Assembly: GCA_029945665.1 (NCBI GenBank)
Contig: JAQSCZ010000026.1
Coordinates: 1-37,992 of the forward strand
Direction of reading: 5' to 3'
DNA length: 37,992 nucleotides
Source: a bacterium
GTDB taxonomy: Bacteria > Bacteroidota > Bacteroidia > NS11-12g > UBA955
Numbering within the stretch: position 1 is the stretch's first letter; the number at the start of each line of letters is the position of its first letter. A program made the position numbers and the translations under genes. Below the pieces are notes generated by a model, which was not told the origin of the DNA, made no database searches, and saw nothing but the letters and a program-made list of their open reading frames with translations. Shown here piece after piece: positions 1 to 37,992 of this stretch.

Positions 1-206
1 TTTACAAAAATAACACTTTTTTATCAATTATGGATGATTACGGACATTCAAATAATAATACTATTGAATTGACAATGAATCAAGAAAAATATGGCAACAT
101 TGAAAATTCAATTACAATATCACCTGATAAAATTAGCTTTAGTTCCATTAATCATGATTCGTATACGAGTATTAATAATTCCAGAGTATTAATCAAGATT
201 AAATAG
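1..206 (+). CDS. 3' end of an unknown protein (partial at left edge)
   Basis: Frame 3 is open from the left edge (base 3) to a TAG at 204-206, giving about 67 C-terminal residues rich in Asn, Ser, Ile and Thr and ending in LIKIK. The composition is typical of an extracytoplasmic beta-rich Bacteroidota protein, but I recognise no family. The other two plus-strand frames are closed by stops. An AT-rich hairpin lies 39 bases downstream. It may be the tail of a lipoprotein or surface protein; no function can be assigned. Confidence 0.5.
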   Translation, partial: YKNNTFLSIMDDYGHSNNNTIELTMNQEKYGNIENSITISPDKISFSSINHDSYTSINNSRVLIKIK

Positions 207-244
207 CACTGCCTTTTATTAAGAAATTCGAACTAAAACGTTCT

Positions 245-272
245 AAAATAAATTTACCTCAATTTATTTTTT
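245..272 (+). terminator. possible terminator hairpin after the left-edge gene
   Basis: A perfect 10-bp inverted repeat (AAAATAAATT at 245-254, AATTTATTTT at 261-270) has a 6-base loop TACCTC and runs into TT. The stem is all A/T, so it is weak. Its position, 39 bases after the stop at 206 and before the next gene, is right for an intrinsic terminator. Confidence 0.3.
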
Positions 273-380
273 CAGTATAAAATAAACAAAAAATACATGA
301 ACTAAAAAAAAATATTTTCAGGTCTCAATGCCACATATTTTAATTTTAATCTGTCTATTACTTAAATGGAGGATATTAAA

Positions 381-1697
381 ATGAAAGAAACAATTATTAT
401 TTGCTTTTTTGCTGGTGCCACTCATGCACTTTCGCAAAACTTCAACACCATGCCGTCCGACAATTTCTTTAGTCCGCATGCTTTGCACCGATCTACTATC
501 AATCTTATGCCTACCGCTCAATTCACATTTTTCGCAAAAGGCAATTTACTATATGAATTAACACAATCGAGCAGCAATCCATCGGAATTACTTAAAACCA
601 GTTTAAATAACAATAAAAGCAAAAACTACCTTTACCTGCAAGCCCAAAGCAACTTATTAGATTACAGAAAAAATACAGGTCGTTATGAAATTGGATGGAG
701 TGTTGGACTAAAAAGTTCTTTCTATATGCAATCCAATTTTAATATACCAAATGCACCTAAAGTGGACGAAGTCAATCCCAATAACACAAACCTAAATAGT
801 ACCCATGTTAAAATAAAATTAGGTGGATATGCCGCAGTCAGTTATGGTTTTTCATTTCTAAAAAACATCCATAAAAACTATCTTAAAACCTATGGCTTCA
901 AAATAGAACTTCTTACAGGAATCAATGCGATAAAAGGACAACTCAATTCTAAAGGTGTTCAGGCACCCGACTCGACCCATGTTAATCTAATTATTGCTAG
1001 AAATGGGTTTATTTCAAGATCAAAAAAACGTTTATTACCAGAAGAATTTTTGCCATTTTTCAAGAATCCAGGTATCGCACTAAGCTATGGTATGAAATGG
1101 CAAATAAATGCTCAAAATACTTGGTCGATTAACCTCAATAATTTCGGATTCATTTATTACAGCCGAACAGTTAACAACCTACACAAAGGTTTTGACACCT
1201 TAAATATCAATAGAGATGAAAAGCCATTCAATAATTATTATGAGCAGTTAAAAACGCAAGCAACAAGGCAGAATGAGGCTTATTACTTTTTACCTTTTGA
1301 ACTTAACTCTACTTACAACCACCAATTTAACATCAAACATTCTGCTAGTTTTTTATTGACGCTTAACCCAATATTTAAAAATATTCAAACTGCTTTGATA
1401 TGGCATAAACACATTCGCCATTATGAAATAAACTCCAGTTTAAACAGTATTAATTTTAGTCGAATGTTAATGGGATTAGGCTTATCAAAAAAAGCAAAAT
1501 TTATCAGTTGGGGTATTAATTTCAACTACTTAGTAAATACTTTAAGTACTATAAAAAACGGGATCACACAAACCATCGATATTGGCTATCAGAACCATTT
1601 AAATACACAGTTATTTTTATATTATAATTTTATAAAAAGGACCAAGCGATTAACGAGCAAACCACATCGGTTAATATCTATAAAATATGCGCCATAA
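381..1697 (+). CDS. putative outer-membrane beta-barrel protein (DUF5723-like)
   Basis: A 438-residue protein with an N-terminal signal peptide (MKETIIICFFAGATHALSQ) and no internal hydrophobic helix. The body is rich in alternating aromatic/polar segments such as YEIGWSVGLKSSFYMQ and ISWGINFNYLV, as in outer-membrane beta-barrels. The layout resembles Bacteroidota DUF5723 proteins, but I assign that family only tentatively. I chose ATG 381 over the in-frame ATG 366 because an unusually good Shine-Dalgarno GGAGGA (368-373) sits 7 bases before it and because it gives a clean signal peptide. Such ribosome sites are uncommon in this phylum. The gene is monocistronic and convergent with the thioesterase gene downstream. 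Confidence 0.6.
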   Translation: MKETIIICFFAGATHALSQNFNTMPSDNFFSPHALHRSTINLMPTAQFTFFAKGNLLYELTQSSSNPSELLKTSLNNNKSKNYLYLQAQSNLLDYRKNTGRYEIGWSVGLKSSFYMQSNFNIPNAPKVDEVNPNNTNLNSTHVKIKLGGYAAVSYGFSFLKNIHKNYLKTYGFKIELLTGINAIKGQLNSKGVQAPDSTHVNLIIARNGFISRSKKRLLPEEFLPFFKNPGIALSYGMKWQINAQNTWSINLNNFGFIYYSRTVNNLHKGFDTLNINRDEKPFNNYYEQLKTQATRQNEAYYFLPFELNSTYNHQFNIKHSASFLLTLNPIFKNIQTALIWHKHIRHYEINSSLNSINFSRMLMGLGLSKKAKFISWGINFNYLVNTLSTIKNGITQTIDIGYQNHLNTQLFLYYNFIKRTKRLTSKPHRLISIKYAP

Positions 1698-1702
1698 ATG
1701 AC

Positions 1703-1744
1703 CTGTATTCACAAAATCAATACAGTAATCATGAGTGCATGATT
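1703..1744. terminator. tandem hairpins between convergent genes
   Basis: Two adjacent inverted repeats fill the 75-base gap between convergent genes: CTGTATT (1703-1709) with AATACAG (1719-1725), and AATCATG (1727-1733) with CATGATT (1738-1744, loop AGTG). Neither is followed by a strong T run, so termination is inferred mainly from position. Confidence 0.35.
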
Positions 1745-1772
1745 ATTGAGTTTTACGGCTGTTTTTACAGAA

Positions 1773-2201
1773 TTAAAGCGAGGTACTGAATCTCGCAACT
1801 ACCCATTCAGGAATAATCAAAGCCTTACCTGTTTTCAAATCGATTAAGCTATAATTGAAATAGCCATCGCAACTTATTTTTTTTGATTGTTGGTTGACGA
1901 TTTCAAAATTCACCAATACATTGTTTTTTTGCAGTGAAACAATATGTGTATTAATTTCCATTTTATCGCCCATTTTAAGTGCGCGTTTAAAGTTCATTTT
2001 AGTTTCAATAATAACGAAACCCATGCCATGTTGCATAAATTCCTCGAAACTCATTTTATAGCACCGGTGCATTTGATCGTATCGCGCTGCGAGCACATAG
2101 TCCATATATTTGCTACTGTGCACATGCTGAAACAAATCAATATCATCTGGTCGAACTTCGAGCAAAGAACTATATACTGTTGTATTAAGCCGCATTGACA
2201 T
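1773..2201 (-). CDS. acyl-CoA thioesterase, hotdog fold (4-hydroxybenzoyl-CoA thioesterase / YbgC-like)
   Basis: A protein of about 142 residues with a single hotdog domain, expected to hydrolyse acyl-CoA thioesters in the cytoplasm. The segment DIDLFQHVHSSKYMDYVLAARYD matches the family's catalytic-helix motif D-x-D-x(2)-x-H-V-N-x(2)-Y with HVHSS in place of HVNN; the catalytic Asp is the second Asp of DDID. Residues FVIIETKMNFKRALKMGD form the usual central strand and turn. The frame opens at a TTG (2222) inside the upstream ABC gene. I prefer the ATG at 2201 (or ATG 2195), both overlapping the end of that gene, which suggests translational coupling. The acyl substrate is unknown. Confidence 0.75.
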   Translation of the reverse strand: MSMRLNTTVYSSLLEVRPDDIDLFQHVHSSKYMDYVLAARYDQMHRCYKMSFEEFMQHGMGFVIIETKMNFKRALKMGDKMEINTHIVSLQKNNVLVNFEIVNQQSKKISCDGYFNYSLIDLKTGKALIIPEWVVARFSTSL

Positions 2202-2871
2202 CGGTAACTTTGTTGTTCTCAATTTTTATAATTCTTGAAGGAAATTGAATTAACAAACGGTGTTCATGTGTTGCCATTAGCACAGCAGTACCTTCCTCTT
2301 TGGCAATAAATTGTAACAGCCTTGTGATATCATTTGATATTTCGGGATCTAAATTTCCAGTTGGTTCATCGGCAAGAATAACCTCAGGCTTATTCAACAG
2401 GGCACGCGCTATTACCAAGCGCTGTTGTTCGCCACCACTTAATTGATGGGGCATTTTATAATCTTTGGTTTCTAGACCAACGATATGCAATACCTCTCCA
2501 ACTCTTTTGGCCATTTCCATTTTATTTTTCCAACCCGTTGCTTTCAATACAAAAAGTAAATTTTCTTTGGCATTGCGATCTGTTAACAATTGAAAATCTT
2601 GAAAAATAATACCTAATCTTCGTCTCAATTTAGGAACCGCCCTTCTACTAAGTTTTACTAGGTCGAAGCCAGCAACACTGCCATTACCCAATTCCAATTT
2701 CAATTCACCATATAGTGTTTTTAAAAGAGAGCTTTTACCACTTCCAGTTTTGCCTATCAAGTAGGCAAATTCGCCCTTATTTATTTCTAAATCGACTTGG
2801 TGCAAGACCAAGTTTTTTTCTTGAAAAATATCGGCTTGTCTTAAATTAATTACAGATAATTCTGCAGTCAT
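2185..2871 (-). CDS. ABC transporter ATP-binding protein, FtsE-like
   Basis: A 228-residue ABC ATPase. Walker A GKTGSGKSS is at 40-48, the Q-loop Gln at 91 (IIFQDFQLL), the signature LSGGEQQR at 144-151, Walker B VILADEP at 164-170 and the switch His near 202 (MATHEH). The IFQDFQLL and ADEPTGNLDPE segments are typical of the FtsE/LolD/MacB branch, and in Bacteroidota this sequence type is normally called FtsE, the partner of the membrane protein FtsX in divisome-linked peptidoglycan hydrolase control. No FtsX is adjacent. The frame extends upstream to 2907, but the ATG at 2871 gives the normal family N-terminus and begins 17 bases after the ung stop. Its 3' end overlaps the thioesterase. Confidence 0.8.
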   Translation of the reverse strand: MTAELSVINLRQADIFQEKNLVLHQVDLEINKGEFAYLIGKTGSGKSSLLKTLYGELKLELGNGSVAGFDLVKLSRRAVPKLRRRLGIIFQDFQLLTDRNAKENLLFVLKATGWKNKMEMAKRVGEVLHIVGLETKDYKMPHQLSGGEQQRLVIARALLNKPEVILADEPTGNLDPEISNDITRLLQFIAKEEGTAVLMATHEHRLLIQFPSRIIKIENNKVTDVNAA

Positions 2872-2888
2872 AATAGGCAAAGCTAATA

Positions 2889-3572
2889 CTACTGCGGCAA
2901 TTGCCAATCAATTGGGGTGATTCCTTTTTCAACAAAATAAGCATTGGTTTTAGAAAAATGACCTGAACCGAAGAATCCGGTATGGGCAGAAAAGGGTGAA
3001 GGGTGCGCTGCTGTTAGCACTAAGTGCTTTTGTTTATTAATCAATACACTTTTATTTTGGGCGTATTTACCCCACAAAATAAACACTAAATTTTCTCTTT
3101 TGTCATCCAAACTCTTTATCACTTCATCCGTAAAATTCTCCCATCCTTTTTGTTGATGGCTTCCTGGGGTATTGGCTCGAACAGTTAGTGTGGCATTTAG
3201 CATTAAAACACCTTGCTCGGCCCAATGCTGTAAATAACCATGAACAGGAGGTATAAAACCAATGTCTGCCTGTAGTTCTTTATAAATATTCTTCAAGGAA
3301 GGTGGCAGTTTAATCCCCTTATTAACACTAAAACACAAACCATGTGCCTGACCTTCTCCATGGTAAGGGTCTTGACCCAAAATCACCACTTTCACTTGAT
3401 TAAATGGCGTAGAGTCAAATGCCGAAAATATAGCTTCGCTTTTGGGGTAAACCACATGCATTTGCTTTTCCTGCTTAAGAAACAATTCTAATTCATTAAA
3501 ATAAGGCTTACTGAATTCTGCTTTTAATTCATGTAACCAGGTTGGATGTATGCTTATTAATTCGTTAGACAA
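2889..3572 (-). CDS. ung: uracil-DNA glycosylase, family 1
   Basis: A 227-residue enzyme that removes uracil from DNA as the first step of base excision repair. The water-activating motif GQDPYHG is at 66-72 (catalytic Asp68) and the Leu-loop HPSPFSAHTGFF starts at 190. Length and N-terminus (SNELISIHP) match family 1. The only start that keeps this N-terminus is TTG at 3570-3572; no ATG lies nearby. It leads a minus-strand group with the ABC ATPase and thioesterase, while the neighbouring ligA, on the other strand, also serves DNA repair. Confidence 0.95.
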   Translation of the reverse strand: MSNELISIHPTWLHELKAEFSKPYFNELELFLKQEKQMHVVYPKSEAIFSAFDSTPFNQVKVVILGQDPYHGEGQAHGLCFSVNKGIKLPPSLKNIYKELQADIGFIPPVHGYLQHWAEQGVLMLNATLTVRANTPGSHQQKGWENFTDEVIKSLDDKRENLVFILWGKYAQNKSVLINKQKHLVLTAAHPSPFSAHTGFFGSGHFSKTNAYFVEKGITPIDWQLPQ

Positions 3573-3626
3573 ATGACAGTAATTTAAAAATCGAACTTTG
3601 GGATTAGAAAAATATTCGCTTCAAAA

Positions 3627-3908
3627 TTAGTGCTTATCTGGTCGATGTTCTGCATGCTTGTCTGCACCATTTGCAGAATGGGTTGGATGTCTATCCGTGG
3701 TCTTGGCCGCTCGGTGTTTAATGATTTCAGCGCCCGTTTGTTTCATTCCTAATTTCATAATTTTAACAATATCGGCTTCGCTTAATCCATACTGAGCTTC
3801 TATTGCTTCAAACGGTGTTAGGTCTTCCCATGCCATTTCTAATACATGGTCTATCTCTTGTTCACTTAAGTCCTTTATTTTAAGTGTAAGCATATTCAAG
3901 TTTAACAC
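3627..3908 (-). CDS. DUF2805 / TIGR03643 family small protein with His-rich tail
   Basis: A 93-residue protein whose first 55 residues match the DUF2805 family: LSEQEIDHVLEMAWED, then TPFEAIEAQYGLSEADIVKIM, a helix-turn-helix-like pattern. Function of the family is unknown. After that point the usual basic C-terminus (Lys-Pro-Ser-Ser-Phe-like) is replaced by a sequence rich in His, Lys and Asp (HPTH, KHAEHRPDKH). The alternative frames do not restore the usual ending, so it is not a simple frameshift. A second Met (MLTLKIKDL, residue 6) could be the true start. It is divergent from ligA. Confidence 0.7.
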   Translation of the reverse strand: MLNLNMLTLKIKDLSEQEIDHVLEMAWEDLTPFEAIEAQYGLSEADIVKIMKLGMKQTGAEIIKHRAAKTTDRHPTHSANGADKHAEHRPDKH

Positions 3909-3928
3909 TTTTTTTCATACTTGTTGCT

Positions 3929-3936
3929 TATTTTTG
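3929..3936 (+). promoter_or_regulatory. -7 type promoter box before ligA
   Basis: TATTTTTG matches the Bacteroidota -7 consensus TAnnTTTG (established for the primary sigma factor of this phylum). It lies 12 bases before the chosen ligA ATG (3948) but downstream of the alternative TTG at 3921, so it supports the ATG. I see no convincing -33 TTTG. Confidence 0.3.
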
Positions 3937-3947
3937 AAAAATCTTTT

Positions 3948-5957
3948 ATGCACACCTCGGACATCGAAAATAAAATCACTCAATTAAGAAAATCGCTTTC
4001 TGAATACAATTATCAATATTATGTAATGGCTGAGCCAACTATCAGCGATTATGAATTCGATAAACTATTAGAAGAATTGCAGCTTTTAGAGAAAGCACAC
4101 CCCGAATTTTACAACCCCGATTCCCCTACCCTTAAAGTAGGTGGCGCTATCCATAAAAATTTCGAAAACTTTACTCACCAATATCCCATGCTTAGTCTTG
4201 GAAACACATACAGTGAAGAAGATTTACGCGATTTCGACCAACGAATTATTAAACAATTGGGACATACAGATTACGCCTATGTTTGTGAATTAAAATTCGA
4301 TGGACTCTCCATTAGCTTGCACTACGAAAACGGTGATTTAATAAGAGCGGTTACACGAGGCGATGGAACCAAAGGAGATGTAGTAACCGATAATGTGAGA
4401 ACGATTAAAGCCTTACACACGCGATTGTCAAGCAACTGTCCGCCATCATTTGAAGTAAGGGGTGAAATTTTTATGCATCGCCAAGCCTTTGATCGATTAA
4501 ACAAACAACGTGAAGAAGAAGGTGAACCATTATACGCCAATCCTCGGAACGTGGCATCTGGCACTCTAAAATTACAAGACAGTGCCGATGTGGCTAAACG
4601 CCCCTTAGACATTTATCTCTATCAATTAATAGAAAAAAACGAGACGATTAAAACGCATGCCGAAAGCTTAGTTGCCATGAAAAATTGGGGATTAAAAACC
4701 AGCGAACACAGCAAGACTTGTTCTAATATTGAGGCTGTTTTTAATTTCATAAACTATTGGGACAAGGAACGCAAAAATTTAAGTTATGACATCGATGGCG
4801 TGGTCGTAAAAATAAATGACTACCACCAACGTGAGGAATTGGGCTTTACCGCTAAGTCACCACGATGGGCCATTGCCTTTAAATTTAAAACAGAAGCTGC
4901 TTGTACCCAAGTGTTAAGTATCGTATATCAAGTTGGTCGAACAGGCTCTATTACGCCTGTTGCCAATTTACAACCTGTATTACTTCTAGGCACTACTGTA
5001 AAGCGGGCCTCGCTACACAATGCGAATGAAATAGAACGATTAGACTTGCGTGTTGGCGATTATGTATATGTTGAAAAAGGAGGCGAAATAATCCCGAAAA
5101 TTACAGGTGTAAATTTAGATAAACGGAACAACGAAACACCCCCTTTAACTTATATTACCCATTGCCCAGAATGCCATACAGAACTGGTACGCAAAGAAGG
5201 CGAAGCCAATCATTATTGTCCGAATGAAGTAAGCTGTCCACCCCAAGTAGTAGGCCGTATTCAACATTTCATTCACCGAAAAGCGATGGACATTAATGGC
5301 ATGGGTGATGAGACTGTACAATTACTATACGAGAGTGGCTTGGTGCATACAATTGCCGATTTATTTGATTTAAAATATGAACAAGTATTAATGTTAGACC
5401 GGATGGCTGAGAAATCGGCACAAAATTTAATTGAAGGCATTAAAGAGGCCATTAAAATTCCTTATCAGCGGGTTTTATTTGGCTTAGGCATTCGCTATGT
5501 TGGCGAGACAGTAGCAAAAAAATTAGCCGCTCAATTTAAAACCATCGAACAATTACAAATGGCTAGTTTTGAAGAATTAATTGCAGTAGATGAAATAGGT
5601 GAGCGGATAGCGGAATCGATTATAGAATATTTTCAAAACCCATACCATACCAACCAAATAGAAAGATTAAAAGCAGCAGGACTCCAATTTGAAAATACAG
5701 AAAAAGAAAAAGTGATGGAATCAGCCATCCTTGCGGGTAAATCTGTTGTCATTTCAGGGGTATTCAGCCAATACAGTCGCGATGAGATTAAAAACATGGT
5801 AGAAATCAATGGTGGCAAAAACGCCAGTGGAATAACAGGTAAAACTGACTATGTAGTTGCAGGTGAAAACATGGGACCAGCAAAGCTAGAAAAAGCTGTT
5901 CAATTAAACATTCCTATCCTCAGCGAAAGCGATTTCCTTCAACTTATAGGCAAATAA
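3948..5957 (+). CDS. ligA: NAD-dependent DNA ligase LigA
   Basis: A 669-residue enzyme sealing nicks in replication and repair with NAD+ as cofactor. The N-terminal Ia domain (NYQYYV, SDYEFD) is followed by the adenylation domain with catalytic Lys116 in ELKFDG. An OB fold follows, then a four-Cys zinc finger (CPEC and YC-PNEVSC, about 405-430), helix-hairpin-helix repeats (VDEIGERIAESI) and a C-terminal BRCT domain (KSVVISGVF through PILSESDFLQLI). Length is standard. The frame opens at TTG 3921, but ATG 3948 (MHTSDIENK) gives the usual N-terminus. The stop codon lies inside a terminator stem. Confidence 0.97.
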   Translation: MHTSDIENKITQLRKSLSEYNYQYYVMAEPTISDYEFDKLLEELQLLEKAHPEFYNPDSPTLKVGGAIHKNFENFTHQYPMLSLGNTYSEEDLRDFDQRIIKQLGHTDYAYVCELKFDGLSISLHYENGDLIRAVTRGDGTKGDVVTDNVRTIKALHTRLSSNCPPSFEVRGEIFMHRQAFDRLNKQREEEGEPLYANPRNVASGTLKLQDSADVAKRPLDIYLYQLIEKNETIKTHAESLVAMKNWGLKTSEHSKTCSNIEAVFNFINYWDKERKNLSYDIDGVVVKINDYHQREELGFTAKSPRWAIAFKFKTEAACTQVLSIVYQVGRTGSITPVANLQPVLLLGTTVKRASLHNANEIERLDLRVGDYVYVEKGGEIIPKITGVNLDKRNNETPPLTYITHCPECHTELVRKEGEANHYCPNEVSCPPQVVGRIQHFIHRKAMDINGMGDETVQLLYESGLVHTIADLFDLKYEQVLMLDRMAEKSAQNLIEGIKEAIKIPYQRVLFGLGIRYVGETVAKKLAAQFKTIEQLQMASFEELIAVDEIGERIAESIIEYFQNPYHTNQIERLKAAGLQFENTEKEKVMESAILAGKSVVISGVFSQYSRDEIKNMVEINGGKNASGITGKTDYVVAGENMGPAKLEKAVQLNIPILSESDFLQLIGK

Positions 5958-5984
5958 CTGTATTTCAGTTATTTAATATTTTTT
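5952..5984 (+). terminator. intrinsic terminator of ligA overlapping its stop codon
   Basis: AAATAACTG (5952-5960) pairs perfectly with CAGTTATTT (5966-5974) across a TATTT loop and is followed by AATATTTTTT. The TAA stop (5955-5957) is part of the left arm. Confidence 0.65.
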
Positions 5985-6005
5985 ACAGCTTATGAAAAAA
6001 TATAA

Positions 6006-6156
6006 TTACCCTATTTTTGTGACAAGAATTGAAATAATTTACCCTAACTCTGTAACAAATATTTGAGTTATTTACCCTAACTTTGTGACAAATATCTGCA
6101 ATATTTACCCTAACTTTGTGACATAAAATAGAATTATTTACCCTAACTTTGTGACA
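6006..6156 (+). repeat. five-copy tandem array, 33-bp period, directly upstream of the DUF4143 ATPase
   Basis: A 19-bp core TTACCCTAACTTTGTGACA occurs at 6006, 6039, 6072, 6105 and 6138, an exact 33-bp period. Copies 3-5 are identical. Copy 1 reads CCTATTTTTGTGACA and copy 2 has CTCTGTAACA. The 14-bp spacers differ in sequence but are all AT-rich and mostly end in AT. The last core ends 20 bases before the ATPase start codon. The core contains TAACTTTG (TATTTTTG in copy 1), which fits the TAnnTTTG promoter box of this phylum. The array may therefore be a set of protein-binding sites, repeated promoter elements, or both; this is inference. Confidence 0.9.
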
Positions 6157-6176
6157 ATATCCATTCAAAACGGCCT

Positions 6177-7559
6177 ATGATTGAAAGACAAATACTATCC
6201 CAGTTAATGCAATGGAAAGCGAAAAAAAATCGCAAACCTTTGGTATTAAGAGGGGCAAGACAAGTAGGCAAAACCACCTTGGTAGCACAATTTGGAAAAT
6301 CCTTTCAGCAATACATTTATCTTAACCTTGAGCTGCCAGAAGACCAGCAACATTTCCTCCAACACACCAGTTTAGAAGCGATCATTGCCTCTGTTTTTTA
6401 TGCCAAAAACAAACAACTCTCTAAGCGCAAAGGCACCCTATTGTTCATAGATGAAATTCAAGAAGTACCAGCAGCTTTAGGACTGCTTCGTTATTTTTAT
6501 GAACACACGCCCGATTTACATGTCATCGCTGCGGGGTCGTTATTAGAAACAGTTTTCAACAAAACCATTCACTACCCCGTGGGCAGGGTTGAATTCCTGG
6601 CGGTGCGGCCAATTTCATTTCCCGAATATTTACAAGCCATTGGCGAACACAGTTCGCTGGAACAACTTTCGCAACTTCCTATTGCACCATTTGCACATAC
6701 TAAACTTTTAAAATTATTTCAGCAATATACTTTGATTGGTGGTATGCCCGAAATTGTGAACCATTATGCGGAGCACCGCGACCTAGTATCCCTTAAACCA
6801 TTGTACGAGTCGCTACTCCTTTCGTATATAGATGATGTTGAAAAATATGCAGAAAATACGACCCATATCCAAACCCTTCGTTTGGCTATAAGGACAGCCT
6901 TTTCTGAAGCAGGCAAACGCATCCGATTTCATGGCTTTGGCTCCTCTAACTATGGCTCGCGCGAGATGGGCGAAGCATTGAGGGCACTAGAAAAAACCTT
7001 GCTCATTCATTTAATTTATCCTACAACAGGGGTTAAATTACCCTTGTTACCCGACCATAAAAAAGCGCCTCGCCTACAAGTATTAGATACAGGAATGATT
7101 AATTATTTCGCAGGTCTGCAAGGCGATATTCTTTCGAGTCCCAATTTAGATGCGATTCACGAAGGATTAATTATTGAGCACATGGTTGGGCAAGAATTAT
7201 TAGCGGCCGAAAGTAGTATCTTAGAGACACTCAACTTTTGGGTAAGAGAAAAAAAAACATCGATGGCCGAAGTCGATTTTCTCTATAAATACAATGGCTT
7301 ATTAATTCCTATTGAAGTTAAGAAGGGGGCAACTGGCAAATTAAAATCGTTGCATTTGTACATGGAACTAGCGCCTCACGACATGGCCATACGCCTACAT
7401 TCAGGACCATTTGACATCAGCATCATTCAAACAGCGAATGAAAAAACTTACCATTTATTGAGTTTGCCTTATTATTTAGTTTCACAACTTCATTTGTATT
7501 TACCTTGGTTCGAAAAGCAGAAAAGAACACCTCTTAAAAAGAAAAATGCTATCAAATGA
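6177..7559 (+). CDS. AAA-type ATPase with DUF4143 domain
   Basis: A 460-residue cytoplasmic ATPase of the large, mostly uncharacterised AAA_14/DUF4143 group. The N-terminal domain has Walker A GARQVGKTT (26-34), Walker B LLFIDEIQE (88-96) and a sensor segment HVIAAGSLLE. The middle carries the typical GRVEFLAVRPISFPEYL and LIGGMPEIV. The C-terminal DUF4143 part ends with EVDFLYKYNGLLIPIEVKKG (about 362-382), whose Asp and Glu-x-Lys pattern resembles a PD-(D/E)XK nuclease core; whether it cuts DNA is unknown. ATG 6177 follows the 33-bp repeat array by 20 bases, so the array probably controls it. It stands alone between ligA and the DUF6913 gene, which suggests a mobile or selfish insertion into a conserved neighbourhood (inference). 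Confidence 0.9.
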   Translation: MIERQILSQLMQWKAKKNRKPLVLRGARQVGKTTLVAQFGKSFQQYIYLNLELPEDQQHFLQHTSLEAIIASVFYAKNKQLSKRKGTLLFIDEIQEVPAALGLLRYFYEHTPDLHVIAAGSLLETVFNKTIHYPVGRVEFLAVRPISFPEYLQAIGEHSSLEQLSQLPIAPFAHTKLLKLFQQYTLIGGMPEIVNHYAEHRDLVSLKPLYESLLLSYIDDVEKYAENTTHIQTLRLAIRTAFSEAGKRIRFHGFGSSNYGSREMGEALRALEKTLLIHLIYPTTGVKLPLLPDHKKAPRLQVLDTGMINYFAGLQGDILSSPNLDAIHEGLIIEHMVGQELLAAESSILETLNFWVREKKTSMAEVDFLYKYNGLLIPIEVKKGATGKLKSLHLYMELAPHDMAIRLHSGPFDISIIQTANEKTYHLLSLPYYLVSQLHLYLPWFEKQKRTPLKKKNAIK

Positions 7560-7588
7560 TAAGCCTTAGACATATCAATAATTTCAAC

Positions 7589-7596
7589 TAATTTTG
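7589..7596 (+). promoter_or_regulatory. -7 type promoter box before the DUF6913-dapA pair
   Basis: TAATTTTG fits TAnnTTTG and lies 20 bases before the TTG start at 7617. No clear TTTG is found at -33. Confidence 0.35.
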
Positions 7597-7616
7597 CATT
7601 CGACTTATCCCTCACA

Positions 7617-8135
7617 TTGAACCTAAAAAGCCTCATTAAAAAAAGTAAGATGGCCAGCAATAAACGCATGGCTAAGAACTTCAATAGCATTGAATCGGTG
7701 CTTATTGTATGGGATGCCAGCCAATCTAAATCGGATATAGAAGAGCTTAAAACATTTGGACATGAATTAAGGCAGAGCGGTAAAGAGATTACTTTTTTAA
7801 CCTACCACCCTATTAAAAAACTCAGTCCGGATATGCTCCCCAATGAAATATATCATCTGTGTTCAAAAGCAGATTTTTCATTTTTCGAAGTTCCCAAAGG
7901 CGCCTCACTAAAAGCTTTACTTAACAAACCCTTTGATTTATTTATCAATGGTTGTTTGGCCGATAATAAAACAATGAAAACATTAGCGGCCTATACCCAA
8001 TCTCAATTTAGAATTGGTCCATATATCGATTCAGAAGACACCAATTTTTATGAGTTAATGATTATCCCGAATGGGGCGGACCCATGCGAAAATTACTTAA
8101 TAGAAATCGGCAAATACTTAAAAAAAATTCATTAA
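7617..8135 (+). CDS. DUF6913 family protein
   Basis: A 172-residue soluble protein of a family found next to dapA in many Bacteroidota; its function is unknown. It has a basic N-terminus (LKSLIKKSKMASNKRMAKNF), then a Rossmann-like alternation beginning SVLIVWDAS, a central FEVPKGASLKALLNKPFDLFINGC, and a C-terminus FYELMIIPNGADPCENYLIEIGKYL. The start is TTG 7617, chosen because the basic N-terminal helix is characteristic of the family and a promoter box lies just upstream. ATG 7650 is the alternative. It ends 6 bases before dapA, so the two are almost certainly co-transcribed. Confidence 0.75.
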   Translation: MNLKSLIKKSKMASNKRMAKNFNSIESVLIVWDASQSKSDIEELKTFGHELRQSGKEITFLTYHPIKKLSPDMLPNEIYHLCSKADFSFFEVPKGASLKALLNKPFDLFINGCLADNKTMKTLAAYTQSQFRIGPYIDSEDTNFYELMIIPNGADPCENYLIEIGKYLKKIH

Positions 8136-8141
8136 TAAACA

Positions 8142-9029
8142 ATGACACATATAGCATCACAGACACTTAGAGGAACAGGCGTAGCATTGGTTACACCATT
8201 TAACAAAGATTTTAGCGTTGATTATGACGGGTTAAAAAAACTGGTTAATTTTCAAATTGACAATGGCATCAATTACCTTGTAATCCTTGGTACAACTGGC
8301 GAAGTACCTACTGTTAGTAAAGCTGAGAAGGATGCCATTATTGATTGTATAAAAGAGGCCAACAACAATCGCCTACCCTTGGTATTGGGTATTGGCGGCA
8401 ATGATACAATGGGTTTGATAGATACTTTAAAAACCCAAAACTATGATGGGCTAACGGCCATACTTAGTGTGAGTCCTTATTACAACAAACCTAATCAAAA
8501 TGGCTTATTGACACATTACAAAATGTTGGCCGATGCCTCCGCATTACCAATTATTTTATACAATGTACCGGGTAGAACTGGTAGCAATATAAGTACCGAA
8601 ACCACTTTAAAACTAGCCGAGCATCCTAATATTTTAGGGACCAAAGAAGCCAGTGGAAACTTTCTACAATGCATGGAGATTATTAAACACCGTCCTTCTG
8701 ATTTTGCTGTTATTAGTGGCGATGATGCCTTTACACTTCCTTTAATCGCTATTGGAATGGATGGCGTTATCAGTGTTATGGGACAAGCCTATCCTAAAAA
8801 ATTCACTACCATGGTAAACCTTGCTTTAAATGGTGAAATTGAAGCTGCTAGAAAATTGCATTATGAATTATTGGATGCCATGAATTTAATTTTTGCAGAT
8901 GGCAGTCCGGGCGGCATTAAAGTTTTATTAGAAGCACAAAACATTTGCCAAAACATTGTACGTATGCCTTTGCACAATGTAAGCGAAGAGGTTAAGCAAC
9001 AATTGTTGAAGACCTTGGTGAACGCTTAA
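8142..9029 (+). CDS. dapA: 4-hydroxy-tetrahydrodipicolinate synthase
   Basis: A 295-residue TIM-barrel aldolase condensing pyruvate with aspartate semialdehyde, the committed step to lysine and meso-diaminopimelate. The active site is visible: GTTGE at 50-54, Tyr140 in YNVPGRTG, and the Schiff-base Lys168 in GTKEASGN. Full length and no defects. It acts downstream of the aspartate kinase encoded at 17.1 kb. It ends only 3 bases from the convergent glycosyltransferase gene, leaving no room for a terminator between them. Confidence 0.97.
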   Translation: MTHIASQTLRGTGVALVTPFNKDFSVDYDGLKKLVNFQIDNGINYLVILGTTGEVPTVSKAEKDAIIDCIKEANNNRLPLVLGIGGNDTMGLIDTLKTQNYDGLTAILSVSPYYNKPNQNGLLTHYKMLADASALPIILYNVPGRTGSNISTETTLKLAEHPNILGTKEASGNFLQCMEIIKHRPSDFAVISGDDAFTLPLIAIGMDGVISVMGQAYPKKFTTMVNLALNGEIEAARKLHYELLDAMNLIFADGSPGGIKVLLEAQNICQNIVRMPLHNVSEEVKQQLLKTLVNA

Positions 9030-9032
9030 TAG

Positions 9033-10460
9033 CTATTTATTCGTGTAAATATTCACGAAAGCATATCCACTTTTTATTTGCTTATGCAATTTTAAATACC
9101 CCTTATATTTAATAGTATCATCCATATTACCTGGAAAGGTAAAAACATAAAAGTCATTGATCATTTCGGTTGAATCTTTTAAGTCCTTTTGTTGAAAATA
9201 CAATTGTTTGTAATAGCCTGAAAGTGAATTCCAATTACAAACATTAAATGGAAACCCCATTGCTACTTTTTTATATGAATTAGATTGAACATTCAAATAA
9301 TCAATTGCTTTTTCGCATGATTTAACATGATCGACATAAGAAAAATCGACATCGGTATAACTCGTTTTTTGAATGTACCATAATCCCGAAACAGCGAGGT
9401 ATATCAAAAAAAAATAATTTAATATTCGCCATTTTGTATTCAAATTAAAAACTACAATTAACCCAAGATACACAAATAAAATAATATAAATTAAGTAGCG
9501 CCCCAATATATAATTCAATGAAGAAAATCCAGCACCTGCCAATATAAACAAGCAACAGAATACGAATAATTTATTCGAGTCATTTGAAATTTTCCTTAAT
9601 TCTGTGAATTTAATTTTTGTAAAAACCGATTTCATATTGATTAATAAAAATACAATAGGCCAAATAAAAATGAGGTAATAGCGCCCTTGACTCTCAAACA
9701 CAAAATAATAAAACTCCAACCATCTTTCTTCGATATGATACCAGTCGAACTTCATAAGCGAAGTATGCAAGGGATAAAACACATACCCTCTTTGGTAGTA
9801 TTGAATTGCAAAATATGACCCTATGAGTCCAAATGGAATGACCAATATGAAGAAGGCATTTCTTAATTTAAATTTCTGATTCAGCAAGTCGACTAAATAA
9901 ATTACCAGAGGTAATATAATGGCCGACTCTTTTATAAAAAGGGCTAATACCAAGGAAAAAGTAAGTCCAACATAATTGCCCTTTAAAAAATAAAACAATG
10001 CCATCATTGAAGCTACCATTAGCGGCATTTCTGGCAACAACAGAACCGACTGTGATAAAAAACAAGGTTGAATAGCAATTAGAGTTGTAAATAAAAAAGC
10101 TTGAGAAGGCTTAACTTTAATGAAAAAGATACGGTAAAGAAACACCATTCCAACAATGAAAATGAATGCTGCAAATAGTCGTGCCACTACCACCTTACAT
10201 CCAAATAATTTAAAGACCAATGAAAATAAAAATGGAATTAGAATAGGGTGCCCTCGAGACAATTCATCGGGCAAGGCAGACGGCAAGATACCAGGACCAT
10301 GCTCATACAAGTGAATTGCAGCTCGGCTATAAACCCCTAGTTCGTCCCAGAAGTAGGGCAATTCAAATAAATTAAAATGAAATTGTAAAAATAAAAATAC
10401 AAGACCAAGTGTTCCTATACAAAGTAGTGCGTATCGCCATTTCTCATATAATTTCATCAT
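9033..10460 (-). CDS. GT-C (GT39/ArnT-like) integral membrane glycosyltransferase
   Basis: A 475-residue protein with about ten hydrophobic segments. The first lumenal loop has the acidic pair in ELPYFWDELGVYSRAA (about 33-48), the position of the catalytic Asp/Glu in GT-C enzymes that use polyprenyl-phosphate sugars. The loop also has SRGHPILIPFL, typical of PMT_2/DUF-type mannosyltransferases. A shorter soluble C-terminal part (from about 370) carries VDFSYVDHVKSCEKAIDYL. Acceptor and sugar are unknown. Two ATGs start the protein (10460, 10457). It lies 25 bases after hppD on the same strand, but no functional link is evident. Confidence 0.75.
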   Translation of the reverse strand: MMKLYEKWRYALLCIGTLGLVFLFLQFHFNLFELPYFWDELGVYSRAAIHLYEHGPGILPSALPDELSRGHPILIPFLFSLVFKLFGCKVVVARLFAAFIFIVGMVFLYRIFFIKVKPSQAFLFTTLIAIQPCFLSQSVLLLPEMPLMVASMMALFYFLKGNYVGLTFSLVLALFIKESAIILPLVIYLVDLLNQKFKLRNAFFILVIPFGLIGSYFAIQYYQRGYVFYPLHTSLMKFDWYHIEERWLEFYYFVFESQGRYYLIFIWPIVFLLINMKSVFTKIKFTELRKISNDSNKLFVFCCLFILAGAGFSSLNYILGRYLIYIILFVYLGLIVVFNLNTKWRILNYFFLIYLAVSGLWYIQKTSYTDVDFSYVDHVKSCEKAIDYLNVQSNSYKKVAMGFPFNVCNWNSLSGYYKQLYFQQKDLKDSTEMINDFYVFTFPGNMDDTIKYKGYLKLHKQIKSGYAFVNIYTNK

Positions 10461-10485
10461 TCATGAAAAGGCTTTACATTTCCCC

Positions 10486-11613
10486 CTACAGATTCCCTCT
10501 CAAATCTTGCTCGCGCTCTATGGCTTCGAACAAGGCTTTGAAATTACCAGCACCAAAAGATTTTGCACCTTTTCTTTGAATAATTTCTATGAATAAAGTA
10601 GGACGGTCTTCGAGTGGCTTTGTAAACAATTGCAACAAATAACCTTCATCATCTCTATCTACCAAAATGCCAAGCTCTCTTAATGGTTCAATATCTTCTT
10701 CGATTTCACCAACACGCTCGAATAAATCATCGTAATAGGTTGAAGGCACTCTCAAAAAGTCAACACCACGGGCCATTAATTGCTTGACAGTAGTAACGAT
10801 ATCGGCAGTGGCTATAGCAATATGCTGTACACCCTCGCCTTCGTAAAATTCTAGGTATTCTTCAATCTGTGATTTCCTTTTACCCGAGGCAGGCTCATTG
10901 ATCGGAAATTTAACATAGCCATTGCCATTGCTCATTACTTTACTCATCAATGCAGAATACTCCGTTGAAATCATTTTATCATCGAATGACAAAATATTTC
11001 TAAAACCCATTACATCTTCGTACCACTTAACCGTTTCATTCATTCTGCCCCAACCTACATTACCAACACAATGGTCGACATACAATAAACCAACTGGCTC
11101 TGGATTATAAGTACTCTCCCATTTTTTAAAGCCTGGCATAAAAGGACCATTATAGTTTTTGCGTTCAACAAATAGGTGAACTGTTTCGCCATAGGTATAG
11201 ATACCACTCATTCTTACTTCACCATCGGCATCGGTTAGTGTATGGGGCTCCATATAACTTCTTGCGCCTCTTTGAATGGTTTGCGCATAGGCATCATAAG
11301 CATCATCTACCATTAGTGCCATTACTTTAACACCATCTCCATGCTTTTTGATATGCTCAGAAATAGGGTGATCTGATTTTAATGGCGTAGTTAATACCAA
11401 ACGAATTTTATTTTGAATCAATACATAACTTGCTCTATCGCGTACTCCTGTCTCAGGACCAGCATAAGCCAGACTTTGAAAGCCAAAAGCGGTTTTGTAA
11501 AAATGGGCAGCTTGCTTTGCATTGCCAACATAAATCTCAATATAGTCGGTACCATTTAAAGGTAAAAAGTCCTTTATTGTATCTGGTTTTAACTCTTTTA
11601 TTAACGTATCCAT
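10486..11613 (-). CDS. hppD: 4-hydroxyphenylpyruvate dioxygenase
   Basis: A 375-residue Fe(II) enzyme converting 4-hydroxyphenylpyruvate to homogentisate in tyrosine breakdown. It consists of two vicinal-oxygen-chelate domains. The iron ligands are visible as His181 (YVDHCVGNV), His264 (EGVQHIAIAT) and Glu343 (TLFIEIIQR). The C-terminal gating helix GNFKALFEAIEREQDLRGNL is complete. No homogentisate dioxygenase or fumarylacetoacetase is in the window. A promoter box lies 29 bases upstream. Confidence 0.97.
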   Translation of the reverse strand: MDTLIKELKPDTIKDFLPLNGTDYIEIYVGNAKQAAHFYKTAFGFQSLAYAGPETGVRDRASYVLIQNKIRLVLTTPLKSDHPISEHIKKHGDGVKVMALMVDDAYDAYAQTIQRGARSYMEPHTLTDADGEVRMSGIYTYGETVHLFVERKNYNGPFMPGFKKWESTYNPEPVGLLYVDHCVGNVGWGRMNETVKWYEDVMGFRNILSFDDKMISTEYSALMSKVMSNGNGYVKFPINEPASGKRKSQIEEYLEFYEGEGVQHIAIATADIVTTVKQLMARGVDFLRVPSTYYDDLFERVGEIEEDIEPLRELGILVDRDDEGYLLQLFTKPLEDRPTLFIEIIQRKGAKSFGAGNFKALFEAIEREQDLRGNL

Positions 11614-11641
11614 GGGTAATTTTTGATTTTAAAATGAAGCA

Positions 11642-11649
11642 CAAAGATA
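11642..11649 (-). promoter_or_regulatory. -7 type promoter box of hppD
   Basis: On the minus strand TATCTTTG matches TAnnTTTG, about 29 bases before the hppD ATG. The -33 element is not clear. Confidence 0.4.
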
Positions 11650-11751
11650 TAAAACATCGCCTAATTTTTAAATATAATTAATTTATAAGCACATACCTAG
11701 ATATCGAAGGATAATGAATATTTTTGCGAATGGATAGCCATTAGAATGTCA

Positions 11752-11759
11752 TAAATTTG
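11752..11759 (+). promoter_or_regulatory. -7 type promoter box of porZ
   Basis: TAAATTTG matches TAnnTTTG and lies 54 bases before the porZ ATG. A TTTTTG at 11721-11726 is a possible -33 element, but its 25-base spacing is long. Confidence 0.4.
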
Positions 11760-11813
11760 GAAGTGTAAAATATTTCACACATTAATGCGTTAACCAAGCA
11801 GTTTAACAAACCC

Positions 11814-14081
11814 ATGCAAAATAAATTATTATATTTTTTACTCCTTTTATCGACCACTATTTGGGCACAAAACCAACCAGTAGCCATTGGTAATTGGCGC
11901 ATTCACCTAAATTACCAGAATGTAAAACAACTTGCGGAAGTTAAAAATAAAATCTATTGTGCCTCAACAAATGGCCTTTATTATTATGACAAGGAAAACA
12001 GAGTGACCGAACGCCTCTCGCCAATCAATGGCTTCAGCGGCTACAATGTCGACGCCATTCATACTGTTGAAGATAAAGACCTGTTAATAATAGCATACAC
12101 TGGTGGTGATATTGAATTTGTTAAAAACAATACGGTTACTCTGAATGAAGACATTAAAAGAAAAATAATTATTGGCGACAAAAAAATCAACCATATCAAT
12201 AGCGTTGGCGACTTCGCTTATTTTAGCACTTCGTTTGGATTATTGGAATACAATTTAGTTAAAAACGAATTTAGAAACTCATACTTAAATATTGGGCCAA
12301 ACGGCACCCAAGTGGAAATATTAAGTTCGGCAGTATTAAACGACTCCATTTTTGTAACGACTAAAATAGGCATCCTCAAAGGTTCTTTAAATCCGTCAAT
12401 CAATTTATCGGACTATAACAATTGGTTTGTAAGCAAAACTGCCTCTATTAGGAGCACCTACATTGCCTCATTTAACAACAATCTCTACAGTGAAATTGAC
12501 AGTAGCTTGTATATTTATAAGCAAGGGCAATGGAGCTTATATGAAACTGGCAACAACCTAATTGTTACCAATATCAATGTATTCCACAATAAATTGTTAA
12601 TTGGTGTATTCGGAAAACACATTATTACGGAAGACAATCAAAGTATAAAAACCTACAACACAGTTAATGTTTTAAATTATTGCATATTAGACAAAGACAA
12701 TGACTATTGGCATGCCAGTCCACAATATGGATTAGTTTCCATGGGTTCTGCCGGCAGCTATTCCTTTTACCCCAATGGACCCCGATCAAAAGATAATTTT
12801 AATTTCATTAATGCTGATGGCAAGTTATATTGCAGTGCTGGTGCTTTTTCAAGTACCACGTATGCGCCCGAATTTAATAGCAATCGCTTTTATACGTTCG
12901 ATAATTTCAATTGGCAAAATTCTGAATCAAGTCCACTAACTGACAACATGTTCGACTTTACTTACATGGCTACTAATAAAGCCAATGGCAATTTATTTAT
13001 AGGCACCCATGGCAAAGGATTAATTCAATTACAAAATGGCACACCTATTAAAGTATACGACGAAACCAATTCCCCGATGCAAAAAAGAGGTGGTGCATTT
13101 TGCATTGTGTCAGGTCTTGCCATTGACAAAGGCAATAATTTATGGGTAAGTAATTTTGATATCGACAGCGCACTTTTACAATTATCAAATAAAGGTGCTT
13201 GGACCCGTTACAAATTACCTCTAAAACAACTTGGACCAATGACAATTGACAGCAGAAATAACAAATGGATTATAACGCCACGTTCGGCTCCAAGCAATGG
13301 CATTTTATTTTTTAGTGACAAAGGAACCATCACTCAAAACGATGATATATCTATTTTATTAAATGCCAACAAAGGTTCTGGAAGCTTACCTTCGAATTCA
13401 ATTACAGCTTTGGCATTTACAAAAGATGGCGAATTATTGGTAGGCACCGACCAAGGTTATGGCAGAATTAGAAGCCCCAATAATATTTTAAATGGCGGAA
13501 ATTTTGATTTCGAAAGAATCATTGTTTCTGTTGAAGTAGGAACCAATTTAGGCGGTTATTTATTAGGCAGCGAATACATCAATTGCATTACATTGGATGG
13601 CGCTGATCGCAGGTGGATAGGCACCAATAATGGCGCTTGGCTGCTAGCGGAAGATGGCGAAACTATTTTGCAACACTTCACCATTGACAACTCACCATTG
13701 CTTTCAAACAATGTCATTTCTATTGGCATTTTAGAATCTACTGGCGAAGTATTTTTTGGTACTGATAAAGGCATTATTTCTTATAAAAGCAATGCATTGA
13801 ATGAAAGTAAAGACTTATCTAAAATTGTCATTTATCCAAATCCTGTGAAACCCGATTTCGATGGCGAAATAGCGATTACAGGGCTGGCAAGCAACACCTT
13901 GGTGAAGATTACAGATATTAACGGTCAGCTTGTTTACCAAACCACCAGCAATGGCGGCATGGCTACATGGAACTGCAGAACATTTGATGGCACACGTCCT
14001 GCTACAGGTGTGTATTTGGCATTTTGTATAAATTCAGATGGCACGCAAACAGGCATGGGTAAAATATTATTTATCAAATAA
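11814..14081 (+). CDS. porZ: type IX secretion system protein PorZ-like
   Basis: A 755-residue exported protein with a signal peptide (MQNKLLYFLLLLSTTIWAQ) and a start GNWRIHLNYQNVKQLAEV typical of the PorZ N-terminal propeller. It contains two-component-regulator-like beta-propeller repeats (IYCASTNGLYYYDKE, LFIGTHGKGLIQLQ, RWIGTNNGAWLL, VFFGTDKGIISY) and a C-terminal type IX sorting-like domain (VIYPNPVKP ... GVYLAFCINSDGTQ ... GKILFIK). In Porphyromonas, PorZ is part of the cell-surface attachment complex (PorU/V/Q/Z) that anchors cargo to A-LPS. The next gene is recO, 9 bases away, an arrangement often seen in the phylum. The window has no other T9SS gene. Confidence 0.9.
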   Translation: MQNKLLYFLLLLSTTIWAQNQPVAIGNWRIHLNYQNVKQLAEVKNKIYCASTNGLYYYDKENRVTERLSPINGFSGYNVDAIHTVEDKDLLIIAYTGGDIEFVKNNTVTLNEDIKRKIIIGDKKINHINSVGDFAYFSTSFGLLEYNLVKNEFRNSYLNIGPNGTQVEILSSAVLNDSIFVTTKIGILKGSLNPSINLSDYNNWFVSKTASIRSTYIASFNNNLYSEIDSSLYIYKQGQWSLYETGNNLIVTNINVFHNKLLIGVFGKHIITEDNQSIKTYNTVNVLNYCILDKDNDYWHASPQYGLVSMGSAGSYSFYPNGPRSKDNFNFINADGKLYCSAGAFSSTTYAPEFNSNRFYTFDNFNWQNSESSPLTDNMFDFTYMATNKANGNLFIGTHGKGLIQLQNGTPIKVYDETNSPMQKRGGAFCIVSGLAIDKGNNLWVSNFDIDSALLQLSNKGAWTRYKLPLKQLGPMTIDSRNNKWIITPRSAPSNGILFFSDKGTITQNDDISILLNANKGSGSLPSNSITALAFTKDGELLVGTDQGYGRIRSPNNILNGGNFDFERIIVSVEVGTNLGGYLLGSEYINCITLDGADRRWIGTNNGAWLLAEDGETILQHFTIDNSPLLSNNVISIGILESTGEVFFGTDKGIISYKSNALNESKDLSKIVIYPNPVKPDFDGEIAITGLASNTLVKITDINGQLVYQTTSNGGMATWNCRTFDGTRPATGVYLAFCINSDGTQTGMGKILFIK

Positions 14082-14090
14082 ACAATTGTT

Positions 14091-14801
14091 TTGATTACCA
14101 AAACCAAGGGCATTGTATTAAAAACAATAAAGTATGGCGATGCATCTGCCATCACAAAAATATTTACCGAAGAATTTGGTTTAATCGGATTTCACATACC
14201 ATCACTTTTTAAAAACAAGGGCCGAATTAAACCTTCGCATTTGCAGGCTTTAAATTGCATTGAAATTTCTTTCAATTTAAGCAACGCAAAAAACCTATAT
14301 GCTATCAAAGATTTAACATGTCATTACCATTTTAGTAGTGCACAGTTTTCTCAACAGGCCTACTATAATGTTATTGTTGAACTTACCGCACAATGTATTA
14401 AAGAAAACGAACACAATAGCAGTTTATTTAATTATTTATATAACCAACTGATTCCATCATTAAATGCACATACTGGATTTTGGCAACTTCCAACCGCAAT
14501 GTTACAAATCTTGTATCACTATGGCTGTGCCCCCAACACCGAAGGCTACGAAAACAATTATGTATTGGATTTACAGAACGGCATTTTTTCTGCTTCGCTG
14601 CTACAAGCTTATTACACGGCTAGTCCTGCAGTAAGTCATATCATTTACAACATTTTGGATCATGGCTCCGACCAATTATCGCAAGACCATGCATTAAGAC
14701 ACCAAACAATTGAAGCCTTGATAGACTATTTCCGATTGCACATTAACAACGGTTTCGATTTAAAAAGCAGAGAGGTGCTGTGGCAAGTAATGAAAGGATA
14801 G
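14091..14801 (+). CDS. recO: DNA repair protein RecO
   Basis: A 236-residue protein of the RecFOR pathway that loads RecA on SSB-coated DNA. The N-terminal OB fold begins KTKGIVLKTIKYGDASAITKIFTEEFGL, the family hallmark, followed by a helical C-terminal domain. The start is TTG 14091 (ITKTKGIVL), 9 bases after the porZ stop; there is no ATG nearby that keeps the OB fold. The zinc-binding Cys residues of some RecO proteins are not evident. Confidence 0.93.
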   Translation: MITKTKGIVLKTIKYGDASAITKIFTEEFGLIGFHIPSLFKNKGRIKPSHLQALNCIEISFNLSNAKNLYAIKDLTCHYHFSSAQFSQQAYYNVIVELTAQCIKENEHNSSLFNYLYNQLIPSLNAHTGFWQLPTAMLQILYHYGCAPNTEGYENNYVLDLQNGIFSASLLQAYYTASPAVSHIIYNILDHGSDQLSQDHALRHQTIEALIDYFRLHINNGFDLKSREVLWQVMKG

Positions 14802-14818
14802 ACAAATTGATGATTTAT

Positions 14819-14846
14819 TTAGCCCTGCTGAGCTAAGTTATTTTTT
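14819..14846 (+). terminator. possible terminator after recO
   Basis: A short stem TTAGC (14819-14823) / GCTAA (14832-14836) with an 8-base loop is followed by GTTATTTTTT. The stem is only 5 bp, so support is modest. Confidence 0.35.
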
Positions 14847-14948
14847 ACAATGAGTTTATCGAAGTGGAAAGATTTGACTTAATAATTAGTCCTATTATTG
14901 AAGAACACAATTAATCCATTTAATGAATTAATATTACAAAGTTTGAAA

Positions 14949-15476
14949 ATGCAAGCCACAAAAGAAAAACACTTCATGAGTTTCGTTTTCAATGTTATCA
15001 TTGTTTTTCTTTTGACGGCTTGTTTAAGTCCTTCTCAGAGGCACCCCGATTTTAGTGCATTAGCAGAGTGTGATGTCCGTAATGATGAAGTAATCACAGA
15101 AAAATATTTGTTTGGAGAGGTCGATCGAATTGATATGAATAAGGCGAGTGGTTGTGCAAAAGCGAACTTTTCAAATACTTATTTACTTTATATGGACTCG
15201 AATTGTATGGCTGTATATAACACACATCCAAAAAACACTATTAGTGAAATAAAATACTTCACCAATAAATACCAAAACGACAGCTGTTATATCAGCGATT
15301 TTGTAGTATTAGATTCTAGTATAGTGATAAGTATTAGCCGCAAGTGTATGGATGTGAATTCCGATTATTTTGGAGACTATATAGATTGGAAAACAATAAA
15401 ATTTAATACGCATAACAAACCTATGCTTCAATTAAGCGAAGAATTAATGACTCTGTATTACAATTGGGAAAATTGA
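14949..15476 (+). CDS. small Cys-containing lipoprotein of unknown function
   Basis: About 175 residues. A basic n-region (KEKH) precedes a hydrophobic stretch FVFNVIIVFLLTAC, whose LTAC is a lipobox, so the mature protein should be a lipoprotein. The mature part has five more Cys residues (contexts ECD, GCA, NCM, SCY, KCM), suggesting disulfides in the periplasm. I recognise no family. The frame opens at TTG 14898. ATG 14949 keeps a charged n-region before the hydrophobic core, and ATG 14976 would start directly at it. It stands alone after recO and before a repeat-rich gap. Confidence 0.6.
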   Translation: MQATKEKHFMSFVFNVIIVFLLTACLSPSQRHPDFSALAECDVRNDEVITEKYLFGEVDRIDMNKASGCAKANFSNTYLLYMDSNCMAVYNTHPKNTISEIKYFTNKYQNDSCYISDFVVLDSSIVISISRKCMDVNSDYFGDYIDWKTIKFNTHNKPMLQLSEELMTLYYNWEN

Positions 15477-15637
15477 CAATCCCCTTTCAATAAAAGGTAT
15501 TTAACGTTCGTTCGAGTTAAGGAAGAATATTAAATTAAGTATTGTAGTTATTTTGCTCACATCTTATGTATATGATTTGAAAAGAGGTAATCGAAGTAAA
15601 TAAATTGTAAATAAAAATGGCATTTGAGGACGAATGT

Positions 15638-15825
15638 GCGTTGGGTCCATTCTGATTAATATCTGAACGTAAAAATTTCAATAGGACCGGGATGAAGATT
15701 TGGTTTAAATATAAAAAACAACAAATAATACCACTACCAACTAAAATGATATAACTTTTATCGAAGGCAGGATCTGCGCGTTGGGTCCACGCATGCGTAA
15801 AAATTTTAATTGGTCAGGGATGAAG
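15638..15825 (+). repeat. degenerate direct repeat pair
   Basis: Copy A (15638-15697) and copy B (15778-15825) share three blocks in the same order: GCGTTGGGTCCA (15638, 15778), CGTAAAAATTT (15668, 15796) and GGGATGAAG at the end (15689, 15817). Between the second and third blocks copy A reads CAATAGGACC and copy B TAATTGGTCA. Copy A has 12 extra bases in the middle. Confidence 0.7.
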
Positions 15826-15869
15826 GGTGAGCCTGCGCGTGAAGACCAATTGAAATTTTCTATGCGTGG
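15787..15869. repeat. large imperfect inverted repeat
   Basis: Copy B of the direct repeat is itself one arm of an inverted repeat. CCACGCAT (15787-15794) pairs with ATGCGTGG (15862-15869), and AAAATTTTAATTGGTC (ending 15815) pairs with GACCAATTGAAATTTT (15844-15859) with one mismatch. The loop contains GGGTGAGCCTGCGCGTG. A transcript could fold into a long hairpin. Confidence 0.65.
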
Positions 15870-15915
15870 TGGTTTTTATTCGCAAGCTCATGAGAACGCC
15901 TTCGGCTAAGTTTTG

Positions 15916-15943
15916 CTACTTTTTTGTCCAAACAAAAAAGTAG
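15916..15943. terminator. perfect 12-bp hairpin with T6/A6 arms
   Basis: CTACTTTTTTGT (15916-15927) and ACAAAAAAGTAG (15932-15943) are perfect complements around CCAA. The element lies between convergent genes, so it could end transcription in either direction. From memory, a very similar TTTTGCTACTTTTT...GTAG element is scattered in many Bacteroidota genomes, so it may instead be a dispersed repeat. Confidence 0.5.
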
Positions 15944-16024
15944 GAGAAAATAAATATGATTTAAATATTTGAGACATCATATTATAATTATATACTTAAC
16001 CCGAATTCACGTTATATAAATCAA

Positions 16025-17023
16025 TTAAGCATTCAACAAACGCTCGACCTGCTCAACCATGGCAAGTGAACCAATGATTAAAGGCACCCTTTGGTGTAAA
16101 CTTTCTGGCTGAATTTCCATGATACGTTGCTTACCGCTGATGGCTTTACCACCCGCTTGTTCCACTAAAAAAGCCATCGGATTACACTCATATAGTAAAC
16201 GAAGTTTACCATTTGGAGCTTTATCTGTTGCTGGATATAAATAGATACCACCTTTTAATAAGTTTCTGTGAAAATCGGCTATTAAAGAACCAATGTATCG
16301 CGCTGAATATGGTCGTTTGTCTTCCTTGCTATTGCCTTTACACCAATTGATATAATCAATAATACCGGGATGAAATTCATTCAAATTACCCTCATTAACA
16401 GAGAAAATACTACCATTCTCTGGTGTTTTTATTTCTGGATGAGACAAACAAAACTCCATAATAGAATCATCGAGCGTAAAGCCATTAACACCACTTCCAG
16501 AAGTATATACAAACATTGTAGCAGTGCCATAAATAATATATCCAGCAGCGACCTGATTAACCCCAGCTTGCATAATATCTGTATTATCTACTGGCTTATC
16601 AGGCGACAATCTTTTGTAGATAGAAAAGATTGAACCAATGGAAGCATTCACATCGATATTAGAAGAGCCATCCAAAGGGTCTATTGCCAAAATATACTTT
16701 GCATCGGCACCATTAGGGCACCAATGGATATCATCATCCTCTTCTGAAACCACACAGATACAATCGCCACTCATATCCATTAATTTTTTGAATACATCAT
16801 TGCTAATTACATCGAGTTTTTTTTGCTCTTCGCCTTGAATATTGGTTTCACCAAAATTACCCAATATATCTATCAAACCTGCTTTGCGAACATCTCTATT
16901 AATCATTTTAGCAGCCAATTGAATGTCTCTAAAAATACGAGACAAACTTCCTTGCACAAAAGGGAATCTATTCTGTTCATCGGCAATAAACTGGTTCAGG
17001 GTGGTGATTGTATTTTTTTCCAT
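16025..17023 (-). CDS. fbp: class 1 fructose-1,6-bisphosphatase
   Basis: A 332-residue gluconeogenic enzyme hydrolysing fructose 1,6-bisphosphate to fructose 6-phosphate. The metal-binding motif DPLDGSSNID is at 115-124. The substrate segments RYIGSLIADFHRNLLKGGIYLYPA and GKLRLLYECNPMAFLVEQAGGKA are intact. Full length; the start ATG 17023 is divergent from the aspartate kinase with a 50-base intergenic region holding promoters for both. Confidence 0.97.
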   Translation of the reverse strand: MEKNTITTLNQFIADEQNRFPFVQGSLSRIFRDIQLAAKMINRDVRKAGLIDILGNFGETNIQGEEQKKLDVISNDVFKKLMDMSGDCICVVSEEDDDIHWCPNGADAKYILAIDPLDGSSNIDVNASIGSIFSIYKRLSPDKPVDNTDIMQAGVNQVAAGYIIYGTATMFVYTSGSGVNGFTLDDSIMEFCLSHPEIKTPENGSIFSVNEGNLNEFHPGIIDYINWCKGNSKEDKRPYSARYIGSLIADFHRNLLKGGIYLYPATDKAPNGKLRLLYECNPMAFLVEQAGGKAISGKQRIMEIQPESLHQRVPLIIGSLAMVEQVERLLNA

Positions 17024-17048
17024 TTGTTATTAATTTCTTTGCTTTAAT

Positions 17049-17056
17049 TACTTTTG
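17049..17056 (+). promoter_or_regulatory. -7 box of the aspartate kinase gene
   Basis: TACTTTTG matches TAnnTTTG, 17 bases before the ATG at 17074. TTTG at 17023-17026 is a possible -33 element with 22-base spacing. Confidence 0.5.
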
Positions 17057-17064
17057 CAAAAATA
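17057..17064 (-). promoter_or_regulatory. -7 box of fbp
   Basis: On the minus strand TATTTTTG matches TAnnTTTG, 33 bases before the fbp ATG and immediately next to the oppositely oriented box of the aspartate kinase. Both sit in the inverted repeat CTTTTGC (17051-17057) / GCAAAAG (17066-17072). Confidence 0.45.
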
Positions 17065-17073
17065 AGCAAAAGA

Positions 17074-18339
17074 ATGAAAGTCTTTAAATTTGGTGGTGCA
17101 TCTGTCAAAGATGCTGATGCAGTAAGGAATGTAGGGCATATTATTGCCCAATATACTGGAGAAAAACTATTGGTTATCATTTCTGCCATGGGCAAAAACA
17201 CCAATAAATTGGAAGAATTGGTAGAAGCATTTTTGAAAAATGACTCAGAAAAAAAACAACAGATTATACAAGAACTGAAAGATTTTCATTTTAAAATAGC
17301 AAGGGATTTAATTGCCGACCCAAAACACCACATTTTTTCTGACCTCGAAGATCTTTTAATGGAATTAGAATGTGTCGTTGAAAAAAATTATAGCAATATT
17401 AGTTACGATGAAATTTATGATGGGATTATTTGTTATGGTGAATTACTTTCAACCAAAATAGTGAGTGATTATTTAAAAAGTATTGAAACTAAAAACAAAT
17501 GGGTAGATGCCCGAAATTTCATACAAACGGATAGTAATTTTAGAGAAGGACGCGTAAAATGGATGGAAACAGAAGAAACGATTAAACGCATTCTAAAACC
17601 ATATATCGACCGTAGCATTGTAATTACACAAGGATTTATTGGTCGCGATGAACATAACAACACCACAACACTTGGCAGAGAAGGCTCCGATTACAGCGCT
17701 GCGATATTCGCCTATTGTTTAGATGCACAAGATGTAACAATTTGGAAGGACGTAGCTGGTGTTATGAATGCTGACCCTAAACAATTTGCAGAAGCGGTAA
17801 AACTAGACGCCATCAATTACAATCAAGCCATTGAGTTGGCCTACTATGGCGCCTCTGTTATTCACCCTAAAACCATACAACCTTTAAAAAGCAAAAATAT
17901 TCAATTGAATGTGAACTCATTTATTAATATAGATGCTGTAGGGACTGCCATTAACAACAATGCCCCAGCCTTAACAAACGAGTGCTATATCATTAAAGAC
18001 AAGCAAACTTTATTATCCATTTCAACCAACAATTATTCCTTTATTGCAGAGGATAATTTAAGTGTCATCTTCGAAGCTTTTGCGAAGTATAAAGTTCGTA
18101 TAAACGTGATGCAAAATTCCGCCATTAGTTTCTCCGCCTGCTGCGATACCAAAGAAGATAAGATAAATGAAATGGTGAATGCATTGGCCAATGAATTTAC
18201 AATTGAGCAAAAAACTAATTGCACTTTATTAACCATTTACAATGCAAAAAAAGAGAATGCAATACCAGCCTTTTTAAATGCAAAACAAGTCATGCTAAAT
18301 CAGGAATTAGGTAAGGCAAGACAATTGGTACTTGCATAG
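17074..18339 (+). CDS. lysC: aspartate kinase
   Basis: A 421-residue enzyme phosphorylating aspartate, the first step to lysine, threonine, methionine and diaminopimelate. It starts with the family signature KVFKFGGASVKDADAV and has TTLGREGSDYSAA for ATP/aspartate binding and GVMNADPK in the kinase domain. Two C-terminal ACT-type segments follow (about 280-421; LLSISTNNYSFIAEDNLSVIFEAFAKYKVRINVMQ), the usual site of allosteric feedback. ATG 17074 is chosen because KFGG must be near the N-terminus; the frame stays open upstream to 17008 without matching the family. It is a monofunctional form, not fused to homoserine dehydrogenase. Confidence 0.93.
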   Translation: MKVFKFGGASVKDADAVRNVGHIIAQYTGEKLLVIISAMGKNTNKLEELVEAFLKNDSEKKQQIIQELKDFHFKIARDLIADPKHHIFSDLEDLLMELECVVEKNYSNISYDEIYDGIICYGELLSTKIVSDYLKSIETKNKWVDARNFIQTDSNFREGRVKWMETEETIKRILKPYIDRSIVITQGFIGRDEHNNTTTLGREGSDYSAAIFAYCLDAQDVTIWKDVAGVMNADPKQFAEAVKLDAINYNQAIELAYYGASVIHPKTIQPLKSKNIQLNVNSFINIDAVGTAINNNAPALTNECYIIKDKQTLLSISTNNYSFIAEDNLSVIFEAFAKYKVRINVMQNSAISFSACCDTKEDKINEMVNALANEFTIEQKTNCTLLTIYNAKKENAIPAFLNAKQVMLNQELGKARQLVLA

Positions 18340-18352
18340 ATTTCAATTGCTT

Positions 18353-19729
18353 TTAAGAGAGCAGACGGTATTTTATCTTACCGTGATGCCTTTTATCCAT
18401 TGGTAAATTCATGAAAACAATGTCTTTTAATGTTGGCAGTTGCTCTTTGATTCTTTCCTTTAAATCTTCAGTTGCATCTTTTTCCATTTGAATATAAGCT
18501 TTGTTATTAATAACAGTGCCGAAAACTAAACCTTTTATATTTGCCAGTTTTTTCTCAATTTCCATGAGGTATTGACCATTGAATTGTTGGTTTAAGGGCC
18601 CCGTTAAAAACAAGTGTTGTTCTGAATTAAAATAGGCATAATCGCCAGTTCTGTGCCATATTTCCCCTTCAAATAAAATTTTATTTTGATGATAGGCCTG
18701 TTCTGAATCCATGTAGTTTTTAACGACATGTAAGCCCGTAACCATGACTTCTCCAGCCTCGCCATTCTTGCACAATTCTACTTGGTTATTCTCTGTTTTT
18801 ACAACCTTTAATTCTGTAAAATCATCAACTGAACCTGCGTATAATCCTGGCTCATTTTCTTTCATTATAACATCCATTGCATTGCAATGGGCAATAGGTT
18901 CGGCTTCTGAAGATCCATATAAAACTGTGAAATTTTCTGCGCTTATTTTTTGTTGTATTTCTTTGATTCTGGATGGAAACAAAGCTGCACCTCCACAAAT
19001 AATTTGTTTTAATGAAATGGTCTTTTCAAGCCTTTGACAAAGCTGATAAAGTACAAAAGGTGAAAAAGAAAGATGTGTAATATGATTGCTTTCTATTTCT
19101 CTAGCTAGTTGATAAAAATTAGATTCAGGCAGTGCACTTAATTTAAGGTTTGAGGAAATAAAGGTACTTATTCCCAATCCAAGATTCAATAAAATAACGA
19201 CAGGGAAATTGGTACACATTAAGGCCGCTTCACTAGTAACAATATGCGATTGCAGCGCTAAAAACTGAGCATTCACGATAGCATGGGTACGTATGACAGC
19301 TTTAGATGCCGACCCTGTGCCTGAGGTAAACGAAATAATAGCTGCTTGATTCGCCTGAACATCGGCAACCAAAAGGTTGGATGTTCCAGACTGAGTTAGG
19401 CGCGTATTTAACCATTTCAATTTCCTAAATGGCGCCTGAAGCCAACTAATCATGCGCACTTTGGGCGTGCATAACAACCCATCACATTTTATCTTTTGCT
19501 GAGCCATTTTAACATCTGCAAGACTGGTCCACTCTTCTACAAATACTAGCGTACAAGCATTGGCTAACAGCGCCAATAAAGCCGCGTACATTTCAATGCT
19601 TAGTGGATGTAAAACCAAAACTTTTTTTGAATTTACAAATCCTTTCATTTGAAATTTTATTTGAAAACCAGTTACAAGGTCTTTTAATTCAGCATACGTT
19701 ACTGAGCGGCTACCATGCTGAATAGCCAT
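18353..19729 (-). CDS. adenylate-forming acyl ligase (AMP-binding); real start probably ATT at 19801
   Basis: An ANL-superfamily enzyme expected to activate a carboxylic acid as acyl-AMP. P-loop TSGTGSASKAVIRTH, A5 motif YGSSEAEPIA in place of YGxTE, TGD in WHRTGDYAYF, and a C-terminal catalytic Lys in HHGKIKYRL are visible. Coordinates start at the first conventional ATG (MAIQHGSRSVTYAEL), but the frame remains open to 19808, and the upstream codons read FNIVRFFFEQAERNPQT, which is ordinary N-terminal sequence of this family. No ATG, GTG or TTG exists there; the candidate is ATT 19799-19801, overlapping the preceding stop as TAATT. That gives 482 residues. It is the last gene of the nine-gene lipid-type operon. 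The substrate is unknown. Confidence 0.85.
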   Translation of the reverse strand: MAIQHGSRSVTYAELKDLVTGFQIKFQMKGFVNSKKVLVLHPLSIEMYAALLALLANACTLVFVEEWTSLADVKMAQQKIKCDGLLCTPKVRMISWLQAPFRKLKWLNTRLTQSGTSNLLVADVQANQAAIISFTSGTGSASKAVIRTHAIVNAQFLALQSHIVTSEAALMCTNFPVVILLNLGLGISTFISSNLKLSALPESNFYQLAREIESNHITHLSFSPFVLYQLCQRLEKTISLKQIICGGAALFPSRIKEIQQKISAENFTVLYGSSEAEPIAHCNAMDVIMKENEPGLYAGSVDDFTELKVVKTENNQVELCKNGEAGEVMVTGLHVVKNYMDSEQAYHQNKILFEGEIWHRTGDYAYFNSEQHLFLTGPLNQQFNGQYLMEIEKKLANIKGLVFGTVINNKAYIQMEKDATEDLKERIKEQLPTLKDIVFMNLPMDKRHHGKIKYRLLS

Positions 19730-19800
19730 AGTTTGCGGATTGCGTTCAGCTTGCTCGAAAAAAAAACGGACGATATTGAAATTTAAATCTGAGATAGTAA

Positions 19801-20763
19801 TTACAGTTTATAGAGCACATAATGTTTAACATTTTCGGCTCCGTATTTTTTTGATAAAACTTTTGAATGGTTTTGTTGATGCATCATCGCATGGAATAGT
19901 TTTGAGACTTTATACTGTTTAGCCAGTAGCATCATTTCATTACTTAAAATCCTTCCAACGCCAGCGTATCTGAATCCCTTTCGCCTAGCAATGGTTTTGG
20001 CTGTCATGCAATTGTTTAATCCAGACAGGTAAGCAACCCCATATCCCACTAAATGATTCATTTCATCATATACCAATGGCATTAAATTGGTGTCTAAAAC
20101 GGACAGCATACGCCTATACTTTTCTTTAAAATCCAAATATTCAATTTGCGTAAAGAATGGCGCTGCTGAAAATGCGTCTATGGTGATCTCATAAATTTCG
20201 GGTAACAGTGCCTCCCATTCTGATTTGGATTTATAACTTACTATATAGCCTTGTGGAATTTTTAAATCAATTTCAAAACTTGTTTGCAACTGGGTATAAT
20301 AATTGGCCTGAACACGGAATCCTGTTTTTTCAAAAACAGTGGTATAAAACTCAGGATTGACAATGTCATTTGGAAATAAACATGGAACACCCTTTGCCGC
20401 CAAGCGGTAATTTTGCCAAGTGCTGCCGTTCACTGGACCTATAAGCAAAGCATCTTGATATTCGGATTGAAACATATTTTTAAAAAGTTCTAAAAACCCA
20501 ATCCCAGCTTCGCAGGTTAATGCTTCGAAATGCCCAATAAAAAACACTAATTTACCATCCATCAAAATTGAACTGCGATACAATACCCCTCGGGCAATTG
20601 CCTCATCAAATTCTAGTAACATAAATCCTTTAACAAAAGGAACTTCTTCAATCGCATTTATCTGATTCGCATAATTTAAATCATTGGCATAAATTGTTTT
20701 TGAAAGCTCATAAAACTGCGCCAACAAATTGGTATCCGATAAATTAAATTGCACCAAATCCAT
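19801..20763 (-). CDS. GNAT-like acyltransferase (YghO-type)
   Basis: A 320-residue soluble protein. The N-terminal part (FYELSKTIYANDLNY ... GVLYRSSILMDGKLVFFIGHFEAL ... LLIGPVNGSTWQNYRLAAKG ... FEKTGFRVQANYYTQ) follows the pattern of N-acetyltransferase-like proteins of the YghO type. The C-terminal half (NHLVGYGVAYLSGL ... RKGFRYAGVGRILSNEMMLLAKQY) looks like a GNAT acyl-CoA binding core. The substrate is unknown. Its ATG overlaps the stop of the kinase-like gene (TAATG), and its own stop overlaps the probable ATT start of the ligase. In a lipid operon, an N- or O-acyltransferase role is plausible but inferred. Confidence 0.65.
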   Translation of the reverse strand: MDLVQFNLSDTNLLAQFYELSKTIYANDLNYANQINAIEEVPFVKGFMLLEFDEAIARGVLYRSSILMDGKLVFFIGHFEALTCEAGIGFLELFKNMFQSEYQDALLIGPVNGSTWQNYRLAAKGVPCLFPNDIVNPEFYTTVFEKTGFRVQANYYTQLQTSFEIDLKIPQGYIVSYKSKSEWEALLPEIYEITIDAFSAAPFFTQIEYLDFKEKYRRMLSVLDTNLMPLVYDEMNHLVGYGVAYLSGLNNCMTAKTIARRKGFRYAGVGRILSNEMMLLAKQYKVSKLFHAMMHQQNHSKVLSKKYGAENVKHYVLYKL

Positions 20764-21413
20764 TATAATTGAAATAAATGCATAACGATGACCACTGTTA
20801 ATGGGATGGTAATATTATCAAATCCTTTCGGACTGAATAGCTCGGCAAAGGCCGCTATTATTGCACAAGAAAACATAAAAACCAAGGGAATTTGAAAACC
20901 TAGTAAAAGCAATACCAATTGCAAAAAAAGGGAGGTCACCAAGAATGCTAAAAAACCACCCAAGCTCTTATGCTCTTTGTGTATTTTTATTTTTTTAAGC
21001 GGATATCTTTTCCCAACGAGGGCGGCTGACAAGTCGCAAATGGCCAAATGTAATACCGGTAAATAAAAATACAAATACTGGTGATTTTTCCATTGAAAAG
21101 CCGCAAAAGAAATAATAACGGCCAATGGGAAAAGATAACTTCCATAAGTCGTTCTCTCTACCTTGTGAATGGACTGTAATTGGTTGATTTTTTTTGAAAC
21201 TGCGAGTATAACGGCAAACAACAGACAAAGCAATATAACCCATTGTATATCTTTAAAAAAATAGGGAAACAACAATGAAATAAGGCCAGCTGAAATATGG
21301 CTCCATTTGCGGGTTATTTCAACTTCGACATGAAAATAATGGTACAATATTTCACCGATTCCAAAAGCGCCCAGGAACATCGCCGACAATTTAATAAGTG
21401 ATATTATCTCCAT
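20763..21413 (-). CDS. CTP-dependent polyprenol/phytol-kinase-like membrane protein (VTE5/SEC59/DGK1 family)
   Basis: A 216-residue protein with about six to seven membrane helices. Family marks are RKWSHISAGLIS near residue 35, CDLSAALVGKRYPLKK with the Asp, KEHKSLGGFLAF, and the terminal AELFSPKGFDNITIPL. Members use CTP to phosphorylate lipid alcohols such as dolichol, phytol, farnesol or diacylglycerol. The sequence does not show which. It starts with ATG overlapping the preceding stop (TAATG at 21413). Next to a prenyltransferase, a cytidylyltransferase and a phosphatidyltransferase it would fit as the kinase that makes or salvages a phospholipid or prenyl phosphate (inference). Confidence 0.75.
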   Translation of the reverse strand: MEIISLIKLSAMFLGAFGIGEILYHYFHVEVEITRKWSHISAGLISLLFPYFFKDIQWVILLCLLFAVILAVSKKINQLQSIHKVERTTYGSYLFPLAVIISFAAFQWKNHQYLYFYLPVLHLAICDLSAALVGKRYPLKKIKIHKEHKSLGGFLAFLVTSLFLQLVLLLLGFQIPLVFMFSCAIIAAFAELFSPKGFDNITIPLTVVIVMHLFQL

Positions 21414-22480
21414 TAAATGGTAAATGAGTTGAGATTAAAAGATTGATAAAAAAAACACAAATCACTTCCTATTACAGGCAATTTATCGAACTTTATATCC
21501 AACGCATTTAGTTCGCGTTTTACCAATAAATTCCAATACGCTATCCGTGTATTAGGTTTGCATATTTTTATGATATGATCCTTCTGTATTTTAAAAGTGG
21601 TTTCATCCATGTATTCAAAAATATTGGAAAGATTCATAATATCAAATTTACGTTCTACCGGAATATCTGTTAATCCGCCGAGGAACAATTCCAATTTGTC
21701 AATATTCAATTTCACTTGATGAAAATGTTCAGGCATTAAATAATAAGGTAATTTTACATTAAAAATACCGCGCAATTGATAGTCTAAATAATAATTCCTG
21801 AACACTGCGGTACTTTGCAAATGCATTTCGGCTTGCCTAAAAATTGTTTCGGCTACTGGCAATTTATTTTCATTGAAAAACTGTGGATCCCTTCCATATT
21901 TTCCTAATATTTTTTTTGAAAAAAAAGCTTTAAACAATAATCGCCATCGCCAAGTATTCCATGTATTTTGATAAAATTCAATTTGTTCTTGTTCTGATTT
22001 AATCTCGAATAATTTATCAATCGTTTTTTGTGAGTGAATAAGTGGTAAAAACCACTTGCGAAACAAGCGAAAATAATTTTCAAATTTACCCTGGTGTATG
22101 ATGCCATTTTCAATTAAGGACATATGCTTCCTAAAATAATCTAGGGCTTCCAAACTGAGCGAATTTTGAATATGCTCAAACAATTGCAACCTTTGTTGTG
22201 AATCAACAAATCCAAGAAATTCTAATACCTCTGCATAAGCAAGCTGTTTAATGGCTACTTGCTTTAATTCTGTCAAATACAATTGAGTGGCATTGATATC
22301 AAAAGCCAATACGACTTGTGGACCATGGGCAAGGTATGCCAATGAATTATCACCTGCTGAGGCAATACTTAAAATACTTTCATTGGCCACGGGCAAAGTA
22401 TTTCCAATTAACAAAGTTGTATCCTCCCAGCAATTGGCATAACGAATAAAGGAAAAATCAACAGGTTTTTTTGTCATCAT
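21413..22480 (-). CDS. DUF3419 family protein, BtaA-like
   Basis: A 355-residue protein matching DUF3419 over its length: RYANCWEDTTLLI, the SAM-site-like SIASAGDNSLAYL, AFDINATQLYLTELKQVA, GIIHQGKFENYFRLFRKWFLPLIHS, GRDPQFFNE, FDIMNLSNIFEYMDE and RIAYWNLLVKRE. The characterised member BtaA moves a 3-amino-3-carboxypropyl group from S-adenosylmethionine to diacylglycerol, giving the precursor of betaine lipids. No BtaB-like N-methyltransferase is present. Two Met codons begin the frame (22480, 22477). The gene sits three bases after the CDP-alcohol phosphatidyltransferase. Family assignment is firm; the reaction here is inferred. Confidence 0.8.
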   Translation of the reverse strand: MMTKKPVDFSFIRYANCWEDTTLLIGNTLPVANESILSIASAGDNSLAYLAHGPQVVLAFDINATQLYLTELKQVAIKQLAYAEVLEFLGFVDSQQRLQLFEHIQNSLSLEALDYFRKHMSLIENGIIHQGKFENYFRLFRKWFLPLIHSQKTIDKLFEIKSEQEQIEFYQNTWNTWRWRLLFKAFFSKKILGKYGRDPQFFNENKLPVAETIFRQAEMHLQSTAVFRNYYLDYQLRGIFNVKLPYYLMPEHFHQVKLNIDKLELFLGGLTDIPVERKFDIMNLSNIFEYMDETTFKIQKDHIIKICKPNTRIAYWNLLVKRELNALDIKFDKLPVIGSDLCFFYQSFNLNSFTI

Positions 22481-22483
22481 ATT

Positions 22484-23083
22484 TTATTTTCTGGTCGTCG
22501 AACTATTTTTAAAATAGTGAAAAATTGTTTTTGCGTTCAAGACTGGTTCTTTAGAAATTAAATTAATAATGAGACCTTCTATTTCTGAATAATATCCAAT
22601 AAGCATGGCGGCATAAAAAATGGCAGGTACCATTTTAAAGGTGAACAAAATAAATAAAAATACCCCTTGAAAATATCCTGCAATTTTAGCGCTGTATAGA
22701 TGCAGTCCTGTTGATGGACGCCCAAATCGAATTTGGGGCACCACCATGGTTAGCATATAAATGACAACAAATATTGACAACCAATATCCATATTCTGTAA
22801 ATAAGTAAAAATGAAACACACAAATACCAGCAATGGCTGATAAATAACTACCAATATCTGCCAAAGAATCCAGTATGGCTCCTTCCTTTGTTTGCAAATT
22901 GAATCGCCTTGCAATAAAACCATCAGCAATATCTGTTATCAGATTAATGGAAAAGAAAACTACAAAAGCAGTTTCCAATTTTAAAGCAATGAACACAAGA
23001 ATAATTGGAAACATGCAAAGTCTGTACATGCTTAGCACATTTGGAATATTCCATTGGATGTCTTTTAATTTAAGTCCAAACAT
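22484..23083 (-). CDS. CDP-alcohol phosphatidyltransferase
   Basis: A 199-residue membrane protein with the complete signature D-x2-D-G-x2-A-R-x8-G-x3-D-x3-D at 51-76 (begins DIADGFIAR, ends GAILDSLAD). These enzymes exchange CMP from a CDP-alcohol (usually CDP-diacylglycerol) for an alcohol head group. About five to six helices are visible. It starts two bases after the stop of the CdsA-type gene, whose CDP-lipid product it would use. The head-group acceptor cannot be predicted; the signature alone does not separate PgsA, PssA and PIS types. Confidence 0.85.
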   Translation of the reverse strand: MFGLKLKDIQWNIPNVLSMYRLCMFPIILVFIALKLETAFVVFFSINLITDIADGFIARRFNLQTKEGAILDSLADIGSYLSAIAGICVFHFYLFTEYGYWLSIFVVIYMLTMVVPQIRFGRPSTGLHLYSAKIAGYFQGVFLFILFTFKMVPAIFYAAMLIGYYSEIEGLIINLISKEPVLNAKTIFHYFKNSSTTRK

Positions 23084-23085
23084 AT

Positions 23086-23793
23086 TTATACTTTATCAAC
23101 TAACATTATTACCATTAAATATAACATTACTGTTATAAAACTATCGAATCTATCTAACACACCACCATGACCAGGAATTAAATGATCAAAGTCTTTGACA
23201 TTGGCCATGCGCTTAATTTTTGATGCAATCAAGTCACCCATCAAAGCAAAAAAAGCAAAACCAATAAAATGCAATATAGAAAAATATTCCGAGGACTGAT
23301 AATTTATAACAACGTAGATGGCCATTATGGCGCTGAAAAAACCAAAACCCAGACCTTCCCATGTTTTATTGGGACTAATAATTGGGGTAAGTTTATGTTT
23401 TCCGAACAATTGTCCGCCAATTTGAGACATCCCATCGAAAATAACAACAAAAACAAATATCGGCAATATTATTTCCGCATTAAACCATACAAAATAAAAA
23501 CTGGATAACAGTCCAACGCCTAAATACAAAGCGAGGATTCTCCATTTTTGATACGGATTTAAATCAAGATTTATAAGTTCAAAGAAGCCTTTTAAAACAA
23601 TGGCTAAAATAAAGATGGCTTTTAAAATAAGTTGGTCCGAAATAATGATTACAGAAACAATTGTAACGATCCATAAATACCAGTGGTACTTTTTTTTCAC
23701 AGCTACAATGCTGGCACTTCTAATTTTGTATAGCACCGCAAATCCAGCTACCATAAAAAAGAAAAGCAACATAAAAATACAATTTGGTATCAT
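23086..23793 (-). CDS. CdsA-type phosphatidate cytidylyltransferase
   Basis: A 235-residue polytopic protein making a CDP-lipid from CTP and a phosphatidate-like substrate. The family signature is complete: ISPNKTWEGLGFGF, then SKIKRMANVKDFDHLIPGHGGVLDRFDS, the last block at about 204-218. It is shorter than typical CdsA (about 260-285), with fewer N-terminal helices. Its location inside a dedicated lipid operon suggests a second, specialised enzyme alongside a housekeeping CdsA elsewhere (inference). The ATG overlaps the preceding stop as ATGA (23790-23793). Confidence 0.87.
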   Translation of the reverse strand: MIPNCIFMLLFFFMVAGFAVLYKIRSASIVAVKKKYHWYLWIVTIVSVIIISDQLILKAIFILAIVLKGFFELINLDLNPYQKWRILALYLGVGLLSSFYFVWFNAEIILPIFVFVVIFDGMSQIGGQLFGKHKLTPIISPNKTWEGLGFGFFSAIMAIYVVINYQSSEYFSILHFIGFAFFALMGDLIASKIKRMANVKDFDHLIPGHGGVLDRFDSFITVMLYLMVIMLVDKV

Positions 23794-26264
23794 TCCTCAA
23801 TTATGGTTATTTCGCCAGTGGCACCATTCATTTCAATCATAGCATTGTCTTGCAGTTGTGTTGTAATATTTTTAATACCAACAATACAGGGTATATTCAT
23901 TTCGCGACTCACAATGGCCGCATGACTTAATACACTGCCTCTTTGCACCAATATACCTTTCACCAATGGAAACACAGCCACCCAGCCTGGATCTGTAGAT
24001 ATGGTTACCAAAATTTTTCCATCTAAAGCATGCACATCATTCGGTGAATGAATGATTTTTATTCTTGCTCTCACAATGCCTGGGCAACAAGGCAGTCCTT
24101 TTAAAACCAAATCAGTTCCATTAACCTCTTTTTCAAAAACTTGGTTGTAAACAATACCAGTTGTTCTTATTCTTGCCGTCTGGGGCACTTCATTTTTATA
24201 GGTTTCATACTCATGTTTTCGCAAATCAATTAAGCCTTTTAAATTTAGTTGTATGCTGGTGCCTTTGATAAAATGAAAAATTTCTTCCTTGCTTAAATAA
24301 AAAATATCGCGTGGTTGTTCGATGACATTCGACTGGTGAAATAATACCCCAATTCGACTAAAAATAAAACGAACTTCGGCAAAGGCACGGGTGCGTTCAA
24401 ATCGCAAATTTTCCCGGGAAGCAACGGTTTGAATGGCGTTGTGTTTTAAAAAATTAAAAACAAATTTCCTAAACCATGGCATACTTGGAAGTTTTAATTC
24501 CGCATGGCTTGTATTTTGTATTTTACTAAAAGCATAGGTTTGTTTCAACAATTTTATAAACAAGTACGGATCCTGAGCATAGGTAATGGTTTCGAGTTTT
24601 AACTCTTCAAAACAACGATTCCCCCATTTATCGAGATACTCATTAATTAAAATTGCAATCCTTTCTGTCTTGTGCGATTCCAACCATTGCCATATCTCAG
24701 CTTCATTTTTCTCGTCAAATAGTAAACATAGTTGACTATTTTCTTGAATAATCAATGCGATTCGTTGTTGCCATATAGCTGGTTCTGTTGTAATGACTTG
24801 ACCGGTATGAATCAAGAATTGATTGAGATTAATTTCTGAAGAATTGGCATATTTAGTTACAAATTTTTGAAACAACCCATAGTAAATCATCGCAAAGAAA
24901 TCATTTACCAACGGCGCCTTCCATTCCTTTGACAAGGTATATTCAAACTTATAATAAGCCATCATACAGGTAAAAGCATCCGCTTGAGGAATATTCAAAA
25001 GCTTATGTTCTGCAAGTACTTGGTTAAATTTAAGCAAAAAAGATTGTCTCATCTTTTTCAGTCGAATAGCATTTCCAACCATAGAGCAAATCAGTTTGAA
25101 CACTCTGACCTTTTCCACAAAACCATTGGGAGTTTTATAATCCTTTAATTCAAATTTCTCGCTTACCCCCATCATCTTTTCCATAAAGCCAGCATTAAGA
25201 CTATAACCGGGCAATAAAGACAATAACTTATACCAACTGTAAAGATTGTAATAGACCCTCCCCTTTAACAAACCAAGCATGTTATCGAAGGTGAATCGGT
25301 TGGCTTCTATGGTCGTATCATTGATACCCAAAATAGCACAAAACTGCCTGTAAACTGCCGCATACACTGGACTTATAAAAGAAAAGGTAAGTGGCAAACT
25401 AATGCCTGGATATGATTCTATAATATTACTATTGTCCCAAATTAGATAATCCGTGTTCTCATTTTTAAGCGTTGTGATGGGCCGACTTTGTAGTAAATAA
25501 AGTTGACTATTTTTTATACAAAACTCAATGTCTTGGGGTCCGTTAAACGAAACCTCCAAAGCCTTTGCAATACCTGCAATTTCAAGTACTTCAGATTCTT
25601 TGAGTGAGGCCACATTTACCGCTTCAGGTGAAACATTTACTTTTTCAATATCACTTACTTGTCCATAAATAAATTTTTCTGATTTTTCTGCCAATATCAT
25701 TTGATTTACTTTTTGATTTTTGACATAGAACAAATCTGCATCTAGCGCACCTGAAACAAGACCTTCGCCCAAACCGTAAACGCTGCTCACTACAGATGTT
25801 TCCTTATCATTGGTTGCTGGATTAGCGCTAAATACAACGCCAGAAACATCGGCCTCTATGCATTGTTGAATAATAATGGACAATTCAATTTGTATATTCT
25901 CTGTATTGTAAGCTACCACATTGTTGCTCTGCGTCGATTGCCAAACTGCTTGAATTGCCATTTTCAAATCTTCTTTTTTGACATTGAGTTTGGTACTAAA
26001 TTGACCTGCAAAACTTTTACCCAAGGAATCTTCTGCGTTAGCACTGCTTCTAACAGCATAAGAATATTCAACCCCCAAATGGACTGCAATCTCTTCGATT
26101 ACTGCATCGTTCAACACTAATTGATTTGCATTTGCAATCGTAATTAAGCTTTCATAAGGCAATACACAAAGCTTTGGAACATGGTATCCCAATTCTATTA
26201 AGGTGAATAAATGGCGGGCCTTATTGCCAATTTCAATGCCTTTGGTATTTCTTAGAATGAGCAT
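23790..26264 (-). CDS. PEP-utilising phosphotransferase, rifampin-phosphotransferase-like three-domain architecture
   Basis: An 824-residue cytoplasmic protein. The N-terminal PPDK_N ATP-grasp domain (about 1-270) has YAVRSSANAEDSLGKSFAGQ, VSGVVFSANPATNDKE, YGLGEGLVSGALDAD and GPQDIEF ending in LLQSRPITTL. A long, mostly helical middle domain (about 280-690) starts ESYPGISLPLTFSF. The C-terminal swivelling domain has the phospho-accepting His near 781 in QRGSVLSHAAIVSRE. The His domain is last and there is no C-terminal TIM barrel, so this is the Rph-like layout, not classical PEP synthase. Rph transfers the beta-phosphate of ATP to a substrate held by the middle domain. ATG 26264 (LILRNTKGIEIGNKA), one base after the UbiA stop, is preferred over 26276. 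Confidence 0.8.
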   Translation of the reverse strand: MLILRNTKGIEIGNKARHLFTLIELGYHVPKLCVLPYESLITIANANQLVLNDAVIEEIAVHLGVEYSYAVRSSANAEDSLGKSFAGQFSTKLNVKKEDLKMAIQAVWQSTQSNNVVAYNTENIQIELSIIIQQCIEADVSGVVFSANPATNDKETSVVSSVYGLGEGLVSGALDADLFYVKNQKVNQMILAEKSEKFIYGQVSDIEKVNVSPEAVNVASLKESEVLEIAGIAKALEVSFNGPQDIEFCIKNSQLYLLQSRPITTLKNENTDYLIWDNSNIIESYPGISLPLTFSFISPVYAAVYRQFCAILGINDTTIEANRFTFDNMLGLLKGRVYYNLYSWYKLLSLLPGYSLNAGFMEKMMGVSEKFELKDYKTPNGFVEKVRVFKLICSMVGNAIRLKKMRQSFLLKFNQVLAEHKLLNIPQADAFTCMMAYYKFEYTLSKEWKAPLVNDFFAMIYYGLFQKFVTKYANSSEINLNQFLIHTGQVITTEPAIWQQRIALIIQENSQLCLLFDEKNEAEIWQWLESHKTERIAILINEYLDKWGNRCFEELKLETITYAQDPYLFIKLLKQTYAFSKIQNTSHAELKLPSMPWFRKFVFNFLKHNAIQTVASRENLRFERTRAFAEVRFIFSRIGVLFHQSNVIEQPRDIFYLSKEEIFHFIKGTSIQLNLKGLIDLRKHEYETYKNEVPQTARIRTTGIVYNQVFEKEVNGTDLVLKGLPCCPGIVRARIKIIHSPNDVHALDGKILVTISTDPGWVAVFPLVKGILVQRGSVLSHAAIVSREMNIPCIVGIKNITTQLQDNAMIEMNGATGEITIIEE

Positions 26265-26265
26265 A

Positions 26266-27171
26266 TTACAACACAATTGAAATTCCTAAATTTAGATACA
26301 TACCTATGGCCCAAATACCTGAAATAGCCTCAAATAACTTACTGTTTTTCTTCGTTTGATGCACATAATAATACCACCCAAACAGGGCGGATACCACATA
26401 CAAAATAGCAAATACCAAAAAATGCCCTAATGCCAAATGGGCGTAATTAGCCGCTCCCAAACACAATAAAAAGGTAATGAATACCACTGTTTGAAAATAT
26501 AACATGGCTTTAGAAAAACCTAAAGCCTTGCTGTATGAATTAGCTTCTTCATTATCTTTTGACTTTATTTTTCGACCTAACTCCAAAGTACAACCATTAA
26601 AAAACGAAACTGCAAAAAACCACAACAACCCATTTACATTGGGTTGTTGCCCCATCCAATCGAATGAGCTAGCCATGGTATCAACTAGAGGAATTATCAT
26701 CATGTGACTGGCTACATAAAATACTTGATTTTTTTCAAGCCAATGTTTTATAAAAAATTCTTTAAACATGAGGCCACCATATAGCAAAACAAAAGTAAAA
26801 ATGAATAAATGCGCCGCTGCAAAAATTACATTAAAAATGATTAATAAAAACAAGACAGAAATACCCAATATTTTTAATTCACTCAGTGTCACTAATCCTC
26901 TAGGAACAGGGAGGTGTGGGCGATTGATGGCATCAAATTCTTTGTCTTTAAACTCATCTGAAATACGCAATAAAAGAAACAATAAAAATGTATTTATAAA
27001 AGCTTTAAAAAACGAATTAACATGAAACGACTCAATGGCGTTTCTGCAAATATTCGAAAAAGCCATGGCCGAAAAAGTAAAGGACGCAATTAAAATACCA
27101 TGGGCCAACAAAGGGAACCGTTCCTTTTGGTACTGCCAAAAACGCTGACCAATTTTACTACTACTTATCAT
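26266..27171 (-). CDS. UbiA-superfamily membrane prenyltransferase, divergent
   Basis: A protein of about 301 residues with eight to nine helices. The first Asp-rich motif is DEFKDKEFD followed by INRPHLPVPRG, like the canonical NDxxDxxxD/RPL-G block but with Asp in place of the Asn. The second Asp-rich motif is replaced by ELGRKIKSKDNEEANSYSKALG. UbiA enzymes transfer a prenyl chain to an acceptor, or a phosphoribosyl group to polyprenyl phosphate. I chose ATG 27171 (ISSSKIGQRFWQYQKERFPLLAHG) because the upstream open frame back to 27309 lies within the HMG-CoA reductase gene. The start overlaps that gene by 11 bases. Acceptor and donor are unknown. Confidence 0.8.
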   Translation of the reverse strand: MISSSKIGQRFWQYQKERFPLLAHGILIASFTFSAMAFSNICRNAIESFHVNSFFKAFINTFLLFLLLRISDEFKDKEFDAINRPHLPVPRGLVTLSELKILGISVLFLLIIFNVIFAAAHLFIFTFVLLYGGLMFKEFFIKHWLEKNQVFYVASHMMIIPLVDTMASSFDWMGQQPNVNGLLWFFAVSFFNGCTLELGRKIKSKDNEEANSYSKALGFSKAMLYFQTVVFITFLLCLGAANYAHLALGHFLVFAILYVVSALFGWYYYVHQTKKNSKLFEAISGIWAIGMYLNLGISIVL

Positions 27172-28441
27172 GTTTTCTTCCGAATTTCTGATGGGCTTGT
27201 GAGAATTGTCCGGAGGCGATGGCTGCTGCAATTGAAATTTCGCCAGCCAAAGCCAATGCGCCGCAAATTTCAGCAAACTTTTGCGCTTTACCATTGCCAT
27301 AACAATCAATCATTTCTAAGCTCTCTCTTTGGGTTGGCAAATAGGTTCCTCCGCCCACAGTACCCACAATTAAATTGGGTAAAGTAACACTTGCGTAAAC
27401 TCCCCCATCGGCTGTAAGTTCCATGCGCGTAATACCGACTGAAGCTTCCGAAACACAGGCTACATCCTGACCTGTTGCCAAAAACAAGGCAGTCAAACCA
27501 TTGGCAACATGGCCTTGTGCACCGATGGTACCACTTTGAATAACGCCTATCGTACTCGATTGCCAGTATTGCACCATGTCTTCAGGTTTACAACGCAATA
27601 TTTTTTCTACAACTTCTTTTCTTAAATGCACTTCAGAAGAAACCTTGCGACCTCTAACATGCATAAACGAGATGGCGGCGGCCTTTTTATCACCGCTGTA
27701 ATTGCTTTCGATAAACCATGAAGTAGGTTTAACAGGACTATTTTCCACCAACCATTTACATATTACATCGGTACAAATAGTCACCATGTTTTGACCTGCT
27801 GCATCGGCTGTATTAAATTCAATATTTATGATTAATTGGTTGCCCTCAATATTGTATTTAATATCTAAAATTTTAGCATGCTTACTTGTATCAGCTATCA
27901 ATCCTTGAAAAGATTCAGAATGCTCCAATGCAAAAATCAAGAATTGCCCCATGGTACCCATGTTTTCAAAACGGAAAACAGGACTTCTTTGCACGCCTTC
28001 TAAAAAACAAATACTGGTGATACCGCCACACATTCTGCTGGCCTTTGCTCCGCGGTGATAAGAGGCAACCAATGCGCCTTCGGTAGTAGCCAATGGCACA
28101 TAAAAGTCACCTTTAGCTGCTGTTCCTAATATATTGAGTGGACCAATAATACCCATCGGCACTTGGGCAGAACCAATAAAATTTTCGCAATTCCCATTGA
28201 CAGTGCTGGCATCATTGAAACCATGCCCATTGAAAATGACAGGAAATTTTTTGCCTGTTTTGACTTCTAAAAAAGCTTGTCTTTTCAATGTTCCTTCATT
28301 CGTATTGCGACCCTCGGTAGGAGGTGTTTCACCGGGAGTGGCTTCAGACTTCTGAATAATCTCCTTTATAAATTCCTCTATATTAACTCTCTGCTTGATA
28401 GCCTCGAGAGATCTTTTGGTAATATTAAACCCTGAACTCAT
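27161..28441 (-). CDS. hydroxymethylglutaryl-CoA reductase (class I type)
   Basis: A 426-residue enzyme reducing HMG-CoA to mevalonate for isoprenoid synthesis. Visible are ENFIGSAQVPMGIIGPL, the catalytic Glu in PLATTEGALVAS, the Lys in SGDKKAAAISF, the Asp in ATGQDVACVSEAS, GTVGGGTYLPTQRESLEM and the late His in QAHQKFGRK. It has no membrane domain. ATG 28441 (SSGFNITKRSLEAIKQR) is preferred; the frame runs to a TTG at 28459. It heads the nine-gene operon, and no other mevalonate-pathway gene is in the window. Gene name left blank because bacterial class I and II naming differs. Confidence 0.95.
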   Translation of the reverse strand: MSSGFNITKRSLEAIKQRVNIEEFIKEIIQKSEATPGETPPTEGRNTNEGTLKRQAFLEVKTGKKFPVIFNGHGFNDASTVNGNCENFIGSAQVPMGIIGPLNILGTAAKGDFYVPLATTEGALVASYHRGAKASRMCGGITSICFLEGVQRSPVFRFENMGTMGQFLIFALEHSESFQGLIADTSKHAKILDIKYNIEGNQLIINIEFNTADAAGQNMVTICTDVICKWLVENSPVKPTSWFIESNYSGDKKAAAISFMHVRGRKVSSEVHLRKEVVEKILRCKPEDMVQYWQSSTIGVIQSGTIGAQGHVANGLTALFLATGQDVACVSEASVGITRMELTADGGVYASVTLPNLIVGTVGGGTYLPTQRESLEMIDCYGNGKAQKFAEICGALALAGEISIAAAIASGQFSQAHQKFGRKHDK

Positions 28442-28510
28442 AAAGACAAACCTAAACAAAAAAAATTAAATAGTAATTATTTAACCAATTGAATTATTTT
28501 TGAAGAAGAA

Positions 28511-28753
28511 ATGAGCAACAACGATATTCTCAAAAAACTGCGTGTAGCCTTGCATTTGCGCAACGATCAAATAGTAGAAATACTTAAGTTGGTAGATTTT
28601 AAAATTACAACTAGCGAATTGGGTGCTTTCTTTAGAAGCGAAGACCACCCCAATTTCAAACCTTTGGGCGACCAGATTTTACGCAACTTTTTAAATGGCC
28701 TGATCATCCACATGCGCGGACCGTTGGATACGCCGAAGGAAGGCGTGGAGTAA
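28511..28753 (+). CDS. DUF1456 protein, single-domain (half of YehS)
   Basis: An 80-residue protein: NDILKKLRVALHLRNDQIVEILKLVDFKITTSELGAFFRSEDHPNFKPLGDQILRNFLNGLI. This is one DUF1456 repeat; the E. coli relative YehS has two. Function is unknown. The purine-rich AGAAGAA just before the ATG may serve as ribosome site, and TATTTTTG at 28495-28502 fits the -7 box but would leave almost no leader. It is divergent from the HMG-CoA reductase operon and followed after 15 bases by the DUF3820 gene. Confidence 0.8.
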   Translation: MSNNDILKKLRVALHLRNDQIVEILKLVDFKITTSELGAFFRSEDHPNFKPLGDQILRNFLNGLIIHMRGPLDTPKEGVE

Positions 28754-28768
28754 TTTTATGACAATAGA

Positions 28769-28999
28769 ATGAATGACTTTAATGGGCCCGACCCTAAACT
28801 ATTGCTCGAGCTCGTTAAAATGGAAATGCCTTTTGGCAAATACAAAGGCACTGTAATTTACCGCTTGCCAGTGTCTTATTTAGAATGGTTTAAGAGCAAG
28901 GGTTTTCCGGCAGGCAAACTGGGTATGTTATTGCAAACAATGTATGAAATAAAAATCAATGGATTGGAAGATTTGCTTAAGCCACTTTTGAGAAAATAA
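28769..28999 (+). CDS. DUF3820 family protein
   Basis: A 76-residue protein with the DUF3820 core MPFGKYKGTVIYRLPVSYLEWFKSKGFPAGKLGMLLQTMYEIK. Function is not established. It starts 15 bases after the DUF1456 gene on the same strand and is probably co-transcribed with it. Confidence 0.8.
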   Translation: MNDFNGPDPKLLLELVKMEMPFGKYKGTVIYRLPVSYLEWFKSKGFPAGKLGMLLQTMYEIKINGLEDLLKPLLRK

Positions 29000-29028
29000 T
29001 ACAAAAGTGAATCGGACTAGTTTTCCAA

Positions 29029-29586
29029 TTAAATCATTTTGCCCTTTGCTTCAACACACCACAACAATTCATTAATAAAATTAGCCGCTCGTTTATCAGT
29101 AGCCGCTTTGTCCATAGGTTCACCATCTTCGTTAAAACCCTCACGGACTTTAGGCACAGGAAACATAGCTGGCACTGTCCAAGCTCTCATTTTCCATAAT
29201 GAAAATTGCAAAGACGTAATGACTTGTGAGCCACCAAATACACCGTCAGAAACCGTTGAGATTGCAATTGGCTTGCGATGCCATTCTTCGTATAATACAT
29301 CTATCACATTTTTTAAACTAGCAGGATAACCGCCATTATATTCTGGTGTAACAATAATTAAACCATCAGCTGATTTTATTTTTTCAGCAAATGCTAATAG
29401 TGAGGCACTCGGATTGGGTTGCAACCGCAATCGTTCTTCAAAAACAGGAAAATCATAAATTTTTAAATCAAGCATTTCTACTGTTGCAAGTTTATTGCTT
29501 TCTAAATACTTTTTAAAATACAAGGCCACACGGTGGCTATTTCTATCAACTCGAACACTAGAGGAAATGATGGCTATATTTGGCAT
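29029..29586 (-). CDS. NADPH-dependent FMN reductase (quinone/azo reductase type)
   Basis: A 185-residue flavodoxin-like protein. It has IAIISSSVRVDRNSHRVALYFKKYL with the FMN-phosphate loop, VEMLDLKIYDFPVFEE, ADGLIIVTPEYNGGYPASLKNVIDVL (the family's TPEYN-G-PA-LKNAID motif) and PIAISTVSDGVFGG. It reduces flavins, quinones or azo compounds with NAD(P)H. The open frame extends to 29667, but ATG 29586 (PNIAIIS) is the normal family start. A minus-strand promoter and an ATACC-N4-GGTAT palindrome lie upstream. Confidence 0.88.
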   Translation of the reverse strand: MPNIAIISSSVRVDRNSHRVALYFKKYLESNKLATVEMLDLKIYDFPVFEERLRLQPNPSASLLAFAEKIKSADGLIIVTPEYNGGYPASLKNVIDVLYEEWHRKPIAISTVSDGVFGGSQVITSLQFSLWKMRAWTVPAMFPVPKVREGFNEDGEPMDKAATDKRAANFINELLWCVEAKGKMI

Positions 29587-29680
29587 AATTAAATTCAAAT
29601 ATAGTTTGAATAAAATGAAACTAACTTTCCTTTTATCAGAAACAACAAAGAGCAATACTATAAACAAGTATTTTTAAAAA

Positions 29681-29703
29681 AAAAATACCGTTTGGTATGT
29701 TTA
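29681..29703. promoter_or_regulatory. palindrome copy 1, TetR-operator-like
   Basis: ATACC (29685-29689) GTTT GGTAT (29694-29698). With flanks, the arms AAAAATACC and GGTATGTTT match at 8 of 9 pairs. It lies about 100 bases upstream of the FMN reductase start, between divergent genes, where a terminator is not expected. A repressor site is therefore more likely here. Confidence 0.45.
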
Positions 29704-29734
29704 ATTTAAGACTTGATTAACATTCGCATAAAAT

Positions 29735-29765
29735 CAAATTTATCTCATAACGATTATACGCTCAA
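29735..29765 (-). promoter_or_regulatory. candidate minus-strand promoter of the FMN reductase
   Basis: On the minus strand TAAATTTG (29742-29735) fits TAnnTTTG and TTG (29765-29763) lies 20 bases upstream, the expected spacing. It would give a leader of about 140 bases that includes palindrome copy 1. A second TAAATTTG at 29800-29793 lacks a matching TTG. Confidence 0.35.
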
Positions 29766-29827
29766 TTTGCTTTTACAAATTGCATTTATCCTCAAATTTA
29801 TCTCACTCATTCTCATGATTTTCATCA

Positions 29828-29883
29828 TTATTTGTAATTATTCTAAATAATTTACTTATATTATTTGGAATTAGTCTAAATAA
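29828..29883 (+). promoter_or_regulatory. two 23-bp near-palindromic operators over the iron operon promoter
   Basis: Site 1 (29828-29850) has arms TTATTTGTAAT and ATTCTAAATAA around T29839. Site 2 (29861-29883) has arms TTATTTGGAAT and AGTCTAAATAA around T29872. In each, 9 of 11 pairs are complementary. The two centres are exactly 33 bases apart, and site 2 covers the -33 element. The shape and the genes downstream suggest a Fur- or DtxR-type iron repressor; the regulator is inferred. Confidence 0.5.
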
Positions 29884-29895
29884 GGGATACGTTTG
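29864..29895 (+). promoter_or_regulatory. promoter of the DUF4856-imelysin-HTTM-TonB operon
   Basis: TTTG at 29864-29867 and TACGTTTG at 29888-29895 are separated by 20 bases, an exact fit to the Bacteroidota consensus (TTTG, about 20 bases, TAnnTTTG). The predicted start of transcription near 29901 gives a leader of about 44 bases to ATG 29945. Confidence 0.6.
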
Positions 29896-29944
29896 CAGCA
29901 CCAAAAACATCCCAGTAATATTTCTACAATCTAAAAAAACATCC

Positions 29945-31123
29945 ATGCAATCAATTATAAAAACGACCCTAGCTACACTCCTATTTCTAGGCCTGCTAAC
30001 TTTTTCTTCTTGTAAAAAAGACCCCAAAGAAACTACTCCAAAATATGGTATTCGACCTGTTATTAACTACGACAATTTAACAGCTACAACCCCTTATAAA
30101 AGTCTATTCATCGCTACAAACGGTGATAGTGTCGTTGATTTAAGCATAGGAAATACACGATTTAAAATGTTCCAAGCGCTTAATTATTATCTAGGTGCTG
30201 CAGTGCGAGATTCAAAAACCTTAGATGCTGCAACCATGAAAAACCTGTTCTCAAATTCAAACAATCCATTTGTGGACATCAGCAGTATGAATATTACTGG
30301 TAATGCTTTGAATACTTCTGGCATACAATTGCGCAATATTGTATCTACTACATTTACTTCTCAAGCTGAAATTGAACGCCTTAAAGTTGAAGATTTGTTT
30401 AATCAAATGTCTCAACTTAGTGTGTTCTTTGCAGACACAGCCTCTAAAGGAAAGCCGGGTAAAATTGGCACATACCTAGCGGATGCAAAAGGCATTGAAA
30501 TTGCCCAAATTATTCAAAAATATTTAATTGGTGCCGCTCAGTTAGATTATATTAGTAATGTCCTTTTGAATACAGGACTTAATGCCGATAACACCAATCT
30601 TGTTTTAGGGAAAAAATACACTGCACTTGAACAAAATTGGGATGAAGCCTATGGCTTTCTTACTTTAAGTCCTGTCTATTTAAATGGCTCTACCGATGCA
30701 GTTAGGGGCACTTCGGAATCATTCCTTGGTTCCTATCTTTGGGAATTTAATAAAACCGACTATGCCAAAATTTATCCAGCCTTTTTAAAAGGCCGCGCTG
30801 CCATAGCTAATAATGAGATAGATGAAGCACGCTTCCAAGCGAAATTTATTAGAACTGCAATGGAAAAAGCCATTGCACAAGCAGCTGTTGGATACTTAAA
30901 CAAATGGAAAACGGGTACAACCGATGCTTCGCGAATTCATGCCATAGCCGAGGGTCTTGGTTTTATTTACGCATTGCGATATTGCCAATTGAATGGTGCA
31001 AGTGCTTCGTTTTCGGATAATATTCTAAACAATCTTGTCAACTCACCCGATGGGTATTGGGACCTTACATCTACAAAAATAAACACCGCCACGAACGCCA
31101 TTAGCACGCAATTTAATTTTTAA
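29945..31123 (+). CDS. DUF4856 lipoprotein
   Basis: A 392-residue lipoprotein. The signal MQSIIKTTLATLLFLGLLTFSSC places the lipidated Cys at 23, followed by KKDPKE. The body fits DUF4856: YDNLTATTPYKSL, LFNQMSQLSVFFADTASKGKPGKIGTYLADAKGIEIAQIIQKYLIGA, and an all-helical C-terminal half with NKWKTGTTDASRIHAIAEGLGFIYALRY. Function is not established, but this family repeatedly precedes imelysin-like proteins and TonB receptors. It is the first gene of the operon, 44 bases before the imelysin gene. Confidence 0.8.
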   Translation: MQSIIKTTLATLLFLGLLTFSSCKKDPKETTPKYGIRPVINYDNLTATTPYKSLFIATNGDSVVDLSIGNTRFKMFQALNYYLGAAVRDSKTLDAATMKNLFSNSNNPFVDISSMNITGNALNTSGIQLRNIVSTTFTSQAEIERLKVEDLFNQMSQLSVFFADTASKGKPGKIGTYLADAKGIEIAQIIQKYLIGAAQLDYISNVLLNTGLNADNTNLVLGKKYTALEQNWDEAYGFLTLSPVYLNGSTDAVRGTSESFLGSYLWEFNKTDYAKIYPAFLKGRAAIANNEIDEARFQAKFIRTAMEKAIAQAAVGYLNKWKTGTTDASRIHAIAEGLGFIYALRYCQLNGASASFSDNILNNLVNSPDGYWDLTSTKINTATNAISTQFNF

Positions 31124-31167
31124 ACGAATATTAAATCGCACCAACTTTAAATACCCAATAGCAACCC

Positions 31168-32295
31168 ATGAAAATTAAGTTCATTCTAATATGCCTACTC
31201 TTCACTATCTCTATTGGGGCTTGTAAAGAAACGCCAAGTGCGCAAACTTCGCCCGAGAATGGCAAAGACCGAGAAGCCCTTCTTATGCATTATGCTGATA
31301 GTTTAATTATTCCTGCTTACAGTAGTTTTCAAAACAAGTTCGATTCTTTTCAAAAACAGGTTGATAATTTTATAGGCAATCCTACACAATCAAATTTAAT
31401 TACCTTAAGAAATGCGTGGACCAGCACATACATTCAGTGGCAAACAGTAGAATTATTCGACTTCGGTCCAGCCGAAACCAATACACTCCGAAATTTTTAT
31501 AATATTTACCCGGCCGATACAAATGGCATTATTGCGAATATTGCCAACAGTGGTGCCAACCTTGAATTACCAGCAGCCTATGCACATCAAGGCTTTCCGG
31601 CACTTGATTATTTGTTGAATGGGACCGCTCCCTCTGATACGGGCATTGTCAACTACTTCACCCATGCGACTTCAGGACCACAGCGCACCGCTTATCTTAA
31701 ACGCTTAACCGACCGAATGAACCTGCTTTTGTCGGGTGTCATAAACGAATGGAAAGGTGCTTATCGAACAACTTTTATTTCAAAAACTGGTTTAGATTTA
31801 AACGCCTCTGCTTCGCTTATGACCAATGGTTTTATTTTGCATTACGAACGCTTTATACGCGCTGGTAAAATAGGCATTCCATCTGGCGCAATCGTAAATG
31901 GAATTGCAGCTCCCGAAAAAGTAGAAGCCTATTATAAAAAAGACATTTCTCAAGCGTTGTTAAAATCGGCTCACCTAGCTTATATTAAATTTTTTAATGG
32001 ACAAGCTTTTTATTCAGGCAATACTGGCCCTTCATTTAAAACTTACCTCGATGCTTTGGGCACCAAAGACCAAGCAAGTGGTAAATTATTAAGTCAAATT
32101 ATCAATGATCAGTTAATAGTAGTGGACAATAAACTCGTTGGATTAATGCCTAATCTTTATCAACAAATTACAAGTAATAACAGCGCTATGAATGATGTGT
32201 ATACCAATATGCAAACTGTTGTAAGACTACTTAAAGTTGATATGACATCGGCCATGAGTATCACCATTACCTATACAGACAACGATGGTGATTGA
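31168..32295 (+). CDS. imelysin-family lipoprotein
   Basis: A 375-residue lipoprotein with signal MKIKFILICLLFTISIGAC (Cys19). The imelysin fold is recognised from LRNAWTSTYIQWQTVELFDFGP, the HQGFPALDYLLNG segment at 140-152 and the C-terminal AHLAYIKFFNGQAFYSGNTGPSFKTYLDALG. Imelysin-like proteins are periplasmic or surface proteins tied to iron uptake. In the family the motif is GxHxxE; here the same place reads GFPALD (142-147), so His and Glu are changed. Its 3' end overlaps the HTTM gene by 11 bases. Confidence 0.85.
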   Translation: MKIKFILICLLFTISIGACKETPSAQTSPENGKDREALLMHYADSLIIPAYSSFQNKFDSFQKQVDNFIGNPTQSNLITLRNAWTSTYIQWQTVELFDFGPAETNTLRNFYNIYPADTNGIIANIANSGANLELPAAYAHQGFPALDYLLNGTAPSDTGIVNYFTHATSGPQRTAYLKRLTDRMNLLLSGVINEWKGAYRTTFISKTGLDLNASASLMTNGFILHYERFIRAGKIGIPSGAIVNGIAAPEKVEAYYKKDISQALLKSAHLAYIKFFNGQAFYSGNTGPSFKTYLDALGTKDQASGKLLSQIINDQLIVVDNKLVGLMPNLYQQITSNNSAMNDVYTNMQTVVRLLKVDMTSAMSITITYTDNDGD

Positions 32296-33628
32296 AACAT
32301 ACTTAGAAAAAAAAACTTCCATTGCCCCTTTAATCATTTTTAGGATTGGTTTCGGATTTTTACTTTTTTTAAGTATGCTAAGGTTCTGGAGTAAAGGTTG
32401 GATTGAATCACTTTACATTTCACCTACTTACCATTTTACTTTCTATGGGTTCGAATTTGTACAACCATTTGGCGTTTATACTTACCTTCTGTTTTTAGTT
32501 TGTGCACTTTCTGCTTTAATGGTGATGCTTGGTTATTTTTATCGCATTAGTGCCATCTTGCTATTTTTGAGTTTTACCTACATCGAATTGATGGATCAGT
32601 CGACTTATCTTAACCATTATTACTTCATAAGTTTAATGGCATTGTTGCTTGTATTTTTACCTGCCAATGGTCAATACTCGATAGATACTTTTCGAAAAAA
32701 AACGACACGTTTGTACCATGTTCCGAATTGGAACATTGATGCACTTAAATTAATGATGGGCATTGTGTATGTTTATGCTGGTTTAGCGAAGCTAAACAGT
32801 GATTGGCTTCTGAATGCCCTACCCCTTAAAATTTGGCTACCGGCGCGCAATGAAATGCCCATTATTGGATGGCTGTTTAATTATGAATGGGTAGCTTTTT
32901 TGTTCAGCTGGATTGGTTGTATTTATGATTTAAGTATTCCTTTTTTATTATTAAAAAAGAACACACGTCCTTTTGCCTATTTGGCCGTTGTAATCTTCCA
33001 TATACTGACTGCCTTATTATTTCCCATTGGCATGTTTCCCCACATTATGATTGTTGCTGCGCTTGTATTTTTTCCAGCAAGTTTCCATCAAAAAATCATT
33101 GACTATCTCTGTCAATTTTTACAAATAACACAAAAAGATAGCAAACAACAAACAAGCTCCAAAGGCAGCCGATTCACCCTTATATTTTTTGTTTTATTTT
33201 TTACCATCCAATTGGCATTACCTTTTAGGTATCTAGCTTATCCTGGCGAATTATTTTGGACCGAAGAAGGCTACCGTTTTTCATGGCGAGTGATGCTAAT
33301 GGAAAAAGCTGGCTATGCCCAATTTACTATCAAAGATCAAAGCGGACAAAGTTTGGTGGTAAACAATGCACAATTTCTAAGCCCCTTACAAGAAAAAATG
33401 ATGGCTACACAACCAGATATGTTGTTGCAATACGCCCACATCCTTGGCAAATATTATAACCAACATGGCTTTAGGAATACTGAAGTCTATGTTGATTCAT
33501 ACGTGGCATTAAATGGTCGATTAGGTAAAGCCTTAGTTAAACCGACAATTAATTTATCGACACAAAAAGAATCCTTTCAACACAAAACTTGGTTAACAGA
33601 ACCCAATGCAGAAATCAAAGGTTTTTAA
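32285..33628 (+). CDS. HTTM-domain membrane protein (vitamin K gamma-carboxylase-like)
   Basis: A 447-residue protein with about eight membrane helices in the first 300 residues and a soluble C-terminal part. The HTTM pattern is clear: IFRIGFGFLLFLSMLRFWSKGWIESLYISPTYHFTFYGFEFV, MDQSTYLNHYYFISLMALLLVFLPANG, VPNWNIDALKLMMGIVYVYAGLAKLNSDWL and FPHIMIVAALVFFP. The fold is shared with gamma-glutamyl carboxylase, but the bacterial role in iron operons is not established. It is translationally coupled to both neighbours (overlaps of 11 and 23 bases). Confidence 0.85.
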   Translation: MVIETYLEKKTSIAPLIIFRIGFGFLLFLSMLRFWSKGWIESLYISPTYHFTFYGFEFVQPFGVYTYLLFLVCALSALMVMLGYFYRISAILLFLSFTYIELMDQSTYLNHYYFISLMALLLVFLPANGQYSIDTFRKKTTRLYHVPNWNIDALKLMMGIVYVYAGLAKLNSDWLLNALPLKIWLPARNEMPIIGWLFNYEWVAFLFSWIGCIYDLSIPFLLLKKNTRPFAYLAVVIFHILTALLFPIGMFPHIMIVAALVFFPASFHQKIIDYLCQFLQITQKDSKQQTSSKGSRFTLIFFVLFFTIQLALPFRYLAYPGELFWTEEGYRFSWRVMLMEKAGYAQFTIKDQSGQSLVVNNAQFLSPLQEKMMATQPDMLLQYAHILGKYYNQHGFRNTEVYVDSYVALNGRLGKALVKPTINLSTQKESFQHKTWLTEPNAEIKGF

Positions 33629-35849
33629 CACATTGCTATTTTGCCTACTTTGTAACTTTGCGATGGGACAGATGCAAGATACAAGTGCGAGAAAACAGAG
33701 TCGGCATTCGAGAAAAATGACAAGTAGTGACACCTTCAAATTTCCTAAATTTAAGGTCAAGCAAAAGCTAACGGATTTCGGATTAGGGCGAATGGATGCA
33801 GTAGAGAATACAGGCATCTACGAAGGAAAAAAAACAGAGGTGATAATACCCGATCAACTGGTTGCCAATTTAGCAACTAACAATGCACGTCAAATTTTTT
33901 CGAGAGTTGCAGGTCTTAATATTTGGGAGAATGATGGCGCTGGCTTGCAACTTAATATTGGAGGACGAGGACTAGACCCCAACCGAAGTTCTAATTTCAA
34001 TGTAAGACAAAATGGGTATGATATTAGTGCCGATGCGCTAGGCTATCCAGAGAGTTATTACACCCCGCCCATGGAAGCTGTGGGCAAAGTGCAAATTGTG
34101 CGTGGAGCCGCATCTTTGCAATACGGCACTCAATTTGGTGGTCTGGTTAATTTTATACTAAAGAAGCCCGTTCAAGATAAAAAAATAGAAATTATTTTCC
34201 GTCAAAGTATTGGCTCATTTGGATTTTACAATACCTTTAACAGTATCAGTGGAACACTTAAAAAGTTTAGCTATTATACTTTTTTTCAATACAAAAGAAT
34301 GGATGGATGGCGACCTAATTCAGAACTGAATAGCACCACATTTTACACCCATTTCAACTATCAATTCACAAAAAATACCAGTTTAGGAATGGATTATACC
34401 GACATGCGTTATCTGGCCCAACAGCCTGGCGGATTATCCGATGCTATGTTTAAAGAAAATCCTCGACAATCCAATCGGGAACGCAATTGGTTCGATGTTA
34501 ATTGGCATTTATTAGCGCTTCATTTTAACCACACCATTGACAGTAGCAGTGAAATTAACATCAGAGTATTTGGTTTACTAGCCCATCGCTATGCGTTGGG
34601 GTTTCGACCAAACAGAGTAGCCACCATTGACAACAACAGCGACCGCGATTTGATAAAGGGCGATTTTAAAAATTATGGTATAGAAATTCGTTACCTAAAC
34701 CATTACCAGATTCAAAAAAAAGACATGGTATTTTTGGTGGGTACGCGTTATTACAATGGGTTCAATCACAGTATTCAGGGTATAGGCAGCAAAGGCAAAG
34801 ATGCTAATTTTAATTTTGTAAATACGAGCAATGGCATTAACAATGACTATACGTTTCCGAATGACAATGTTTCAATTTTTAGCGAAAATATTTTCAATAT
34901 CAGTGATAAATTTTCAATCACTCCAGGGGTGCGATTAGAATATATACACACCCGAGCAAAGGGACATTATAACAACATTCAATTTGATTTGGCAGGGAAT
35001 ATTATCAATACAACCCGAACCGAAGAAAATAGAAACGATGAACGAAAATTTGCAATCGCTGGATTGGGTTTGAGTTACAAGCCAATAAAAAAACTGGAAG
35101 TCTATAGCAATGTATCTCAAAACTACCGCTCGATTACCTTTAGTGATATGCGCATTACGAATCCTTCGCAGGTGATAGATCCTAATTTAAAAGACGAGCA
35201 TGGTTATTCATTTGATGTAGGTTTAAGAACGAAAAGCACGAAACTTTACACCTTCGATTTTTCAGGGTTTTTACTCAACTATAATAACCGAATAGGTGAA
35301 GTGCAATTTTATGATGCCAATAACCGTGTGTTGCGATTGAGAACCAATATCGGCAGGGCATTAATGTTAGGGGTAGAAAGCTATATAGAATCGGATGTAA
35401 TACATCTTCTGCAGCCCAAAGAAAAAGCATTGTCTGGTATCGTATTTATAAACATGGCCTTTATTCATGCGCGTTATTTGTCGGGCATGCAAACAAGTAT
35501 TAAAGGCAAAACGGTTGAGTTTGTGCCATTGATAAATGTAAAATCAGGTTTGCGTTTGGGATATAAAAATTTCAAGGCTTCGTTGCAATTCACTTATTTA
35601 TCCGATCAATTTACCGATGCAACCAATGCAGTCGAAGGCGGTGTTTCGGCAGTGGTTGGATTAATTCCGGCATATTCAATTATGGATGCGGGCTTATCCT
35701 ATCAATGGAGAAGATTAAAAGCCGAGTTATCTCTTAATAATTTAAGCAACAATCTCTATTTTTCACGCAGAGCCACTGGTTACCCAGGTCCGGGTATTTT
35801 ACCGGGCGACGGTCGTGCATTGTTTTTTACTTTGGGATATAAAATTTAA
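33606..35849 (+). CDS. TonB-dependent outer-membrane receptor, FecA-like
   Basis: A 747-residue receptor with a signal peptide (QKSKVFNTLLFCLLCNFAMG). The plug domain (about 75-195) contains NARQIFSRVAGLNIWENDG, LNIGGRGLDPNRSSNFNVRQNGYDI and VQIVRGAASLQYGTQFGGLVNFILKKP. A 22-strand-type barrel follows, with PNDNVSIFSENIFNISDKFSITPGVRLEY and a C-terminus RALFFTLGYKI. It lacks the N-terminal carboxypeptidase-regulatory domain usual for SusC. The plug is of the ferric-citrate receptor type; ligand unknown. It is the last gene of the iron operon, and its end is followed 9 bases later by a strong hairpin. Confidence 0.92.
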   Translation: MQKSKVFNTLLFCLLCNFAMGQMQDTSARKQSRHSRKMTSSDTFKFPKFKVKQKLTDFGLGRMDAVENTGIYEGKKTEVIIPDQLVANLATNNARQIFSRVAGLNIWENDGAGLQLNIGGRGLDPNRSSNFNVRQNGYDISADALGYPESYYTPPMEAVGKVQIVRGAASLQYGTQFGGLVNFILKKPVQDKKIEIIFRQSIGSFGFYNTFNSISGTLKKFSYYTFFQYKRMDGWRPNSELNSTTFYTHFNYQFTKNTSLGMDYTDMRYLAQQPGGLSDAMFKENPRQSNRERNWFDVNWHLLALHFNHTIDSSSEINIRVFGLLAHRYALGFRPNRVATIDNNSDRDLIKGDFKNYGIEIRYLNHYQIQKKDMVFLVGTRYYNGFNHSIQGIGSKGKDANFNFVNTSNGINNDYTFPNDNVSIFSENIFNISDKFSITPGVRLEYIHTRAKGHYNNIQFDLAGNIINTTRTEENRNDERKFAIAGLGLSYKPIKKLEVYSNVSQNYRSITFSDMRITNPSQVIDPNLKDEHGYSFDVGLRTKSTKLYTFDFSGFLLNYNNRIGEVQFYDANNRVLRLRTNIGRALMLGVESYIESDVIHLLQPKEKALSGIVFINMAFIHARYLSGMQTSIKGKTVEFVPLINVKSGLRLGYKNFKASLQFTYLSDQFTDATNAVEGGVSAVVGLIPAYSIMDAGLSYQWRRLKAELSLNNLSNNLYFSRRATGYPGPGILPGDGRALFFTLGYKI

Positions 35850-35857
35850 TTTCAAAT

Positions 35858-35881
35858 AAAACATACCGTTCGGTATGTTTT
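35858..35881. terminator. palindrome copy 2, likely bidirectional terminator
   Basis: AAAACATACCG (35858-35868) and CGGTATGTTTT (35871-35881) are perfect 11-bp complements around TT, with a T run on both strands. It lies between convergent genes, 9 bases after the TonB receptor stop and 72 before the stop of the opposing lipoprotein. Its core equals copies 1 and 3, and 19 bases including the left flank are identical to copy 3. Confidence 0.6.
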
Positions 35882-35952
35882 TCGATTTGAAAGTATACTA
35901 AAAATAATTTTCAGTATTTAAAGTTTAAAGAAACAAACATCTTTAAAATCCA

Positions 35953-36486
35953 TTAACGGACACTTGCCTTAACAGTGAATTCGCTATTAACTTTAACTTC
36001 TACATCTTGAGATTGCAATTGCCTTTTAACGTATGTTGTTCTTAAATTAATTGTACCGGATTTTAAATAGTTATCTAACTTTTCTGAGGTGGGTAGTAGA
36101 GCAATTGAGGCGGTATTTGTCGGAATATTATCAAGTGATGCAAGTTCAATTTCATTATTCGCATCAGTAGAAATGAAGATCTGAATTGATTTCAAAAAAT
36201 CGAAATTTTTACCTGAAGGGCTAGTGATGGTTAATAATAAATTTTTGAGTCTTATATCCTTGACATGGGCCGCATCTGAATTATTATTCTCAAACTGATC
36301 CGAGGAATTGGTTGTTACATTAGGGGTATTTACATTAATAGGCAGGTTGATTGGAACATTGGCCTGCAGGATTATACTACTTTCGTTGTAAATCGAAAAA
36401 GTGAACAGCTTTTCGACTTTTTTACAACTTGCCGAGGTTAGCATTAGTGCAATGCATACTATCGAATTGAATAATTGTTTTCTCAA
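35953..36486 (-). CDS. lipoprotein of unknown function
   Basis: A 177-residue predicted lipoprotein: RKQLFNSIVCIALMLTSASC gives a lipidated Cys at 21, followed by KKVEKL. The mature part is beta-rich (FTFSIYNESSIILQANVPINLPINVN, VKDIRLKNLLLTITSPSGKNFDFLKSIQIFIS) and ends DVEVKVNSEFTVKASVR, suggesting an Ig-like or beta-sandwich fold. I recognise no family. The start is TTG at 36484-36486, since no ATG gives a signal peptide. A minus-strand promoter box lies 18 bases upstream. Confidence 0.7.
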   Translation of the reverse strand: MRKQLFNSIVCIALMLTSASCKKVEKLFTFSIYNESSIILQANVPINLPINVNTPNVTTNSSDQFENNNSDAAHVKDIRLKNLLLTITSPSGKNFDFLKSIQIFISTDANNEIELASLDNIPTNTASIALLPTSEKLDNYLKSGTINLRTTYVKRQLQSQDVEVKVNSEFTVKASVR

Positions 36487-36503
36487 AGTTTAAATATTTA
36501 AAA

Positions 36504-36511
36504 CAAAGATA
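36504..36511 (-). promoter_or_regulatory. -7 box of the lipoprotein gene
   Basis: On the minus strand TATCTTTG matches TAnnTTTG, 18 bases before the TTG start at 36486. It is identical to the box before hppD. No well-spaced -33 element. Confidence 0.4.
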
Positions 36512-36760
36512 ATACAAATCAAAAAAATTTGAAAATCTATTCTTACAAATTAAAAAGCTCAAATAAATGACCATCAAACATACTTAACAAGCCAATGAAC
36601 GACATTAAAAAGATTCGATTGCTTTATACTTGAAAAAATCGAATGAAATTTAGTTGAAATTTAAAATTAACGACATCAAACTTTCTATGTTTTCATTTAC
36701 AAAAAAGATTTAGTATGATTTAGTGAGCAGAAGGTGGTTATAAAACCAAGTCATTTCAAA

Positions 36761-36786
36761 TAAAACATACCAGTCGGTATGTTTTA
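36761..36786. promoter_or_regulatory. palindrome copy 3, operator or terminator
   Basis: TAAAACATACC (36761-36771) and GGTATGTTTTA (36776-36786) are perfect 11-bp complements around AGTC. It lies 21 bases downstream of the epimerase stop, so it could terminate that gene, and also about 275 bases upstream of the lipoprotein start. The left flank ATTTCAAATAAAACATACC is identical to copy 2. Confidence 0.5.
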
Positions 36787-36806
36787 TAAACAAATAGTTA
36801 TTAAGT

Positions 36807-37823
36807 CTATTTTTTGACAACGCCCAAACCGGGATTTGAACTTAAAATCAAATGTCCATTATCGATGGCTACGCCTGTAAAAAGATCATTGGTCATCATT
36901 AAATGCCCATCCAAATCTACCTTATCGAACAAGTCAGCTAAGTTGGCGGCAGCAGTTATGGCGCAAACCGATTCGGCCATGCAACCCAGCATTAATTTCA
37001 AATTATAGGAACGTGCACGTTCAATCATTTTGAAGGCATTGCTAAGGCCACCGCATTTCATTAATTTAATATTCACGCCATGAAAGAATTGGTGCTTATT
37101 ATCGATATCCTCGATGGTTTGAATAGACTCATCGCCATAAATCGGTATGGGACTATTTTGTTTGAGCCAATCAAATTGATGAATTAAGTGATCAGGCATT
37201 GGTTGTTCAGCATATTCTATACCTTGTTCACTCAGCCAAATTAACAATTCCAGTGCCAAATATTTATCTTGTATACCTTGGTTAAAATCTACACCTATGG
37301 GTTGCTTACTGTGCGCTTGTATAAGCGCAATGGTGTGTTTTATATAGAGCGGATCGCTATTTAATTTTACTTTTAAAGATGGAAAATGATAGGCTTTTGT
37401 AAGCTGACGAAGGATAAAGTAATTATCTCCTATACCGATTGTAAATGAGGTGGGTATGGGCTTATTTGGTGACTTAACAAAAAAAGATCGAACAGCGGTG
37501 TTATTCATTTTACCTTTCAAATCGAGTAACGCCATGTCTAAAGCTGCTTTGGCAGGCAAGTAATTCGAAACACTGTTGATGTAATTCTGAATCGATGCTA
37601 GGTCGTCAACATCCTTAAACTTTGTAAAATCCAAGGCTTCTAGAAAAATTAAATTATCAGCGCGTTTCTCTTTCATATAAGGTGTAAAAGAAGCTTCGCC
37701 ATATCCCACCATGCCATTAATTTCTAATTCTAAATAAATCACTTCAGTGCCGGTTCTGGCATTGGCTGAAACCGCAAACACTTCGTCAAATTTCAAGTCA
37801 TAAGCATCATATTTTAAATGCAT
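36807..37823 (-). CDS. dipeptide epimerase (L-Ala-D/L-Glu epimerase type), enolase superfamily
   Basis: A 338-residue enzyme of the muconate-lactonising subgroup. The active site is visible: the KxK pair in PSLKVKLNS, metal ligands in GVDFNQG, EYAEQPMP and YGDESI, and the opposing Lys in NIKLMKCGGL. Members with this layout epimerise L-Ala-D-Glu and similar dipeptides in murein peptide recycling, but substrate range varies. The capping-domain segment EVIYLELEINGMVGYGEASFTPYMKEK is intact. It stands alone, with palindrome copy 3 just after its stop. Confidence 0.88.
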   Translation of the reverse strand: MHLKYDAYDLKFDEVFAVSANARTGTEVIYLELEINGMVGYGEASFTPYMKEKRADNLIFLEALDFTKFKDVDDLASIQNYINSVSNYLPAKAALDMALLDLKGKMNNTAVRSFFVKSPNKPIPTSFTIGIGDNYFILRQLTKAYHFPSLKVKLNSDPLYIKHTIALIQAHSKQPIGVDFNQGIQDKYLALELLIWLSEQGIEYAEQPMPDHLIHQFDWLKQNSPIPIYGDESIQTIEDIDNKHQFFHGVNIKLMKCGGLSNAFKMIERARSYNLKLMLGCMAESVCAITAAANLADLFDKVDLDGHLMMTNDLFTGVAIDNGHLILSSNPGLGVVKK

Positions 37824-37903
37824 GGAATATTAAATAATATAGTGACGAAAATAAGGTTAATAATAAATTTAAACAGTAATACTTATTCCATCTATCAACA
37901 AAA

Positions 37904-37929
37904 AAGTCCTTGCCATTGGACAAGGACTT
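37904..37929 (-). terminator. intrinsic terminator of a gene entering from the right edge
   Basis: AAGTCCTTG (37904-37912) and CAAGGACTT (37921-37929) form a perfect 9-bp stem around an 8-base loop. Read on the minus strand it is followed by TTTT (from the run of A at 37901-37905), the form of a Rho-independent terminator. It does not belong to the epimerase, whose start is at 37823. Confidence 0.75.
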
Positions 37930-37957
37930 ATTTAAAAATCTGAATGTCCGCAAAGTA

Positions 37958-37992
37958 TCATAACCCTGTAATACTAGCAATAACGAGCCTGT
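37958..37992 (-). CDS. possible 3' end of a gene cut by the right edge
   Basis: On the minus strand one frame reads RLVIASITGL then TGA (37960-37958), 28 bases before the terminator above. Ten residues are too few to identify anything. Another frame is also open, so this is based mainly on the terminator's presence. Confidence 0.25.
   Translation of the reverse strand, partial: RLVIASITGL

Follow-up and report, generated by a model that had tools for sequence, protein, structure and literature searches.

A conserved seven-gene core points to a candidate lipid pathway whose HMG-CoA reductase homologue seems to have a product different from mevalonate

Phytol salvage employs the kinases VTE5 and VTE6 and a UbiA-family prenyltransferase, and the archaeal-type ether-lipid route combines GGGPS, DGGGPS (UbiA), CarS (a CTP transferase) and a CDP-alcohol transferase. 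In the BtaA/BtaB betaine-lipid pathway, BtaA is a DUF3419 protein, and the superfamily of rifampin phosphotransferase, PEP synthase and prodigiosin ligases has ATP-binding and mobile His domains. For class I HMG-CoA reductases (HMGR), pocket residues are listed in PMC7503714; according to PMC9500038, Lys735 forms a salt bridge to the HMG carboxylate and Ser684 provides a polar contact. The operon described here shares with phytol salvage a kinase for lipid alcohols, a further phosphotransferase and a UbiA-family enzyme, but its second phosphotransferase is PEP-synthase-like (PEPS-like) and a reductase, a DUF3419 protein, a GNAT protein and a ligase are added. In this genus, its UbiA, CTP-transferase and CDP-alcohol transferase genes also recall the ether-lipid route. 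Unlike that route, however, the operon core has neither of the latter two, and the GGGP synthase gene of the genome is unlinked (G000:C1); CarS-model matches in three related loci (L050, L051, L054) all stayed below cut-off.

The window, i.e. the whole analysed stretch of 37,992 nucleotides, contains nine ORFs between 18353 and 28441, all on the minus strand and numbered g1 to g9 in transcript order. The preliminary description was thus right about nine same-strand genes, and its junction range of -11 to +3 bases holds for seven of the eight junctions (-11, -11, -4, +2, +3, -1 and -1), whereas the last, from the GNAT gene g8 to the ligase gene g9, amounts to +71 bases when counted from the ATG at 19729. 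The g9 frame is open back to 19807, a stretch with no ATG, GTG or TTG. Only eight activities had been named for the nine genes, the unnamed one being the PEPS-like phosphotransferase at 23790-26276. For g7 and g8 of the window neither Pfam nor NCBIfam models gave a match; the kinase call for g7 is based on motifs and weak matches of homologues, that of g8 as GNAT on homologues and predicted fold. Altogether, the first observation was partly confirmed and its interpretation partly supported: the idea of a biosynthetic operon dedicated to a lipid-type product and kept together as a unit found support, and no description of such a lipid pathway or operon was met in the open-access literature of the one library searched.

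Judged from gene content across genomes, the conserved unit is a set of seven genes, here extended to nine. All seven genes of this core, which consists of HMGR-like, UbiA, PEPS-like, DUF3419, lipid kinase, tandem GNAT and AMP-ligase genes, occur together in Portibacter lacus and other Bacteroidota and on a plasmid of the alphaproteobacterium Roseinatronobacter sp. S2; in MAGs of Flavobacteriales, Persicitalea and Kapabacterium, contig ends truncate the set. Since the core recurs in distant genomes, the gene set is, on this evidence, more than chance. The neighbourhood comparison thus keeps the seven families together but not the nine-gene set, which is not general: CdsA and CDP-alcohol transferase accompany the core in three genomes only (the window's own, G000, as well as G044 and G062) and are, by this distribution, optional and accessory, which weakens the 'full phosphorylation, CDP-activation and head-group route' proposed earlier. 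A UbiA search across 108 genomes of the order gave 11 matches scoring over 200 bits, one being the window's own, a patchy distribution of the cluster, and PEPS adjoined UbiA in all 10 non-self cases. In 395 genomes of the phylum, DUF3419 gave 11 non-self matches above 160 bits, 8 of them with PEPS and g7 within 1.5 kb; one of the remaining three has PEPS 2 kb off and two have none.

Related systems vary in composition. All five long HMGR homologues (L040, L044, L050, L051, L054) carry an APH kinase domain, with no g7 in view, and in the first two DUF3419 is fused to GNAT. L088 and L089 have NAD_binding_4 reductases and no HMGR was seen there, L088 having a YegS kinase; in L041-L043 neither HMGR nor g7, and in L045 no GNAT, was in view. 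A chance juxtaposition of two or more unrelated gene groups is scarcely credible as an account of the nine genes, even if most relatives have no CdsA or CDP-alcohol transferase, the G062 cluster (L045) carries these two at another place, HMGR is preceded by GNAT and AMP-ligase genes in L090 and L091, and 71 bases separate g9 from its neighbour; against this stand the joint occurrence of seven families in distant genomes, one of them alphaproteobacterial, the overlapping junctions and the DUF3419-GNAT fusions. We favour instead, with a probability of roughly 0.55, an undescribed lipid pathway encoded by the seven-gene core together with the accessory g4 and g5; in this pathway the HMGR homologue would not be a mevalonate enzyme.

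The first gene, g1 (27161..28441, minus strand, ATG start), encodes a class I HMGR homologue (PF00368, 372 bits; TIGR00533, 302.2 bits, below the cut-off of 441.8). Like the human, plant and Methanothermococcus enzymes and those of Streptomyces mevalonate clusters, the g1 group has the catalytic residues Glu559, Lys691, Asp767 and His866, kept in 46 distinct homologues, window included (Glu559 in 45/46, one being truncated), and the pocket residues Arg590, Asp690, Lys692 and Asn755 (46/46). Unlike them, it has replaced the HMG-carboxylate contacts: position 684 is Glu in 42 homologues, Asp in 2, Ala in 2 and Ser in none, and the K-N-L-x-G motif holding Lys735, which was used as the test because the Lys735 column shifts one position through a gap, occurs in 0/46. 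The window's g1 itself has Glu at 684 and no Lys735. Both contacts were present in five of six comparison enzymes, namely three PDB chains and two Streptomyces mevalonate-cluster enzymes (whose E559 column reads T), and neither in the sixth, a Sinorhizobium enzyme set as control (L140). The L140 gene adjoins acyl-CoA carboxylase genes and does not lie in a mevalonate cluster. Vibrio enzymes, with Asp at 684, also have no such contacts; acquired Vibrio HMGRs have reportedly been studied in published work, and the pocket argument falls if one of these enzymes without contacts reduces HMG-CoA. Glu684 might simply pair with Lys692, leaving the substrate open. From these residues, g1 is probably an acyl-thioester-to-alcohol reductase, and the product of this 'HMG-CoA reductase' is apparently not mevalonate.

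Genome content bears on the same point. When 20 genomes, hand-picked for having an HMGR homologue, were scanned for DXR and mevalonate decarboxylase, ten had the decarboxylase and no DXR match, and in the other ten the MEP enzyme DXR was present while no decarboxylase passed the cut-off; five of the latter carry the operon, a further difference from the class I reductases above. The earlier assignment of g1 to mevalonate and isoprenoid entry was therefore not supported. The version in which g1 is a dedicated HMG-CoA reductase raising the mevalonate supply for a prenyl-ether lipid that g2 would make is very improbable: it could draw on the intact catalytic residues and on the GGGP synthase (above cut-off) and mevalonate pathway of the window's genome, but it conflicts with the loss of carboxylate contacts in all 46 homologues, with the five DXR-containing genomes and with the NAD_binding_4 reductases of L088 and L089. 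The rest of the mevalonate pathway, whose presence the preliminary description had proposed to check, was indeed found, in a separate operon that includes an HMGR belonging to the other class. In G062, mevalonate decarboxylase is present, yet the operon-type HMGR is the only one found. Even with no isoprenoid made by g1, such compounds may still be used, since UbiA enzymes belong to a family of prenyltransferases.

The DUF3419 protein g6 (21413..22480, minus strand; PF11899, 189.5 bits, E = 1.4e-55) contains a large helical insertion and is predicted to transfer an aminocarboxypropyl or a methyl group from SAM; its model reached a pLDDT of 94.0, and SAM-methyltransferase matches were weak and partial. 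Its putative partner g8 (19801..20763, minus strand), a predicted tandem-GNAT acyltransferase, gave a model with pLDDT 91.6 whose best PDB matches are tandem GNATs, and Acetyltransf_1 was detected in 11 of 18 homologues (best 2.2e-11). Although g6 shares its family with BtaA, the operon copies form a clade apart (support 0.99) from the three BtaA-type copies L096, L097 and L099, which adjoin a SAM methyltransferase gene; the operon copies co-occur with PEPS and in most cases with the lipid kinase, and profile searches of the nine genes revealed no BtaB-type methyltransferase. Of the betaine-like head suggested before, the profile match thus stands but the link to BtaA is weakened. A true BtaA acting on diacylglycerol, with the other genes modifying that head group, is unlikely. 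Such a pathway would suit the DUF3419-GNAT fusions, which fit N-acylation of an aminocarboxypropyl group, the fusion of DUF3419 to a PEMT-type methyltransferase in L092 (outside the core clade) and a methyltransferase-like gene (PF10672) just upstream of HMGR in L045, but besides the clade position and missing BtaB it leaves HMGR, UbiA and PEPS unexplained.

The product of g2 (26266..27171, minus strand; PF01040, 44.9 bits) is a UbiA-family membrane transferase. The canonical second Asp-rich motif of UbiA enzymes is D...D; in its place all 20 sequences compared have [ED].GRK[IL].....E, and the first motif, R..DE[FHY]KD...D, was seen in 19 of them, those in which the stretch is present. Next to it, g3 (23790..26276, minus strand, likely start ATG 26264) is PEP-synthase/rifampin-phosphotransferase-like, as also indicated by its nearest solved chains. 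It shares with that superfamily the ATP-binding domain (PF01326, PPDK_N, 173.7 bits) and the mobile His domain (PF00391, PEP-utilizers mobile domain, 79.4 bits) with an SH[AST]AIV-type motif, but differs in its position beside a UbiA gene and in that Pfam gave no further domain, the C-terminal PEP/pyruvate-binding domain of PEP synthase included. The AMP-forming acid ligase g9 (18353..19729, minus strand; PF00501, 101 bits) has the motifs WHRTGD and P.D.RH..KI.

These genes could also be read as making a diffusible or pigment-like secondary metabolite (e.g. a beta-lactone or a prenylated amino product) in place of a membrane lipid, the PEPS-like enzyme acting as in prodigiosin ligases and an OleC-like ligase forming a reactive ring, which we regard as doubtful but worth keeping in mind. 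The patchy occurrence of the cluster and its plasmid location in Roseinatronobacter would agree with this, as would the matches of g3 to the prodigiosin ligase models RedH and PigC (245 and 227 bits) and of g9 to NCBIfam models, led by PRK09274 (171.7 bits, below the cut-off of 478) with OleC beta-lactone synthetases further down (77.4 bits against a cut-off of 850, 61.1 against 900). On the other hand, the match of g3 to PRK06241.2-2 is much stronger (670.9 bits, below the cut-off of 883, as below every NCBIfam cut-off shown), four products are of lipid or membrane type (UbiA, g7, CdsA and CDP-alcohol transferase), and the profiles run on the nine genes, with flanks scanned in part, gave no transporter, polyketide synthase or peptide synthase.

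In the favoured lipid pathway, g9 would adenylate an acid, and g1 would use NADPH to convert an acyl thioester that has no terminal carboxylate, possibly one of the 3-hydroxyacyl kind, into a primary alcohol; the link from ligase to reductase is weak because no such ligase is in view in L050, L051, L054, L088 and L089. The alcohol would be phosphorylated by g7 with CTP, a task that may fall in relatives to a YegS-type kinase or to an APH kinase domain joined with the reductase in one protein. A further phosphoryl group would come from ATP through g3, the least secure step of all. Transfer of the activated chain to a membrane acceptor would fall to g2, and an aminocarboxypropyl group, added from SAM by g6, might then be N-acylated by g8; in this genus g4 and g5 would add a phospho head group. 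The order of steps and the product are a proposal and not proven. More tentatively, a widespread bacterial branch of the HMGR family may have left isoprenoid metabolism to work as acyl-thioester-to-alcohol reductases, the operon's enzyme providing an alcohol, possibly a 1,3-diol, as backbone of a new class of amino-lipids. A CTP-dependent kinase and a PEP-synthase-like phosphotransferase would phosphorylate it, the UbiA enzyme would carry out the joining, and the DUF3419-GNAT pair would supply the N-acylated aminocarboxypropyl head. If so, mevalonate functions have been wrongly assigned to many bacterial genes that match the HMG-CoA reductase model, among them genes of MEP-pathway Bacteroidota; the operon would define a new lipid pathway in Bacteroidota and an alphaproteobacterium, DUF3419 would gain a role outside betaine lipids, and PEP-synthase-like enzymes would gain one in lipid metabolism.

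The kinase candidate g7 (20763..21413, minus strand) resembles integral-membrane lipid kinases of the dolichol/phytol kinase type, as judged from motifs, weak homologue matches and longer relatives. RK..H, D..A...G, K...G and E.....G.DN are invariant in 14 aligned homologues, three of which matched CTP_transf_1 weakly (best 3.4e-4). CTP-dependent polyprenol and phytol kinases bind the nucleotide through D..A...G...G(8)KKT.EG, and a KSVEG form is found in L087, L090, L091 and Roseinatronobacter; g7 is probably CTP-dependent. Of the accessory genes, g4 (23086..23793, minus strand) encodes a CdsA-type CTP transferase (PF01148, CTP_transf_1, 121.9 bits; PRK11624, 71.2 bits, below the cut-off of 385) with an intact CDS signature of CdsA, KR....KD.....PGHGG..DR.D, in its translation KRMANVKDFDHLIPGHGGVLDRFD. 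The CDP-alcohol phosphotransferase g5 (22484..23083, minus strand; PF01066, 76.1 bits, below every NCBIfam cut-off) has the motif of that family, DxxDGxxAR...G...D...D, in intact form (DIADGFIARRFNLQTKEGAILDSLAD). A second CdsA and PgsA/PssA had been suggested as a check, and both kinds were found: the genome has another CTP_transf_1 gene (G000:C111, 197.3 bits) and a separate PssA, its only other PF01066 match.

Nine open reading frames lie on the minus strand of the window between positions 18353 and 28441. In transcript order they encode an HMG-CoA-reductase (HMGR) homologue (g1), a UbiA-family protein (g2), a PEP-synthase-like protein (g3, of the family here called PEPS), a CdsA-type protein (g4), a CDP-alcohol phosphotransferase (g5), a DUF3419 protein (g6), a membrane lipid kinase (g7), a tandem GNAT protein (g8) and an AMP-forming ligase (g9). 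The successive junctions measured -11, -11, -4, +2, +3, -1, -1 and +71 bases, and the nine genes are likely one transcript. The preliminary description, whose nine-gene inventory had left the g3 product unnamed, claimed tight junctions throughout; this was correct for the first seven, whereas the 71-base gap between g8 and g9 is looser than noted.

Before counting, we dropped L038 and L085, which repeat the cluster of L028 and the gene layout of L032, respectively. Identical HMGR copies were removed as well, as were L101-L103, L106 and L107, which longer loci already represented. A search of genome contigs with g6 gave nine loci, all in records named Bacteroidota or Kapabacterium relatives. 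PEPS stood upstream of DUF3419 in eight of them, directly except at L028, where CdsA and a CDP-OH transferase stand between the two; the ninth, a Kapabacterium contig, begins within DUF3419 and continues with g7, g8 and g9. Several of these loci were cut by contig ends, among them one from Persicitalea, with PEPS through g9 visible, and three from Flavobacteriales with five or six genes each. Within the order, g2 had matches in 23 of 108 genomes, counting that of the window, and PEPS adjoined UbiA in all ten non-self matches above 200 bits. Matches to g6 occurred in 44 of 395 genomes of the phylum, again including its own; for the 11 non-self matches above 160 bits, PEPS and g7 were found alongside in eight, a ninth (L088) had PEPS 2 kb upstream, and no PEPS was seen at either L092 or L093.

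When gene order was compared in other Bacteroidota, a check that had been proposed earlier, seven families (g1-g3 and g6-g9) recurred together in distant genomes. All seven were found in the window and at L028, L032 (Portibacter lacus), L039, L046, L086, L087, L090 and L091, with a different gene order at L090 and L091, and also in an alphaproteobacterium, Roseinatronobacter sp. S2, where they are plasmid-borne. The CdsA-type and CDP-alcohol transferase genes, previously counted as members of the set, were rejected as core genes: they accompany the core only in G000 (the window's genome), G044 and G062, at differing positions. A small Polyketide_cyc2-like (START-like) protein is encoded between GNAT and AMP-ligase at L032:14894-15469 and L086:7638-8210; the L086 match, from the same genus group as Portibacter lacus, lies below the Pfam cut-off.

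Pocket residues reported for HMGR include Ser684, Asp690, Lys691, Lys692, Asp767, Glu559, Lys735, Asn755, Leu853 and His866 (PMC7503714); in PMC9500038 the HMG carboxylate is described as bound by Lys735 through a salt bridge, and Ser684 is given as one of the polar contacts. The catalytic residues were retained in 46 distinct g1-type homologues, Glu559 in 45 of them, the remaining one being truncated; this comparison covered matches with a locus, which excluded G447 and a G326 fragment (both above 190 bits). Position 684 was occupied by Glu in 42 homologues, by Asp in 2 and by Ala in 2. The motif holding Lys735, K-N-L-x-G, was found in 0 of the 46; the motif was scored instead of the column because a gap sets the Lys735 column off by one between groups. 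Both Ser684 and the motif were present in five of six comparison enzymes (three PDB chains and two Streptomyces enzymes from mevalonate clusters), and neither was present in the sixth, a Sinorhizobium enzyme encoded beside acyl-CoA carboxylase genes. The Glu559 column reads Thr in both Streptomyces controls. Judged by these residues, g1 is probably not an HMG-CoA reductase, and a 3-hydroxyacyl substrate is plausible because Arg590 and Asp690 persist.

Since the 46 homologues span operon enzymes, a non-operon Bacteroidota group of mostly 520 residues, and Vibrio, Alteromonas and Streptomyces plasmid proteins, the pocket change is wider than the operon. Vibrio HMGRs have reportedly been the subject of published work, and any Vibrio enzyme that reduces HMG-CoA would weaken the pocket argument. 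The non-operon HMGR-like protein, mostly about 520 residues long, was seen at L109-L129 in 21 genomes of the phylum (e.g. G120, G129, G254, G435 and G494), with Glu684 in 20 of 21 and the Lys735 motif in 0 of 21. Ala684 occurs at L127 and at L132 (Alteromonas macleodii plasmid pBGP9), where genes for an AMP-binding protein, an iron-containing redox enzyme and an SDR oxidoreductase stand a few kb upstream of the HMGR-like gene.

Genome context was compared in 20 genomes with HMGR homologues, a hand-picked, non-random sample made up of 15 operon carriers and 5 genomes from the other HMGR-like group. Mevalonate decarboxylase exceeded its cut-off in ten genomes, with no DXR match, and nine of these had a second HMGR. 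Ten genomes had DXR and a single HMGR homologue, mevalonate decarboxylase not being above the cut-off (one weak match, 21.5 bits). The operon was present in five of these DXR genomes (G123, G314, G365, G377 and G385), and the five tested genomes of the L109-L129 group had DXR and no mevalonate decarboxylase above the cut-off. An exception was G062: its mevalonate decarboxylase gene lies 1.7 kb from where a contig begins, and the operon-type HMGR was the only one found. This context agrees with g1 acting outside HMG-CoA reduction. The mevalonate entry role first proposed for g1 was rejected on the altered HMG-carboxylate contacts and on its occurrence in MEP-pathway genomes.

A search for the rest of the mevalonate pathway located, at L055 in the window's genome, a mevalonate operon with its own HMGR, which passes the 'degradative' model TIGR00532 (score 278.8, cut-off 259.95). 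Its neighbours there are a GHMP kinase above its cut-off and diphosphomevalonate-decarboxylase-like, type 2 IPP-isomerase-like and UbiA genes. A further CTP_transf_1 gene and a PssA, also sought at the earlier suggestion, were found elsewhere in the genome. Eight UbiA genes, g2 included, exceeded the cut-off. A GGGP synthase above its NCBIfam cut-off is encoded at G000:C1:60833-61498 (L147), unlinked to the operon; given this enzyme, the genome could make prenylglyceryl phosphate.

An APH-type kinase domain was carried by five long HMGR homologues (L040, L044, L050, L051 and L054), and g7 was not in view at these loci. At L040 and L044 the HMGR-APH gene lies beside the cluster on the opposite strand; both loci also have a DUF3419-GNAT fusion. 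An NAD_binding_4 reductase stands ahead of PEPS at L089, with no HMGR seen, and at L088 such a reductase and a YegS-type kinase stand ahead of UbiA and PEPS, with neither HMGR nor g7 seen. These swaps suggest a reductase and a kinase working in sequence, and we infer that the reductase acts first. L088 and L089 each hold a PS-decarboxylase-like gene, with the AMP-ligase not in view; together with the NAD_binding_4 reductases, UbiA, PEPS and DUF3419 they possibly represent a decarboxylated head-group variant. Neither HMGR nor g7 was seen at L041-L043, the L041 genome carrying HMGR-APH on a separate contig (L051), and GNAT was not in view at L045. At L050, L051 and L054, UbiA and PEPS homologues accompany HMGR-APH and a CDP-alcohol transferase (a second system, UbiA2-PEPS2), along with a CarS-like protein whose sole model match, to CDP-archaeol synthase, fell below cut-off. 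L051 and L054 additionally encode an ICMT/PEMT-type methyltransferase and a desaturase.

The motifs RK..H, D..A...G, K...G and E.....G.DN were common to 14 g7 homologues, three of which matched CTP_transf_1 weakly. In longer relatives the motif stretch ends in KSVEG, a form close to the CTP site of dolichol kinase. Lipid kinases of 439-461 residues with an extra C-terminal half occur at L087, L090, L091 and L130; the two tested, L087 and L090, had no Pfam match. In UbiA the first Asp-rich motif is kept and the second reads [ED].GRK[IL].....E. The g3 product has ATP-binding and mobile His domains, and as no further Pfam domain was found it is closer in domains to rifampin phosphotransferase than to PEP synthase; it may act as a second lipid-phosphate kinase. 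The predicted fold of g8 (pLDDT 91.6) is a tandem GNAT. The best NCBIfam match of g9 was PRK09274, below cut-off; g9 may be a beta-lactone synthetase.

Conservation of the gene set, the changed pocket of the HMGR homologue and its occurrence in MEP genomes are established by sequence; every catalytic step proposed for g1-g9 is drawn from families, fusions and swaps. On this basis, most likely, g9 would activate an acid, g1 would reduce a thioester to an alcohol, g7, perhaps with g3, would phosphorylate that alcohol, and g2 would join it to a membrane acceptor; g6 may add an aminocarboxypropyl group, which g8 may acylate, and in the window's genus g4 and g5 would add a phospho head. The families are known; neither the combination nor its HMGR branch outside mevalonate metabolism was found described in full-text searches of one open-access library, which accords with the earlier statement that no such pathway was known. 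The gene neighbourhoods in PMC12419801 are other than the g1-g9 set.

The operon DUF3419 belongs to an 18-sequence clade (support 0.99). Outside it lie L096, L097 and L099, where the DUF3419 gene adjoins a SAM methyltransferase, as in BtaA-BtaB pairs. Given this separate clade, and with none of the nine genes encoding a BtaB-type partner, a reading of g6 as an ordinary BtaA was rejected. The predicted fold of g6 (pLDDT 94.0) gave only partial SAM-methyltransferase core matches in the PDB (Foldseek), and the single hit in a sequence search of solved structures was weak and fell on an unrelated kinase-like protein. HMGR is preceded at L045 by a gene resembling a methyltransferase (PF10672). A PEMT-DUF3419 fusion without PEPS was seen at L092:4328-11870, neighboured by a YegS kinase, a GNAT, an Orn/Arg-type decarboxylase and a class II aldolase. 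Divergent DUF3419 proteins at L094:9548-11771 and L095:8309-10541 each adjoin a protein of 379-401 residues, with a weak GNAT match (E 0.003) for the neighbour at L095.
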